From positions 62,001-126,000 of the forward strand of contig NZ_JAAWWS010000137.1 in NCBI RefSeq assembly GCF_012272825.1: a stretch of DNA of 64,000 nt, given 5' to 3'. The stretch's first letter is position 1; every line of letters starts with the position of its first letter. Source of the stretch: Wenzhouxiangella sp. XN79A. Lineage in GTDB: Bacteria > Pseudomonadota > Gammaproteobacteria > Xanthomonadales > Wenzhouxiangellaceae. The notes below the pieces were generated by a model, which was given only the letters and a program-made list of their open reading frames with translations, was not told the DNA's origin and did no database searches. Positions 1 to 64,000 of the stretch are shown here, piece by piece. A program made the position numbers and the translations under genes.

Positions 1-1653
1 TACCTGGGCTCGATCTTCTATGTCTTCCCGGCTGCCGACCGGCCGGATGCACCTGCGCTGCGCGATCCCACGCTGCGCTGGCGGCTGGCTGCGCTCGGGC
101 TGATCGCGGTCTCGCTGCTGCTCCGCGCGCTCTACCTCGGGCGAGTCGATCTGATTCCCGACGAGATGTATTACTGGGTCTACACGCTGCACCCGGCGCT
201 GTCCTATCTCGATCATCCGCCGCTGACGGCCTGGCTGATCGCCGTGGGTACCGCGCTGGCCGGCGATACGGTGCTCGGCGTTCGCTTGCCGCTGCTGCTG
301 CTCGCGCCGCTTTCGCTGGTGTTTGCCTACCGCTACGGCCGCTCGTTCGGCGACAAGACCACCGGCCTGCTTTCGGCGATGCTGGTGGCCACCGTGCCGG
401 CCTGGCTGGCGACCGGCTTCCTGATGACCACCGACGCGGCGCTGATCACGGCCTGGCTGGGCGCGCTGGTCGCGCTGCGGGCCGCCCTGTTCGACGGCCG
501 GACCCGTTACTGGTGGGCGGTCGGGGCGGCAATGGGGATCGGCGCGCTGGCCAAGTACGTGATGGTGTTCCTGGCGCCGGGCATCCTGCTGTTCATGCTG
601 CTCGACCGCTCGGCCCGCGCCCAGGTCCGCTCGCCGCACCTGTGGGGCGGCGTGGCACTGGCCTGCGTGCTGGTCTCGCCGGTGCTGGTCTGGAACGCGC
701 GCAACGACTGGGCGTCGTTCCTGTTCCAGTCGACCCGGCGGATCGAGGAAGATCCGAGCTTCGCGGCCCATCTTCCGGTGCTCCACACGCTGGTGATGCT
801 GCTGCCGCTGGCCGGGCTGGTTGCGCTGCTGGTCGCCGCCCTGCCCCGGCTGCGCCGGTTCGCCGCGCCGGCGCCGCGTTCGCGGAGGTTCATGCTGGCG
901 CTGACGCTCGGCCCGCTGGCCGTGTTCATCGGCTTTGCCGCATTCACACCGACCAAGTTCCACTGGATCGTGCCGGTCTGGCTGGCCATGCTGCCGATGC
1001 TGGCTGCCACCGTCCATCCTGCCGTCCAGGCCGCGGGCAACCGCCCGGTCCGCCCCGCGCCGCCGCGCCTGGTGCGCGGGATCGCAGCCGCCTGGCGGCC
1101 GGTGCTGCCGCTGTCGCTGATCCTGGCCGGCGCCGGCATGCACTACGTCGCGCTGGGGCTGCCCGGCGTGCCGTGGCAGGAGCACCGGCTCGGCTACCTC
1201 GGCTGGCCGGAGATCGCCGTCGAGGTCCACGCGCTGGAAACCGAACTCGAAGCCGAGACCGGCCAGCGCCCGATCGTCGTCGGACTGGCCAAGTGGGGCA
1301 TCGCGGCCGCGCTGAGCTTCCACGACGTCGACGACCGGCGCGAGAACATCACCGCACGCAACCTGGTCGGCATGGGCGGCTCGCAGTGGGAACGCTGGTT
1401 CGACCCGGACACCGACCCGACCCGGCCGGTGCTGCTGGTCAGCCACGAGACCAAGGTCATCACAAAGCCCTGGCTGGTCGATGCGCTGATCGGTCTCGGC
1501 CCGCTGCAGACCCGGCCGGTCTACCGCGACGGCAGGAAGATCCAGCAGATGTACTGGCGCGTAGCGCGCGGTTTCCGCCCCGAGCAGCTGCGCTATCCGG
1601 GCCAGGATCCAGCCAAGCGCCTGGACGGGGACGAAGTGGAAACGCCTCGTTGA
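1..1653 (+). CDS. Membrane glycosyltransferase, PMT/ArnT-like (family 39/83), 5' end outside window
   Basis: The frame is open from base 1, so the gene begins upstream; 550 codons are visible. The membrane-embedded part shows the early-loop signature PDEMYYW followed by YLDHPPL, typical of dolichyl-phosphate-mannose/ArnT-like enzymes that move a sugar from a polyprenyl-phosphate carrier at the outer face of the inner membrane. Many hydrophobic helices follow, then a soluble C-terminal part of about 160 residues. The first visible residues (YLGSIFYVF) look like the end of a GtrA-type membrane domain, so the whole protein may be a GtrA-glycosyltransferase fusion; that is inference from a few residues. 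An internal ATG at 166 would cut into the signature region and is not the true start. Acceptor and sugar cannot be told from sequence. Confidence 0.8.
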   Translation, partial: YLGSIFYVFPAADRPDAPALRDPTLRWRLAALGLIAVSLLLRALYLGRVDLIPDEMYYWVYTLHPALSYLDHPPLTAWLIAVGTALAGDTVLGVRLPLLLLAPLSLVFAYRYGRSFGDKTTGLLSAMLVATVPAWLATGFLMTTDAALITAWLGALVALRAALFDGRTRYWWAVGAAMGIGALAKYVMVFLAPGILLFMLLDRSARAQVRSPHLWGGVALACVLVSPVLVWNARNDWASFLFQSTRRIEEDPSFAAHLPVLHTLVMLLPLAGLVALLVAALPRLRRFAAPAPRSRRFMLALTLGPLAVFIGFAAFTPTKFHWIVPVWLAMLPMLAATVHPAVQAAGNRPVRPAPPRLVRGIAAAWRPVLPLSLILAGAGMHYVALGLPGVPWQEHRLGYLGWPEIAVEVHALETELEAETGQRPIVVGLAKWGIAAALSFHDVDDRRENITARNLVGMGGSQWERWFDPDTDPTRPVLLVSHETKVITKPWLVDALIGLGPLQTRPVYRDGRKIQQMYWRVARGFRPEQLRYPGQDPAKRLDGDEVETPR

Positions 1654-1664
1654 GCATCCACCGC

Positions 1665-1692
1665 TTGCTTTCCCCCCGTTTGGTGGCACAAT
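1665..1692 (+). promoter_or_regulatory. Probable sigma-70 promoter of infA
   Basis: TTGCTT (1665-1670) and CACAAT (1687-1692) are separated by 16 bp in a short AT-richer gap just upstream of infA. Each box matches four of six consensus bases. No other promoter-like pair is visible between the glycosyltransferase stop and infA. Confidence 0.4.
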
Positions 1693-1721
1693 AACGCGGT
1701 TTTAACAAGCCACGGAGCCAC

Positions 1722-1940
1722 ATGGCCAAGGACGACCACATCGAGATGGAAGGCCGGGTTCTCGAAACCCTGCCCAACACCATGTTCCGCGTCGAGCTCG
1801 ACAACGGACACACCATCACCGCCCATATCTCGGGGCGGATGCGCAAGCACTACATCCGCATTCTCACCGGCGACCGCGTCAAGGTCGAAATGACGCCGTA
1901 CGACCTCAGCAAGGGTCGTATCACCTATCGCATGAAGTGA
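1722..1940 (+). CDS. infA: Translation initiation factor IF-1
   Basis: The 72-residue product has the exact family length and an almost canonical sequence: [11 protein letters not shown] at the start, the S1/OB-fold core, [14 protein letters not shown], and the GRITYR ending. IF-1 binds the 30S A site and helps IF-2 and IF-3 select the initiator tRNA and start codon. A GGAG ribosome site (1714-1717) lies 4 nt before the ATG. It sits tail to tail with clpA; infA next to clpS/clpA is a conserved gammaproteobacterial neighbourhood, although infA usually follows clpA in E. coli rather than facing it. The cytoplasmic protein is essential in most bacteria. Confidence 0.98.
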
Positions 1941-1992
1941 TTTCCCGGCGTTCGCGGCGCGTGCCGCGGACCGCATTCCAGTGATCCGAACG

Positions 1993-2013
1993 GCGGCGGA
2001 GGGGCTCCGCCGC
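1993..2013. terminator. GC hairpin between convergent infA and clpA
   Basis: GCGGCGGAG and CTCCGCCGC form a perfect 9-bp stem with a 3-nt loop in the 110-bp gap between the stop codons of two convergent genes. No U-tract follows on either strand, so intrinsic termination is uncertain; the position suggests a shared 3' end structure. Confidence 0.4.
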
Positions 2014-2050
2014 GGTGTCGTGGGCGCTCGATCGGATCGTGCGGTCGGCG

Positions 2051-4327
2051 TCAGTCGGTCGACAGGGCGGCGACCGGCTCGCCCTCCACGCTCAGCGAAA
2101 GCCCGCTGCCGTCCTCGGCCAGCTCGACCTTCACCGTGCCGCCGGCTTCGGCCAGTTCGCCGAACAGCAGCTGGTCGGCCAGCACCCGCTTGATGTGCTG
2201 CTGGATCACCCGCTTCATCGGCCGGGCGCCCATGGTCGGGTCGAAGCCGTGCCGCGCCAGCCATTCGCGAGCCGGGTTGCTGACCTCGATGTGCACGTGG
2301 CGATCGGCCAGCTGCGTCTCCAGTTCCATGACGAACTTGTCGACGACCCGCAGGATCACCTCGAACGGCAGTGGATCGAACTGGATCACCGCGTCGAGCC
2401 GGTTGCGGAACTCCGGGGTGAACTGACGACGGATCGCCTCCATGCCATCGGGGCGTGAGTCGGTGTCGGTGAACCCGATGCTGCGTCGGCTCATGTCGGC
2501 CGCCCCTGCATTGGTCGTCATGACCAGGATCACGTTGCGGAAATCGGCCATCCGACCGTTCGCGTCGGTCAGCTTTCCATGGTCCATGACCTGGAGCAGC
2601 AGGTTGTAGATGTCCGGGTGGGCCTTCTCGATCTCGTCGAGCAGCAGCACCGCGTGCGGCGTCTGGGTCACGGCCTCGGTCAGCAGACCGCCACGATCGA
2701 AGCCGACGTAGCCCGGCGGCGCGCCGACCAGCCGGCTGACGGTATGCGCTTCCATGTATTCCGACATGTCGAAGCGGATCAGCTCGATGCCCAGGGTCAT
2801 CGCCAGCTGGCGGGTGACTTCGGTCTTGCCGACCCCGGTCGGCCCGGCGAACAGGTAGGCGCCGATCGGCTTTTCGGCCTCGCCGAGCCCGGAACGCGCC
2901 ATCTTGATTGCCGAGGCGAGCGTCTCGATCGCGGTGTCCTGGCCGAACACGGTCAGCTTCAGGTCGCGTTCCAGCGTGCGCAGCGCGTCCCGGTCCGAGC
3001 GCGACACCTGGCGCGGCGGAATCCGCGCCATCCGGGCCACGACGTCCTCGATCTCGTGGACGCCGATGACCTCGGCCCGATCGTCCGTCGGCAGCAGCCG
3101 CTGGCGCGCGCCGGCCTCGTCGATCACGTCGATGGCCTTGTCCGGCAAGTGACGGTCGTTGATGTGACGGGCCGACAGCGTGGCGGCCGCCTCCAGGCCG
3201 TCGGGTGCGTAGCGCACGCCGTGGTGTTCTTCGAAGCGGTGCTTGAGTCCGTTGAGAATCTCGATCGTCTCGCTGACGGTCGGTTCCACGACGTCGATCT
3301 TCTGGAACCGGCGGGCCAGGGCGCGATCCTTCTCGAACACGCCTCGATACTCCTCGAAGGTGGTCGAGCCGATGCAGCGCAGCTCGCCGTTGGCCAGAAC
3401 CGGCTTGATCAGGTTCGAGGCATCCATGACGCCGCCCGAGGCCGCGCCGGCGCCGATGATGGTGTGGATCTCGTCGATGAACAGCACCGCGTGCGGCCGG
3501 CTCTTGAGCTCGGCAAGTACGGCCTTGAGCCGTTTTTCGAAGTCGCCCCGGTACTTGGTGCCGGCCAGCAGTGCGCCCAGGTCCAGCGCCCAGATCTCGG
3601 CATCGAGCAGGATCTCGGGCACGTTCTCCTCGACGATGCGCAGCGCCAGGCCCTCGGCCAGCGCAGTCTTGCCGACGCCGGATTCGCCGACGTAGAGCGG
3701 GTTGTTCTTGCGCCGGCGGCACAGGATCTGGACGGTCCGTTCGATCTCGGCTTCGCGGCCGATCAGCGGGTCGATGCGGTCTTCGCGAGCCCGCTCGTTG
3801 AGGTTGGTCGCGTAGCTGGCCAGCGGCGACTTCTGCCCCTCGCCCTCCTCCGACGGCGCTTCGGCAGCGGGTTCATCGCTTTCCGGACCGGGCTCGCCCT
3901 TGCTGATCCCGTGCGAGATGAAATTGACCACGTCGAGCCGCGTGACGTCCTGCTGGGCCAGCAGGTAGACCGCATGCGAATCCTTCTCGGCGAAGATCGC
4001 CACCAGCACGTTGGCGCCGAGGACTTCGGATTTCTCGGCCGACTGGACGTGGTAGAGCGCGCGCTGCAGGACCCGCTGGAAGCCCACTGTCGGCTGGGTG
4101 TCGCGCTGGTCGCCCGGCGACAGCACCGGAATGGTCTCGTCGAGCACCTGGTCCAGCTCGCTGGACAGGCGTTCGAAATCGACGCTGCAGGCCTGCATCA
4201 CCGAGCGCGCCGACGGATTGTCGATCAGCGCCAGCAGCAGGTGCTCGACGGTCAGGAACTCATGCCGGCGGCTGCGGGCCGCGTGGTAGGCCTGCGAAAT
4301 CGAAAGCTCGAGATCCTTACTGAACAT
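2051..4327 (-). CDS. clpA: ATP-dependent Clp protease ATP-binding subunit ClpA
   Basis: ClpA is the hexameric AAA+ unfoldase that feeds substrates to the ClpP protease; with ClpS it degrades N-end-rule proteins. The 758 residues match the family length. An N-terminal Clp repeat domain (about 1-140) is followed by an acidic linker, then AAA module 1 with Walker A GESGVGKT (214-221) and Walker B VLFIDE (281-286), and AAA module 2 with GPTGVGKT (495-502). The ClpP-docking tripeptide IGF is present in the loop SIGFTDTDS. AAGGAG precedes the ATG by about 10 nt. It lies 90 bp downstream of clpS on the same strand, the usual pair; clpP is not in the window. Confidence 0.97.
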   Translation of the reverse strand: MFSKDLELSISQAYHAARSRRHEFLTVEHLLLALIDNPSARSVMQACSVDFERLSSELDQVLDETIPVLSPGDQRDTQPTVGFQRVLQRALYHVQSAEKSEVLGANVLVAIFAEKDSHAVYLLAQQDVTRLDVVNFISHGISKGEPGPESDEPAAEAPSEEGEGQKSPLASYATNLNERAREDRIDPLIGREAEIERTVQILCRRRKNNPLYVGESGVGKTALAEGLALRIVEENVPEILLDAEIWALDLGALLAGTKYRGDFEKRLKAVLAELKSRPHAVLFIDEIHTIIGAGAASGGVMDASNLIKPVLANGELRCIGSTTFEEYRGVFEKDRALARRFQKIDVVEPTVSETIEILNGLKHRFEEHHGVRYAPDGLEAAATLSARHINDRHLPDKAIDVIDEAGARQRLLPTDDRAEVIGVHEIEDVVARMARIPPRQVSRSDRDALRTLERDLKLTVFGQDTAIETLASAIKMARSGLGEAEKPIGAYLFAGPTGVGKTEVTRQLAMTLGIELIRFDMSEYMEAHTVSRLVGAPPGYVGFDRGGLLTEAVTQTPHAVLLLDEIEKAHPDIYNLLLQVMDHGKLTDANGRMADFRNVILVMTTNAGAADMSRRSIGFTDTDSRPDGMEAIRRQFTPEFRNRLDAVIQFDPLPFEVILRVVDKFVMELETQLADRHVHIEVSNPAREWLARHGFDPTMGARPMKRVIQQHIKRVLADQLLFGELAEAGGTVKVELAEDGSGLSLSVEGEPVAALSTD

Positions 4328-4417
4328 GGCGGGGTCGCTCCTTGCCGCGCAGGCGGCACGCGCGTGGTCTGTCCGGCTTCGACCATACCGCGTCCGGGCC
4401 GGTTCCGGACACGGGGA

Positions 4418-4744
4418 TCAGGATTCTTCCAGCGTGCACTGCAGCGGGTGCTCGTGCTCGCGGGCGTAATCGTTGACCTGGATCACCTTGGTCTCGGCGA
4501 TCTCGTAGGTGTACACGCCGGCCACGCCGCGGCCGCGGGTGTGGACGTGCAGCATGACCTGGGTGGCCTTGTCGTGCTCCAGGCCGAAGAAGCGCTTCAG
4601 CACGTCGACGACGAACTCCATCGGCGTGAAGTCGTCGTTGAGGACCACCACCTTGTACAGCGGCGGTTTCCTGACCTCGGGACGGGACTCCTCGAGGGCC
4701 AGTCCGTCGTTCGGTAGACCGGGATTGCGGGACGGTTCGTTCAT
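4418..4744 (-). CDS. clpS: ATP-dependent Clp protease adaptor ClpS
   Basis: ClpS is the small adaptor that recognises N-degrons and hands them to ClpA. The 108-residue product carries the core [17 protein letters not shown], which holds the hydrophobic N-degron pocket, and the helix with the histidine-rich [14 protein letters not shown] segment that includes pocket residues. The first 30 or so residues form the flexible extension that enters the ClpA pore. It is immediately upstream of clpA on the minus strand, and a shared transcript is likely. The ribosome site before the ATG is weak. Confidence 0.96.
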
Positions 4745-4847
4745 CGACTCGGCGAGCGCTTCGCAATTGCGATTGATGGTACCGCAACGTGGTGGGTGCG
4801 GCGCGTCGATTCAAGTCGGTCGGCGCTCGAGCGCGCAACTGCGGGGG

Positions 4848-4874
4848 GCGCGCGGCCGGCGGCCGGCCGCGCGC
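4848..4874 (-). terminator. 12-bp all-GC hairpin downstream of aceA
   Basis: Two perfectly complementary 12-base arms made only of G and C flank the loop CGG, 13 bp beyond the aceA stop. There is no U-run, so it may act as a transcript-end stabiliser or Rho-independent-like stop; it also lies in the clpS upstream region. Confidence 0.45.
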
Positions 4875-4886
4875 GGGACTCGGGGG

Positions 4887-6182
<1,296 letters not shown>

Positions 6183-6209
6183 GGTGGTTCTCCGTGGCTC
6201 CGGGCGGGG

Positions 6210-7802
<1,593 letters not shown>

Positions 7803-7933
7803 TGCGGCTCTCCTGGCGTAGGCGCCGCAAGACTAGGGGTATGACCGGTATATGACAAATCAAATAATTGGATATGCGCCATTCGTTTTTCCAATACACT
7901 GGGCGCCAGCGCACTCCCCGGACCGGAACGGCA
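7803..7933. promoter_or_regulatory. Divergent control region between aceB and LysR gene
   Basis: This 131-bp gap is much AT-richer than its surroundings, especially 7841-7900. It holds a perfect inverted repeat ATTGGA-N17-TCCAAT (7867-7895), in which each arm also reads TTGGA on one strand and could serve as a -35 element. T-N11-A LysR boxes are plausible here but cannot be assigned by eye. Regulation of both genes from this region is inferred from the layout. Confidence 0.5.
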
Positions 7934-8866
7934 ATGTACAAGGGCAACCTTCTCAAGCACTTGCGGGCCTTCTGTCAGACCGCCCGCACCGGCACGGTGT
8001 CGGGCGCGGCAGAGCGTCTCTATGTCTCGCAACCGTCGGTCAGCCAGCAGATCCGCGCGCTGGAAGAGGAACTGGGCCAGCAGCTGTTCGATCGCCAGGG
8101 CTCGCGTCTGCACCTGACGCCGGCCGGCCGGACGCTGCTTGAACTGGCCCGTCCGCTGGTCGACCGGATCGACGCGCTGCCCGACGAATTCGCCCGTGCC
8201 TTCGGCCGGCTGGATTCCGGCGAGATCCGGATCGCCGCCGGCGAGTCGACCATCCTTCACCTGCTGCCTGCCCTGCTCCAGCGCTTCCGACGCCAGCATC
8301 CGGGCATCTTCGTCCACCTGCACAACGTCACCGGCGCCGACGGCATGGGCCTGATCCGCAGCGACGAGGTGGACTTCGCCGTCGGCTCGATGATCGACGT
8401 GCCCGACGACATCTCGTACCGGCCGATCTACAGCTTCAAGCCGGTCCTGATCGCCCACCGCGACCACCCGCTGGCCCGGCGGCGCGACATCACGCTGGCC
8501 GACATCAGCCCCTACGGCCTGATCCTGCCGCCGCGACGCCTGACCACCTATACCCTGATCGACCGGGTGTTCCAGAAGCACAAGCTGCCGTTCCGGGTCA
8601 CGCTGGAAGTCGGCGGCTGGGAGGTCATCAAGAAGTTCGTCAAACAGGGCATGGGCATCTCGATCGTCACCAGCATCTGTCTCGGCGACAGCGACCGCGA
8701 CGAACTGGTCACCCGCGACGTCAGCCGCTGGTTCCCGCAGCGCACCTACGGCGTCGTGATGCGCAAGGGCGCCTACCTCACGCCGCAGGCCCGACGCTTC
8801 ATCGAACTGATGTCGCCGGACCTGTTTCCCGAGCCCGAGTTCGCTGGCCGGCGATCCGCAGCATGA
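7934..8866 (+). CDS. LysR-family transcriptional regulator, likely controller of aceBA
   Basis: The 310-residue protein has the LysR layout: a winged HTH in the first 65 residues ([13 protein letters not shown], then [26 protein letters not shown]) and a two-lobed substrate-binding domain from about residue 90. I place the start at the ATG at 7934, because the HTH begins right there; an in-frame ATG at 7868 would add 22 residues unlike any LysR N-terminus and would run into the control region. It is transcribed away from aceB, the classic layout of a LysR regulator and its target, so control of the glyoxylate shunt is inferred. The effector is unknown. The effector domain resembles CysB/Cbl-like regulators only in general fold. 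Confidence 0.85.
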
Positions 8867-8912
8867 CCGCCTGCGGCTTGTCATCGGCGCGCGCGGCCCC
8901 ATCTCCACGGCC

Positions 8913-10013
8913 ATGACTGCTCCGATCATGGTCGCGATGTCCGGCGGCGTCGATTCCTCGGTGACCGCCCTGCTGCTGAAGCGTCGGGGCGTGCCGCTGG
9001 CCGGCCTGTTCATGAAGAACTGGGAAGACGACGACGTGAACGGCGCCTGCGCCGCCGAGGACGACGCGGCCGACGCCCGGGCCGTGGCCGACCTGCTCGG
9101 CATCCCGTTCCACGCCCGCAACTTCGCGCTGGAGTACTGGGAATCGGTGTTCGAGACCTTTCTGGCCGAACTGCGCGCCGGTCGCACGCCCAACCCCGAC
9201 GTCCTGTGCAACCGCGAGATCAAGTTCAAGGTCTTCCTCGACCACGCCCGCGACCTCGGCTTCGAGACCATGGCCACCGGCCACTACGCCCGCCGCGACG
9301 AGCGCGACGGCCGGTTCCGCCTGCTCAAGGGCCGCGACCCGAACAAGGACCAGAGCTATTTCCTGTACATGCTCGACCAGGAGCAGCTCGCGCACGCCCG
9401 GTTCCCGGTCGGGGAGCTGGAGAAGTCCGAACTGCGGCGGATCGCCGCCGAGGCCGGGCTGCCGACGGCGGCGAAGAAGGATTCGACCGGCATCTGCTTC
9501 ATCGGCGAACGCGACTTCGACGGCTTCATCGCCCGCTACCTGGCGGCCGAGCCGGGCGAGATCCTGACCGTCGACGGGGTTCCGGTCGGCCGGCACCGCG
9601 GGCTGATCCACTACACGCTCGGTCAACGCAAGGGCCTGGGCATCGGCGGCGTGCGCGGCTTCCCCGAGGCGCCGTGGTTCGTCGTCCACAAGGACCTGGA
9701 CGGCAATCGACTGTTCGTCACCCAGGACCCGGACGACCCGCACGTGCTCGCCGACCGGCTCGAGGCGGGGCAGTTGACCTGGGTCTCGGGAGCGGCGCCG
9801 GCCGTCGGAACGCGCCTCACGGCCAAGATCCGGTATCGCCAGCCCGACCAGGCGGCCACCGTCGAGTCGCTCGACGACGGTCGCCTTTCGCTGGCCTTCG
9901 AACGCCCGCAGCGCGCCGTCACACCCGGCCAGTCCGTGGTGCTCTATGCCGGCGAGGAATGCCTCGGCGGTGGCATCATCGAGCGCGGCAATCAGCGCAT
10001 TCCGGAGGCATGA
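8913..10013 (+). CDS. mnmA: tRNA-specific 2-thiouridylase MnmA
   Basis: MnmA adds sulfur to U34 of tRNA-Lys, Glu and Gln, taking it as persulfide from the Tus/IscS relay. The 366 residues include the PP-loop SGGVDSS (10-16), which adenylates the uridine, and the two catalytic cysteines: C99 in NPDVLCN and C195 in [10 protein letters not shown]. The central PP-loop domain and C-terminal beta-barrel are full length. The next gene, hflD, starts inside the mnmA stop (TGATG), matching the common mnmA-hflD pairing (trmU-ycfC in E. coli), so the two are co-translated. Confidence 0.98.
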
Positions 10014-10639
10014 TGAACCACGACCTGCGCGAACAGACGCTGGCCTTTGCCGGCACCCTGCAGGCCGGCGAGCTGGTCCGCCAGGTCGCCGATTCCGGCC
10101 AGTGCAGCCGTCAGGCCGCCGAGCACACGCTCGACAGCCTGTTCGCGGTCGACGCGGAGAGCACCGAGGCCGTGTTCGGCGGAGTTCGTGGGGTGCGGCT
10201 GGGCCTGACGGTGGCCGGCGAACTCGGCGAGGGGCGCTCGCGCGATGCGCTGACTTCGCTGGGCTACGCCTCGGGCCTGCTGCGCCTGGCCCGCCTGCTG
10301 ACGCGCGATGCGGAACGCCAGCAGCACCTGCACCGTGAACTCGAGCTGATCGAACCGGCCCGCGCGCGGGCCGAGTCGGTGCTCGACCCGGCCGTGCTGG
10401 CCCAGCTGGCCGACACCTATCGCTCGCTGATCTCGCCGCTGCCGTTCCGTATCCAGGTGGTCGGGCGGCCCGAGATCCTGAAGCAGTCCGAGAAGGTCGA
10501 ATGGGTGCGCGCCCTGCTCCTCGGTGGCCTGCGCTCTGCCTTCCTCTGGCACCAGATCGGCGGTCGCCCGTGGAAGCTGCTGTTGAAGCGAAAGAAGATG
10601 ATCCGGATCGCCGGAGAACTCCTCGAACGCGGCATGTAA
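10013..10639 (+). CDS. hflD: High frequency lysogenization protein HflD homolog
   Basis: The 208-residue, mostly helical protein matches HflD (YcfC, 213 residues in E. coli), a peripheral membrane protein named for binding lambda CII. Family landmarks include the N-terminal region around TLAFAGTLQAGELV, the middle GYASGLLRLARLL, and the tail with QSEKVEWVRALLLGGLRSA. Two ATG codons overlap (10010 and 10013); GGAGG at 10004-10008 is 4 nt from the second and only 1 nt from the first, so the second is chosen. The native role in cells without lambda is unknown; conserved linkage to mnmA is seen across gammaproteobacteria. Confidence 0.93.
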   Translation: MNHDLREQTLAFAGTLQAGELVRQVADSGQCSRQAAEHTLDSLFAVDAESTEAVFGGVRGVRLGLTVAGELGEGRSRDALTSLGYASGLLRLARLLTRDAERQQHLHRELELIEPARARAESVLDPAVLAQLADTYRSLISPLPFRIQVVGRPEILKQSEKVEWVRALLLGGLRSAFLWHQIGGRPWKLLLKRKKMIRIAGELLERGM

Positions 10640-10712
10640 TCGGCAGCGAGCCGGCCGACGCGTGATAAGGTGAGTGGTTCCGATCCCCGTGTGAACCATC
10701 CCGGAGAACGCC

Positions 10713-13463
<2,751 letters not shown>

Positions 13464-13509
13464 GCGCACTTCCGCTCCGGGCCCTGCCCGGCGGAGCGCA
13501 GGAAAAGAC

Positions 13510-13538
13510 AACGGCCCGCGCGATGCGGGCCGTTTTTT
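13510..13538 (+). terminator. Intrinsic terminator of acnA
   Basis: A perfect 10-bp stem (AACGGCCCGC-type arms at 13510-13519 and 13525-13534, allowing the C-to-A edge pair) with a 5-nt loop runs straight into six T residues. A near-copy, including upstream bases, is found at 14317-14346. Confidence 0.9.
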
Positions 13539-13570
13539 GTTGCTGTCACCCGTCCGACAATCTCCAACGG

Positions 13571-13810
13571 TCCGACTGGACGGGCCGCGCCATCGCCCAC
13601 GGCAAGAAGGGCGTGATCGACGATCGGCGGCCGCCGATTCTCGAGCGGTTGAAGGCCCGTCCCGAAGGCGTGGTCGAATTCCTGTCCAAGCCGCAGAAGC
13701 GCCGGGCGCCGAGCGTGGTCGGGCCGGTGCAGGCGCTGAAGGACTGCGAGCAGCCGTTCGGCAGGGAGTTTTTGAAAGGCCGCGTCACGGCTGCGTTGCT
13801 GTTCGGGTAG
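13571..13810 (+). pseudogene. Remnant of the C-terminus of a RAYT/REP-associated transposase-like protein
   Basis: About 80 codons read SDWTGRAIAHGKKGVI, then PPILERL, ending in a TAG at 13808-13810. The pattern DWTGR-x5-KKG-I-x4-PPILERL resembles the extra C-terminal segment of Y1-type transposase-like proteins (COG1943 group) from Xanthomonadales; this is recalled family knowledge, not a search. No start codon, no HUH catalytic motif and no upstream domain exist between this piece and the acnA terminator 33 bp away, so it is a decayed tail. It abuts exactly the first GGACAAC repeat unit, in keeping with RAYT genes being flanked by their own repeats. An alternative is a chance open frame. 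Confidence 0.5.
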
Positions 13811-14276
13811 GACAACACTTCTAGCCCCCCTTCCCGCCTCGCCGGGCGCTTCGTCGTGCCCGACGATCGGCGGAACCGTTGTTCTTCCGCCTGAGATCCT
13901 ATCTGCAGGCTTGAAGCGAGGTGATTTTTCCGATTTTCGTTGCTCGAAGACGCCGAACCTCGGTGACCGCCGAATGATCCTCGACTCTTGGTGGATGGGT
14001 GTCCGGGTTGTCCGATGGATGGGTGTCCGGGTTGTCGTGCGCTTGATGGATGGGTGTCCGGGTTGTCCATGGGACAACACTTCAAGAAACCCCATGCCCG
14101 CCTCGCCGGGCGCTTCGTCGCGCCCTGAGATCCTCGAAAACGTTTCTCTGCGACCCGAAACCCTTCATGCAGCCTCGAAGCGAGGCGATTCCATGGATTT
14201 CGATTGGTTGAGGACGCCGATCCTCGGTAACCGTCGAATGATCTTAGGCTCTTGATGGATGGATGTCCGGGTTGTC
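13810..14276. repeat. Diverged tandem repeat units with GGACAAC / GTTGTCC ends
   Basis: Two related units lie in tandem, 13810-14012 (extended by extra tail copies to 14067) and 14072-14276. Each starts GGACAACACTTC, continues through CGCCTCGCCGGGCGCTTCGTCG and GAAGCGAGG-GATT, then CCTCGGT-ACCG-CGAATGATC, and ends TGGATG-GTGTCCGGGTTGTC. The tail element GATGGATGGGTGTCCGGGTTGTC occurs three times in a row at 13990-14067 and once more at 14253-14276. The start and end of a unit form inverted repeats (GTTGTCC at 14062, GGACAAC at 14072). No convincing gene lies in this 470-bp stretch. The pattern looks like non-autonomous REP/MITE-type elements. Confidence 0.75.
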
Positions 14277-14316
14277 TGCGAGAACCCGGTGTCGGGCCCT
14301 GCCTGACCCGGAAAAG

Positions 14317-14346
14317 AAAACGGCCCGCATCGAGCGGGCCGTTTTT
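14317..14346. terminator. Bidirectional intrinsic terminator at the end of the DUF4276 gene
   Basis: The AAAACGGCCCGC arm pairs with GCGGGCCGTTTT across a 5-nt loop. On the minus strand the hairpin begins at the DUF4276 stop codon and is followed by TTTTCTTTTCC; on the plus strand it ends in TTTTT. It shares arms and upstream bases with the acnA terminator. Confidence 0.88.
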
Positions 14347-14933
14347 CAAGCCCAGACTCCATCGATGATCCTAGCGAGCCTGTCGAACGACGCGCTTCGT
14401 CCCCGCGCGTTATTCGGATCAAGCAGCGATGTAAATGCTGGGCCGTGCCGAACCTCCGAATATGCTACGTCAGGAATCATCGAACGCTTAATAAGAGCTT
14501 TCGGAGCAGCGATCTTTTCTGCTATTTCTGGGTCAGCATCGATCAATCTCACATCTTTGTGAGTTTCTACAGATTCCTTCGACGCTATAAACCAAGTTTC
14601 GAAACACCTATTGGCTAAGACGAAATCGACGCTAAGGTCTGGACACTGTCTGGCTAGTCTGGTCCTAAAGCTCTGTGCAAGATTTGCCACACATTCGCCC
14701 TCGGAATCCAGCAGTACAAGAACCCTGCCGCCCTGGGACTTCGTGCTTGCAATGCGCAAGTACTTCTCAAAGTACTCCGGAAACCGTTCGGAAAGAAACT
14801 TATCTCTTTGCACTCGAATCGGAGTCAATACCTCAAGTGCACCAGCTTTTTGTAAATGCCCCCACAGCAAGTAGAGCAGCGGCACCATCGACTTTACTTC
14901 GAGATGCCCCTCAACGACTGAAGCTACTCTCAT
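14346..14933 (-). CDS. DUF4276-type TOPRIM-like protein, second gene of a candidate defence operon
   Basis: The 195-residue protein begins MRVASVVEGHLEV; E8 in the VEG motif and the strand LVLLDSEGE (D76, E78, E80) match the acidic metal-binding pattern of DUF4276 proteins, which are related to TOPRIM nuclease/primase domains. I chose the ATG at 14933 because it lies one base after the stop of the upstream ATPase gene (TGAAATG) and puts the VEG motif at the N-terminus, as in the family; a longer frame would overlap the ATPase. Tight coupling to an ABC-type ATPase recalls split OLD-like systems in which the ATPase gates a TOPRIM effector. A nuclease function is inferred. Base composition is about 50% GC, unlike its surroundings. 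Confidence 0.75.
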   Translation of the reverse strand: MRVASVVEGHLEVKSMVPLLYLLWGHLQKAGALEVLTPIRVQRDKFLSERFPEYFEKYLRIASTKSQGGRVLVLLDSEGECVANLAQSFRTRLARQCPDLSVDFVLANRCFETWFIASKESVETHKDVRLIDADPEIAEKIAAPKALIKRSMIPDVAYSEVRHGPAFTSLLDPNNARGRSASFDRLARIIDGVWA

Positions 14934-14934
14934 T

Positions 14935-16125
14935 TCAAATACGCTTGCCAAATAAATCGAGTTGCTTGGAAGCCGATTCAAAAATATCGGCGTTTATCTC
15001 GATCTGGTCGAGACGAAGCATCTCGCCGACCGAAGTAAGCTGTTTCGTGATGGCCTCCTTGGTCGACGAATCAACAGGGCCCGCGTACGTTATGCCATCC
15101 TTAAAAGAAACTGCGACGACATTCTCGATGTTGATCAGATTGCTGTCCAGGAGATCGGCACTGTGACTAGTAACCAAAATCTGTTTCGCATCTGAAGCTC
15201 TCATCAGTGCATCCATCAAAACGCCAGCTGCTGCTGGATGCAGCGCAATTTCTGGCTCTTCTATGCCAACTAGCGGAATTCGACTTTTCTGGGATTCCTG
15301 AAACGCGGCAGTAATGATGCCAAGAGTCCTAAGCGTGCCGTCAGACATGCTCGCCGCGTTGAATCTCCAGGGATATTTGTCACCCTTCATTCCCTGCCTA
15401 AACTCAATAGTCTCCATGTGCCCGAGAGGAACTCTCTCAACGGAACGGACCGAAGGAACAATAGCTTTTAGATACTCAGTAATTTCCTCGGTGACCCTTT
15501 CATGCTGTTGGAGATTCCAGAGCACACTGGCGAGGTTCTTTCCTTCCTTTTGCAGAATTTCGCCGGGGTTTGGTGACTGAAGATCTCGAATGACTTGAGG
15601 ATTGATACTATAAAACCCCATGTTTCTGAGCCCTTCGAAAACCTCTTCGAATCCAGAAAGGCCGGAAATGCTGAGCAGATAAAAATGATTCGAGGACGGA
15701 CTAGCTGGGCGCTCTATATTCGTCTCTGCAAGCTGGCCCTTTCTTACTTCGTAAAAATGCTCTTCGCCATTGACTTCTACTCGGCAGGTTTCTCGTCCAA
15801 TTTGAAATCCGCCTTTAGGCTTTGAGACGATCTCAAAGGCAAAGACCGCGCGGCGATTTTCTTCTAGGATCAACTCGGCTCTGACTCCAAAGTGCGTAGG
15901 GTGCCCTTTCGAACGACGCCGCACCTCGTTAATGCCTCCACGTTCCCGGAGGGCGTTGTCAATGTTTGTATTCAGAGCATCTTTAATGAACTCCAAGCTG
16001 TCGAGAATATTAGATTTTCCGCTTCCATTAGGACCCACAAAAAAAGAAAGATCACGCAATCTAAGGTCGCAGGCCTCAATGCTCTTGTAGTTCTTGATTA
16101 CAAGTCTTTCGACGAAGACACTCAT
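14935..16125 (-). CDS. ABC/SMC-type AAA ATPase (AAA_21), first gene of a candidate defence operon
   Basis: The 396-residue protein has a single split ABC-ATPase head: Walker A GPNGSGKS (31-38), an ABC-signature-like ASMSDGTLR (258-266), Walker B IPLVGIEEPE (283-292) and the switch histidine in TSHSADLL (H321). No long coiled coil or DNA-binding domain is obvious in the 80-250 insert. Such RecF/OLD-like ATPases are frequent sensor parts of anti-phage modules. GAGGTGA sits about 5 nt before the ATG. Lines I counted here are 48-50% GC against about 70% in flanking genes, so it was probably acquired horizontally. Its partner gene begins one base after its stop. Function as defence is inference from family and context. 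Confidence 0.8.
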   Translation of the reverse strand: MSVFVERLVIKNYKSIEACDLRLRDLSFFVGPNGSGKSNILDSLEFIKDALNTNIDNALRERGGINEVRRRSKGHPTHFGVRAELILEENRRAVFAFEIVSKPKGGFQIGRETCRVEVNGEEHFYEVRKGQLAETNIERPASPSSNHFYLLSISGLSGFEEVFEGLRNMGFYSINPQVIRDLQSPNPGEILQKEGKNLASVLWNLQQHERVTEEITEYLKAIVPSVRSVERVPLGHMETIEFRQGMKGDKYPWRFNAASMSDGTLRTLGIITAAFQESQKSRIPLVGIEEPEIALHPAAAGVLMDALMRASDAKQILVTSHSADLLDSNLINIENVVAVSFKDGITYAGPVDSSTKEAITKQLTSVGEMLRLDQIEINADIFESASKQLDLFGKRI

Positions 16126-16200
16126 AGGCTCACCTCAATCGATCCAGAAACGATCAATTAACAGTATCTGGTCTCAAAATCCCTCAAGAGTCCCATTCAG

Positions 16201-19200
16201 CTATCGATCCAATCTCGGAATCCGCCCCGGCGTCCACGGCGCCTTGCCGGCCAGTTCGTTCTCGAGCTCGCGCAGCGACGCATCGGCCGACTGCAGGGCC
16301 TCTTCGACCTCGGCGTACTGGGCCCGGGCGATGGCCAGGGAGTCGGCCTGGTTGTCGGTGACGGCGGCCAGGGCGTTCCAGTGGGCCCAGGCGAACATGC
16401 CCATGCGGCCGGCCAGGCCCATCGGGCGCGGTTCGTTGGCGCCGGCCTTGACCGAGTCGCCGTACATCGTCTCGCGCAGGTCGGCCAGGCGCTCCTCGAT
16501 GCGGTCCAGTCGGTCGCGCAGGCTCGGGTCCAGCGCCGGGGTATCGCGGATGGCGACGTCGACGTGCGAGGCGCGTTCGTTCAGCTCGCCGAGCGCACGT
16601 CCGGCGCCCTGCACGGCGCGGCTGAGGTCGGCGGCGGCCTGCATGGTCTCGGCGTGGGTTTCCAGCGAATCGGGCCGGAACAGGCCGCGGTCCATCGGCT
16701 TGACGGTGAAGGCCACGGGCTCGGCCAGCGCGGTGCGCTCGCCGCGCACGCGCTTGTAGAGCTGGGCGGTGTAGGTGCCGGGCGCGACGAACACGCCCTG
16801 CGGTTCGCTGTCCCACGGCGATCGGAAGCCGCCGCCGCCCAGTTCGACCGGGTCCGGGGCCGGTGTGCGCAGGTCCCAGGCCACGCGGTGCAGGCCCTTG
16901 GCGGTCGGGCCGGTGATCCGACGGACCGTCTCGCCCGCAGCGTCGCGGATCTCGATGATCAGTTCCGGGGCCTGCTCGCGGTCTTCCTCGCGCAGGCGGT
17001 CCCAGGACGGGTACGGGTTGTCCTCGAAGCTCTTGCGGCGCTCGCCCTCCTCCTTCAGGCGCTGGTCGCGCAGCGAGGAATAGCCGTCGCGCAGGTAGTA
17101 GGTGACGACGGCGCCGTAGGGCGGGTTCGGGGCGGTGAAGAAGGTTTCGCCCTGGAAGCCCTTGGTGCCGTAGCCGAACACGTCCTGTTCGACGTACATC
17201 CACGGATCGCGGACCGGAAAGGTGGTGGCCTCGGCGGCGGCGATATCCTCGGCCTTCGTGCGCAGCGCCCGGTAGTCGTCGAGGATCCGGATGCCGCGGC
17301 CGAAGGTGGCGATCACCAGGTCGTTCTCGCGGCGCTGGATTTCGAGGTCGCGCACGGCAATCGTCGGCATGTTGCCGGTGATCTCGTGCCAGTTCTCGCC
17401 GCCGTTCTGGCTGAAGTACACGCCGAACTCGGTGCCGACGAACAGCAGGTCCGGGTCGACGTGGTCCTGGACGATGGTGTGCACGTTGCCGCGCTCGGGC
17501 AGGTCGCCGGTGATCGAGGTCCACGAGCGCCCTCGGTTGGTCGAGCGGTAGACGTAGGGCTTGTAGTCGCCGCGCTTGTGGTTGTTGAAGGTGGCGAAGA
17601 CCGTGTCCTCGTCGTGCAGGGAGGCGGCCAGGTCACTGACGAAGGTCATGTCGGGCACGCGGCCGAAGTCGTCGTGGCGCGTCCAGCTCTCGCCGCCGTC
17701 GGCGGTGACCTGGACCAGGCCGTCGTCGGTGCCGGCGTAGATCAGTCCTTCGACGAGCGGGCTCTCGGACAGGGAGATGATGCTTCCGTACATGGAGGTC
17801 GAGTCGTTCTTGGCCACGGCGTCGACGCTCCAGACCCGGCCCATGACCTCGAGTTCGTTGCGGTCGAGCTGCCGGGTCAGGTCCGGGCTGAAGGGGCGCC
17901 AGGCGTTGCCGCCGTCGTCGGAGACGAAGATCTTCTCGGCGGCGAAGTACAGGCGCTTCGGGTCGTGCGGGCTGATGATGAAGGCCGAGTTCCAGTTCCA
18001 CTTGTAGTCGTCTTCCTCGGCCCCCGGCATCGGCGTGATCAGCACGCGCTCGCCGCTGGTCCGGTCGTAGCGCGCCAGCATGCCGTACTGCAGCTGCGAG
18101 TAGACGATGTCCGGGTTGGTCGGGTCGACCTGGGTCTTGAAGCCGTCGCCGCCGAGGGTGACGATCCAGTCGGAATTGGCGATGCCGTAGTTGTAGGTCG
18201 TGCGCGACGGGGCGCCCAGCGTCGAATTGTCCTGGGTGCCGCCGTAGACGTTGTAGAACGGCTCGGCGTTGTCCGGCGTGGCGCGATAGAACTGGGTGAT
18301 CGGCAGGTTCTCGACATGGCGCCAGTTCTCACCCCCGTCGAAGGTGTCGTAGATGCCGCCGTCGTTGCCGGTGATGATGTGGTCCGGGTTCTCGGGGTTG
18401 ATCCACAGCGCGTGTTCGTCAACGTGCTTGTGCGCGTTGCCGACCATGGCCCAGTTCGCGCCGCCGTCCTCGGTCACCATCAGCCAGGTGTCCATCGAGT
18501 AGACCTTGTCGGGGTCGACCGGGTCGGCGATCAGTTCGTTGTAGTACTGCGGGCTGCCGGCGACGTAGCTCGAGCGCTTTTCCCAGGTCACGCCGAAGTC
18601 CGTCGAGCGATAGCTGCCCTCGCCCGGGCCGTCGGACTCGATGATCGCGTAGACCGTGTCGGGCCGGGCCGGCGCGTAGGCCAGGCCGATCTTGCCCATG
18701 TCCTCGCTCGGCAGGCCGGCGGTGATTTCCGTCCAGGTCTCGCCGCCGTCCGTCGAGCGATGGATGCCGCTGCCCGGTCCGCCGTTGATCAGGGTCCAGA
18801 CGTGGCGACGGCGCTGGTAGCTGGAGGCCAGCAGCAGGTCCGGGTCGTCCGGATGCATGACGACCTCGTTGACGCCGGTGTACTCGTCGATTTCGAGGAT
18901 GCGCTCCCAGCTCTCGCCGCCGTCGCGGGTCCGGTACACGCCGCGGTCGCCGCCGTCGCTCCACAGCGGGCCGTGGGCGGCGACCAGCACGTGGTCGGAA
19001 TCGCGCGGGTCGATGACGATCGCGCCGATGTGGCCCGAGTCTTCCAGCCCCATGTTGGTCCAGCTACGTCCGCCGTCGATCGACTTGTAGACGCCGTCGC
19101 CGTAGCCGACGGAGCGCTGGGCGTTGTTCTCGCCGGTGCCGACCCAGACCGTGTCCGGGTCGTTCGGGTCGATCTCGACGACGCCGACCGCGTAGGACCC

Positions 19201-19479
19201 CTCGTTGTCGAAGACCGGCGTCCAGGTGATTCCGCCGTTGGTGGTCTTCCAGACCCCGCCCGAGGCCACGCCGGCGTAGAAGGTCTGCCAGCCGTCCGGG
19301 TGCATCGCGAAGTCGCTGATCCGGCCGGAGGTGACGGCCGGGCCGATGTCGCGAACGGCCAGGCCGGCGAAAATCTGGCCGGCATCGGGCACTTCGTCGT
19401 CGGCCGCGAGTGCCGCGACCGCCGCGCCGATCAGAACCACGCCGGCCATCAGGCGGCAGCCATCGATCGTTCGAATCAT
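16201..19479 (-). CDS. Large secreted BNR/Asp-box repeat beta-propeller protein (sortilin/VPS10-like)
   Basis: The 1092-residue product starts with a signal peptide (MIRTIDGCRLMAGVVLIG, cleavage near ALAADD) and then shows at least eight Asp-box units such as KTTNGGITW, KSIDGGRSW, RTRDGGESW, RSTDGGETW, VSDDGGNAW, VTADGGESW and SQNGGENW, which make the two stacked propellers of the YVTN/BNR/VPS10-like family. About 300 C-terminal residues are not propeller: an Ig-like strand region near PGTYTAQLYKRV, then a helical tail. The start at 19479 has GGAG 8 nt upstream; an in-frame ATG at 19536 would add 19 polar residues before the signal peptide. Members are sometimes labelled glycosyl hydrolases, but substrate and activity are unknown. 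Confidence 0.85.
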   Translation of the reverse strand: MIRTIDGCRLMAGVVLIGAAVAALAADDEVPDAGQIFAGLAVRDIGPAVTSGRISDFAMHPDGWQTFYAGVASGGVWKTTNGGITWTPVFDNEGSYAVGVVEIDPNDPDTVWVGTGENNAQRSVGYGDGVYKSIDGGRSWTNMGLEDSGHIGAIVIDPRDSDHVLVAAHGPLWSDGGDRGVYRTRDGGESWERILEIDEYTGVNEVVMHPDDPDLLLASSYQRRRHVWTLINGGPGSGIHRSTDGGETWTEITAGLPSEDMGKIGLAYAPARPDTVYAIIESDGPGEGSYRSTDFGVTWEKRSSYVAGSPQYYNELIADPVDPDKVYSMDTWLMVTEDGGANWAMVGNAHKHVDEHALWINPENPDHIITGNDGGIYDTFDGGENWRHVENLPITQFYRATPDNAEPFYNVYGGTQDNSTLGAPSRTTYNYGIANSDWIVTLGGDGFKTQVDPTNPDIVYSQLQYGMLARYDRTSGERVLITPMPGAEEDDYKWNWNSAFIISPHDPKRLYFAAEKIFVSDDGGNAWRPFSPDLTRQLDRNELEVMGRVWSVDAVAKNDSTSMYGSIISLSESPLVEGLIYAGTDDGLVQVTADGGESWTRHDDFGRVPDMTFVSDLAASLHDEDTVFATFNNHKRGDYKPYVYRSTNRGRSWTSITGDLPERGNVHTIVQDHVDPDLLFVGTEFGVYFSQNGGENWHEITGNMPTIAVRDLEIQRRENDLVIATFGRGIRILDDYRALRTKAEDIAAAEATTFPVRDPWMYVEQDVFGYGTKGFQGETFFTAPNPPYGAVVTYYLRDGYSSLRDQRLKEEGERRKSFEDNPYPSWDRLREEDREQAPELIIEIRDAAGETVRRITGPTAKGLHRVAWDLRTPAPDPVELGGGGFRSPWDSEPQGVFVAPGTYTAQLYKRVRGERTALAEPVAFTVKPMDRGLFRPDSLETHAETMQAAADLSRAVQGAGRALGELNERASHVDVAIRDTPALDPSLRDRLDRIEERLADLRETMYGDSVKAGANEPRPMGLAGRMGMFAWAHWNALAAVTDNQADSLAIARAQYAEVEEALQSADASLRELENELAGKAPWTPGRIPRLDR

Positions 19480-19643
19480 GCAGAGCTCCTTGGGATGGGT
19501 TTCTGGAGACGGGTCCGGGACCGGCGATGCCGCCAAGGCATCGACACCCGATCACGCGTCAGCTTAACGCCGCGCGACGCAGCACGCGAGTGCGTTGTGC
19601 GGAACGGTGGCTCGATGCGGGGTCGCACGACGAACCCGGGGCT

Positions 19644-20546
19644 TCAGTCACCGCCGTTCGGAGGCGCCCGGCGCGCCAGAATCCGGCCGATCCGCGCGTC
19701 CTTTTCGCGCCAGAACTCGTTGAGCCAGTTCTGGAACCGCTGCCGGAACTCGGGATCGTCCTCGTAACCACCGCCCTTGAGGACCTCGGGCACCGGGAAG
19801 GTGCGGACGTGCACGACCACTTCGGGAACCTCACCGGCCATCAGCGCGGGCAATTCACCACCGCCGCGGGGGTAGACCAGCGTGACGTCGACGATGGTGT
19901 CGATCGCCCCCTGCATCGCGTCGAGCACGAACGCGATGCCGCCGCTGCGCGGCTTCAGCAGGTGGCGGAACGACGAGCCCTGGCGTCGATGCTTGGCGAT
20001 ATCGAAGCGGGTGCCCTCGACGAAGTTCATGATGGCGACCGGCCGGTCGCGGAATTTTTCACAGGCCCGTCGGGTGGCGGCGATATCGCGGCCGGCCAGT
20101 TCCGGGCGGCGGGCGATGGTCTCCCTGTCATAGCGTTTCATGAATGGAAAATCCAGCGCCCACCACGCCAGCCCGAGCACCGGCACCCAGATCAGCTGGC
20201 TCTTCAGGAAGAAGCGCAGCAACGGCAGGCGCTGGTTGAAGACCCGCTGAAGTACGGGAATGTCGATCCAGCTCTGGTGGTTCGCGAGGACCAGGACCTG
20301 CCCGTCCGGGCAGTGCGGGAGTTCGCCTTCGACGATCAGTCGCGTGCCGCTGAGGCGATCGATCATCCAGTTGTTGACGCCGATCCAGCTTTCCGCGATG
20401 CCGGTCAGTAGCGTGGTCAGCGCACGTCGGAGGGGCCGGAACGGCAGCACGACCTTCATCACCGCCAGCAGCAGCAGCGGCACGCAGTGCACCACAGTGT
20501 TCAGGCTGAGCAGCAGCATCGCCACCGCAATCCGTATCCAGCGCAT
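19644..20546 (-). CDS. 1-acyl-sn-glycerol-3-phosphate acyltransferase family protein (YihG-like)
   Basis: This inner-membrane enzyme family transfers acyl chains to lysophosphatidate or related lipids. The 300 residues open with a hydrophobic anchor (5-35), then carry the catalytic HX4D motif NHQSWID (H90, D95) and the substrate motif FVEGTR (E177-R180). LGLAWWALDFPFMKRY is shared with the E. coli YihG/YihF branch rather than with the essential PlsC. I place the start at MRWIRIAVAM (20546), which matches that branch; upstream in-frame ATGs at 20588 and 20651 would overlap the divergent mtnB control region. It diverges from mtnB over 116 bp. The exact substrate is uncertain. Confidence 0.85.
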   Translation of the reverse strand: MRWIRIAVAMLLLSLNTVVHCVPLLLLAVMKVVLPFRPLRRALTTLLTGIAESWIGVNNWMIDRLSGTRLIVEGELPHCPDGQVLVLANHQSWIDIPVLQRVFNQRLPLLRFFLKSQLIWVPVLGLAWWALDFPFMKRYDRETIARRPELAGRDIAATRRACEKFRDRPVAIMNFVEGTRFDIAKHRRQGSSFRHLLKPRSGGIAFVLDAMQGAIDTIVDVTLVYPRGGGELPALMAGEVPEVVVHVRTFPVPEVLKGGGYEDDPEFRQRFQNWLNEFWREKDARIGRILARRAPPNGGD

Positions 20547-20662
20547 CGTTCGGGCTCGTTTTCCTGGTTCGCTCGTATTGTGGCGCATCGCGGCGGTGAT
20601 AACGCGAAACCATGATCCGCTCGCTATACTCGGGCGCTCGACTCTCCGCACTCAGGATCACG

Positions 20663-21295
20663 ATGACCGGTCCCGGGCTCCGTGCCGATCTCCAGGATGC
20701 GCTGCTGCGGTTGGCGAGGGCCTACGGCGATCGCGGCTGGACGCCTGCGACCAGCGGCAATTATTCGGTCCGTGAAGCCGACGGGCGCATCCTCATCACG
20801 CGTTCGGGCGTGGACAAGCGGATGCTGGACCGCGCCGGCATGATGCGGATCGATGCGGACGGAACGCCCGAGTCCGCCGACGACCGCCCGTCCGCGGAGA
20901 CCGGCCTGCACCTCCAGATCTACCGGCAATTCCCGGACGCGCGCTGCGTGCTGCACGTGCACACCGTGGCCTCGACCGTGCTGTCGCGGCACGGCGCGGC
21001 TGCAGGGGCCGTCGAGCTGGCGGGCTTCGAGGTCGCCAAGGCCTTTCCGGGCGTGGCGGGTCACGAAGGAACGCTGCGCATCCCCGTGGTGCCGAACGAC
21101 CAGGACATCGAGCGCCTTGCGGCCTCCGTGGCGCCGTGGCTGGCGGTCGAGGAACCTCTGCCCGTCTATCTGATCGAAGGTCACGGCCTGTATGCCTGGG
21201 GCCGCTCGGTCGCCGAGGCTTCGCGCCATCTCGAAGCCGCGGAGTTCCTGCTCCAGTGCCATCTCGAAGAAACCCGCCTCCGACGGTCGGAGTAG
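20663..21295 (+). CDS. mtnB: Methylthioribulose-1-phosphate dehydratase
   Basis: MtnB dehydrates 5-methylthioribulose-1-phosphate in the methionine salvage pathway. The 210-residue protein is an aldolase class II fold: TSGNYSVR near the start, zinc-binding HVHT in VLHVHTVAST, and the third histidine in IEGHGLYAWG. The ATG at 20663 is preceded by AGGA; the open frame extends further upstream but those residues are not family-like. It heads a series of overlapping genes, mtnB-mtnD-mtnC-aminotransferase, that carry out consecutive steps. The pathway recycles methylthioadenosine left by polyamine and quorum-signal synthesis. Confidence 0.95.
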   Translation: MTGPGLRADLQDALLRLARAYGDRGWTPATSGNYSVREADGRILITRSGVDKRMLDRAGMMRIDADGTPESADDRPSAETGLHLQIYRQFPDARCVLHVHTVASTVLSRHGAAAGAVELAGFEVAKAFPGVAGHEGTLRIPVVPNDQDIERLAASVAPWLAVEEPLPVYLIEGHGLYAWGRSVAEASRHLEAAEFLLQCHLEETRLRRSE

Positions 21296-21352
21296 CGAAA
21301 CACCCGGAGTCCCTCTTCCCATGCTCGGACATTCAAGCAGGAGCACCCAGCC

Positions 21353-21949
21353 ATGACCCAGTTGACCGTGTATCGCATGCCCGCCGACGGTTCCGGCCAC
21401 GGCGAAGTCGAATCGACCACCCGAGCCTACGACGAGATCGCCGACCGACTCGGGTCGATCGGCGTGCGCTTCGCGCGCTGGCCGCTGGCCGGGGAACTGC
21501 CCGCGGATGCCGACGGGGATGCGGTGCTCGAGCGCTACCAGGAGCCGCTGCAAGCGCTCTGTGACGAAGGCGGATACCGCTCCATGGACGTGGTCCGGAT
21601 GTGGCCCGACCATCCGCAGCGCGAAGCCGCCCGGCAGAAATTCCTCCAGGAGCACACCCACGCCGAGGACGAGGTCCGCTTCTTCGTCGAGGGCAGCGGC
21701 CTGTTCAGTCTGCACGTCGGCGACCGGGTCCACGAAATCCTCTGCGAGGCCGGTGACCTGATCGGCGTGCCGGCCGGCACACCGCACTGGTTCGACATGG
21801 GCGAGGCACCGCGTTTCACCGCCATCCGGCTGTTCACCAATCCCGACGGCTGGGTCGCCTCGTTCACCGGCAGCGACGTCGCCGACCGGTTCCCCCGCTT
21901 CGACGAGGTCGTCGGCAAGGCCGCCGAACCGGCCCGCGACGGTCGATGA
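21353..21949 (+). CDS. mtnD: Acireductone dioxygenase
   Basis: The enzyme oxidises acireductone; with Fe2+ it gives the 2-oxo acid of methionine plus formate, with Ni2+ an off-pathway product. The 198-residue cupin carries the metal ligands in EHTHAEDEVRFF (two histidines and a glutamate) and a final histidine in GTPHWFD. AGGAG lies 9 nt before the ATG. It overlaps mtnC by 4 bp (ATGA), which implies translational coupling. Size and motif spacing match the Klebsiella enzyme family. Confidence 0.96.
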   Translation: MTQLTVYRMPADGSGHGEVESTTRAYDEIADRLGSIGVRFARWPLAGELPADADGDAVLERYQEPLQALCDEGGYRSMDVVRMWPDHPQREAARQKFLQEHTHAEDEVRFFVEGSGLFSLHVGDRVHEILCEAGDLIGVPAGTPHWFDMGEAPRFTAIRLFTNPDGWVASFTGSDVADRFPRFDEVVGKAAEPARDGR

Positions 21950-22653
21950 CCAGCGCCGAGCGCCAGGCCGTCGCGCTGCTGGATATCGAGGGCACCATCG
22001 CCGACGCCCGCTTCGTCCATGACGTGCTGTTCCCCTACGCGCGGGCGGCCCTGCCGGAGTTCGTCCAGCGCCACGTCGAGAACCCGGCGGTCCGGGCCGA
22101 ACTCGAAGCGACCGCCGAGGCCGCCGACCTCCAGCCGGACGACCTGGACGGCATCCTGGATCAACTGGTCGCCTGGATCGACGCCGACGTCAAGGCCACG
22201 CCGCTGAAGAGCCTGCAGGGCATGATCTGGCGCGAAGGCTACCGCCGCGGCGAGTTCACCGCCCACCTCTACGACGACGCCTATCGCTGGATGAGCCGCG
22301 CGCACGAGGCCGGCATTCCGCTCTACATCTATTCGTCGGGCTCGGTCGAGGCGCAACAGCTCTACTTCGCGCACACCACGCACGGCGATCTCGGCGGCTG
22401 GCTGGCCGGTCACTTCGACACCCGGACCGGCCCGAAGAAGGTCGCGGACTCGTACCGGGCGATCGCCGAGCGGATCGGCCTGCAGGCCGATGCGATCCGC
22501 TTCTACTCCGACGTGGCCGAGGAACTCGACGCGGCGGCCGAAGCCGGCTGCCGCACGGTGCACCTCAGGCGCGACGGTCAGCCGTCGACCGGACGCCATG
22601 CCGAAGCTCCCGATTTCTCCGAACTGCCGCTGCCCGGCGAGGACCCGCGATGA
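21946..22653 (+). CDS. mtnC: Enolase-phosphatase E1
   Basis: MtnC is a bifunctional HAD-superfamily enzyme that enolises and then dephosphorylates 2,3-diketo-5-methylthiopentyl-1-phosphate to acireductone. The 235 residues show the HAD nucleophile region ALLDIEGTI, the characteristic IWREGYRRGEF, the motif II serine region YIYSSGSVEAQ, and the C-terminal motif FYSDVAEELDAA. It overlaps mtnD upstream and the aminotransferase downstream by 4 bp each. Gene order here is not pathway order, since mtnC acts before mtnD. Confidence 0.96.
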   Translation: MTSAERQAVALLDIEGTIADARFVHDVLFPYARAALPEFVQRHVENPAVRAELEATAEAADLQPDDLDGILDQLVAWIDADVKATPLKSLQGMIWREGYRRGEFTAHLYDDAYRWMSRAHEAGIPLYIYSSGSVEAQQLYFAHTTHGDLGGWLAGHFDTRTGPKKVADSYRAIAERIGLQADAIRFYSDVAEELDAAAEAGCRTVHLRRDGQPSTGRHAEAPDFSELPLPGEDPR

Positions 22654-23813
22654 GCACGACCCGGATCGATTCCAAGCTGCCCGATGTCGGCACCACGATC
22701 TTCGCGGTGATGTCGCAGAAGGCCCAGCAGCACGGCGCACTCAACCTGTCGCAGGGGTTCCCGGATTTCGAGTCGCCGGAAGGACTCCGGGCGCGGGTCG
22801 AAGAAGCGATGGCGACCGGTCACAACCAGTACGCGCCGATGCCGGGCCTGCCCCTGCTTCGCCAGCGGATCGCCGAGAAGGTCGAGGCAATGTACGGCGC
22901 GAGCGTGGACGCCGAGGCCGAGATCACCGTGACCTCCGGGGCGACCGAAGCGCTGTTCGTCGCGATCCAGACCGTGGTCCGGCCCGGCGACGAAGTGATC
23001 GTCTTCGATCCGGCCTACGACAGCTACGAGCCGGCCGTGCGGCTGGCCGGAGGCCGTTGCATCCACCTGCCCCTGGTGGCACCCGACTACCGGATCGATT
23101 TCGATCGGCTGACCGCGGCGCTCGGCGCGCGGACCCGGCTGGTCATCGTCAACAGCCCGCACAACCCGACCGGCGCCGTACTGAGCCGCGCCGACCTGGA
23201 CCGGCTCGCCGAGGTCCTGCGCGCCAGCGGCTGCTGGCTGCTGTCCGACGAGGTCTACGAGCACATCGTCTTCGACGGGCGCTCGCATGCCAGCGTGCTC
23301 GGCCACCCGGAGCTGCGGGCACGGAGCTTCGCGGTCTCGTCCTTCGGCAAGACCTACCACACGACCGGCTGGAAGATCGGCTACTGCATCGCCCCATCGG
23401 CGCTGACGTCCGAGTTCCGCAAGGTGCATCAGTTCGTCACCTTCAGCGTATCGACACCGATGCAGCTGGCGATCGCCGAGTTCATGAGCGACCCGACCTT
23501 CCATCTCGAGCTGCCGGCGTTCTACCAGGCCCGCCGGGACCGGTTCCGCAGCGCCCTGGCCGACTCGGCCTGGACGTTGCTGCCCTGCCCCGGCACGTAT
23601 TTCCAGCTCCTGGGCTACGGCGGGATCTCCGACCGCCCGGATACCGAGATGGCCGACTGGCTGGTCGAGCACGCCGGGGTCGCGGCGATCCCGGTCTCGG
23701 TCTTTCACGCCGATCGGCGCGACGACCGGGTGCTCCGGTTCTGCTTCGCCAAGACCGACGCCACGCTGGATCGCGCCGCCGAGCGCCTGACCGGGATCAC
23801 GGCCGTCGCATGA
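22650..23813 (+). CDS. PLP-dependent methionine aminotransferase (YbdL-like)
   Basis: The product probably transaminates 2-oxo-4-methylthiobutanoate to methionine, the last salvage step. The 387 residues match class I aminotransferases of the YbdL type (E. coli 386), with LNLSQGFPDFESP at the N-terminus, NSPHNPTGAV, and the PLP lysine K234 in SSFGKTYHTTGWK. YbdL is known to prefer methionine, and the 4-bp overlap with mtnC supports this role. In other bacteria the same step is done by unrelated aminotransferases, so a symbol such as mtnE would be functional rather than orthologous. Confidence 0.88.
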   Translation: MSTTRIDSKLPDVGTTIFAVMSQKAQQHGALNLSQGFPDFESPEGLRARVEEAMATGHNQYAPMPGLPLLRQRIAEKVEAMYGASVDAEAEITVTSGATEALFVAIQTVVRPGDEVIVFDPAYDSYEPAVRLAGGRCIHLPLVAPDYRIDFDRLTAALGARTRLVIVNSPHNPTGAVLSRADLDRLAEVLRASGCWLLSDEVYEHIVFDGRSHASVLGHPELRARSFAVSSFGKTYHTTGWKIGYCIAPSALTSEFRKVHQFVTFSVSTPMQLAIAEFMSDPTFHLELPAFYQARRDRFRSALADSAWTLLPCPGTYFQLLGYGGISDRPDTEMADWLVEHAGVAAIPVSVFHADRRDDRVLRFCFAKTDATLDRAAERLTGITAVA

Positions 23814-24238
23814 GCCAGGCCCTTCCAAGGCCCCGCCATCTGCCGCCGGAAGAGGAACTGGAGGAGAAGTTCATCCGGGCTTCGGGCCCGGGTGGTCAGC
23901 ACGTGAACCGGTCGGAGACGGCCGTGCAGCTGCGCTTCGACGCCGCCAACAGCACGTTTCTCGACGAGGCCGTGGCCCGCCGCCTGATCGAGTCGGCCGG
24001 ACAGCTGGCCGACCAGCACGGCGTCATCACGCTCAGAAGCGAGTCCAGCCGCAGCCAGTACCGCAACCGGGTCGAGGCCCGGCGGCGCCTGGCGGCGATG
24101 ATCGAACGGGCCCGGCGACCGGTCAAGGCGCGCCGCAAGACCCGGCCCTCGCGCGCCCAGCGCGAGAAGCGGCTGACCGAGAAGCGACAGCGAAAGCAGA
24201 TCCGACGGCTGCGCAAACCGCCGCCGGTCGACGAATGA
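23810..24238 (+). CDS. arfB: Alternative ribosome-rescue factor ArfB (peptidyl-tRNA hydrolase)
   Basis: ArfB (YaeJ) frees ribosomes stalled on non-stop mRNA by hydrolysing peptidyl-tRNA. The 142-residue protein has the release-factor-like GGQ motif (G28-G29-Q30 in ASGPGGQHVNR) and a long, very basic C-terminal tail (KARRKTRPSRAQ to the end) that in the family threads into the empty mRNA channel. It lacks the codon-recognition domain of RF1/RF2. The start overlaps the aminotransferase stop by 4 bp and its own stop overlaps the next ATG. Why it travels with methionine salvage is not clear. Confidence 0.95.
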   Translation: MSQALPRPRHLPPEEELEEKFIRASGPGGQHVNRSETAVQLRFDAANSTFLDEAVARRLIESAGQLADQHGVITLRSESSRSQYRNRVEARRRLAAMIERARRPVKARRKTRPSRAQREKRLTEKRQRKQIRRLRKPPPVDE

Positions 24239-25440
24239 AGCCGCGCTTGTTCGCCGGGCTCCGCGGCGTTGCGGCGCTGCTGACACTGACGTTGGCGCTG
24301 GCGGCCGCTGCCCCCAGCGTCGTCGCCGAGCCAGCGCCCGACAGCGAGCCGGCGCTACCGATCGGCCCCGCCGTGCTTGCCGATTTCGAGGACCGCTTCG
24401 TCCGCGTCGTGGCCGACGAGCGGATTCCCGGCGCGGCCTGGGTGATGGTCCAGGGCGGCGCGATCGCCGGGCTCGGCACCCATGGACACATCGACCGCCA
24501 GCGCAGCCGGCCGGTCGACATGACCACGGTATTCCGAATCGCCTCGGTGTCGAAAGGCTTCGCCGGCGTGCTCGCGGCCCTGCTCGCCCACGAAGGCCGC
24601 TTTGCCCTGACCGAGCCGGTCGCGCGCTACGCGCCGTCGTTCGGCTTCCGCGGCGATGCAGCGCAACCACTCACCGTCCAGGACGTCCTCGGCCAGCGAT
24701 CGGGCTTCGTGCCGAACGCCTACGACAACTTGATCGAGGCCGGCCGATCCCGGCACGAGATCTATCCGCGGTTCGCCGAAATCGAGCCGATCTGCGCGCC
24801 GGGCGCCTGCTACAGCTACCAGAACAGCATCTTCAGCCTGGTCGAGGACGTCGTCGAGCGGAGCACCGCCGTGCCCTACCCGGCGCTGGTCGAGGAACGG
24901 CTGTTCCGGCCGCTGGGCATGCAGAATGCCTCGATCGGCTTCGAGGCGTTCATGGCGGTCGACAACCGGGCGCTGCCGCATCTCAAGACCCGCGTCGGAT
25001 GGCGCCAGTCCGCGCCCCGACGGACCTACTACCAGGTCAGCTCGGCGGCCGGGATCAACGCCAGCATCGTCGACATGGCGCAGTGGGCGATCGCGATGCT
25101 CGGCCATCGCCCGGATGTCCTGCCGGACGAAGTGATCCGCGAGGTGCTGACGCCACGAATCCGCACCGGGCGCGAGCTGCGCAACCGGCACTGGCGCGAT
25201 CGACTGGACGATGCCCACTACGGCCTGGGCTGGCGAATCTATCGGATCGACGGACGTCGACTGGCGATCCACAGCGGCTGGCTGGCCGGATATCGCGCCG
25301 AGATCGCGCTATCGCATGACCTGGACCTGGGCCTGGTGCTGTTGATGAACGCCGAGTCGCGCGCGGTCGGAGAACTGGATCGAGCGTTCTGGGACCTGGT
25401 GCTCGAGGCGCTGCCGCCCACGACGGCGGCACAGGACTGA
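24235..25440 (+). CDS. Exported serine hydrolase, class C beta-lactamase family
   Basis: The 401-residue protein has an N-terminal signal peptide (hydrophobic ALLTLTLALAAAAPS) and the three motifs of penicillin-recognising serine hydrolases: S104-V-S-K107, Y195-Q-N197, and H346-S-G348 in place of KTG. The HSG variant and domain size fit the broad esterase/peptidase branch of Pfam beta-lactamase proteins rather than a true AmpC. It acts in the periplasm or at the cell surface; the substrate is unknown. ATGA overlap with arfB makes it the last gene of the mtnB transcript. Confidence 0.85.
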   Translation: MKPRLFAGLRGVAALLTLTLALAAAAPSVVAEPAPDSEPALPIGPAVLADFEDRFVRVVADERIPGAAWVMVQGGAIAGLGTHGHIDRQRSRPVDMTTVFRIASVSKGFAGVLAALLAHEGRFALTEPVARYAPSFGFRGDAAQPLTVQDVLGQRSGFVPNAYDNLIEAGRSRHEIYPRFAEIEPICAPGACYSYQNSIFSLVEDVVERSTAVPYPALVEERLFRPLGMQNASIGFEAFMAVDNRALPHLKTRVGWRQSAPRRTYYQVSSAAGINASIVDMAQWAIAMLGHRPDVLPDEVIREVLTPRIRTGRELRNRHWRDRLDDAHYGLGWRIYRIDGRRLAIHSGWLAGYRAEIALSHDLDLGLVLLMNAESRAVGELDRAFWDLVLEALPPTTAAQD

Positions 25441-25512
25441 CCCGCTCGCCGGCCGCCCCCGTCGGCAGCGCCTCGGGACGTGGTTCGGCGATGGCCAACG
25501 AGCACGACCGGC

Positions 25513-25791
25513 TCAGCGCTCGGTCGGTCCCGTGTGCGCCATGGCCGCGTCCAGGCGCGCGAGCAGGCGTTCGAACAGGGCTTGTCGATCCGCCGCGTCG
25601 ATGCGTGCCGCCGCCCCGCCGAATCGCGCCCGGCGGGCCAGCTCGCGGTATTTCTCGACCCGGTTGCGCAGCCGCTGGCGCAGGACGCTGTGCTCGCCGT
25701 CCCCGGCCGCCAGCGCGGCCTCGACGGCCTCGACCAGCCGCCGTTCGGCGGGTTCCAGCGCTTCGATGGCTTCGATATCGGTCGGATTCAT
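25513..25791 (-). CDS. Small helical protein of unknown function
   Basis: The 92-residue product (MNPTDIEAIEAL onward) is charged, alanine-rich and predicted helical, with repeated E/R spacing that could form a short coiled coil. No signal peptide, membrane helix or known motif is visible. I start it at the ATG at 25791, since a longer frame would run through the divergent GNAT gene. It converges with the serine hydrolase and diverges from the GNAT gene over 51 bp, so it has its own promoter. I do not recognise a family. Confidence 0.55.
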   Translation of the reverse strand: MNPTDIEAIEALEPAERRLVEAVEAALAAGDGEHSVLRQRLRNRVEKYRELARRARFGGAAARIDAADRQALFERLLARLDAAMAHTGPTER

Positions 25792-25842
25792 GTCGGTGTC
25801 TGTTCGGTGGGGACGGGCTCGCGACCGTGGCATGATACCGGC

Positions 25843-26448
25843 ATGGCATCGGCGCACCCTTCGTATCGGTTCGACCGTCTCCCACTGGGCCGACCGTGGT
25901 GCGAAGCGCTTCGCTTGACGACCGGCCGGAAGCTGCTGCTGCGGCCGATCCGGCCCGACGATGCCGAGCGCCTGCGCACGGCCTTCCAGGCATTGACACC
26001 CGAAGAGGTGCGGTTTAGATTCTTTCATCCGATCAAGGAGTTGTCGCCGGATCTTGCGCGGTCACTGAGCCAGCTGGACCCGGCTCGTGCCTTTGCGCTC
26101 GTCGTCACCGAGTGCCTTCCGCCCGCGCAGGCACGGATCGGCGCCGTCGGGCGGGTCGCGATCGATTCCGACCGCCGCGACGCCGAGTTCGCGCTGACGG
26201 TCGGCGCCGAGCTGCGCGGTTTCGGGCTGGGCCGCTACCTGCTTCAGCGCCTGATCGAGTGGTGCCGCAAGAAACGGCTGACCAGCATCTACGGACGAAT
26301 CATGAGCGACAACGACGCCATGCTGCACATCGCTCGTAGGCTCGGCTTCGCGCTGCGGCCGGACGCCGATGCACCGGGCGTGCTCCTCGCGCGCCGCGCC
26401 CTTTCCGGCGCTGCACACCGGGCGCCTCCGCCCGCTCCAACCCGTTGA
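25843..26448 (+). CDS. GNAT-family N-acetyltransferase
   Basis: The 201-residue protein contains one Gcn5-type fold: LRPIRPDDAERLRTAFQAL, EEVRFRFFHP, and the acetyl-CoA pyrophosphate loop region ELRGFGLGRYLLQRLIEW. The start region with RFFHPIKELS resembles the acetyltransferase domain of PatZ/Pat-type protein lysine acetyltransferases, which inactivate acetyl-CoA synthetase, but here it stands alone without the NDP-forming CoA ligase part. The ATG at 25843 is the first that avoids the divergent 92-residue gene. Its stop overlaps the TTG start of the GGDEF/EAL gene. The target is unknown. Confidence 0.82.
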   Translation: MASAHPSYRFDRLPLGRPWCEALRLTTGRKLLLRPIRPDDAERLRTAFQALTPEEVRFRFFHPIKELSPDLARSLSQLDPARAFALVVTECLPPAQARIGAVGRVAIDSDRRDAEFALTVGAELRGFGLGRYLLQRLIEWCRKKRLTSIYGRIMSDNDAMLHIARRLGFALRPDADAPGVLLARRALSGAAHRAPPPAPTR

Positions 26449-28889
26449 ACGCGAGCCGCGACCCCTCCTCGGCACGCACGGGCGGCGTCCGCCGCGCGGC
26501 GGTCCTGCGTCGGGTCGGCGCGTCGCGACAGCTGCTGCCGATGTTCCTGCTGGTCGCGGTGCTGATCGCCGCAGCGATCGCGGCGATCGTGGTGTCGCTG
26601 GATTTCTTGTCGGCCACTCGCGCCTTCGTGACCGGCGAGAGTCACTGGTCGCGGGCCCAGCAGAACGTCGTCTTCCGCCTCGACCGCTACGCCGAGCGCG
26701 GCGATCCGGCCGATCTGGCCGCTGCCCGGGAACAGCTGATCGTGCCGCGCGCTGCGCGCGAGGCGCGGCGTCTGCTGGCCGCCGGGCCGGTCGACCGCGA
26801 GGGCGTGCTCGAGGCCTTCGTGCGCGCCGGCAATGCGGCGAACGACGTGCCGTCCATGATCCGCCTGCAGCGTTTCCTCGCCACCATGCCGGAGGTCCGG
26901 CGCGCGCTCGAACTCTGGCGCGGCAGCGATGCCTGGGTGGACCGTCTCGACAGCCTGGCCGACGAACTCGAAACCTACTGGAGCCTGCCGGACGAAGCGC
27001 ATGCGGCGGTCCGGGCTTCGATCCGTGACGAACTGGCGCTGATCGATCACAGTCTCGCGCGCGACACCCTGGCGTTCGCCGCGGCGATGGCAGAGGCCAG
27101 CGCGGCGATCGAACGCACCGCGCGCTGGCTGTCGCTGGCCGTCCTGGCAACGATCGGTGCGCTGCTGATGATCGCCGCGGTTCGCGCGGCACGCGGCCTG
27201 CGGCGCTCGGAGCGACGGTTCTGGACGACCTTCGAACAGGCTCCGGTCGGCATGGCCCTGATCGACCGCCAGAGCGCGCTGCTGGAGCGCAACGAAGCGC
27301 TTTCGCGGTTGCTGCAGCGCCGCCCCGACGAACTGGCCGGCCAGCCGCTGACGCATTTTTCCCACCCGCGCGATCGCGGTGCACTGCGCAAGTTCATCAT
27401 CGACCGCAGCGAACGCGGCGGCGTCGGGTCCGAGCTCGAGACCCGCTACCTGCGCCCCGACGGCAGCGTGGTCTGGGGCAAGCTGTCGCTGGCTCCGCTG
27501 GACCCGAGCGCCGGCGGTGACGGCGAGGTTCAGGTCGCTGTGCTGGAGGATATTTCCGAGCCGCATCGACTGGCCGGCGAGCTGGCCTACCAGGCCGCGC
27601 ACGATCAGCTCACCGGCTTGCCCAACCGGCGCGAGTTCGAGCGCAGTCTCAACCAGCTGCTGCACCGCGCCGATCGGACCCGGGCCCGCCACGCGCTCGC
27701 CCTGGTCGACCTGGACCAGTTCAAGGTCGTCAACGATTCCTTCGGCCACCTGGCCGGTGACGCATTGCTGGTCCGCCTGGCCGATGGCATGCAGGCCTGC
27801 CTGCGTGAAGGCGATCTGCTGGCCCGGCTCGACGGCGACGAATTCGGCGTCCTGCTGAAGAATTGTGCCCAGGACAAGGCGATCGAGGTCGTCGAGCGGG
27901 TTCGAGCCGTGATCACGGCGTTCTCGTTCCATTGGGAAGAACGGCCGGTGACGATCAGCTCGAGCATCGGCCTGGTGCCGTTCGGCGACGACCAGCGCGA
28001 TGCATCCACCTTGCTTCAGCAGGCCAACATCGCCTGCCACGAAGCCAAGGACCAGGGACGCAACCGCCTGCAGGTCCACTCCGACGATCACGATTCCTCG
28101 CGCCGACGGCACGAAGAAATGGACTGGGTGCACCGGATCAACCAGGCACTGGGCGACAGCCAGCTGCGGTTCCACGCCCAGCTGATCCAGCCGATGGGCG
28201 ACGGGCCGTATCGCTGCGAACTGCTGCTGCGGCTGAAGGAAGCAAGCGGCGAACTGCACACTGCAAGCCGGTTCATGGAAGCCGCCGAGCGCTTCCACAT
28301 CGCCCGCACGGTCGACCGCTGGGTCGTCGATCACGCCCTGGCCGAGATCCGCGCCGCCTCGGCGCGGCTGCCCGGCATTGCGGTCTGGCACATCAACCTG
28401 TCGGGCCAGTCGGTCGATTGCGAAACCATGCTGCCGGAGATCATCGAGCGGATCCGTTCACACGGCGTGCCGCCGCAGTCGCTGTGTTTCGAAGTGACCG
28501 AAACCGCCGCCATCCACAGCCTGGACGAGGCCCGCGCCTTCTTCGGCGCGCTGCGCGAGCTGGGCTGCCGGATCGCGCTGGACGATTTCGGCAAGGGCCT
28601 GTCGACCTTCGACTACCTCAAGCAGTTGCCGGTGGACATGGTCAAGATCGACGGCGGCTTCGTGCGCGAGCTGGCCCACAGCGAACTCGACCATGCCATG
28701 GTCCGGTCGGTCCACGAGATCGCGCGCATCGCCGGCCTGGAGACCGTGGCCGAATCGGTCGAGAGCGTCGAAGTGCTGCTCCGCCTGAGGCAGATCGGCA
28801 TCGATTACCTGCAGGGGCACATCATTCACAACCCGTGCCGGATCGACGAGCTGGAACTGCCGAGCCGGCGCCCGGAAACGGTCAGCTGA
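26445..28889 (+). CDS. Membrane GGDEF/EAL protein with PAS domain, cyclic-di-GMP turnover
   Basis: About 814 residues in the order: short cytoplasmic tip, TM helix (about 33-52), helical periplasmic sensor with no recognised fold, second TM (about 228-247), PAS domain (about 260-375), GGDEF domain and EAL domain. The GGDEF signature reads DGDEF (463-467), a variant also seen in active cyclases. The EAL signature reads ELL (E592), but the downstream DDFGKG (713-718) and VKID are kept, so phosphodiesterase activity is possible. The start is a TTG overlapping the GNAT stop; a later in-frame ATG at the first TM would remove 32 residues. It likely responds to a periplasmic signal and alters c-di-GMP; the direction is uncertain. 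Confidence 0.88.
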   Translation: MNASRDPSSARTGGVRRAAVLRRVGASRQLLPMFLLVAVLIAAAIAAIVVSLDFLSATRAFVTGESHWSRAQQNVVFRLDRYAERGDPADLAAAREQLIVPRAAREARRLLAAGPVDREGVLEAFVRAGNAANDVPSMIRLQRFLATMPEVRRALELWRGSDAWVDRLDSLADELETYWSLPDEAHAAVRASIRDELALIDHSLARDTLAFAAAMAEASAAIERTARWLSLAVLATIGALLMIAAVRAARGLRRSERRFWTTFEQAPVGMALIDRQSALLERNEALSRLLQRRPDELAGQPLTHFSHPRDRGALRKFIIDRSERGGVGSELETRYLRPDGSVVWGKLSLAPLDPSAGGDGEVQVAVLEDISEPHRLAGELAYQAAHDQLTGLPNRREFERSLNQLLHRADRTRARHALALVDLDQFKVVNDSFGHLAGDALLVRLADGMQACLREGDLLARLDGDEFGVLLKNCAQDKAIEVVERVRAVITAFSFHWEERPVTISSSIGLVPFGDDQRDASTLLQQANIACHEAKDQGRNRLQVHSDDHDSSRRRHEEMDWVHRINQALGDSQLRFHAQLIQPMGDGPYRCELLLRLKEASGELHTASRFMEAAERFHIARTVDRWVVDHALAEIRAASARLPGIAVWHINLSGQSVDCETMLPEIIERIRSHGVPPQSLCFEVTETAAIHSLDEARAFFGALRELGCRIALDDFGKGLSTFDYLKQLPVDMVKIDGGFVRELAHSELDHAMVRSVHEIARIAGLETVAESVESVEVLLRLRQIGIDYLQGHIIHNPCRIDELELPSRRPETVS

Positions 28890-29424
28890 GCCGTCGGGCT
28901 CGATCCGTTCGTCGGCGGGTCTGACGGCGCCGAACCGGGACATCCAGCGCTCGCCACAGCGCGAGAAAGGCGACGTACCCGACCACCGCCGACGGCAACG
29001 CGATCGCGAGGCTGCCCAGCGCCAGCGCCGCGGCATTCAGCCCCGCAAGGCCGGCCGAGCGCGTCGCGGCCTCGACCACCGGCGACGACCCGGCCAGCAA
29101 CCATTGTCCGGTTCGATGGAACGCGAAATACAAGGGGGCCACGGTCAGCGGGTTGCTGACCAGCGAGGCGACCAGCGCGGCCGGGAAATTGGCGCGGAAC
29201 AGCAGCGAACCGAACATCATGATCACGGACTGGACGCCGACCGTGGGCGTGAAGCCCACGAACAGGCCCAGCGAAACGCCGCGCGCCAGCGCGTATTCAT
29301 CGGCGTTCAGGCAACCGCTGCGCTCCAGCAGCCGCGCGGCGACCGGATGGCGGACCAGCCAGGCCCGCAGCCGTTCACGCTGCCGTCGCGCGCGGCGCAG
29401 GACGGTCAGTCGGAGCCAACGCAC
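28882..29424 (-). CDS. DUF2062 membrane protein
   Basis: The 180-residue protein has the DUF2062 core: ALARGVSLGLFVGFTPTVG followed by a second membrane helix, the LVSNPLTVAPLYF motif, and a third and fourth helix near residues 120-155. Family members are small inner-membrane proteins of unknown role; some are fused to glycosyltransferases. Both ends are very basic. Its last 8 bp overlap the end of the convergent GGDEF/EAL gene, and its start overlaps the upstream S9 peptidase gene by 19 bp, so it is translated from the same mRNA as that peptidase. Confidence 0.85.
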   Translation of the reverse strand: MRWLRLTVLRRARRQRERLRAWLVRHPVAARLLERSGCLNADEYALARGVSLGLFVGFTPTVGVQSVIMMFGSLLFRANFPAALVASLVSNPLTVAPLYFAFHRTGQWLLAGSSPVVEAATRSAGLAGLNAAALALGSLAIALPSAVVGYVAFLALWRALDVPVRRRQTRRRTDRARRLS

Positions 29425-31610
29425 GTCTCGGCCTCGGCGCAGCCGGCGAGGTCGAGCAGAAAGGCATGTTCGGCTGCGCGCTCGCGGCTGCTCGCCTGCG
29501 GGCGCGTGCGCCCGTCATGACCGCCCTCCAGGTCGACGCGCAGCAGCAGCGGTTCGGCGTTGGTGCGCTTTTCCCGCAGGCGCGCGACCCACTTGACCGG
29601 TCCCCAGTACGGCACCTGGGCATCCCACAGCGCCGCGGTGGCCAGCAGTGCGGGATACTCCTGGCGTTTGACGTTGTCGTACGGCGCCCAGCGCTTCATG
29701 ATCGCGAACTGGTCCGGCTGGCGCGGGTCGCCCCATTCGCGGTATTCCTGGGCGGTCAACGGAAGCGATGGATCGAGCATGGTCTGAATCACGTCGACGA
29801 ACGGCACCCGAACGACCATACCCGCGTAATGTTGCGGTGCGATGTTGGCCGCCGCAGCGACCAGCAGCCCGCCGGCGCTGGCGCCGTAGGCGAACACCCG
29901 GTCGGGGTCGACCTGCCCGGACCCGGCCAGGGACGCGGTCACGTCGATGAAATCGTTGATCGAGTTGATCTTCTGCCGACCGCGTCCGCGCAGGTACCAG
30001 CGGCGACCGAGTTCCTGGCCGCCCCGCACGTGGGCCAGGGCCACGACGAAGCCGCGGTCCAGCAGCCCGAGTCGATCGGCCTCGAAGCGTGGTTCGAGCG
30101 ACTGGCCGTAGGCGCCGTAGCCCTCGATCAGCAGCGGAGCGCGGCCGTCCAGCGGCGTATCGCGACGGGCCACGAGGGTGACCGGCACCCGCGCGCCGTC
30201 GCGCGCATCGACCCAGCGCCGTTCGACCCGGTAGGCGGCCGGATCGACGCCGTCCGAGGGGCTTCGATGCAGCAGCGTCCGGGCACCGTCGGCGAAGGCA
30301 TGGCGCCAGGTCGTCGGCGGCGTGGCCGGCCCGCTGACCACGAACTGCAGGTGATCGGCCCGCGGGTCGGGGTTGCGGCCGAGCTGCAGCATCTGCGGCG
30401 CCGGACCGGGTTCGATGGTCTGCCGGGCGCCGCTGAGGCGGTCGAGCAGGTGGATCCGTCGCTGCCCATCGCGCCGCTCGGCGTAGGCGATGTGCTCGCT
30501 GAACACGTCGAACTCCAGCAGCATGCCCCGCTCGGAAGGTGCGGCCCGCTCGATCCAGCGCTCGCGATCGTCGTCCGGCACCTCGTACAGGCGAAAATCG
30601 GGCGTGTCCCGATTGCTGCGCACGAACCAGGACCCACCGACGTGATCGGCGCTGTAGAGGTGACCGGATCGCCGCCGGGCCAATGCGTCGATTCGGGGCG
30701 GTTCGTCGCCGGCTCCCGGCTCGTCGATGACCAGGATCTCGCTGGTGTCGGTCGCCCGCAGCCCGATCGTGACATAGCGCCCGGAACGCGTGCGCTCGAC
30801 CACCGCGCGGAACGCCGGATCGGCCTCGTGATGGACCGGCAGCGCGGTTCCGCCGTCGGCCGGAAGCCGGAGCACGCGGTCGCTGCGCAGCGTGACCGGA
30901 TCGGCCACCGCAAGATACAGCCAGCGGCCGTCGCCGCTCCAGGCCAGCGAGGTGACGCCGTCGATCCCGGGGTCGACGATCCGACCGCTGTCCGGATCCC
31001 GGAGCATCAGCTCGAACGACCTCACGCCGCTGCGCTGCTGCAGCCAGGCCAGCCGGACGCCGTCCGGGCTCAGGTCCCAGCCGACGACGCGGAATCGCGG
31101 GTCGCCGTCGGCCAGCGCCTCGGCGTCGAGCAGGACCTGCTCGGCATGGGCCCGCCCGTGCGGTCGACGCAGCAGCTGCAGCCCGTCGCTGTCGGCCCTG
31201 CGCTGGATCCGGTAGACGAAGCCGCGATCGTGCCAGGGGGCGCTGTCGTGGAGCACCGTGCTGCGGCGTTCCAGCTCGCGCGCCAGGCGCCCGCGCAGCC
31301 GGGCCAGCGGGGCCAGCATGGCGTCGGCGTAGGCGTTTTCGGCGTCCAGATGCGCGAGAACCTTCGGGTCGTCGCGGGTATCGTCGCGCAGCCAGTGGTA
31401 GGGATCGCCGAACGCGCCCTGGGGCGACAGCACGGCGTGCGGAATGCGTTCGGCCAGGGGTTCCGGTGGCGCCGGGGGCTGCTCCCGGCAGCCGATCAGC
31501 AGCGCGATGGCCGCAATCGCCGCGGCAAGCGGCGCCGCCCGCAGCGCGGCCGGACAGGCCTTGCCGTGGGCGGCCGACCGAGCGCTCGGCGCGGGATCAG
31601 TCGGCGTCAT
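29406..31610 (-). CDS. Prolyl oligopeptidase family (S9A) peptidase, oligopeptidase-B-like, with lipoprotein signal
   Basis: The 734-residue protein has the S9 layout: an N-terminal propeller (about 50-440) and a C-terminal alpha/beta hydrolase. The nucleophile serine is in YGASAGGLL, the catalytic histidine in GGHDGR, and an acidic residue lies near ALWDAQVPYW. FGDPYHWLRDD and HVRGGQELGRRWY are typical of oligopeptidase B, which cleaves after Arg/Lys in short peptides. Unusually for that group, it starts with a lipoprotein signal ending LLIGC, so it is probably anchored in the periplasm or outer membrane instead of the cytosol. Its start overlaps the upstream 117-residue gene by 14 bp. Confidence 0.88.
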   Translation of the reverse strand: MTPTDPAPSARSAAHGKACPAALRAAPLAAAIAAIALLIGCREQPPAPPEPLAERIPHAVLSPQGAFGDPYHWLRDDTRDDPKVLAHLDAENAYADAMLAPLARLRGRLARELERRSTVLHDSAPWHDRGFVYRIQRRADSDGLQLLRRPHGRAHAEQVLLDAEALADGDPRFRVVGWDLSPDGVRLAWLQQRSGVRSFELMLRDPDSGRIVDPGIDGVTSLAWSGDGRWLYLAVADPVTLRSDRVLRLPADGGTALPVHHEADPAFRAVVERTRSGRYVTIGLRATDTSEILVIDEPGAGDEPPRIDALARRRSGHLYSADHVGGSWFVRSNRDTPDFRLYEVPDDDRERWIERAAPSERGMLLEFDVFSEHIAYAERRDGQRRIHLLDRLSGARQTIEPGPAPQMLQLGRNPDPRADHLQFVVSGPATPPTTWRHAFADGARTLLHRSPSDGVDPAAYRVERRWVDARDGARVPVTLVARRDTPLDGRAPLLIEGYGAYGQSLEPRFEADRLGLLDRGFVVALAHVRGGQELGRRWYLRGRGRQKINSINDFIDVTASLAGSGQVDPDRVFAYGASAGGLLVAAAANIAPQHYAGMVVRVPFVDVIQTMLDPSLPLTAQEYREWGDPRQPDQFAIMKRWAPYDNVKRQEYPALLATAALWDAQVPYWGPVKWVARLREKRTNAEPLLLRVDLEGGHDGRTRPQASSRERAAEHAFLLDLAGCAEAETCVGSD

Positions 31611-31950
31611 CGGCCGAGAACAACTGCTCCAGGAGTTCGCGGTGGGCGTCGGCGGCTGGCCGTTCGGCCGGGATCGCGCCGATCCGTACGGCCAGCTCGA
31701 AGAAACCGGGCGCCGGCAGGCCGTCGCGGATCCGGCTGGTCACCAGCGCCGAACGCAGCGGCCGGCCGGCAGCGGCATCCTCGCGCGCCAGTCGCTCGAG
31801 CAGTCGGGTCAGGCGATGGATCCGGCGCGGGGGCGGCAGCCGGATCGCGTCGGCCGCCTGCAGGTAGGTCATCGTGCGGCGCTGGACCCGGGCGTCTTCG
31901 AGCACGCGCCCGAGCGCGTCCAGTGCCGCCTCGGCGTCCGCGGAGGGCAC
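31597..31950 (-). CDS. Conserved small protein of unknown function
   Basis: The 117-residue product starts at a GTG (31948-31950) 3 bp after the lipA stop and ends inside the S9 peptidase gene. It contains TMTYLQAADAI, a central basic helix, and RPLRSALVTSRI followed by GLPAPGFFELA; this pattern of a short winged-helix-like unit plus a Gly/Pro-rich motif is one I have seen in unnamed proteobacterial proteins, but I cannot tie it to a function. No signal peptide is present. The tight lipA-117aa-S9-DUF2062 spacing indicates one transcript. Confidence 0.65.
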   Translation of the reverse strand: MPSADAEAALDALGRVLEDARVQRRTMTYLQAADAIRLPPPRRIHRLTRLLERLAREDAAAGRPLRSALVTSRIRDGLPAPGFFELAVRIGAIPAERPAADAHRELLEQLFSADDAD

Positions 31951-31953
31951 CGG

Positions 31954-32973
31954 TCAATCGAGGCCGCAGTTGTTCTTTTCCAGGACCCGCTCGGCACGGT
32001 AGCTGGAGCGCACCAGCGGACCGGACACCACTTCGAGAAAGCCCATGTCCAGACCGATCTCGCGGAAGCGCCGGAAGGTGTCCGGGGTGACGTAGCGATC
32101 GACCGGCAGGTGGTTCATCGTCGGTCGCAGGTACTGGCCGAAGGTCACGATGTCGATCCCGATCGCGCGCAGATCGCGCATGCATTCGACGACCTCGTCG
32201 TCGGTCTCGCCCAGGCCCAGCATCAGGCTGGTCTTGGTCAGGATGTCGGGCCGATGCTTCTTGGCGTGGGCCAGCACGTCGAGCGTCTGCTCGTAGGAGG
32301 CCCGCGGATCGCGCACCGGGTGGGTCAGTCGCCGCACGGTCTCGACGTTCTGGGCGAACACCTCCAGCCCGCTGTCGATGACGGTTTCGACGCACTCGTG
32401 GCGGCCCTGGAAATCCGGCGTCAGGGCCTCGACGGCGGTCCTGGGGTTGATCTTCTTGATTTCGCGGATGCACGCCGCGTAATGACCCGCGCCGCCGTCC
32501 GGCAGGTCGTCGCGGTCGACCGAGGTCAGCACGATGTATTTCAGGTCCATCAACCGGACCGATTCGGCCGCATTGGCCGGTTCGTCGGCGTCCAGCCAGC
32601 CGCGCGGATTGCCGGTATCGACCGAGCAGAACCGGCAGGCGCGGGTGCAGACATCGCCCATCAGCATGATGGTGGCGGTGCCTGCACTCCAGCACTCGCC
32701 GATGTTCGGACACTTCGACTCGGCACAGACCGTGGCCAGCTTGTGCTTCTTGACGTTGGCCCGAACCTGCTCGTACTTGCCGCCGTTGCCGACCGTCGGC
32801 AGGCGGACGCGCAGCCACTCGGGCTTGCGCCCGACCGGATCGGCCTGGGCGTCGCGGCGGGTCTTGATGCCGTCGCGGATGGCCGTGAAGCCCTGCGGCT
32901 TGCGGACCTTCTCGCCGCTCTTGACGGTGATCGGGATCGAGGGTTCGGCGGTGTCGATCGGAGCCTGGGACAT
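31954..32973 (-). CDS. lipA: Lipoyl synthase
   Basis: LipA is a radical-SAM enzyme that inserts two sulfurs into protein-bound octanoyl groups to make lipoamide for the 2-oxoacid dehydrogenases and glycine cleavage system. The 339-residue product has the auxiliary-cluster cysteines in [13 protein letters not shown], the radical-SAM CTRACRFC, and the C-terminal SSYRAE serine that ligates the auxiliary cluster. I use the ATG at 32973 ([11 protein letters not shown]); an upstream in-frame ATG at 33033 would overlap the helicase stop. lipB is not adjacent. Confidence 0.97.
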
Positions 32974-33029
32974 GTCGGAACCGTGCCGTTGAAAACGCGC
33001 CATTGTAGCGAATCCGCGAACCGCGCCCG

Positions 33030-36000
33030 TCAACTTCCCGCGCCGACGGCGGGGCGCCGGAGCGAGCCCCGGGCAGGGTCAGCCGCCGTGCGATCGCCGG
33101 CCGGGTCCGGCCAGCCCAGGCCGAGTCGCCGGCGGCGCGCGCGCAGCGCCCGCTCCGGCGCGTCGGACTCGGCTCGTTCGACGTCCGGTGGCAACCAGGT
33201 GGTCGGCTCGAGGTCCGGCCACAGGGCCCGCACGGCAGGCAGCCGCTCGATGGTCACCCACAGTCGCGCCGGGCCGGGTCCGCACGGGCTGCGCAAGGCG
33301 ATTGCCCGCCGCTGCCGGACCAGCGTCGCGAACGGTCCGGCCCAGCCGCCGGCCGGCGTTCCGGCCAGTCCGATGCCGCGTTCGCCCTCCACTGCGGTCA
33401 GGAATCCGGCGGTCCGCAGCAGGCGTTCGAGCGCCTCCGGGCGGTGCGGCAGGCGCAGCGCCGACCGGGTCGCGGGTGGCGCATCCGGCGCCGAACGACG
33501 CACGGCGGTCGGGGCCGGTCGGGCGCGCGCCCTGCCCCGGCCGGGTGAGGCCTCGAAACTTCGCGTTCGTCGTTCCTCGGCCGCGGCATCATCGAGATAG
33601 CTGTGACGCGGTGCGTGGATCAGGCCCTCGGCCAGCGGCGAGGGTCGCTCGAGATCGACCGCGTGGACGTCGATTTCGCCGCCTTCGATCGCGGCGAGCA
33701 ACGCGATCAGGCCATCGACGTCCATGTGCTCGTGCAGGCAGTCGTCCAGCGCCTGGCGGACCAGCGGATGCTCGGGCACCGCGCGCGGACCGGACAGGTT
33801 CTCCAGGCAGGCCAGCTGATCGGGGAACACGCAGGCGACCAGGTTCTCGGTCCGGCTGCGCTGCTGCTGGGCCGGCACCGGACCGCGATGATCGACCCGC
33901 GGCAGCAGCAGCGCGGTGTTGGCCGCCCAGCGGAATCGGGTCAGGAACAGCGGCGTGTCGAGCAGGGCCTGGACCAGGACATCGCGTGCGCTGTCGGCGC
34001 GGACGAACCGGACCACGTCGGCGGCATCGAACTGGCTGGTCACACCCAGCGAGATCAGCACGCCGTCGTCGGTGGCCGCGGCCTGCAGCTCGAAGTTGAA
34101 CTGCCGGCAGAACCGCTTGCGCAGGGCCAGGCCCCAGGCCCGGTTGATCCGGGCACCGGCGAAGGTATGCAGGACCAGGTGGCGATCTCCGTTGGGGTCG
34201 AAAAATCGCTCGACGACCAGCCGGCGCGGTCCCGGCAACGCGCCGAGGGCGGTCTCGGCCTCGGCCATCCAGCCGAGCAGTTCGGGGTCGCGCAGGCCAT
34301 GCTCGAGCCGGGCCAGGATCGCGTGACGAACGGCATCGGTGCGGCCCGGCCCATCGCCGAACCAGAACGGCAGTTCGGCCGCCGGTTCGCGGTCGGCCGG
34401 TTCGACGTCGACCTGCCCGCAGCGCACGCGCAGGATCCGGAACCGTCGGTGACCGAGCTGGATGACCTGCCCCGGCGAGGATTCGAAGGCGAACTCCTCG
34501 TCCAGCCGGCCGACTTCGGCACCACCCGGCTGCGCGACGACCCGGTATTCGAACCATTCCGGGATGGTGCCGGCATTGGCCAGGATCAGCCGGTGCAGGC
34601 CGGCCGGTACCTGCAGCCGGTCGGTGTCCGGATCGAAAGCCAGCGCCGGCGGACGCTGGGCCGGCGGCAGGCGACGATCGACCGTGCCCAGCGCGCCGGC
34701 GAGCGCGCGCAACGCGTCGGCTTCGAGCTGTCGCCACGGCCATGCGCCGCGGACCCGGCGATGCACCGCGTCGATCGTCTGCAGCCCGTCGAACGCGACC
34801 AGTGCATGCAGTTGCTGGGCAAGAACATCCCGATAGGCGGGCGCGGCGGCAAGTCGGTCCATGGCGCCGTCCTCGAGCGCGGCGTGCATCGCTTCGAGCT
34901 CCAGCAGCTGGTGCCGGGTCAGCGGAAACCAGTGCAGCTGCGAGCGAGCGCCGGGTCGATGACGGCTTCGACCGGCCCGCTGACGGAGCGCGTTCAATCC
35001 GCCCGGGGCCCCGACCTGGGCGACCCGTTCGACCCGGCCGAGGTCGAGCCCGAGTTCCAGCGACGCGCTGCCGACCAGCACGGCCAGCTCGCCGTTTCGA
35101 AAGGCCTGCTCGGCGGCGCTGCGGCACTTGCTGTCCAGACTGCCGTGGTGGGCCCCGACCTGCGCTTCGCCGAGTCGCTCGCCGAGCGCGGCTGCAGTGC
35201 GTTCGACCTGCGCCCGGGTCGCGCAGAACACCAGCAGCCCGCCGTCTGCGCCGGCCAGATCGGCCAGCCGATCATGGATCGCGCTCCAGTGCGCAAGCCC
35301 CGGGAACGGTCCGAGCGGCGGTCCGGGTCGCTCCACGATGATCTTCGGTGTCGGATCCAGGGTGTCCGGCGGCGCAACGATGTCGACCGCCGTGGGCCCG
35401 CCGAGCCAGGCCGCCAGCGCCTGGGCGGGTTCGGCGGTGGCCGACAGCCCGATGCGCTGGACCGGCGAGCCGCACAGCGCGTCGAGGCGCTCGAGCGTGA
35501 TCGCCAGGTGAGCGCCGCGACGATCGGGTGCGATGGCATGGACTTCGTCGATCACCACGTGGCGCACGTTGCGAAGCAGGCGGCGCCCGCCGGCCGATCC
35601 GAGCAGCACGAACAGCGACTCGGGCGTGGTGCTGAGCACCTCGGGTGCCGCCGCCAGCTGGCGGCGCCGTTCGGCCGCCGGGGTGTCGCCGCAGCGCAGC
35701 GCCGCGCGGACCGGCCGGCCGCGCAGCCGACCGGCCTCGCCGAGCAGCGGATCGAGGTTGACCAGGATGTCGCGAGCCAGGGCTTTCAGCGGAGCGATGT
35801 GCAGCGCGCGAACGCCGGCCGGTGGGGCGGCGCTTCGATCGTTCCGACCATGACCATGACCGTGGCCATTGCCATTGCCGTTGCCGATCCCGTTGCAATT
35901 GTCACTGCACGGGTCAGGGCACTGGCCGCGCAGCGTCTCGGCGACCAGCCCTTCGGCAATGGGGCGCCAGGCCGCCAGCGTCTTGCCCTGCCCGGTCCCG

Positions 36001-36125
36001 GCGATCAGCAGGGCCGAGCGGCCGGCCCGCAGCAGCGGCCAGGCCGCACGCTGGACCGGTGTGGCCGGGCCGACGGCGTCGCGGAACCAGCCATCGAACT
36101 GCGCGGACGGCGGAAACAGGGTCAT
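33030..36125 (-). CDS. Lhr-like superfamily 2 DEAD/DEVH helicase
   Basis: The 1031-residue protein carries the SF2 motifs: a Q-motif region TPVQRAAWP, Walker A AGTGQGKT (42-49), motif II DEVH, motif III LSATAEP and motif [13 protein letters not shown], then a winged-helix and beta-sheet C-terminus as in Lhr-core helicases. The family are 3'-5' ssDNA translocases implicated in DNA repair. It is shorter than full-length E. coli Lhr (about 1540) and no ATP-dependent ligase or exonuclease partner lies nearby. Residues 78-93 are an Asn-Gly/His-Gly repeat between motifs I and Ia, an odd insertion. The chosen ATG (36125) excludes 19 upstream residues lacking family character. Confidence 0.85.
35847..35894. 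repeat. Hexanucleotide microsatellite inside the helicase gene
   Basis: Degenerate tandem copies of CCATTG/CCATGA/CCGTTG-type hexamers encode alternating Asn-Gly and His-Gly in the helicase. The hexamer period preserves the reading frame when copies are gained or lost. Confidence 0.75.
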
Positions 36126-36202
36126 CCCCGAAGACTGCCGTTGCCGGTTCTCAGAACCTGAGAATGGCCCGTCGAGCGGCACCTACCGGTTCACGACCGG
36201 CC

Positions 36203-36232
36203 GACTCACGGCGGGTCGACTCACGGCCGGTC
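36203..36232. repeat. 15-bp direct repeat at the 3' end of the NTF2-like lipoprotein gene
   Basis: GACTCACGGCGGGTC (36203-36217) is followed directly by GACTCACGGCCGGTC (36218-36232), with a partial third copy upstream. Each copy carries an in-frame TGA on the minus strand, so the gene has a second stop 15 bp after its first. Confidence 0.7.
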
Positions 36233-36703
36233 GCCCAGCGCGCGCCGCCAGCCGGCACCGATCATCCGCCAGTCGCCGTCGTCGAGACGCCAGCGGGTCT
36301 CCACGCGCCACAGCTGGCCCTCGTCGGGCAGCAGGCCCGACCCGCCGGTGGCCAGGGCGCCGAAGGTGGCGGTGGCCCGCCGTTGGTCGTGCAGTTCGAC
36401 GACCGGGTCGTAGCGGGTGACGGCGATCCGGCTGCGGGCCATCCGTTCGCGCCGCACCAGCAGGCCGAGCGCGCGCCGGTCCAGCGCTCCGTTGTCGGCG
36501 ATGAAGTCCTCGGCGATCGGCGCCATGAACTCGCCGACCTCGCCGGCTTCGAGCGCGTCTTCCATTTCGTCCAGGGTTGCGAGGATCCGTTGTTCGGCCG
36601 GCGGCGGCGCTCCGCAGCCGGCGACCAGCAGTGCGAGCAGGCCCAGGCTCGCGGTAAACCGAGATCGTCGAACGCGGTCTTCGCCGTGGCGGTCAAGCGC
36701 CAT
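36221..36703 (-). CDS. Lipoprotein with an NTF2/SnoaL-like domain
   Basis: The 160-residue product has a basic leader, a hydrophobic stretch and the lipobox LLVAGC, so it should be lipidated and face the periplasm. The rest (EQRILATLDEMEDALEAGEVGEF, a tandem of strands ending GDWRMIGAGWRR) has the helix-then-curved-sheet pattern of NTF2-like proteins, in which the pocket often binds a small ligand; this is inference. It overlaps the GCS2-CBS gene by 11 bp and so is co-translated. A GTG shortly after the ATG could be an alternative start nearer the signal. Confidence 0.65.
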   Translation of the reverse strand: MALDRHGEDRVRRSRFTASLGLLALLVAGCGAPPPAEQRILATLDEMEDALEAGEVGEFMAPIAEDFIADNGALDRRALGLLVRRERMARSRIAVTRYDPVVELHDQRRATATFGALATGGSGLLPDEGQLWRVETRWRLDDGDWRMIGAGWRRALGDRP

Positions 36704-38615
36704 CGAGCACGGTTTCGAGCAGCCGCGAGGCGACGACGATCAGGTCGTATTCGGTGACCAGGCCGACGAGCTTGTCGTTCTCGACCACCGGCAGGCAGCT
36801 GAGTCGATTCTCGCGCATCAACCGGATGGCCTCGACGGTCGTGGTCTCCGGCGAAATGGTCATCGGATCGGGGCGCATGATGTCGCGGACCATCACCGGA
36901 TCGCCGTTGTCGCGCTTGTCGTCGCCGCGGGCGACCAGGCGCAGCAGCTGACGATGACTGACCAGGCCGAGCAGCCGGCCGGAATCGTCCTCGACCGGCA
37001 CATGGCGGACGTAGCGCCATTCCATCAGGCTTGCGGCGAAGTCGACGATGTCGTCAGGGCGCACCGTGAACAGGTCGGTGGCCATGAACTGCCCGACCGT
37101 GCGGTAGCTCTCGCGCCAGTCCTGGTCGACGCCGAATTCGGCCAGTTCCCAGTCGGCGACCATGCCGTCTTCGTTCTGGTTCCGGACCATGCCGGCGGTC
37201 AGCGCGCGCAGTCGCTCGTGCATGCTGCCGCGATCGCCCATGTTCTCCAGCGAGCGCAGCTGCCAGCGCGCGCCGGTCTGGCGCGAGCCGACCCGGCGTT
37301 CGATCACGCCGAGATAGCGCTCGATGTCGTCGCTGTCGATGCCGGCCTCGCGCAGGCCCTCGTCGGCCAGCGGCAGCAGTTCTTCGAGGATCAGCTGCTG
37401 GGCCGGCATCTGGCGTTCGTCGAACCAGACCTGCTGGGCGCGCAGCCCGTCGCGCGCGGCCGACATGAAATTGCTCTTGACGTCGGCGAAGTTCAGGTGG
37501 TCGCGGATGTCGTCGACGGCATGCGAGAGCTTCGACATCATCCCGAAGAAGAACGCCGCGTTGGCGATCTCGTCGATCACCGTCGGCCCCGACGGAATCA
37601 CCCGGTTCTCGATTCGCAGATGCGGCTTGCCGTTGTCGGAGATGCCGTAGCAGGCGCGGTTCCAGCGGTACACCGTGCCGTTGTGCAGCCTGAGCGCGTT
37701 GAGTTTGGGCACTTCGCCCCGGGCCACCATGCCGATCGGGTCGTCTTCGAACTCGGTGGTCAGGATCACCCGGAACCGGGCGATGTCCTCCTTGAAGATC
37801 TCGATCACCGACTCTTCGATCCAGTGGTCGCCGAAGTGGACGCGCGGCTTCAGACCGCGGGCGGCCAGCGCCTCGGAGCGGGCATCGATCGAATTTTCGA
37901 ACACTGCGATGCGGGTCTCGTGCCAGAGCCGCTTGCCGAGCAGGATCGGCGAGTTCACGCAGGCGGCCAGCAGCGGGCCGGTAACGGCCTGGGCCACGTT
38001 GTAGAGCGACGCGAATTCCTCGGCGCCGACCTGGAAATGGACCTGGAAACTGGTGTTGCAGGCTTCCAGCATCAGGTTGTCGTGCTGGAAGTTGAGCTGG
38101 TCGATGCCCTTGATGGCGAACTGGAAGTCCGATCCGCGCAGCCTCAGCAGCGCCTCGTTCAGGGCGAAGTAGCGCGCGGTCGGGACCATCGCGTTGAGGG
38201 TCAGGTGGTCGCGGGTCAGGGTCGGCAGGATGCCGACCAGCACGATCCGGGAATCGACCAGATCGGCGTGTTCGCGGGCCAGCGCGACGACTTCCTGGGT
38301 CTCTTCCTCCAGCCGGCGCAGGCACGAGCCGCCCAGCTCCAGCGGCGACAGGTTGGCCTCGAGATTGAACAGGCCGAGTTCGTGGGTGAACCTCGGGTCG
38401 TCCAGCTCGTCGAGCAATTGCATCGCGGTCATCGCCGGCCGGTAGGCCCGGTCGACCAGGAACATCTCCTGTTCGGCGCCGATCCGGCGGATTCCGCTTT
38501 CGAAGTGCCCGGCAGCAAGCATCGCCTCCATGGCCCTGACCTCGTTCAGCAGTGCCTTCATGAAGGCACGACGCGTTCCCTCGTCGCTGCTGCGCTCTAC
38601 GTTCTGCTCGCCCAT
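36693..38615 (-). CDS. Glutamate-cysteine ligase (GCS2) family protein fused to two CBS domains
   Basis: The 640-residue protein has an N-terminal GCS2-type carboxylate-amine ligase module (about 20-490): RRIGAEQEMFLVD, FNLEANLSPLELGG, and PHLRIENRVIPSGP are active-site-like segments for ATP, metal and amino acid. Two CBS domains follow (about 505-560 and 575-632: VRDIMRPDPMTISPE, RLSCLPVVENDKLVG), which normally bind adenine nucleotides and regulate the attached enzyme. The fusion suggests energy-state control of gamma-glutamyl ligation, possibly not glutathione itself. I begin it at MGEQNVERSS (38615). It diverges from fadD over 169 bp. Product unknown. Confidence 0.82.
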   Translation of the reverse strand: MGEQNVERSSDEGTRRAFMKALLNEVRAMEAMLAAGHFESGIRRIGAEQEMFLVDRAYRPAMTAMQLLDELDDPRFTHELGLFNLEANLSPLELGGSCLRRLEEETQEVVALAREHADLVDSRIVLVGILPTLTRDHLTLNAMVPTARYFALNEALLRLRGSDFQFAIKGIDQLNFQHDNLMLEACNTSFQVHFQVGAEEFASLYNVAQAVTGPLLAACVNSPILLGKRLWHETRIAVFENSIDARSEALAARGLKPRVHFGDHWIEESVIEIFKEDIARFRVILTTEFEDDPIGMVARGEVPKLNALRLHNGTVYRWNRACYGISDNGKPHLRIENRVIPSGPTVIDEIANAAFFFGMMSKLSHAVDDIRDHLNFADVKSNFMSAARDGLRAQQVWFDERQMPAQQLILEELLPLADEGLREAGIDSDDIERYLGVIERRVGSRQTGARWQLRSLENMGDRGSMHERLRALTAGMVRNQNEDGMVADWELAEFGVDQDWRESYRTVGQFMATDLFTVRPDDIVDFAASLMEWRYVRHVPVEDDSGRLLGLVSHRQLLRLVARGDDKRDNGDPVMVRDIMRPDPMTISPETTTVEAIRLMRENRLSCLPVVENDKLVGLVTEYDLIVVASRLLETVLDGA

Positions 38616-38784
38616 CGGTCGTCCCGGTTCCAGCCGCGGTCCGGCGTACGCCACGAAGCGGCCGGATACCCCGGATGATAAACGTCCTATCGATCGCCGG
38701 CAAACCGGCCGGCCTTGTCTGGCCCGTGGGTCTGTGCGAATCTAGGCGGCGGGTAGACAAACACAAGAAAGGGAATCTTCGACA

Positions 38785-40470
38785 ATGAGCGACAAGGCCT
38801 GGCTGCAGCAGTATCCCGACGGCATTCCGGACCGGATCGACATGGGCGAGTTCAGTTCCGTGGTCGATATCTTCGAAAGCAGTTGCGTCGAATACGCCGA
38901 CCGGGTCGCGTACGAGAATTTCGGCGCGACGATCACCTACGCCGAGCTCGACCGCAGGAGTGCCGCATTCGGCGCCTACCTGCAATCGCTGGGCCTGGAG
39001 CGCGGCGATCGGGTCGCGATCATGCTGCCCAACCTGCTGCAGTACCCGATCGCACTGTTCGGCGTGCTGCGGGCCGGCCTGGTGGTGGTCAACACCAACC
39101 CGCTCTACACCGCGCGCGAACTGAAGCACCAGCTCAACGATTCCGGGGCGCGGGCGATCGTGGTGCTGGAGAATTTCGCCCACACCCTCGATACCGTGAT
39201 CGGCGACTGTCCGGCCTGCGAACACGTCTTCGTGACCGGCGTCGGCGACCTGCTCGGCTTCCCGAAGGGCTCGTTGATCAATTTCGTGCTGCGCCACGTC
39301 AAGAAGGAAGTGCCGGCCTACAACCTGCCCGGTGCCGTGCGCTTCACGGCCGCGCTGAAGGCCGGCGCGTCGCAGTCGCTGGATCGGCCGGCGCTGAACC
39401 ACGACGACCTCGCCTTCCTGCAGTACACCGGCGGCACGACCGGGGTGTCGAAGGGCGCGATGCTGACCCACGGCAATATCGTGGCCAACGTCCAGCAGTC
39501 CTCGGCCTGGCTGGGCAACAACATCGATTACGGTCGAGAGATCATCGTCACCGCGTTGCCGCTCTATCACATCTTCGCGCTGACGGCGAACTGCCTGGTG
39601 TTCATCAAGTTCGGCGGCCGTAACCTGCTGATCACCAATCCGCGCGACATGAACGGCTTCGTCAAGACGCTGAAGGCCTCGCCGTTCACCGCGATCACCG
39701 GCGTCAACACGCTGTTCAACGGCCTGCTGAACACGCCCGGTTTCGACCAGGTCGATTTCAGCAAGCTGCGCTTCACGCTCGGCGGCGGGATGGCCGTGCA
39801 GCGCGCCGTGGCCGAGCGCTGGAAGCAGGTCACCGGCGTGCCGCTGATCGAGGCCTACGGACTGACCGAGACCTCGCCGGCGGCCTGCATCAACCCGATG
39901 GACCTGACCGACTACAACGGCGCGATCGGGCTGCCGATCCCGTCGACCGAGGGCAAGGTCATCGACACCGAAGGCAACGAGGTGCCGGTCGGTGAGCCCG
40001 GTGAGCTCTGCATCCGAGGCCCCCAGGTCATGAAGGGCTACTGGCAACGGCCGGAAGAGACCGCCAAGGTGCTCGACGACGACGGCTGGCTGAAGACCGG
40101 TGACATGGCCTGCTGCGACGAGAAGGGCTACTTCTTCATCGTCGATCGCAAGAAGGACATGATCCTGGTGTCCGGCTTCAATGTCTATCCGAACGAAATC
40201 GAGGACGTGGTCGCCGCCCATCCCAAGGTGCTCGAAGTCGGCGCGATCGGGATCGAGGACGCCAAGTCCGGCGAGCTGGTCAAGGTCGTCGTGGTGCGCA
40301 AGGACGACAGCCTGACCGTCGATGAACTGCGCGCCCACTGCAAGGAGCAGCTGACCGGCTACAAGGTCCCGAAGTACGTCGAATTCGTCGACGAGCTGCC
40401 GAAGACCAATGTCGGCAAGATCCTGCGCCGCGAACTGCGCGACAAGTTCGGTGAGGCGCGCAGCAGCTGA
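38785..40470 (+). CDS. fadD: Long-chain-fatty-acid--CoA ligase
   Basis: FadD activates fatty acids as acyl-CoA with ATP at the inner face of the membrane, the entry to beta-oxidation. The 561-residue length equals E. coli FadD. The AMP-binding motif [12 protein letters not shown], the [10 protein letters not shown] motif, and the fatty-acyl signature running [16 protein letters not shown] into [17 protein letters not shown] are all intact. AAGGGAA precedes the ATG. No PsrA-type palindrome is visible upstream of this copy, unlike the fadE cluster. It meets dinB tail to tail with a 19-bp gap. Confidence 0.96.
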
Positions 40471-40489
40471 TCCGGCCGAAACCGCCGAG

Positions 40490-41554
40490 TCAGAGAATCT
40501 GTCCGGGATCGGGCTGGCCTTCCAGCCCGGACACCCCGGTCCCGATCAGGCGCACGCCGATCCGGCTCTGGTAGCCGGCCCAGGCCCGGGCCAGCGCGCA
40601 GGCCGCCTCGGCCACCGTCTCGGCATTCCGGGTGTAGCCGTCCAGCGACTGGCTCCGGGTCAGCGTCGAGAACCCGCCCGAGCGCAGTTTCAGATGGACC
40701 GTGCGGGCGTACAGCGAACGCTCGCGCAGCCGGCGGGCGCAGGCCGCGGCCTGGGTCCGGATCACCTCCTCGATCGCGGCGAGCTCGTGCAGGTCCTCGG
40801 AAAACGTGCTTTCCTGGCTGATCGAGCGCCGCACCCGACGGTCGTCGACCGGCCTCGGGTCGATGCCGGCCGCGCGTTGCCGAAAGGTTCCGGCCTGCCG
40901 CCCCAGTGCCTGGCTCAGCAGGCTTTCCGGACCCTGGCGCAGCTGCCCGACGGTGAAGATGCCGGCGTCGTGCAGCCGCCCGGCGGTGCTCGGACCGATG
41001 CCCGGAAGGCGCCGGATCGGCAGCGGATCGAGAAAGCGCTGGACCGTTTCGTCCGGGACCCAGGTCAGCCCGTCGGGCTTGTCGTAGTCCGACGCCAGCT
41101 TGGCGATCAGCTTGGTCCCGGCCAGTCCGACCGAGGCGGTCAGCCCGGTGGCGTCGAACACGGCCTGTTTCAGGCGCCGACCGATCGCGGCCGGCAAGAT
41201 CGCCGGATCGAACGGACCGAGGTCCAGGTAGGCCTCGTCCAGGCTCAGCCCCTCGACCCGCTCGGCATGCGCCGCGAAGACCTCGAAGATCGCCTCGGAC
41301 ACTTCGCGATAGTGCGCGTGCCGGGCGCGCACGAACACCGCGTGCGGGCACAGGCGTCGGGCCCGCGCCGCCGGCATTGCCGAGCGCACGCCGTAGCGGC
41401 GGGCCTCGTAGCTGGCCGCCGCGACCACGCCGCGGGCGCCATCGCCGCCTACAATGACCGGACGGCCCCGCAGGTCCGGCCGGTCGCGTTGCTCGACGCT
41501 GGCAAAGAACGCGTCCATGTCGACGTGCGCGATCAGCCGTCGCTGGTTCACCAT
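40490..41554 (-). CDS. dinB: DNA polymerase IV (Y-family)
   Basis: DinB is the low-fidelity translesion polymerase. The 354 residues (E. coli 351) carry the catalytic carboxylates in HVDMDAFFASVEQ and SLDEAYLDL, the little-finger domain, and the helix-hairpin-helix region LPGIGPSTAGRLHDAG. The C-terminus ends GLEGQPDPGQIL, with only a partial beta-clamp-binding motif (expected around QLxLF/QLVLGL-like). The start is the ATG at 41554, only 12 bp from the ATG of the divergent aminotransferase, and its GGAG ribosome site overlaps that start codon. No LexA box is visible in that gap. Confidence 0.96.
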   Translation of the reverse strand: MVNQRRLIAHVDMDAFFASVEQRDRPDLRGRPVIVGGDGARGVVAAASYEARRYGVRSAMPAARARRLCPHAVFVRARHAHYREVSEAIFEVFAAHAERVEGLSLDEAYLDLGPFDPAILPAAIGRRLKQAVFDATGLTASVGLAGTKLIAKLASDYDKPDGLTWVPDETVQRFLDPLPIRRLPGIGPSTAGRLHDAGIFTVGQLRQGPESLLSQALGRQAGTFRQRAAGIDPRPVDDRRVRRSISQESTFSEDLHELAAIEEVIRTQAAACARRLRERSLYARTVHLKLRSGGFSTLTRSQSLDGYTRNAETVAEAACALARAWAGYQSRIGVRLIGTGVSGLEGQPDPGQIL

Positions 41555-41566
41555 TCCGGAAACTCC

Positions 41567-42700
41567 ATGCCCATCGCGTCCGTCTTTCCCGTCATCGACC
41601 GTCATATCTGGCTCAACCATGCCGCGATCTCGCCGTGGCCGGCGCCGGTCGCCGACGCGATGCGCGCGTTCGTCGACGACAACGCGTGCTACGGCCCGCT
41701 GCACTACAACGACTGGCTGGAGGTGGAAGCCGGCCTGCGTCGCCGTGCCCGCGATCTGCTCGATGCCGAGTGCGAATCCGACATCGCGCTGGTGAAGAAT
41801 ACCTCCGACGGCCTGGGCCTGATCGCCGCCGGCCTGGATTGGCAACCGGGCGACCGATTGCTGCTGCTGGCCGGCGAGTTCCCGAGCAACCGACTGCCCT
41901 GGTACCAGCTGACGCCGAAGGAGGTCGAGGTCGTCGAGCTGCCGTTCGACCCGGCCGACCCCGAGGCCGCGTTGATCGAGGCGCTCGATGCGCGGACCCG
42001 GCTGGTGGCGATCAGCGCTGTGCGCTACGACAGCGGGATCCGGATCGACCTTGCGCGTCTCGGCCGGGCCTGCCGGCGGCACGGGGCGCTGCTGGCCGTC
42101 GATGCGATCCAGCAGCTCGGCGCGCTGCCGCTGTCGGTGCGCGAACTGTCGGTCGACTTCGTGGTCGGCGGCAGCCACAAGTGGTTGCTCGCACCGGAAG
42201 GCCTGGCGCTGTTCTGGTCGCGTCCGGAGGCCCGCGAGCGTCTCCGGCCGGTCCAGAGCGGCTGGCGGATGTGGCCGGACATGTTCGACTTCGACCGTGC
42301 CGACTGGTCGCCGCCGGCCGACGCCCGACGGTTCGAGCCCGGAACCTTGAACATGGCCGGAATCCACGGGCTGGCCGCTGCGCTGGGCGTTCTGCTCGAG
42401 ACCCCGGCCGACGAACGGGCCGCTGCGCTGGAGGCCCGGGTCGAGCACCTGGTCGACGGTTTGTCCGGCCTGCCCGACCTGGTGCTGGACACGCCGAGGG
42501 CCGCCCGTCGACGGGCCGGCATCGTGACCTTTTCCTCGCCGCGTCGCGCGCCCGACCGGTTGCTCGGCGACCTGCGGCGAGCCGAGGTGTTCGCGGCCCG
42601 CCGGGGACCGGGCGTTCGCCTGTCGCCGCACTTCTACACCCCGATCGAGCAGCTCGATCGGGCGCTGGACGTCGTTGCCGATGCACTGGCCCGTCCATAG
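41567..42700 (+). CDS. Class V PLP-dependent aminotransferase (cysteine desulfurase-like)
   Basis: The 377-residue protein has the class V fold: N-terminal LNHAAISPWP, the cofactor region VKNTSDGLGLIA, and the PLP lysine K205 in GGSHKWLLAPEG. There is no obvious loop cysteine of a NifS/IscS-type desulfurase at the usual C-terminal place, so it may be an isopenicillin-epimerase-like or kynureninase-like member instead. It is transcribed away from dinB with a 12-bp gap between start codons. The substrate is not predictable from context. Confidence 0.8.
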   Translation: MPIASVFPVIDRHIWLNHAAISPWPAPVADAMRAFVDDNACYGPLHYNDWLEVEAGLRRRARDLLDAECESDIALVKNTSDGLGLIAAGLDWQPGDRLLLLAGEFPSNRLPWYQLTPKEVEVVELPFDPADPEAALIEALDARTRLVAISAVRYDSGIRIDLARLGRACRRHGALLAVDAIQQLGALPLSVRELSVDFVVGGSHKWLLAPEGLALFWSRPEARERLRPVQSGWRMWPDMFDFDRADWSPPADARRFEPGTLNMAGIHGLAAALGVLLETPADERAAALEARVEHLVDGLSGLPDLVLDTPRAARRRAGIVTFSSPRRAPDRLLGDLRRAEVFAARRGPGVRLSPHFYTPIEQLDRALDVVADALARP

Positions 42701-42903
42701 GCCCGATCCGGCCGCCCGGACGCCCCGCGGGTTCGAGCCGCGAGCATCGGCGCTCGGCGCGACCGGCATGACCGCAACTGCGCGGCAACGCACAGCGTTC
42801 CGGGTGTTTCGCGCACCGCGTCTCACCCACCCAGGCTGCGCATCGACGCTGCTTGACGGGGCTCGCTGCGAGGGGTAGTTTCGAGGGTCCCCTCCCCACC
42901 GGA

Positions 42904-43491
42904 ATGTTCGACATGTTCAGCAAGAAGGACGGCGGTGAATCCGCCACCGATACCCCACGCAACCCCACTGCACCGGCCGCGAGCCGGAGCCCGGGCAGTG
43001 CCTCGGGCAGCCGGGCCGCCGCCACGATCGGCCCGTCGATCCGGATCAACGGTGACCTCGCCGGCGAGGAAGACCTGATCGTCGAGGGCCGGATCACCGG
43101 CACCGTCGAGCTGAAGAGCAACACGCTGACGATCGGCGCTCAGGGCCAGGTCGAAGCGCGGGTCTACGCCCACACCATCCTCGTCGAGGGCACGGTCAAC
43201 GGCGATCTGTATGCCTCCGAGCGGATCAGCATCCGCCAGTCAGCGCGGATCGAGGGCAACATCTATGCCCCGCGCATCAGCCTCGAAGACGGCGCGCGGT
43301 TCCGCGGCGCGATCGACATGGATACCGACAACGAAGCCTTCCGCAAGGCCTTCGGCACTGCAAGCGCGAAGCCTGCCCCCGCCGCCTCGGCCGAGGTCCG
43401 CCCATCGAGCGGGTCGGAGACAGCCGGCAAACCGGCCAAGCCGGCCGCGAACGGCGGTGGCAGTGCCTCGTCGTCGAGCAACGTCGCCTGA
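42904..43491 (+). CDS. Bactofilin
   Basis: Bactofilins form stable, nucleotide-free cytoskeletal filaments that place cell-wall enzymes or polar structures. The 195-residue product has a disordered, Ser/Ala/Pro-rich N-terminus, the right-handed beta-helix core (about 55-145; SIRINGDLAGEEDLIVEGRI, GDLYASERISIR, ARIEGNIYAPRISLEDGA), and a low-complexity C-terminus. The family start usually reads M-F-x-K-K; MFSKKDGG at 42913 is therefore an alternative start 9 nt in. The ribosome site is weak. It lies 17 bp upstream of a hypothetical gene, probably co-transcribed. Confidence 0.88.
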   Translation: MFDMFSKKDGGESATDTPRNPTAPAASRSPGSASGSRAAATIGPSIRINGDLAGEEDLIVEGRITGTVELKSNTLTIGAQGQVEARVYAHTILVEGTVNGDLYASERISIRQSARIEGNIYAPRISLEDGARFRGAIDMDTDNEAFRKAFGTASAKPAPAASAEVRPSSGSETAGKPAKPAANGGGSASSSSNVA

Positions 43492-43508
43492 TCCCGACAA
43501 ACACCGCG

Positions 43509-44108
43509 ATGCAGTCGACGCTCGAAGCGAGCGCGCCCATGGCGCGCGACGCGCGCACGCAGCCGCTGCGGGTTCCGTTGCTGCTGGAACGGCTCGATGC
43601 CTTGAACGAGGCGCGGCGCGAGCACTGGCTTGATCTCGGGCGGGCCCAGCCCGCGCTGATCGAGCGATTGGCCCGCGGACCGAATCGCCTGGTCGTGGCG
43701 GATTTCGCCGCACCGGATACCGAGCGCGGACTGCCGGGCACGGTGCCGGCCGTCCCATCGACCGGGTTCGACGTCGTGCTGGCCTGGGACTGGCCGAACT
43801 ACCTGGTCCCGGAGGGGCTTTCCCGGCTCGGTGCGGAATTGGCGCGCTGTTCCCACGCGGGCACGGTCCTCCACGCCCTGATCCACTATCGCAACGACCG
43901 GATGCCGGAAACGCCCCAGCGGCTCCGCCTGGCCGCGGACGGCCGGCTCGATGAAGATGGTGTGGTCGAGCACCTGCGCCCGGCCCCCCGGTACAGCCCC
44001 AAGGCGCTGGAGAAGGCCATGTGCCACTGGCAGGTCGATCGGACCCTGCTGCTCAACAACGGCATGCAGGAATTCGTGCTGCGGTTGCGCTCGACCTCCG
44101 CGCACTGA
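43509..44108 (+). CDS. Hypothetical protein, possible degenerate methyltransferase fold
   Basis: The 199-residue protein is leucine- and arginine-rich. The middle (NRLVVADFAAPDTE, then TGFDVVLAWDWPNYL and ELARCSHAGTVLHALIHY) has the strand-helix alternation of a class I SAM-dependent methyltransferase, but the glycine-rich SAM motif is missing, so catalysis is doubtful. No signal peptide or membrane helix is present. It follows the bactofilin gene by 17 bp and ends just before the hairpin that terminates hsp20 on the other strand. Confidence 0.6.
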   Translation: MQSTLEASAPMARDARTQPLRVPLLLERLDALNEARREHWLDLGRAQPALIERLARGPNRLVVADFAAPDTERGLPGTVPAVPSTGFDVVLAWDWPNYLVPEGLSRLGAELARCSHAGTVLHALIHYRNDRMPETPQRLRLAADGRLDEDGVVEHLRPAPRYSPKALEKAMCHWQVDRTLLLNNGMQEFVLRLRSTSAH

Positions 44109-44127
44109 CGAACCCCGGACAGGAAAA

Positions 44128-44152
44128 GGGGCGCCGGAACCTCCGGCGCCCC
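44128..44152 (-). terminator. Intrinsic terminator of hsp20
   Basis: An 11-bp perfect GC-rich stem (GGGGCGCCGGA and its complement) with a 3-nt loop is followed on the minus strand by TTTTCC. It lies 32 bp beyond the hsp20 stop. The plus strand lacks a T-run here. Confidence 0.8.
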
Positions 44153-44184
44153 CACGATCGCATGGATCGGGCCTTGCTGTCGCG

Positions 44185-44658
44185 TCAGGCAGCGTCCGAG
44201 GCCTGCTCGGAATCGCTTTCCAGCAGCTCCTCGCGGCGCTGGCCGGCAATCGCGATCCGACGCGGCTTCATCCGCTCGGGCAGTTCACGCTGCAGCTCGA
44301 TATGCAGCAGACCGTTCTCGAGGCTGGCCGATTCGACGCGAACGTGGTCGGCCAGCTGGAAGCGACGCTCGAAGGAACGCGTAGCGATGCCGCGATACAG
44401 GAACTGGCGATCATCGCCGTCGTCATCCTGCTTGCCGCCGGAGATGGTCAGCGTGTTCTGCTCGCTGACGATGTCCAGTTCGTCGTCGGAGAATCCGGCC
44501 ACCGCCATGGTGATCCGGTACCGATCCTCGCCGCGCGCTTCGATGTTGTAGGGCGGGTAGCCGGTACCGTCGACGCGAGCGGCGTTGCTGAGCATGTCGG
44601 CCAGGCGATCGAAGCCGATGGCCGTGCGATACAGGGGGGTAAGATCGAACGTAGTCAT
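44185..44658 (-). CDS. Small heat-shock protein, Hsp20/alpha-crystallin family (IbpA-like)
   Basis: The 157-residue chaperone binds unfolding proteins and keeps them refoldable for DnaK and ClpB. An N-terminal arm (MTTFDLTPLYRTAIGFDRLADML) is followed by the alpha-crystallin domain (YRITMAVAGFSDDELDI, FLYRGIATRSFERRFQL, ENGLLHIELQRELP), the last having the hallmark GLL-I/L pattern. The arm and FLYRGIATRSFERRF are strongly IbpA-like. The ATG at 44658 is preceded by AGGA, which is folded into a ROSE-like hairpin, and a sigma-32-like promoter lies about 95 bp upstream. A terminator follows. Regulation is therefore both transcriptional and translational. Confidence 0.95.
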   Translation of the reverse strand: MTTFDLTPLYRTAIGFDRLADMLSNAARVDGTGYPPYNIEARGEDRYRITMAVAGFSDDELDIVSEQNTLTISGGKQDDDGDDRQFLYRGIATRSFERRFQLADHVRVESASLENGLLHIELQRELPERMKPRRIAIAGQRREELLESDSEQASDAA

Positions 44659-44720
44659 GGGTCTATCCTCCAATGAGCAATAGGTGGTGCAACATTCGGA
44701 ACCGCCGGATGGCCGGTTCC
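44659..44720 (-). promoter_or_regulatory. ROSE-like RNA thermometer in the hsp20 5' leader
   Basis: In the mRNA the segment CUAUUGCU (44683-44676) pairs with AGGAUAG (44669-44663), leaving one bulged G opposite the AGG of the ribosome site, loop of 6 nt. The anti-Shine-Dalgarno UUGCU with a G bulge facing AGGA is the signature of ROSE elements, which melt on heat shock. A second hairpin (GGAACCG/CGGTTCC, 44698-44720) lies upstream, as ROSE leaders usually have extra stable stems. The hidden AGGA is 7 nt from the ATG. Known families: ROSE and ibpA thermometers of proteobacteria. Confidence 0.78.
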
Positions 44721-44751
44721 GGAGGCCCCTCATCGGCGACCTCGGGGACAG

Positions 44752-44780
44752 AAATGGTCACGCCCGGCGGGCGTTTCAAG
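44752..44780 (-). promoter_or_regulatory. Sigma-32 (heat-shock) promoter of hsp20
   Basis: On the minus strand, CTTGAAA (44780-44774) is a perfect sigma-32 -35 element, followed after 15 bp by ACCATTT (44758-44752), one mismatch from the CCCATNT -10 element. It sits in the 154-bp gap between the der stop and hsp20 and would give a leader of about 85 nt holding the thermometer. Confidence 0.82.
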
Positions 44781-44812
44781 AGCGAGGCCGAGCGGACCGG
44801 CGCCTTGCCGCC

Positions 44813-46216
44813 TCAGCGCTTGCGCTTGCGAACGCGCTGGCGGCGCTTGATCTGCCGCGGCGTCAGGGTGTTGCGCCGGCCGGAGAACGGATTCTCGGAA
44901 TCGCGGAAGATCAACTGGATCGGGACCCCGACCAGGTCGAAGCTTTCGCGGAAGCGATTGATCAGGTAGCGGCGGTAGGCCGGCTGGACATGCTGGGTGC
45001 GATTGCCGTGGATGATGATCCGGGTCGGGAAGTTGCCGCCGGCGTGGGCATAGCGCAGCTTGGGTGCGAAGCGCTGGACCACTGCCGGCGCATGCGCTTC
45101 CACCGCCTTTTCGAGCACCCGGCTGAGCGCACCGGAGCTGAGCCTGCGGCACGCGGTGTCGTAGACGGTCCGCACGGCGTCGAGCAACTCGCCGATCCCG
45201 CTGCCGTGCAGCGCCGAAAGAATCACCACCGGCGCCCAGGACACGAACTTCAGGTCGTCGCCGGCATCCTTCAGCAGTTGGTTGCGGGCCTTCTCGTCGA
45301 TGCTGTCCCACTTGTTCAGCACCACCACGAGCCCGCGACCGGCCTCGACCACGTGACCGGCCAGCCGTGCGTCCTGATCGGTGATGCCCTCGCTGGAATC
45401 GAGCAGCAGGCAGACCACGTCGGCCCGTTCCATCGCCTGCAGGGCCTTCAGCGTGCTGAGCGATTCGACGGCTTCGTGCTGGGCGCGGCGCCGGCGGATC
45501 CCGGCGGTGTCGACCAGTTGGAACAGCTGGCCGTCGCGCTCGAGGTCGGCCCGCACCGGGTCGCGCGTGGTCCCCGGCTGGTCAGCGGTGACCGCGCGCT
45601 CTTCGCCGAGCAGGCGGTTCAGCAGCGTGGACTTGCCGACGTTGGGCCGGCCGATCAACGCCAGCCGCAGTGTGTCGCCGGCCGCACCCTCGACCGGGAC
45701 CTCGGCCGCGGCCGGCGGTAGCGCTTCGAGGACCGCGCGGCTCAGGGACTCGAGGCCACGCCGATGCGCAGCGGCGATCGGAATCAGCGCCGGCAGGCCC
45801 AGCGCGGAGAACTCGGCGATCGCCTGGTCGATATCGATGCCATCGGTCTTGTTGACCGCCACGCGGACCGGTACGTCGAGCTTGCGCAGCGACTGGGCGA
45901 TCTCGTAATCCTCGCCACCGGGCGGCTCGCGGCCGTCGACGACCAGCAGCACCAGGTCCGCTTCCTGCAGCGCCGCCCGGGTCTGGGCCTGGGCGCGCTG
46001 GTTGATCCGGTCGCCGTCCGGATCGAGGCCGCCGGTGTCGACCAGCAGCACGTCGCGGCCGTCGAGCTGCGCCCGACCATAGATGCGGTCGCGGGTCACG
46101 CCGGGCTGATCGGCGACCAGCGCGTCCCGCGTCCTGGTCAGGGCGTTGAACAGCGTCGATTTGCCGACGTTGGGACGTCCGGCGATGACGACGACCGGCA
46201 GCGCTTCGGGGTGCAC
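44813..46216 (-). CDS. der: Ribosome-biogenesis GTPase Der (EngA)
   Basis: Der is a double-G-domain GTPase needed for 50S subunit maturation. The 467-residue protein has two GTPase modules, each with Walker A GRPNVGKS (first at 13-20, second near 185), switch-II DTAG/DTGG motifs and NKxD (NKTD, NKWD), then a KH-like C-terminal domain ending in a basic tail. The start is a GTG (46216). It is 17 bp after bamB, so the two are transcribed together; yfgM-bamB-der is conserved in gammaproteobacteria. Confidence 0.98.
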   Translation of the reverse strand: MHPEALPVVVIAGRPNVGKSTLFNALTRTRDALVADQPGVTRDRIYGRAQLDGRDVLLVDTGGLDPDGDRINQRAQAQTRAALQEADLVLLVVDGREPPGGEDYEIAQSLRKLDVPVRVAVNKTDGIDIDQAIAEFSALGLPALIPIAAAHRRGLESLSRAVLEALPPAAAEVPVEGAAGDTLRLALIGRPNVGKSTLLNRLLGEERAVTADQPGTTRDPVRADLERDGQLFQLVDTAGIRRRRAQHEAVESLSTLKALQAMERADVVCLLLDSSEGITDQDARLAGHVVEAGRGLVVVLNKWDSIDEKARNQLLKDAGDDLKFVSWAPVVILSALHGSGIGELLDAVRTVYDTACRRLSSGALSRVLEKAVEAHAPAVVQRFAPKLRYAHAGGNFPTRIIIHGNRTQHVQPAYRRYLINRFRESFDLVGVPIQLIFRDSENPFSGRRNTLTPRQIKRRQRVRKRKR

Positions 46217-46233
46217 GCTGGGCGACCGCCCGG

Positions 46234-47409
46234 TCAGCGCTGCGCGCCGACCCGCCAGGCCGAGAGGCGCCCGTCACGGTCGAGCAGGTAGAGCAGATTG
46301 CCGATGACCAGCGGCGCGGCGGCCGGCGGTTCCTTGCCGGCACGCTCGCGGGCGACCGGTTCGCCGGTGTCGGCGTCCAACCAGTGCAGGTAGCCCTCGC
46401 GATCGGCGACCACGACGAAGCTGCCCTGGAACACCGGTCGCGTCACGTCCCGGCGCTTCAGCGACTCGTTCTGCCAGACCGTCGCGCCGCTGAGGCGGTC
46501 GACCATCCAGACCACGTCCTCGGCGTCGGTCACGGCCAGCTGGGTGCGCGAAATGGACACGCCGCTGTCGGCCGCGATGTCCTTGACCCACTGGATCCGC
46601 CCGCTGTCCAGGGCCAGCGAGGCCATCCGGCCGTGCCGGGTGACGGCGTAGAGATCGCCGCCGACAATGACCAGCGGCCCGTCGATATCGGACAGCCGTT
46701 CGAGTTCGGAACGGCCTTCCGGGATGCTGACGCGCTGTTCCCACAGCCGCACGCCGTCGGCGATCCGCAGCGCGGTCACCGCTCCGTCGTCGTAGCCGAT
46801 GAAGACCTGGCCGCCACGAACCAGCGGGTCGGAGTTGCCGCGCAGCGTCAGCAGCGGCACGCTGCGATCGTAGATCCACTCGCGCCGTCCCGATTCGGCA
46901 TCGATGCCGAAGACCCGGCCGTCGATGGCGCGGGCGATGACGATGCCGTCGCGCAGCACCGGCAGGGCCAGGACTTCCGACGAAAGCTGGGTCTGCCAGA
47001 GGATTTGCCCGGAGGCGCGATCGACGTGCACGACCATGCCGTCGATGGTGCCGAACAGCACGCTGTCGGCGAAGACGGCCGGGCCGGAGGCGAGGTCGAG
47101 CTCGAGTTCGAACTGGCGCAGCACGTCGCCCGACTCGGCGTCGATGACGCGGACCCCGCCCTCGTGATCGGCGACCCAGAGCTCACCGTCGATATAGAAC
47201 GGTTTCAGGTTCGGCGCGCTGCGGTCGAGCCCCTTACCGGTGTTGACGTTCCACAGTTCCTGAACCGGCAGCGTTGCGTCGAATTCGACCAGCGCCATCG
47301 GGCGATCGGCCTCGTCGTCCTTTTCCGAGAACAGTCCGCAACCCGACAGCGCGCCCAGGGCCGCCAGCAGGAGCGCAGCGTTTCGCAGGCGGCCAGGCGC
47401 AGGCGTCAC
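46234..47409 (-). CDS. bamB: Outer-membrane protein assembly factor BamB
   Basis: BamB is the eight-bladed PQQ-type propeller lipoprotein that helps BamA insert outer-membrane proteins. The 391-residue product has a lipoprotein signal with the lipid-modified C24 (ALSGC), then repeats such as GELWVADHEGGVRVIDAESG, GMVVHVDRASGQILWQ, GRVFGIDAESGRREW and GRMASLALDSGRIQW. The GTG start overlaps the yfgM stop by 4 bp (GTGA), so translation is coupled. Location is the periplasmic side of the outer membrane. Confidence 0.96.
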   Translation of the reverse strand: MTPAPGRLRNAALLLAALGALSGCGLFSEKDDEADRPMALVEFDATLPVQELWNVNTGKGLDRSAPNLKPFYIDGELWVADHEGGVRVIDAESGDVLRQFELELDLASGPAVFADSVLFGTIDGMVVHVDRASGQILWQTQLSSEVLALPVLRDGIVIARAIDGRVFGIDAESGRREWIYDRSVPLLTLRGNSDPLVRGGQVFIGYDDGAVTALRIADGVRLWEQRVSIPEGRSELERLSDIDGPLVIVGGDLYAVTRHGRMASLALDSGRIQWVKDIAADSGVSISRTQLAVTDAEDVVWMVDRLSGATVWQNESLKRRDVTRPVFQGSFVVVADREGYLHWLDADTGEPVARERAGKEPPAAAPLVIGNLLYLLDRDGRLSAWRVGAQR

Positions 47410-48062
47410 GACGCCTCCGTTTCGCCGGCTGCCGAGCGGAGCGCGTCGCGCTTGGTCTGGACCTGCCGGGCGTTGTTGCCTTCGCCTTCCAGCTGCGCCA
47501 CGGCCTCGTCGTAGGCCGCCAGCGCCTCGTCGGTCCGGCCAAGCTCGGCGAGCAGGTCGCCGCGCGCTTCGAGCCAGAGGCTTTCGAAGCCGACCGGACG
47601 CTCGCCCTGGAGCAGGGCCAGTCCGGCCTCGGCACGTCCGGTGGCGGCCTCGAGCCGGGCCAGTCGAAGCCGGACCAGCGGTTCCAGTGCGGTGCCGGCG
47701 GTGCGCTCCAGCAACGCGGTGTAGTGATCGCGGGCCGCTTCGTGCTCACCGGCCTCGACTTCGGCACCGGCCAGCAGCATGGTTCCGAGATCGACGTAGG
47801 CGTGGTCGCCGACCGCCTCCTGCATGCGCTGGAGCTGTTCGCGGGCCGCGTCGAGCTGGTCGGCTTCGATTTCCTGCTGGACCGCGGTGTAGAAGTCGCT
47901 GGCCAGCGCGCCCTGCCCCTCCTGGTAGGACTCCCACTGACGGAATCCGAAGATGCCGCCCAGTGCCAGCACCACGCCGACGACCAGCGCAGCGCCGTTC
48001 TCGCGCAGCCAGCCGCGAACGCGTTCGCTCTGTTCGTGTTCGTCGTAAAGTTCAACCGCCAT
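47406..48062 (-). CDS. yfgM: Ancillary SecYEG translocon subunit YfgM
   Basis: YfgM is an inner-membrane protein with a large periplasmic TPR-like domain that binds the Sec translocon and PpiD. The 218 residues show the short cytoplasmic N-terminus with ELYDEHEQSERVRGWLRENG, a single TM helix (about 24-42; ALVVGVVLALGGIFGF), and helical repeats thereafter. Position directly between hisS and bamB matches the conserved order. GAGGA precedes the ATG. Confidence 0.93.
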   Translation of the reverse strand: MAVELYDEHEQSERVRGWLRENGAALVVGVVLALGGIFGFRQWESYQEGQGALASDFYTAVQQEIEADQLDAAREQLQRMQEAVGDHAYVDLGTMLLAGAEVEAGEHEAARDHYTALLERTAGTALEPLVRLRLARLEAATGRAEAGLALLQGERPVGFESLWLEARGDLLAELGRTDEALAAYDEAVAQLEGEGNNARQVQTKRDALRSAAGETEAS

Positions 48063-48122
48063 GTGCTTCTGTCCTCGATCGTGGTGTCGTCGCGACGCCT
48101 TGCAGCGCCACGGAATGATAAA

Positions 48123-49424
48123 TCAGGCCGGCTCGCCGGATGCGGCCACGTCCGGGCCGTCGGTCGCGAATCGGCGTCGGAGCTCGGCGCCGAGCCGGTC
48201 GGCCGGCACCGAGGATTGCGGCGAATCGCCGCGCAGGTCCTTGATCGTCACTTCACCGGCTGCGAGCTCCGCCTCGCCGAGCACCAGCGCTACCGCTGCA
48301 CCCGAGCGGTCGGCGCGCTTGAACTGGGCCTTGAAGCTGCCGCCCTGCAGGTCGGTGATCAGCCGCAGTGCCGGCCAGTGATCACGCAGTCGTTCGGCCA
48401 GGCCCAACCGCGCCGCGCCGGCCTCGCTGCTGACCAGATAGGCGTGCGGCCGATGCTCGAACTGCTGCCCGGTCGATTCGACCAGCGCCAGCAGCCGTTC
48501 CATGCCGAGCGCGAATCCGATCCCGGGCGTCGCTCGACCGCCCTGGATCTCGACCAGGTCGTCGTAGCGACCGCCGGCACAGACCGTGCCCTGCGCACCG
48601 AGCGCATCGGTGGTCCACTCGAACACGGTCCGGCAGTAATAATCCAGGCCGCGAACCAGGCCCGGGTTGTGCGTCCAGGCAATGCCGAGGGCATCGAGCA
48701 GCGCCGTGACCCGCTCGAAATGCCGACGTGCCTCGTCGCCGAGGTGCTCATCGAGCCGGGGGGCGTCGACCAGCAAGGACCGGGTCTCGGGATTCTTGCT
48801 GTCGAGGATGCGCAGCGGATTGGTCTCCAGGCGGCGCTGGCTGTCGGCGTCGAGCCGGTCGACCCGAGGACGCAGGTAGTCGACCAGCGCGGTGCGATAG
48901 CGCTCGCGGTCCTCGCGGTCGCCGAGGCTGTTGATTTCCAGCCGCAGCAGGTGATCGACGCCGAGCTCGCGCCACAGTCGGCCGGCCATCGCGATCAGCT
49001 CCGCGTCGGTTTCCGGCGTCTCCATGCCGAAGATCTCGACGCCGGTCTGATGGAACTGCCGCTGTCGGCCCTTCTGCGGCCGTTCGTGGCGAAACATCGG
49101 GCCCTGGTACCAGACCTTCAGGCCCGGCGGGTTCAGCAGGCCGTGCTGGAGAACCGCCCGGACCACACCGGCGGTGCCCTCCGGACGCAGGCACAGGCTT
49201 TCGCCATTGCGGTCCGGAAATGCATACATCTCCTTCTCGACCACGTCGGTGCCCTGCCCGATCGCGCGGGTGAACAGCTCGGTCTTCTCGACCACGGGAA
49301 TCCGGATTTCACCGAACCCGTAGGCAGTCAGGCGTTCGGCCAGGCGCTGTTCCAACCACTGCCAACGCGCCGCGTCGGACGGCAGGATATCGTGCATGCC
49401 CCGAACGGCTTGCAGGGTCTTCAT
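48123..49424 (-). CDS. hisS: Histidine--tRNA ligase
   Basis: This class II aminoacyl-tRNA synthetase charges tRNA-His. The 433-residue product has RGMHDILP at the N-terminus, motif 2 ([16 protein letters not shown]), the histidine-A motif near [15 protein letters not shown], and motif 3 ([12 protein letters not shown]), followed by an anticodon-binding domain. GGAGA lies 8 nt before the ATG. It follows rodZ after 44 bp; the usual gammaproteobacterial neighbour ispG, which normally sits between them, is absent here. Confidence 0.98.
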
Positions 49425-49468
49425 GAATCCGTTCTCCGATCGATGATGGCTGCGCGTGCAGCCGGTTT

Positions 49469-50446
49469 TCAGGGAGTGTCGCTCTCCGCCACCGCGGCAC
49501 GATCGTCGGCGGCGGCCGGGGGCTGGAGCGTGAATTCGGCGATGCTGGCGGAGTCGGAACCTTCGAACCGTACCGGCTGGCCGTCCAGCTCCACCTGTAC
49601 GGCGCTGGCGCGCCCGAACAAGACCCGAAACGGTGGCAGACCCTCGTAGCTGCGCTCGGCGCCGGCGCGGAGCAGGTCGAACTCCAGGCGAGCACCGTCG
49701 GCGTCGCTGATCTCGACCCAGCTGTCGTCGACCAGCACCAGGCTGATCCGGTGCAGCGGGGACGGTCGGCCGGCCGACGCGTCGCCCGCAACCGGGCCGA
49801 GCGAGCCATCGTGTTCGGCCGAGACATCCAGCGATTCGGCCGGACGAAGCGTCGGCAGGGGCAGCGTCGAGGCGGCCAGCGGCCCGTCGCTTGCATCCAT
49901 CCGGGCATCGGCGTCGTCGAGCGCCAGGGCCCGGGCGATCCGGCTCGAGACCGCGGACGGATCGTCGCTCGGTGCCACCACCGCGGTGTCCGTGTCGACC
50001 CCGACGGTCGCTTCCGAGGCGTCATCGAACAGGCGGGTTCCGCCGGCGATGAAGAAGTACACCAGCGGCGGCACGATCAGCGTGGTGCCGAGGAAATAGC
50101 TTGCGTAGCGCAGGTAGCGATCGACACGCGGCTGTGGCGCAACGGGCAGTACGCCCTTCAGCGGCGGCGGGGTATCGATTTCCGCGCGTCGGTAGTCGGC
50201 GACCGGTTCGCCGAGTTCGCGCGCGTAGTTGAGCAGGTAGCCGCGACGATAGATCGGCGCGATACGATCCATCCGGTCCTCCTCGATCGCCTCGATGATC
50301 GATCGCGGGAGTTTCAGCGCCGCAGCGATCTCGGCCCGACTCCGGCCCTGACGCTCACGCGCTTCGGCCAGCCGCTGTCCGGGCCGGTCGATCGGGTCTG
50401 CATCAGAAATGGAAGAAGACTCCGGGGTCTCGTCGTCGCGCATCAT
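49469..50446 (-). CDS. rodZ: Cytoskeletal adaptor RodZ
   Basis: RodZ anchors MreB filaments to the inner membrane and helps keep rod shape. The 325-residue protein has an N-terminal HTH domain (about 22-90; [22 protein letters not shown]), one TM helix (about 114-135; [15 protein letters not shown]), an acidic/alanine-rich linker and a C-terminal DUF4115 beta domain (about 235-310; [17 protein letters not shown]). Its ATG follows the pilW stop with no gap, and a second ATG directly follows. Order pilW-rodZ-hisS is conserved. Confidence 0.94.
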
Positions 50447-51250
50447 TCAGGATTCGTCTGCTTGGAGCTGTTCGACCTGCAGCGACTCAGGATAACGCGC
50501 CCGCAGCCTCGTTGCATAGCGTTCGGCTTCCTCCCGATTGCCCAGCATTCGCTCGATGCGAACGCCCAGCAGCAGGGCGTCGGGCCCCATTTGGCCGGCC
50601 CCCTCGAGTCGCTGCAGGAAGGCGCGCGCAGAGAAGGCCTCCCCCTGCGCCAGCGCCACGCCGGCCAGGTTGAACAGCGCAACGCGGTTGGTCGGGTCGA
50701 TTTCCAGCGCCTGGCGCAGGTAGGCTTCGGCGTTCTCGAGTCGACCGGCCCGCCGGGCACAGGAGCCGGCGTTGGCGAGCACGACCTCGGGCGTCGGATA
50801 GAACGGATCCTCGAGCGCGTCGCCGAAATGCCGCTCGGCCTCGTCGTAGCGGCCGACGCGGCAGAGCAGCGCAGCCAGGCTGTTGTGCGCCGCACCGTCC
50901 TCGGGCGCCAGCCGGACCGCCCGCTGGAGATGCTCCAGCGCGCGCTCTTCGCGGCCGATCCGCTCGTAGACGATGCCCAGGGCGAGATGGGCCGGAACGT
51001 GCTGCTCGTCCTGGCGAACGGCCAGCTCGAGTTTTTCGAGCGCCAGCTGGATCTGGCCGCGCTCCAGATAGCCGACGCCGAGCCGCGTGTTGATGTCGGC
51101 GGCCCGGACCGGGCTGACCCGTTCGACCGCCGAGCCGGTTCGCTGCGGCGACGTTTCGCGGCTCGAGGTCGCACAGCCGCTCAGCGCCAGTGTCGCCAGC
51201 ACGGCCGACAGCGCGATCATCGGGATCGATCTGCGCACCGTCCCGGTCAT
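50447..51250 (-). CDS. pilW: Type IV pilus biogenesis/stability lipoprotein PilW (PilF)
   Basis: The 267-residue protein is a TPR lipoprotein; PilF/PilW guides the PilQ secretin to the outer membrane. The signal ends in the lipobox ALSGC (C26). TPR units follow (TRLGVGYLERGQIQLALEKL, HLALGIVYERIGREERALEHL, NSLAALLCRVGRYDEAERHF, NAGSCARRAGRLENAEAYL, NLAGVALAQGEAFSARAFL). The start at 51250 overlaps the rlmN stop by 4 bp. The other pil genes are not in the window, so the role in pili rests on family and position. Confidence 0.9.
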   Translation of the reverse strand: MTGTVRRSIPMIALSAVLATLALSGCATSSRETSPQRTGSAVERVSPVRAADINTRLGVGYLERGQIQLALEKLELAVRQDEQHVPAHLALGIVYERIGREERALEHLQRAVRLAPEDGAAHNSLAALLCRVGRYDEAERHFGDALEDPFYPTPEVVLANAGSCARRAGRLENAEAYLRQALEIDPTNRVALFNLAGVALAQGEAFSARAFLQRLEGAGQMGPDALLLGVRIERMLGNREEAERYATRLRARYPESLQVEQLQADES

Positions 51251-52350
51251 GCCAGCGCCTGTCGGGCGAGCTGCTGCTGGACCAGTGCCCGGCGCGTCCC
51301 GGCCGACAGTACCTTTCCGACCAGCTGACCGCAGGCGGCGTCGATGTCGTCGCCGCGGGTCTTGCGGACCGTGGCGATCATGCCTCCGGCGCGCAGGATT
51401 TCCTGGAACTGCTGGATCCGGGACATCGGCGAGCACTCGAACGGTGTGCCCGGGAAGGGATTGAACGGAATGAGGTTGATCTTGCTCGGGACGTGGGCGA
51501 GCACCTTGAGCAGCTTGCGGGCGTGTTCGGGTGCGTCGTTGACGCCGTCGATCATGGTGTATTCGAAGGTCACCGACTGCTTGGGCCGCTTTTCGCTCAG
51601 ATAGCGCTTGCAGGCCGCCAGCAATTCATCGATCGGATACTTCCGGTTCAGCGGCACCAGGCGCGAGCGCAGCTCATCGGTCGGTGCGTGCAGCGAGACA
51701 GCCAGGGCCACGCCCGGCCCGTCGGCCAGGGCGTCGATGCCCGGAACCACGCCGGCGGTCGAGACCGTCACCCGGCGGGCGGCCAGGCCGTAGGCCAGGT
51801 CGTCGCGCATCAATTCCAGCGCCGGGCGCACCTGGTCGAGGTTCAGCAGCGGCTCGCCCATGCCCATCAGCACGATATTGGTGATCCGGCGCTCGGCGCC
51901 GAGCGCTTCGGTCGCCCGCCAGACCTGACCGATGATCTCGGCGGCGTCCAGGTTGCGGTTGAAGCCCTGGGTCGCGGTCGAGCAGAAGGTGCAGTTGAGC
52001 ATGCAGCCGACCTGCGAGGAGATGCACAGCGTGCCTCGATCGGGCTCGGGGATGTAAACGGTCTCCACCGCGCTGCCGCCGGGCAGCGCCATGATCCACT
52101 TCACTGTGCCGTCGATCGAGCGGTGTTCGCTCATCACGCCCGGGGGGCGGATTTCGGTCTCGGCCTGCAGCCGCTCGCGGAGCGCGCGGCTGAGGTCGGT
52201 CATCGCATCGAAATCCACCACGCCACGCTGGTAGATCCACTGCAGCATCTGACGCGCCCGGAACGGCTTCTCGCCCCATTCGGCGAAGAACCGTTCCAGC
52301 TGCGCCCGGGACTGACCGAGCAGATTCGTTTTCGTGGCGATTCCAGTCAC
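51247..52350 (-). CDS. rlmN: Dual-specificity rRNA/tRNA methyltransferase RlmN
   Basis: RlmN is a radical-SAM enzyme methylating A2503 of 23S rRNA and A37 of some tRNAs. The 367-residue product has the cluster motif CMLNCTFCS (CX3CX2C), the N-terminal GEKPFRARQMLQWIY, and a catalytic cysteine near the C-terminus in DDIDAACGQL. I prefer the GTG at 52350, which has AGGG 8 nt upstream and avoids ndk; an in-frame ATG at 52389 would add 13 residues and overlap the ndk end by 20 bp. Confidence 0.96.
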   Translation of the reverse strand: MTGIATKTNLLGQSRAQLERFFAEWGEKPFRARQMLQWIYQRGVVDFDAMTDLSRALRERLQAETEIRPPGVMSEHRSIDGTVKWIMALPGGSAVETVYIPEPDRGTLCISSQVGCMLNCTFCSTATQGFNRNLDAAEIIGQVWRATEALGAERRITNIVLMGMGEPLLNLDQVRPALELMRDDLAYGLAARRVTVSTAGVVPGIDALADGPGVALAVSLHAPTDELRSRLVPLNRKYPIDELLAACKRYLSEKRPKQSVTFEYTMIDGVNDAPEHARKLLKVLAHVPSKINLIPFNPFPGTPFECSPMSRIQQFQEILRAGGMIATVRKTRGDDIDAACGQLVGKVLSAGTRRALVQQQLARQALA

Positions 52351-52369
52351 GCGATGGACCCTGGTTCCA

Positions 52370-52789
52370 TCAGCGCGAGTATATCTCATCGTCGCCAAAG
52401 AAGAACGCGATCTCCTGCGCCGCGGTGTCCTCGCCGTCGGACCCGTGCACGGCGTTGGCGTCGATGCTGCTGGCGAAGTCGGCACGGATCGTACCGGGCG
52501 CCGCCTGGCGGGGATCGGTTGCGCCCATCAGTTCGCGGTTGCGCGCGATGGCGTCGTCGCCTTCGAGCACCTGGATCATGACCGGTCCGGAGGTCATGAA
52601 CTCGACCAGGTCGTTGAAGAACGGACGCTCCTTGTGCACGGCATAGAAGCCCTCGGCTTCTGCCCGGCTCAGATGCTTCATCCGGGACGCGACGATCTTC
52701 AAGCCGGCGCGTTCGAAGCGGGTGTAGATCTCGCCGATGACGTTCTTGGCCACGGCATCGGGCTTGATGATGGACAGGGTGCGCTGCAT
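52370..52789 (-). CDS. ndk: Nucleoside-diphosphate kinase
   Basis: Ndk balances nucleoside triphosphate pools through a phosphohistidine. The 139-residue protein has the start [16 protein letters not shown] and the active-site histidine H115 in [14 protein letters not shown] lies upstream of the ATG. It leads the ndk-rlmN-pilW-rodZ-hisS-yfgM-bamB-der minus-strand cluster and diverges from psrA; the promoter must lie in 52790-53099. Confidence 0.97.
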
Positions 52790-52862
52790 GGGTCGAAGAC
52801 TCCTTGAATGATTGTCTACGGGACGATTTCGGGGTGGACGTACCGATGATCAGCGCCGGCGA

Positions 52863-52885
52863 GCCCGACCGGACTCCGGTCGGGC
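52863..52885. other. 10-bp perfect hairpin between ndk and psrA
   Basis: GCCCGACCGG and CCGGTCGGGC pair across a 3-nt loop in the 310-bp divergent gap, about 75 bp upstream of ndk. No T-run follows. It may be part of the ndk leader or a leftover terminator. The rest of 52790-52990 holds nothing else I can recognise. Confidence 0.5.
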
Positions 52886-52993
52886 GTCCGGACCACCGTC
52901 GGACCATCGGCGCCAGGCCCGCGATTCTATCGCGTTTCGCTGGCGCGGAAGGCCCGTACGGCCGTTCGAAAGGGGATAACAGCGCGGACGGAC

Positions 52994-53055
52994 TTGCACG
53001 GGGCTCGCCGAAGGTGCTAGGATTCAAACGTCTGTTTGAAACCGCTGTTTCAAAC
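52994..53055 (+). promoter_or_regulatory. psrA promoter with two overlapping PsrA-type operators
   Basis: A -35 TTGCAC (52994-52999) and -10 TAGGAT (53018-53023), 18 bp apart, run into two perfect palindromes. Site 1 is TTCAAAC-GTCT-GTTTGAA (53023-53040), site 2 is GTTTGAAAC-CGCT-GTTTCAAAC (53034-53055); they share the central half. Both match the Pseudomonas PsrA consensus (C/G)AAAC-N4-GTTT(G/C). Overlap with the -10 and start region implies repression of psrA-fadE by its own product, lifted by acyl ligand. Confidence 0.88.
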
Positions 53056-53099
53056 TGCTGTAACAATCCTGTCGACCACGGCCTGCATCCGGAGTGCGA

Positions 53100-53831
53100 A
53101 TGTCCCCAGCCGGTTCCACCGCCCCGCCCCGCGCGGACGACGACGCGCCCGAATCGACGGCCCGTCGGATCCTCGATACCGCCGAGCGGCTGTTCGCCGA
53201 CCAGGGGTTTCATTCGACCACGCTGCGCCAGATCACCCGCGAGGCCGGCGTCAACCTTGCCGCCGTCAATTACCACCACGGGTCCAAGGACGCGCTGATC
53301 CTCGCGGTGTTCCAGCGCCGGCTCGACGAACTCAACAGCGAACGCCTCACGAGGCTGCGCGCGGCGATGGAAGCGGCCGATCCGCCGCAGCTCGAAGACG
53401 TGCTCGAAGCGTTCATCCACCCCGCGCTGCGCATGGGCTCGGATTCGTCCGGCGACGGCGGTCGGTTCATGCGCCTGCTGATGCGCGCCTGGGCCGAAAA
53501 TGCCACGCAGATCCACCGCGTGATCCGGCGCCAGTACTCGCATGTCATGCGCACGTTCGCCGACGCGGTCAGCCGTTCGCTCGGCACTGCACCGGAAAAC
53601 CTCCGGCAGCAGCTCGACTTCCTGATCGGGGCCTTGACCTACACCATGGCGGAAACCCACGACGACGCCGTCGAGGACACCGCCCGGGCACTGATCCGCT
53701 TCGGGTGCGCCGGACTGCGCGACTCGATTTCAACTTCGAGCTCCGATGTGCGATCGGATTCGATATCGGATTCGGCCGCTGCATCGGCGGCTCCCACTAC
53801 GACGCTCCCGCTGGAGGACTCTCGATCATGA
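53100..53831 (+). CDS. psrA: TetR-family fatty-acid regulator, PsrA-like
   Basis: The 243-residue protein has a TetR HTH (about 20-65; RRILDTAERLFADQGFHSTTLRQITREAGVN, then NYHHGSKDAL) and a helical ligand domain. PsrA of Pseudomonas represses fadBA5-type genes and itself until it binds long-chain fatty acids or acyl-CoA. The matching operator palindromes upstream and the fadE-fadN-fadA genes downstream make this assignment firm. GGAG lies 5 nt before the ATG at 53100; a GTG two codons earlier is possible. The C-terminal tail is a low-complexity Ser/Asp/Ala run. The stop overlaps the fadE start by 4 bp. Confidence 0.87.
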   Translation: MSPAGSTAPPRADDDAPESTARRILDTAERLFADQGFHSTTLRQITREAGVNLAAVNYHHGSKDALILAVFQRRLDELNSERLTRLRAAMEAADPPQLEDVLEAFIHPALRMGSDSSGDGGRFMRLLMRAWAENATQIHRVIRRQYSHVMRTFADAVSRSLGTAPENLRQQLDFLIGALTYTMAETHDDAVEDTARALIRFGCAGLRDSISTSSSDVRSDSISDSAAASAAPTTTLPLEDSRS

Positions 53832-56278
53832 CCCTGCTCGCTCTGCTTGCCGTTGTCCTGCTCACGCTCGGCCTGGCCTATTTCGCGGCGCCGGCCTGGC
53901 TGGCCGCCCTATCGACTTCGGCGGCGGCCGCCGCGTCCATCGCGCTCGGCGCGCATCCCGCCGTCAGCGTGCTGGCCGTCGTCGTCGCCCTGCCGTTGAT
54001 CGTCGCCGCGCTGCCGCCGCTGCGGCGAGCGCTGTTCACCGATCGCCTGTTCGGCTGGTTCCGCAAGGTGCTGCCGGCGATGTCCGACACCGAGCGCGAG
54101 GCGCTGGAGTCGGGCACCACCTGGTGGGACGCCGAGCTGTTCTCCGGCCGGCCGGACTGGAAGGTGCTGATGAACCATCCGGCGCCGTCGCTGACCGACG
54201 AGGAGCGCGCGTTTCTCGACGGTCCGGTCGAAGAGCTCTGCCGGATGCTCGACGAGTGGCAGATCGCCCAGGATCAGGACCTGCCGCCGGAGGTCTGGGC
54301 CTTTCTCAAGAAACACCGCTTCTTCTCGATGATCATTCCGAAGGAGTTCGGCGGCCTGGGCTTCTCGTCGCAGGGCAACGCCGCGGTGGTCACCAAGATC
54401 AGCACCTGCAACCAGACCGCGGCGGTCAGCGTCATGGTGCCGAACTCGCTCGGCCCCGGTGAACTGCTGCACTACTTCGGCACCCAGGCGCAGAAGGATC
54501 ATTTCCTGCCGAGGCTGGCCTCCGGCCAGGACATTCCCTGCTTCGCCCTGACCTCGCCCTATGCCGGTTCCGATGCCGCCTCGATGCCGGACAAGGGCAT
54601 CGTGTGCAAAGGCGAGTTCGAAGGGAAGGAAGTGCTCGGCATCCGGGTAACCTGGGACAAGCGCTACATCACGCTGGCGCCGGTGGCCACGGTGGTCGGT
54701 CTGGCCTTCAAGTGCTTCGACCCCGACGGCCTGCTCGGCGGCAAGAAGAACCTGGGCATCACCTGCGCCCTGATCCCGGCCGACACGCCGGGGGTGGAAA
54801 CCGGCAACCGTCACCTGCCCGGCGGTTCACCGTTCATGAACGGCACCACGCGCGGCAAGGACGTGTTCATCCCGATGGACTGGGTGATCGGCGGCCAGCA
54901 GCGCGTCGGTCAGGGCTGGAGCATGCTGATGCACTGCCTGTCGGCCGGGCGCGCGATCTCGCTGCCCGCCCAGGCCGTTGCCGGGGGCAAGATCTGCACC
55001 ATGCTGACCGGTGCCTACGCCCGGGTCCGCTACCAGTTCAAGCAGCCGATCGGGATGTTCGAAGGCATCCAGGAGCCGCTGGCGCGGATCGGCGGCGAGA
55101 CCTACCGCATGGACGCCGCGCACCAGATGACCATGGTCGCGCTCGACCAGGGCGAAAAGCCGGCGGTGGTCTCGGCGATTCTCAAGGCCAACCTGACCGA
55201 AGCCAACCGCCGGATCGTCAACGACGCAATGGACGTCCACGGCGGCAAGGCCGTGATCGAGGGACCGCGCAACTACCTCGCCAAGGGCTACCAGGCCCTG
55301 CCGATCGCCATCACCGTGGAAGGCGCGAACATCCTGACCCGCTCGATGATCATCTTCGGCCAGGGCGCGATCCGCTGCCATCCGTGGCTGCTGAAGGAAA
55401 TGACCGCGGCCACCAGCCAGGCGCCCGACGCCCGCAAGCAGTTCGACAAGGCCTTCTTCGGGCACATCGGCTACACCATCAGCAACGCGGTCCGGTCGCT
55501 GGTGCTGGGCCTGACCGGCGGCCGCCCGAGCCGTGCACCGGTGCCGGGATCGCTGAAGCGCGACGCCCAGCGCATCAACCGCCTGTCCGCGGCATTCACG
55601 CTGATCGCCGACTTCACGCTGCTGATCCTCGGCGGCAAGTTCAAGTTCGCCGAGAAACTGTCCGGCCGCTTCGCCGATGCGCTCAGCCACCTGTACCTGG
55701 CCTCGGCGGTGATCAAGCGCTTCGAGGACGACGGCCGTCCGAGCGAAGACCTGCCGCTGGCGCGCTGGGCGCTGGCCGACAGCCTCCATCGCGTCGAGGA
55801 AGCCCTCTACGGCGTGCTGGCCAACTTCCCGGTTCCGGCGCTGGGCCGCGTCCTCCGCGTCTGGGCCTTCCCGTTCGGACGGACCCACGAGGTGGCCGAC
55901 GACCGGACCGGCCGGAAGATCGCGCAGATCCTGATGAGCCACAACGCCAGTCGGGAGCGCTTGCTGCATGACACCTTCCGTCCGGTCGACGGGGTCGGCG
56001 CGGCGATGGCGATCAAGGCCTTCGATGCCATGCTGGCGGCCGAGGACGCCGAGCGTGCCGTGTTCAACGGCTTGAAGCGGATGCCCACGCCGATGAATGT
56101 CGAGGCCCTGGCCCGGGAAGCGCTCGACGCCGGACTGATCAACGACGACCAGGTCCAGCAGCTGATCGAGGCCCAGCGCCTGGCCGCGGAAGTCATCGCC
56201 GTCGACGAGTTCGAGCCCGAGGCCCTGCGCAATGCGCAGTTCGGCCAACCCGAGCAGCCGTTGAAGAAAGCCAGCTGA
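53828..56278 (+). CDS. fadE: Acyl-CoA dehydrogenase FadE
   Basis: FadE does the first oxidation of each beta-oxidation cycle, passing electrons from FADH2 to the electron transfer chain. The 816 residues match the large membrane-associated bacterial FadE type (E. coli 814): two N-terminal hydrophobic helices (about 1-60), then the acyl-CoA dehydrogenase domains (KKHRFFSMIIPKEFGGLGFS, FALTSPYAGSDAAS, LPIAITVEGANILTRSMIIFGQGA) and the long FadE-only C-terminus. GGAGG is 9 nt before the ATG, which overlaps the psrA stop. A 91-bp gap with a hairpin separates it from fadN. Confidence 0.95.
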   Translation: MTLLALLAVVLLTLGLAYFAAPAWLAALSTSAAAAASIALGAHPAVSVLAVVVALPLIVAALPPLRRALFTDRLFGWFRKVLPAMSDTEREALESGTTWWDAELFSGRPDWKVLMNHPAPSLTDEERAFLDGPVEELCRMLDEWQIAQDQDLPPEVWAFLKKHRFFSMIIPKEFGGLGFSSQGNAAVVTKISTCNQTAAVSVMVPNSLGPGELLHYFGTQAQKDHFLPRLASGQDIPCFALTSPYAGSDAASMPDKGIVCKGEFEGKEVLGIRVTWDKRYITLAPVATVVGLAFKCFDPDGLLGGKKNLGITCALIPADTPGVETGNRHLPGGSPFMNGTTRGKDVFIPMDWVIGGQQRVGQGWSMLMHCLSAGRAISLPAQAVAGGKICTMLTGAYARVRYQFKQPIGMFEGIQEPLARIGGETYRMDAAHQMTMVALDQGEKPAVVSAILKANLTEANRRIVNDAMDVHGGKAVIEGPRNYLAKGYQALPIAITVEGANILTRSMIIFGQGAIRCHPWLLKEMTAATSQAPDARKQFDKAFFGHIGYTISNAVRSLVLGLTGGRPSRAPVPGSLKRDAQRINRLSAAFTLIADFTLLILGGKFKFAEKLSGRFADALSHLYLASAVIKRFEDDGRPSEDLPLARWALADSLHRVEEALYGVLANFPVPALGRVLRVWAFPFGRTHEVADDRTGRKIAQILMSHNASRERLLHDTFRPVDGVGAAMAIKAFDAMLAAEDAERAVFNGLKRMPTPMNVEALAREALDAGLINDDQVQQLIEAQRLAAEVIAVDEFEPEALRNAQFGQPEQPLKKAS

Positions 56279-56292
56279 TCCGCTCGATTCAG

Positions 56293-56318
56293 GGGCGCCG
56301 GCCTGGCGGTCGGCGCCC
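56293..56318 (+). other. 8-bp GC hairpin between fadE and fadN
   Basis: GGGCGCCG and CGGCGCCC form a stem with a 10-nt loop just after the fadE stop. No T-run follows, so partial attenuation or mRNA processing is more likely than full termination. Confidence 0.4.
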
Positions 56319-56369
56319 TGCCCGTTCGATTTCGACCCACTTTTTTCTGAACGACAGGAAGCACACCCG

Positions 56370-58736
56370 ATGTCCGATCAACGATTCACCGTCCGCAAGG
56401 CTGCGGTGCTGGGCGCCGGCGTCATGGGCGCGCAGATCGCCGCCCACCTCACCGCCGCCGGCATTCCGGTCCGACTGTTCGATCTGCCTGCCGAAACAGG
56501 CGGCCGCAACGACATGGTCAAGGGCGCGATCCAGCGCCTGACCAGGCTGAAGCCACCACCGCTTGCGCGCAAGGACCTGACCGCGTTTCTCGAGCCGGCC
56601 AACTTCGAGGACGACCTCGAGTCGCTGGCCGATTGCGATTTCGTCATCGAGGCCGTGGCCGAGCGGATGGACATCAAGAAGTCGCTGTACGAGCGACTGG
56701 TGCCGCACCTGCCGGCCGACGCCATCTTCGCCAGCAACACCTCCGGCCTGTCGATCACCGAACTGGCCGGCGTGGTGCCGGAAAGCCACCGCGCGCGCTT
56801 CTGCGGCGTCCACTTCTTCAACCCGCCGCGCTACATGCACCTGGTGGAGCTGATCCCGCATGCCGGCACCGAACCGGCCGTCCTCGACCAGCTCGAGGTG
56901 TTCCTGACCGAGACGCTCGGCAAGGGCGTGGTCCGGGCGCGCGACACCGTCAACTTCATCGCCAACCGGGTCGGCGTGTTCTCGATGATCTCCACGGTCC
57001 ACCACGCCGAGCGGCTGGGTCTTGGCTTCGACACCGTCGATGCGCTGACCGGCCCGGCGATCGGCCGGCCGAAATCGGCCACGTTCCGGCTCGCCGACGT
57101 GGTCGGACTGGACACCATGGCCAACGTCATCTCGACCATGCAGAACAAGCTCACCGACGACCCCTGGCACACGCTGTACAAGGCGCCGAGCTGGATGAGC
57201 CAGCTGATCGAGGCCGGCGCGCTGGGCCAGAAGGCGGGCGCCGGCGTGTTCCGCAAGGAAGGCAAGGCGATCCGGGTCCTCGACCCGTCCTCGGGTGAGT
57301 ACCGCGACACCGACTACTCGCTCGACGACCAGGTCAAGCAGGTCCTGGCGATCAAGGACCCGGCCGAGAAGATGAAGGCACTGGCCGAGTCCGACCGACC
57401 GGAGCTCCAGTTCCTGTGGGCGATCCACCGCGACCTGTTCCAGTACTGCGCCGTGCACCTGGCCGAGATCGCCGACTCGGCCCGCGAGATCGACCTGGCG
57501 ATGCGCTGGGGCTATGGCTGGGAGTTCGGTCCGTTCGAGATCTGGCAGGCCGCCGGCTGGTCGCAGGTCGCCGCACTGGTCCGCCGCGACATCGACGCCG
57601 GCACCGCGCTGACCGATGCCCCCCTGCCCGACTGGGTCGACGCGGTGGACGCCGCGCATGCCGACGCCGGCTCGGTCACCGGCGACGGCGGCACGTTCCC
57701 GCGGCCGGACCTGGCCGTCTACGAACGGCAGATGCAGCCGCCGCGCCTGGTCGGCGAATCCGGCCATCACGGCACCACCGTGGCCGACCTGCCCGGCGCA
57801 CGCCTGTGGACGCTCGAAGACGACGTCCTGATCGTCTCGCACAAGTCGAAGATGAACGTCATCGACACCGGCGTCATCGACGGCCTGAACGAAGCCATCG
57901 AACGCGCAGAGCAGGACTTCGCCGGCCTGGTGATCTGGCAGCCGAACGGCCCGTTTTCCGCCGGCGCCAACCTGAAGGCCGCGATGGACTGGGTCGCCAA
58001 CGGCGAATTCGACCGGGTCGAGGGCCTGGTCGAAGACTTCCAGGCCGCCAACCTGCGGCTGCGCTACGCGGCCGTGCCCAGCATCGCCGCCGTGCGCGGA
58101 CTGGCGCTCGGCGGCGGTCTCGAATTGGCCATGCACACCAGCCGGATCGTCGCCCACCTCGAGTCGTACATGGGCCTGGTCGAAGCCGGCGTCGGCCTGC
58201 TGCCGGCCGGGGGCGGTCTCGGCACGTTGGCCTTCCGGGTCCAGGATCAGACCCGGGCCGGTGACAGCTACGCGCTGCTCGAGAAGCGCTACAAGCAGGT
58301 CGCCATGGGCCAGGTCTCCGGCAGTGCGATGGAGGCCCGGGAGATGGGGTACCTGACCGAATCCGACGTCATCGTCATGCACGAGCACGAGCTGCTGCAC
58401 GCCGCGCACGGCCAGATTCGCGGCATGAACGCCGCCGGCTACCGCGCACCGCTGCCCGGCCGTACGATTCCGGCCGCCGGCGATGTCGGCATCGCGACGC
58501 TGAAGATGCTGCTGGCCAACATGCACGAAGGCCATTTCATCAGCGACCACGACATGGAAATCGGCGAACGCATCGCCGACACGATCTGCGGTGGTGCCAT
58601 CGACCGGGGCGTCCCGGTCAACGAGGACTGGCTGTACGCCCTGGAGCGCAAGCATTTCGTCGAGTTGGCGAAGATGAAACCGACCCAGGACCGGATCGTG
58701 CATATGCTGAAGACCGGCAAGCCGCTTCGGAATTGA
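56370..58736 (+). CDS. fadN: 3-hydroxyacyl-CoA dehydrogenase / enoyl-CoA hydratase, FadN-type domain order
   Basis: This bifunctional enzyme hydrates enoyl-CoA and oxidises the 3-hydroxyacyl-CoA in beta-oxidation. The 788 residues have the dehydrogenase first (Rossmann motif VLGAGVMGAQIA at 13-24; NTSGLSITEL; VHFFNPPRYMHLVELI) and the crotonase domain last (about 480-690; GPFSAGANLKAAM, ALGGGLELAMH). E. coli FadB and FadJ have the hydratase first; this reversed order matches Bacillus FadN (789 residues) and many aerobic proteobacteria. AGGAAG is 8 nt before the ATG. fadA follows after 181 bp. The enzyme is cytoplasmic. Confidence 0.92.
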   Translation: MSDQRFTVRKAAVLGAGVMGAQIAAHLTAAGIPVRLFDLPAETGGRNDMVKGAIQRLTRLKPPPLARKDLTAFLEPANFEDDLESLADCDFVIEAVAERMDIKKSLYERLVPHLPADAIFASNTSGLSITELAGVVPESHRARFCGVHFFNPPRYMHLVELIPHAGTEPAVLDQLEVFLTETLGKGVVRARDTVNFIANRVGVFSMISTVHHAERLGLGFDTVDALTGPAIGRPKSATFRLADVVGLDTMANVISTMQNKLTDDPWHTLYKAPSWMSQLIEAGALGQKAGAGVFRKEGKAIRVLDPSSGEYRDTDYSLDDQVKQVLAIKDPAEKMKALAESDRPELQFLWAIHRDLFQYCAVHLAEIADSAREIDLAMRWGYGWEFGPFEIWQAAGWSQVAALVRRDIDAGTALTDAPLPDWVDAVDAAHADAGSVTGDGGTFPRPDLAVYERQMQPPRLVGESGHHGTTVADLPGARLWTLEDDVLIVSHKSKMNVIDTGVIDGLNEAIERAEQDFAGLVIWQPNGPFSAGANLKAAMDWVANGEFDRVEGLVEDFQAANLRLRYAAVPSIAAVRGLALGGGLELAMHTSRIVAHLESYMGLVEAGVGLLPAGGGLGTLAFRVQDQTRAGDSYALLEKRYKQVAMGQVSGSAMEAREMGYLTESDVIVMHEHELLHAAHGQIRGMNAAGYRAPLPGRTIPAAGDVGIATLKMLLANMHEGHFISDHDMEIGERIADTICGGAIDRGVPVNEDWLYALERKHFVELAKMKPTQDRIVHMLKTGKPLRN

Positions 58737-58750
58737 TGTCCGGCTACTGC

Positions 58751-58852
58751 GCGAGCGGTGGTCGGCGTCCGGCGGTGCTCGTAATCCTCATGGACGTTCC
58801 ATGTCCACTGCGGATCCTGCGCTCCGGCGGCCACCGACCACCACTCGCTCGC
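58751..58852. repeat. REP-like imperfect palindrome between fadN and fadA
   Basis: GCGAGCG plus GTGGTCGG at 58751-58765 is mirrored by CCGACCAC-CACT-CGCTCGC at 58834-58852 (identical except for a 4-nt insertion), with an inner perfect CATGGA-CGT-TCCATG (58789-58803). The roughly 100-bp cruciform-like unit resembles intergenic repeats I recall from Xanthomonadales relatives. It lies in the 181-bp fadN-fadA gap. A second small palindrome ATTTTC-G-GAAAAT is at 58878-58890. Confidence 0.6.
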
Positions 58853-58917
58853 TACGCCAGGCAAGCAATTCCGACCAATTTTCGGAAAATCATTGCTTTA
58901 CAGACAGGATTTCAATC

Positions 58918-60099
58918 ATGAGTGATGCATATATCGTCTCCGCCGTCCGCACGCCGGTGGCCAAGGCGTTCAAGGGCGGCTTCCGGACCACGCGGCCGGA
59001 CGACCTGCTGGCCCACGTGATCCGCGCGGCCATGGCCGATGTGCCGAGCGTCGATCCGGCGGCCGTCGAAGATGTGATCATCGGCTGCGCCATGCCGGAA
59101 GCGGAACAGGGCATGAACGTGGCGCGCATCGGCGCCCTGCTCGCCGGACTGCCGGATACCGTGCCCGGCGTGACCGTCAACCGGTTCTGCTCGTCCGGCC
59201 TGCAGACCGTCGCCATGGCGGCCGACCGGATCCGGCTCGGCGAGGCCGACGTGATGATCGCCGGCGGCACCGAGACCATGACCATGGTCCCGATGATGGG
59301 CCACAAGGTCGCGATGAACCCGAAGGTGTTCGACGACGACCACATCGCCATTGCCTACGGCATGGGGATCACGGCGGAAAAGGTCGCCGAGAAGTACGGC
59401 GTTTCGCGCCAGGACCAGGACGAATTCGCCTATCGCAGCCACCAGAAGGCGATTGCCGCGATCGACGGCGGCGAATTCACCGAAATCCGCCCCTACAGCG
59501 TTCATCACCACTACCCCGACCCGGCCTCCGGCGCGATCCGGACCGTCGAGCAGGTCATCGATACCGACGAGGGACCGCGCCGCGATTCCTCGCCGGAAGC
59601 GCTCGGCAAGCTGCGCCCGGTCTTCCGCGCCGACGGCGTGGTGACCGCCGGCACCAGTTCGCAGATGTCCGACGGCGCCGGTGCGCTGGTGATGGTGTCG
59701 GAGCAGGCGCTGAAGGACTACGACCTGGAGCCGCTGGCCGTCTTCCGCGGGTTCTCGGTCGCCGGCGTGCCGCCGGAAATCATGGGCATCGGCCCGATCG
59801 CCGCGATTCCGAAGGTGCTGAAGCAGACCGGTATTTCGATGGACGACCTGGACTGGATCGAACTGAACGAGGCCTTCGCCGCCCAGGCGCTGGCCGTGAT
59901 CCGAGACGTCGGCCTGGACCCGGACAAGGTCAACCCGCTGGGCGGTGCGATCGCGCTGGGTCACCCGCTGGGCGCGACCGGGGCCATCCTGTCGGCCAAG
60001 ATGATCCACGGCATGCGTCGCCGGAAGCAGAAGTACGGCATGGTGACGATGTGCATCGGCACCGGCATGGGCGCGGCCGGCATCATCGAGGCGCTCTGA
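58918..60099 (+). CDS. fadA: Acetyl-CoA C-acyltransferase (3-ketoacyl-CoA thiolase)
   Basis: FadA cleaves 3-ketoacyl-CoA with CoA to release acetyl-CoA, ending each beta-oxidation round. The 393-residue thiolase has the acylated cysteine C91 (NRFCSSGLQ), H349 ([11 protein letters not shown]) and C379 ([10 protein letters not shown]). The true start is the ATG at 58918 ([14 protein letters not shown]) with AGGA 8 nt upstream; an open frame from 58801 reads through the REP-like repeat and is not coding. It is the last gene of the psrA-fadE-fadN-fadA cluster and faces the kinase gene. Confidence 0.96.
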
Positions 60100-60153
60100 C
60101 CGCAGTCCGCCCCGCTCTCCTTCGCGGCAGCGCGCCCGGCGCGCTGTCCGTCC

Positions 60154-62547
60154 TCAAGGCTGCGCGGCCAGCCCGGCGACCAGTTCGTCGCCGATCGTTC
60201 GCGCGGCCTCCAGCCAGGCCGGGTCGACGCCGGGCGCAGTCCGGTAGATCTCGATTGCCGTGGTGATCTCGCGCAGCGCGGCCTCGGGTTCGCCGCGGGC
60301 CTGCAGCACGAGGGCCAGCGCCTCGTGCGCCTTGCCGATCCGCGGGTGGCCGGCCTCGTAGCCGCCGCGCGCGACCGCCAGCGCCTCCCGGGCCAGCGGC
60401 TCGGCCGCGTCCAGGTTTCCGGCGATGGTCTGCAGGCGGGCAAGGTTGAACAACGCCGTGGCCGACTGGGGATGCCCATCGCCGAGCGTTTCGCGGCGGA
60501 TCCGGACCGATTCACTCATCGCGTCAATCGCGTCGTCGAGACGATCCATGTTGAAGTACAGCAGGGCCAGGTTGTTGAGCACGATGGCGTAGCTGGGGTG
60601 CATCTCGCCGGTGGCCTGCCGCTGCAGTTCGAGCGTGCGCTGGAAGGCGTCGAGCGCTTCGGCCGGTCGTCCGAGGCCATCGCGTGCCGTCGCCACCGAC
60701 GACCAGATCGCGGCGAGCGTATCCTGCGCCACGGCCGGCTCGGATTCCGCAGCGGCCAGCGCCTCCAGGGCCAGTACTTCGCTGCCCTCGTAATCCCCGG
60801 CGTCGATCTTCATCGCGGCCCAGTTGGCGAGCAGGTTGACTTCCAGCCGCCGGGTCCGTTCCGTGCCCTCGTCGACGCGACCGAGCAGCGCTCGTGCCTC
60901 CGCGAAACGACGCTCGGCCGACGGAAAGTCGCTTTCCCACCAGTCGACGATCGCCAGCCCGTCGATCGCCTCGGCCTGGCCGACCCGATCGCCGGCCGCG
61001 GTTCGCGACGCGAGCGCCTGCTCCAGCTGGAAGCGCGCCGGGCCGATCTCGCCGAGATTCTGCAACGCATAGCCGATCGCGTAGCGCAGGTCCGCCTCCA
61101 GCGCCGGCTGGTCGGCGAATCGAGCGTCCAGGTCCGGGATCGCCTGTTTCAGGGCACCGGCCAGCGTCGGCGCGTCGGCGTTCTCGAACGGATCGGCGCG
61201 CTGGATCATGTCGACCAGGAAGGCGCGCGCCGCTTCGGCCCGCTCGGCCTCGCTGCGCGCGATGTCGCGCTGCCGCTCGGCTTCCCGGGCCTGGTGCTGG
61301 ACGGCCAGCAGCCCGGCCACCAGCACCAGGAACACCGCAGCGGTGGCCGCCACGGCACCGCGGTACCGCCGGACGAAGCGCGAGGCCCGGTACCACTTCG
61401 AGGCCCCGCGCGCCTCGACCGGTTCACCGCGCAGGTAACGGTCCAGGTCCTCGCCCAGCGCCGCGGCGTCGGGATAGCGCTCGTCGGGATTCTGCCGGAG
61501 ACCGGTCATGACGATCCGGTCCAGGTCGCCGCGCAGGCGCCGCTTCAGCACCGCGGCCTCGCCCAGCCCCGGCGGCGGCGTTCCGCCGTCGCGCCCGACG
61601 GCGGCGCTGGGATCCATCGGCACGGTCTCGCAGACCCGTCGCTCCGCCTCGCGCGGGGACAGGCCGGCCAAGCGGTGCGGCCGGGCGCCGGTCAACAGTT
61701 CATAGAGGACGACGGACATGGAATAGACGTCGCTGGCCCGCGAGATCGTCCGGCCCAGCAGCTGTTCCGGGCTTGCGTAGGCCGGGGTCATCAGGCGGGC
61801 CTCGAAGCGCGTTTCGGGCTGGTCGAGATCGAGCCGACCGGTCTCCAGTACCTTGGCGATGCCGAAATCGATCAGGCGGGCCTGGCCCTGGTCGTCGACG
61901 AGGATGTTCGAGGTCTTCAGGTCGCGGTGGACGATGCCCGCGGCGTGGGCGTGCGCCAGCGCCTCGCAGGTTGCCCGGACCAGGCGCAGGCGCGTGGCCA
62001 GGTCGGCCGAGTGCCGGTCGCACCAGCGGTCGATCGGCTCGCCGCGCACCAGTTCCATGGCGAGATACGGCGTGCCGTCGTCCATCGTTCCGCCGTCGAT
62101 GACCCGCGCGATGCCCGGGTGCTCCAGCGTGGCGGCGATCCGGCGCTCGGCGTCGAAGCGCTGCAGCGCGGTCGAATCCAGGTGGGTGGCCGAGAACAGC
62201 TTGATCGCGACGTCCTGGTCGAAGGCGCCGTCGGCCCGTCGACCGCGATAGACCACGCTCATGCCGCCGGCGGCGATCATCTCGACCAGTTCGAAGGCGC
62301 CGACGCGCTGGCCGCTCAGGTCGGTCAGGACCGGCGTGCCGCCGGCCGAGCGCGGAATGCCGGGCTCGAGGAACGAGGTCGTGGCCGGTTCGCGTTCGAG
62401 CAGCTGCCGGACCCGGGTCCGCACCGAGGCGGGAAGCTGGTCCTGGGTCTCGAGCCAGGCCAGGCGTTCCGTCGACGGGCGGCCGAGCGCCTCTTCCAGG
62501 ACCGCGAGCGATTGCGCCTCGAGTGCGTCCGGCAGGCGCCGACTCAT
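60154..62547 (-). CDS. Membrane Ser/Thr protein kinase with C-terminal TPRs
   Basis: The 797 residues comprise a cytoplasmic Hanks-type kinase (about 85-370: glycine loop IAAGGMSVVYRG, K116 in VAIK, HRDLKTSN 207-214, DFG 227-229, YASPEQLLG), one TM helix (about 400-420; AAVFLVLVAGLLAV), and several TPR units outside (for example AIVLNNLALLYFNMDRLDDAI). The kinase should phosphorylate partner proteins, perhaps the adjacent sigma factor or its targets, in response to something sensed by the TPR part. Its ATG overlaps the sigma factor stop by 4 bp. This gene pair is common in Xanthomonadales-like and other GC-rich bacteria. Confidence 0.9.
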   Translation of the reverse strand: MSRRLPDALEAQSLAVLEEALGRPSTERLAWLETQDQLPASVRTRVRQLLEREPATTSFLEPGIPRSAGGTPVLTDLSGQRVGAFELVEMIAAGGMSVVYRGRRADGAFDQDVAIKLFSATHLDSTALQRFDAERRIAATLEHPGIARVIDGGTMDDGTPYLAMELVRGEPIDRWCDRHSADLATRLRLVRATCEALAHAHAAGIVHRDLKTSNILVDDQGQARLIDFGIAKVLETGRLDLDQPETRFEARLMTPAYASPEQLLGRTISRASDVYSMSVVLYELLTGARPHRLAGLSPREAERRVCETVPMDPSAAVGRDGGTPPPGLGEAAVLKRRLRGDLDRIVMTGLRQNPDERYPDAAALGEDLDRYLRGEPVEARGASKWYRASRFVRRYRGAVAATAAVFLVLVAGLLAVQHQAREAERQRDIARSEAERAEAARAFLVDMIQRADPFENADAPTLAGALKQAIPDLDARFADQPALEADLRYAIGYALQNLGEIGPARFQLEQALASRTAAGDRVGQAEAIDGLAIVDWWESDFPSAERRFAEARALLGRVDEGTERTRRLEVNLLANWAAMKIDAGDYEGSEVLALEALAAAESEPAVAQDTLAAIWSSVATARDGLGRPAEALDAFQRTLELQRQATGEMHPSYAIVLNNLALLYFNMDRLDDAIDAMSESVRIRRETLGDGHPQSATALFNLARLQTIAGNLDAAEPLAREALAVARGGYEAGHPRIGKAHEALALVLQARGEPEAALREITTAIEIYRTAPGVDPAWLEAARTIGDELVAGLAAQP

Positions 62548-63119
62548 CCCTGATCCCCGGGGTCGAGCTCGTCCTTCAGCCAGGTCCGGGCGGCTCGCCA
62601 GCTGCGGTTGACGGTCGCCGTGGAGATGCCCAGTACGGACGCGACCTCCGGCACGGTCAATCCGCCGAAGCAGCGGAGCTCGACGACCCGGGCCTGGTTC
62701 GGATTGAGCCGCTCCAGCCGCTCGAGCGCGCGCTCGAGATCGAGCACATCGACCGGTGCCGCCGACGATTCGACAAGCGAGGTGGTCAACGGCGGATCGG
62801 GCGTGCGCTTGTCGGCGCTCCGCCGGCGGCCGGCGTCGACGAGGAGTTGGCGCATCACACGGGCGGCGACGGCCAGGAAGTGAACCCGATCCCGCCAGTC
62901 CACGGTCGCGCCTTCCGAGATCTTCAGGTAGGCCTCGTGGACCAGTGCCGTGGGCTGCAGCGTATGGCCGGCCCGTTCCTGCGCGAGGCGAGAGCGGGCC
63001 ATGGCCCGCAGGGTACCGTAGACCTCTTCGAGCAGCGCGTTCTCCGCCGTCGGATCCCCGTCCGACCAGCGCTTCAGGATCTGCGTCAGTTCGCTCCCGG
63101 ACCCCTTGGACATGCGCAT
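62544..63119 (-). CDS. ECF-type RNA polymerase sigma factor (Sig-70_X6/TIGR02999 type)
   Basis: The 191-residue protein has sigma regions 2 (LTQILKRWSDGDPTAENALLE, LVHEAYLKIS) and 4 (LNPNQARVVELRCFGGLTVPEVASVLGIST, a HTH). It redirects polymerase to a small set of promoters. The family is usually linked to a Ser/Thr kinase rather than to an anti-sigma factor, as here. I start at the ATG at 63119, with GGGGG 5 nt upstream; MSKGSG at 63113 is an alternative and a TTG at 63152 is unlikely. It diverges from the propeller gene over 150 bp, which is its likely target. Confidence 0.88.
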   Translation of the reverse strand: MRMSKGSGSELTQILKRWSDGDPTAENALLEEVYGTLRAMARSRLAQERAGHTLQPTALVHEAYLKISEGATVDWRDRVHFLAVAARVMRQLLVDAGRRRSADKRTPDPPLTTSLVESSAAPVDVLDLERALERLERLNPNQARVVELRCFGGLTVPEVASVLGISTATVNRSWRAARTWLKDELDPGDQG

Positions 63120-63269
63120 CGGCGCCCCCGGCGCAGGCAAGTGGATGTTCAACGGTCAGTCTAGCCGCCGCCCCGGGCGGTCACAAGCCGGCGGTGCCGG
63201 TTCCTGATACGTTTTCCGCCCGCCCTGCGCTTACCCCACTGGAACCTACCCGACCCAGGACGGAAGCGC

Positions 63270-64000
63270 ATGCGGATTCGATGGTTTTCCCTGGTTCCGG
63301 TCGCAGCGATCGCGCTGCTGGCCGGGCCGACGGCTGCACAGATCGAGCGTGTCAGCCTGAGCGACGACGAGCAACCCGCCAACGGCGGCAGCTACGCGGC
63401 GGCCGTTTCCGACGACGGCACGCTCGTGGCCTTCCGGTCGAACGCGGACAACCTGGCCCCGGCCGATACCAACGGTCTGCCGGACATCTTCCTGCGCGAC
63501 CTCGCCGCCGGCACCACCCAGCCGGTCAGCCTGCGGCCGGACGGGCAGCCGGCGACCGACTTCAGCAAGGCGCCGTCGATCTCCGGCGACGGGCGCTTCG
63601 TCGTGTTCGAGGCCAAGCACCCGGCCTCGGCCGTACTGGTCACCGCACTGCGCGATCGGATCAGCGCGACCACCGAATATCTCGTTCCGAACACCAGCTC
63701 CGGCAATCCGGCGGCGCCCGGGACCGCCCGCCTCCAGGGCGCGATCTCGGGCGACGGACGGTTCGTGGCCTTCGTGACCCGGGACAACCTTCAGGGAGCC
63801 TGGCCGACGTCCATCCGGCCGCCGAACGACGATTCCAATAGCACCTTCGACGTGTTCGTCTACGACCGGGACACGCAGCCGACGCCGCCGATCGAGCGCG
63901 TCAGCCGGCTCACGGCGGGCGCGGAGCTGGACGCGGACAGCCGCTCGCCGTCGGTCAGCCAGGACGGCGGCACGATCGCCTTCGAGACCTTTTCCGAACT
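63270..64000 (+). CDS. Secreted TolB/PD40-type beta-propeller protein, 3' end outside window
   Basis: The frame opens at ATG 63270 and has no stop before the window ends (243 codons visible). It starts with a signal peptide (VPVAAIALLAGPTAAQ) followed by propeller strands of the type AAVSDDGTLVAFRSNADN, PSISGDGRFVVFEAKHP, GAISGDGRFVAFVTRDN and PSVSQDGGTIAFETF, the PD40/TolB pattern. The product is probably exported and may bind or sense surface ligands. It is divergent from the ECF sigma-kinase pair. The full length and any C-terminal domain are unknown. Confidence 0.82.
   Translation, partial: MRIRWFSLVPVAAIALLAGPTAAQIERVSLSDDEQPANGGSYAAAVSDDGTLVAFRSNADNLAPADTNGLPDIFLRDLAAGTTQPVSLRPDGQPATDFSKAPSISGDGRFVVFEAKHPASAVLVTALRDRISATTEYLVPNTSSGNPAAPGTARLQGAISGDGRFVAFVTRDNLQGAWPTSIRPPNDDSNSTFDVFVYDRDTQPTPPIERVSRLTAGAELDADSRSPSVSQDGGTIAFETFSE

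Follow-up and report, generated by a model that had tools for sequence, protein, structure and literature searches.

How is an IbpA-type small heat-shock gene controlled in a gammaproteobacterium of the family Wenzhouxiangellaceae? The question is raised by an hsp20 gene in the window, the stretch of 64,000 nucleotides of Wenzhouxiangella sp. XN79A DNA analysed here. From the DNA alone, an earlier note had claimed for this gene a double heat control, in which a sigma-32 promoter is joined to a ROSE-like RNA thermometer. We propose that the segment is very probably just that, the promoter and 5′ leader of an ibpA gene that would be transcribed by sigma-32 polymerase and thermosensed by a ROSE-type hairpin. 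The claim of double control is supported by the conservation of the promoter, by covariation in the leader, and by matches of a covariance model of the leader in Bradyrhizobium and at E. coli ibpB; the start site, the heat response, including the thermal opening of the RNA, and autoregulation by IbpA are what we infer from these likenesses. Dual control of ibpA by sigma-32 and ROSE is already known from Pseudomonas, and the window leader adds to this known kind.

The ibpA Gene and Its Leader

The features of the locus, all on the minus strand, are listed in Table 1. The product shares 53% identity with E. coli IbpA and 40% with IbpB, and a search of the host genome with the protein's own sequence (E ≤ 0.001) returns the ibpA-type hsp20 as the only match. 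The gene der precedes ibpA on the same strand. An in-frame upstream ATG at 44733, which would open a 182-residue reading frame, was ruled out as the ibpA start because the leaders differ by indels that are not multiples of three.

Table 1. Positions of the ibpA gene, its promoter, and the predicted elements of its leader in the window.
Feature	Position	Strand	Basis or remark
hsp20/ibpA coding sequence, 157 aa	44185..44658	-	PF00011, E = 8.9e-20
Terminator-like hairpin with T tail, 3′ of ibpA	44127..44153	-	separates ibpA from the convergent gene 43509-44108
-35 box CTTGAAA of sigma-32-type promoter	44774..44780	-	read directly
-10 box ACCATTT, spacer 15 nt	44752..44758	-	read directly; 5/8 positions agree with the relatives' consensus
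Predicted transcription start	44743..44747	-	distance from the -10 box, hairpin 1 spacing, folds
Hairpin 1, bulged G at 44737	44722..44743	-	RNAalifold, covariation, folding; bulge column G in 58/59
Hairpin 2, bulged G at 44713	44697..44721	-	RNAalifold, covariation, folding
Hairpin 3, ROSE core, bulged G at 44678	44663..44683	-	CUAUUGCUC (44683-44675) pairs with GAGGAUAG (44670-44663)
Shine-Dalgarno GGAGGA, 7 nt from the ATG at 44658	44666..44671	-	read directly

The leader is 89 nt long and has three predicted hairpins. In the third, an anti-Shine-Dalgarno (anti-SD) segment can pair with the Shine-Dalgarno (SD) sequence around a bulged G, as the earlier note had proposed, and the SD lies at the distance from the ATG given there. 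The same note had placed one further stable stem upstream; a stem is indeed present, though there are two of them, hairpins 1 and 2. Transcription is predicted to start a few nucleotides before hairpin 1. When hairpin 1 is located by pattern, it lies 42-43 nt from the -35 box in 44 of 59 related leaders, a constancy that is expected if transcription begins right before it.

The anatomy agrees with that described for ROSE-type elements in the accessible text of PMC13104619 and PMC3669281, as follows. The leaders are 60-120 nt long, usually precede a small heat-shock protein (sHsp) gene, and have two to four hairpins, in one of which U(U/C)GCU pairs with the SD and an unpaired G stands opposite. 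The window leader matches in length, in its three hairpins, and in the PF00011 gene that follows. The core of the element is likewise indicated by sequence and comparative evidence, with the single-sequence energy folding being equivocal.

A Sigma-32-Type Promoter

Sigma-32 promoters have the consensus CTTGAAA, a spacing of 13-15 nt, and a CCCATNT-like -10 box. The promoter at 44780-44752 has a CTTGAAA, a spacing in this range, and a -10 box of this kind, and an rpoH gene is found in the host genome (407 bits against a cut-off of 323.1). We infer from this that sigma-32 acts at ibpA, in agreement with what had been read from the sequence earlier.

The regions upstream of 60 hsp20 genes of the order Xanthomonadales, the window's own included, were surveyed for the same arrangement. 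CTTGA, whose conservation is partly by construction since it was the search key, occurs somewhere in the scanned stretch of all 60 leaders, the single copy in one of them (L031) being judged a chance occurrence. In 59 of the 60, a -10-like box follows 12-15 nt further on. With the -10 box of each leader taken as the best of ten offsets, the best match lies at a spacing of 14-15 in 55 of these 59 leaders and of 12-13 in four. CCCATCTA is matched at 6 or more of its 8 positions in 37/59 leaders, and at 5/8 by the window's own box.

A search of the host genome for CTTGAA-N14-18-CCATNT finds eight sites (three with the reversed control pattern). Three of the eight precede hsp20, groES (L154), and htpG (L147), the last two named by reading their translations. 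The pattern is thus shared with other heat-shock genes of the genome.

Two observations on the promoter region may be added. A perfect palindrome, ACGCCCGCCGGGCGT, at 44760-44774 overlaps the promoter spacer; it is absent from the same place in the other leaders and, from this comparison of sequences, is probably incidental. The L031 leader (genome G007) keeps the hairpin 3 sequence and has neither a recognisable sigma-32 -35 box nor hairpin 1. The control of ibpA has apparently been rewired in this genome.

Conservation and Covariation of the Hairpins

Alignment A1 comprises 59 leaders, among them that of the window, which represent six families of the order. Left out were L010 and L014, in which the leader is cut by a contig end; L063 and L064, which are weak paralogue matches; and L031, which has no -35 box. 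The -35 box of L004 and of L022 was placed manually. From A1, RNAalifold recovers hairpins 1 and 2, with double changes at 12 of the 13 pairs, and leaves hairpin 3 unpredicted. When all three hairpins are considered (21 pairs in 59 leaders), 91.2% of the cells are paired and 14 pairs have changes on both sides, a count that favours hairpins 1 and 2, which were derived from the same alignment, while the pairs of hairpin 3 were assigned manually after the window sequence. The covariation score of this structure is 0.382, above all of 500 shuffles (0.183, sd 0.008), and six slid versions of the structure reach at most 0.117.

Hairpin 3 is conserved in another manner. Its core is nearly invariant. 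Double changes occur only at the outermost and third pairs, and in 21-22 of the 59 leaders the two outer pairs do not form. The bulged G is present in 59/59 aligned leaders. Of the 60 leaders of the order, the window's among them, 59 have U(U/C)GCU no more than 45 nt from the start, as do 76 of 78 named homologues; at other SD-ATG sites of the same loci the figure is 50 of 574. By a simple folding test on the aligned leaders, the C of the anti-SD has a downstream G as its partner in 55/59. To judge by the covariation, ROSE-type leaders stand ahead of ibpA in six families of the order. In three relatives (L032, L034, and L035) hairpin 2 is lacking, which gives a two-hairpin ROSE leader as in Pseudomonas.

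Energy Folding of the Window Sequence

Folded alone, the sequence of the window leader gives hairpin 3 only partial backing. Predicted RNAs that begin at 44747, 44745, or 44743 and extend 15 nt past the ATG show all three hairpins in the minimum-energy fold, the third being CUAUUGCUC/GAGGAUAG around G44678. For this 3′ end and 5′ ends from 44747 to 44743, the minimum-energy fold at 37 °C contains the ROSE core, whose probability is 0.59-0.65. The outcome depends on the ends chosen. An RNA ending at the ATG has the core in its minimum-energy fold at 37 °C for 5′ ends 44746-44743 (0.28-0.41), and over the whole range 44747-44743 the core probability is 0.09-0.41. With 30 nt past the ATG, the core is in the fold at 37 °C for 5′ ends 44747-44744 (0.20-0.22); with 60 nt, it is absent from the fold and its probability is about 0.1 (5′ ends 44747-44743). 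A 5′ end at 44748 or 44742 also removes the core from the minimum-energy fold, the segment 44640-44755, which includes promoter nucleotides, adopts a different long-range fold that lacks the core, and the window's own 92-nt row of A1 folds without hairpin 3. The leader region folds moderately better than its shuffles (z -2.7). Since the energy folding is equivocal for the window alone, hairpin 3 rests chiefly on the comparison with its relatives.

Folded by itself at 37 °C, hairpin 3 has an energy of -5.3 kcal/mol, and removal of the bulged G brings this to -9.1. Nearest-neighbour folding from 25 to 50 °C models only a slight opening of the SD, which speaks neither for nor against a heat response.

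Distribution and Relation to Known ROSE Elements

Covariance model R1 was built from A1. It was run on 101 genomes of the order, a sample in which the window's own family weighs heavily, with 41 first-look candidates scored per genome. At E ≤ 0.01, 62 of the genomes have a site, one each, beside the hsp20 match; they belong to 20 of the 43 genera and to six of the twelve families. L031 and L060 are the two leaders, out of the 60 studied, without an R1 match. Among named loci, the best 80 of 583 by protein similarity and including two training genomes of R1, the model matches at the start of hsp20 in 71 loci with E ≤ 1 and in 56 with E ≤ 0.01. Bradyrhizobium, the founding ROSE lineage, has leaders that R1 finds with up to 50.5 bits. 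The E. coli ibpB leader is also matched (L155 1402-1477; 27.9 bits), and the E. coli ibpA leader gives no R1 match up to E = 10. Five Aeromonas loci (L083, L084, L090, L097, and L106) have a second R1 match around 1943-2010, just past the first sHsp gene, which probably precedes a second sHsp gene.

The earlier note had called for a covariance search with the Rfam ROSE families, and here the outcome is below the curated cut-offs. RF00435 (ROSE) gives 25.2 bits on the window, short of its gathering score of 45, and RF01832 (ROSE_2; gathering score 65) lists nothing in the window stretch at E-values up to 10; as a control, ROSE_2 finds the E. coli ibpA leader with 100.4 bits. Neither model reaches its gathering score on 20 loci of the order or on 20 named loci. 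The best RF00435 score in the order is 40.1 (L061). Among the named loci, chosen from R1 matches, RF00435 reaches its gathering score in 0/20, Bradyrhizobium included. A scan of ten loci, five of them Bradyrhizobium, lists no RF00435 match at E ≤ 1. We read the shortfall as reflecting narrow curated models more than absent kinship. By the published anatomy we class the window element as ROSE-type, outside both RF00435 and RF01832 as these are curated. Searches with the curated models miss such leaders, as shown by the order loci scanned, none of which reaches the Rfam cut-offs.

It had also been suggested that the element would extend the ROSE type to this lineage. The R1 matches in the order bear this out, and the extension is a modest one, given that PMC4166951 cites a 2005 report of more than 40 ROSE-type elements from diverse alpha- and gammaproteobacteria. 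Among the matches listed in the literature search, no paper on ROSE or small heat-shock thermometers names Wenzhouxiangella.

The likenesses to individual systems are as follows. Bradyrhizobium hspA ROSE1 (RF00435), like the window element, is a 5′ leader that precedes an sHsp gene and has several hairpins, with U(U/C)GCU facing the SD and a bulged G, and the RF00435 consensus has a bulge in hairpin 1, as does the window's hairpin 1. The window differs in its RF00435 score, its three hairpins, and its gammaproteobacterial host. The short ROSE-like thermometers of Pseudomonas ibpA are alike in combining a sigma-32 promoter with a ROSE hairpin, and excerpts of PMC3669281 report that sigma-32 transcription and the release of the SD on warming were shown for them. 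Their thermosensing hairpins have energies of -4.1 to -7.6 kcal/mol (PMC3669281), a range in which the window's hairpin 3 falls; the Pseudomonas leader has two hairpins and that of the window three. E. coli ibpA ROSE_2 (RF01832) and the ibpB leader share the gene family, the core, and predicted 5′-bulged Gs, of which ibpA has three in its leader and ibpB two. In contrast, the E. coli ibpA leader and the window each go unlisted by the model of the other, up to E = 10. The ROSE-G thermometers, in the available portion of PMC12857270, also have a UGCU-type anti-SD with a bulged G, and differ in having two opposed bulged Gs and in preceding ABC transporter genes.

Probable IbpA Autorepression, a Proposed Mechanism, and Its Rivals

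A third layer of control is likely, by analogy with other IbpA proteins, in which IbpA would bind its own leader and repress its translation. According to the accessible text of PMC10474464, IbpA of E. coli, Cedecea, and Vibrio binds its own 5′ UTR and represses translation through R93, which is irreplaceable, and an aromatic residue at position 34 is needed for self-repression. The window IbpA has these residues of an R93-type autoregulator, R94 (the R93 equivalent) and Y34, together with R98 and R99. The R93 position is Arg in 62/62 sequences of the order (own included) and in 78/78 named homologues, and all 140 aligned IbpA-type sequences carry an aromatic residue at position 34. The R93 position is Gln in E. 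coli IbpB, for which self-repression is reported to be absent.

The proposed mechanism is as follows. Transcription by sigma-32 polymerase would begin a few nucleotides ahead of hairpin 1. At normal temperature, ribosomes would be kept off by hairpin 3, in which UUGCU pairs with the SD around the bulged G. On warming, the weak hairpin 3 would open and IbpA would be made, while the GC-rich hairpins 1 and 2 would, by analogy with the Pseudomonas work, remain folded. By homology, IbpA would bind the leader and repress its own translation as long as no aggregates occupy it.

The conservation of the autorepression residues also suits another explanation, in which the leader is mainly an IbpA-binding site and heat acts through aggregates that release IbpA, not through melting of the RNA. 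The repression through R93 reported for three genera in excerpts of PMC10474464, the residues R93 and aromatic 34 kept throughout the order and the named homologues, and the recurrence of bulged Gs in hairpins that have no need to melt (see below) all speak for it. Nevertheless, we consider it unlikely. The UUGCU/SD hairpin has the reported anatomy of a thermosensor, and isolated Pseudomonas hairpins of this kind melt with temperature in vitro without IbpA (PMC3669281, available text). Moreover, no 5′-bulged G is predicted around the start of the rpoH mRNA of E. coli, itself a reported target of IbpA.

Very unlikely, in our judgement, is that sigma-32 transcription alone matters and that the hairpins are passive or merely stabilise the mRNA. 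Elements that stabilise an mRNA typically form a stable hairpin close to its 5′ end, the promoter is strongly conserved, and the folding of hairpin 3 is equivocal in the window alone; stabilisation by a 5′ hairpin is also suggested in PMC3669281. A passive leader, however, would not keep the anti-SD in 59/60 leaders and the bulged G in 59/59 aligned. The remaining explanation is chance complementarity in a GC-rich leader, given that any SD can find partners and that the region folds only moderately better than shuffles. We give it next to no credence, as the covariation, the R1 matches, and the conservation of the anti-SD oppose it and the structure is conserved across six families of the order, by which chance is already refuted. 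We therefore retain the sigma-32-transcribed ROSE leader as the best explanation.

A Recurrent Bulged G on the 5′ Strands

The hairpins of these leaders share a further regularity. In the minimum-energy folds of the 59 leaders of the order, there are 134 single-nucleotide G bulges on 5′ strands, against 3.45 in dinucleotide shuffles; on 3′ strands, there is one, against 3.3 expected. The leaders are related by descent, and these and the following counts are therefore not of independent events. The pattern was first noticed in the order and then tested on the named loci, whose class and genus labels were assigned by hand from record titles. It recurs in a gamma set of 47 leaders, the two of E. 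coli included (68 against 2.45), and in an alpha set of 31 (53 against 2.5). By comparison, 200 other SD-ATG upstream regions show no excess (18 against 19.5).

The bulges are not confined to the SD hairpin. When hairpin 3 is excluded, 39 bulges remain in 45 gamma leaders (against 2.25; none in 14) and 38 in the 31 alpha leaders (against 2.75; none in eight). With about one leader per genus (39 leaders, approximate because several metagenome-assembled genomes have no genus), 47 bulges remain against 2.15, and they are present in 32 leaders. L070, a betaproteobacterial locus, and L142, which is unlabelled, are outside the alpha and gamma sets and inside the per-genus set. In A1, the bulge column of hairpin 1 is G in 58/59 leaders while the adjacent pairs change in a compensated way. 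When the hairpins are folded separately, the 5′-bulged G is drawn in 53/59 for hairpin 1, in 48/56 for hairpin 2 (three leaders lack it), and in 34/59 for hairpin 3, where small internal loops mostly take its place. The contexts of the upstream bulges vary (C-G-C, G-G-C, U-G-C, and U-G-U), so that the bulged G is a structural regularity and not one sequence block.

Why should such a G be kept? The bulged G of hairpin 3 tunes melting; as a reason for bulges in the stable upstream hairpins, this is weak. Nor does common ancestry of one stem account for a bulge that recurs in separate hairpins within a single RNA. It is tempting to suggest, although we hold this to be doubtful, that the recurrent 5′ bulged G of ibpA ROSE hairpins from alpha- to gammaproteobacteria, which usually stands immediately before a C-G (or U-A) pair and recurs between stems of unlike sequence, is a docking mark for an IbpA oligomer through Arg93 (here Arg94) and Tyr34. 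If true, one leader would read sigma-32 activity, temperature, and free IbpA together, and the G of the SD hairpin would serve heat sensing and IbpA docking alike. The available text of PMC10474464 states that IbpA seems to bind structured RNAs such as thermometers, and that of PMC10746627 calls its RNA specificity unclear. Multivalent recognition of bulged Gs by Arg93 would agree with these statements, and the recurrent bulged G is a concrete and mutable candidate for the recognition mark. Counting against the docking idea, five folds of E. coli rpoH, covering about 300 nt around the start, have no 5′-bulged G. The groES and htpG leaders of the host genome have none either, the htpG piece being short, about 30 nt up to the first ATG that follows.

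Bulged Gs in upstream hairpins are not discussed in the literature searched, which includes the accessible parts of PMC12857270, PMC4288164, and PMC13104619; the original ROSE papers of 2001-2006 may hold an earlier remark on them. The curated consensus structures nevertheless draw such bulges: RF00435 has them in hairpins 1 and 3 (not 2), and RF01832 in both of its hairpins.
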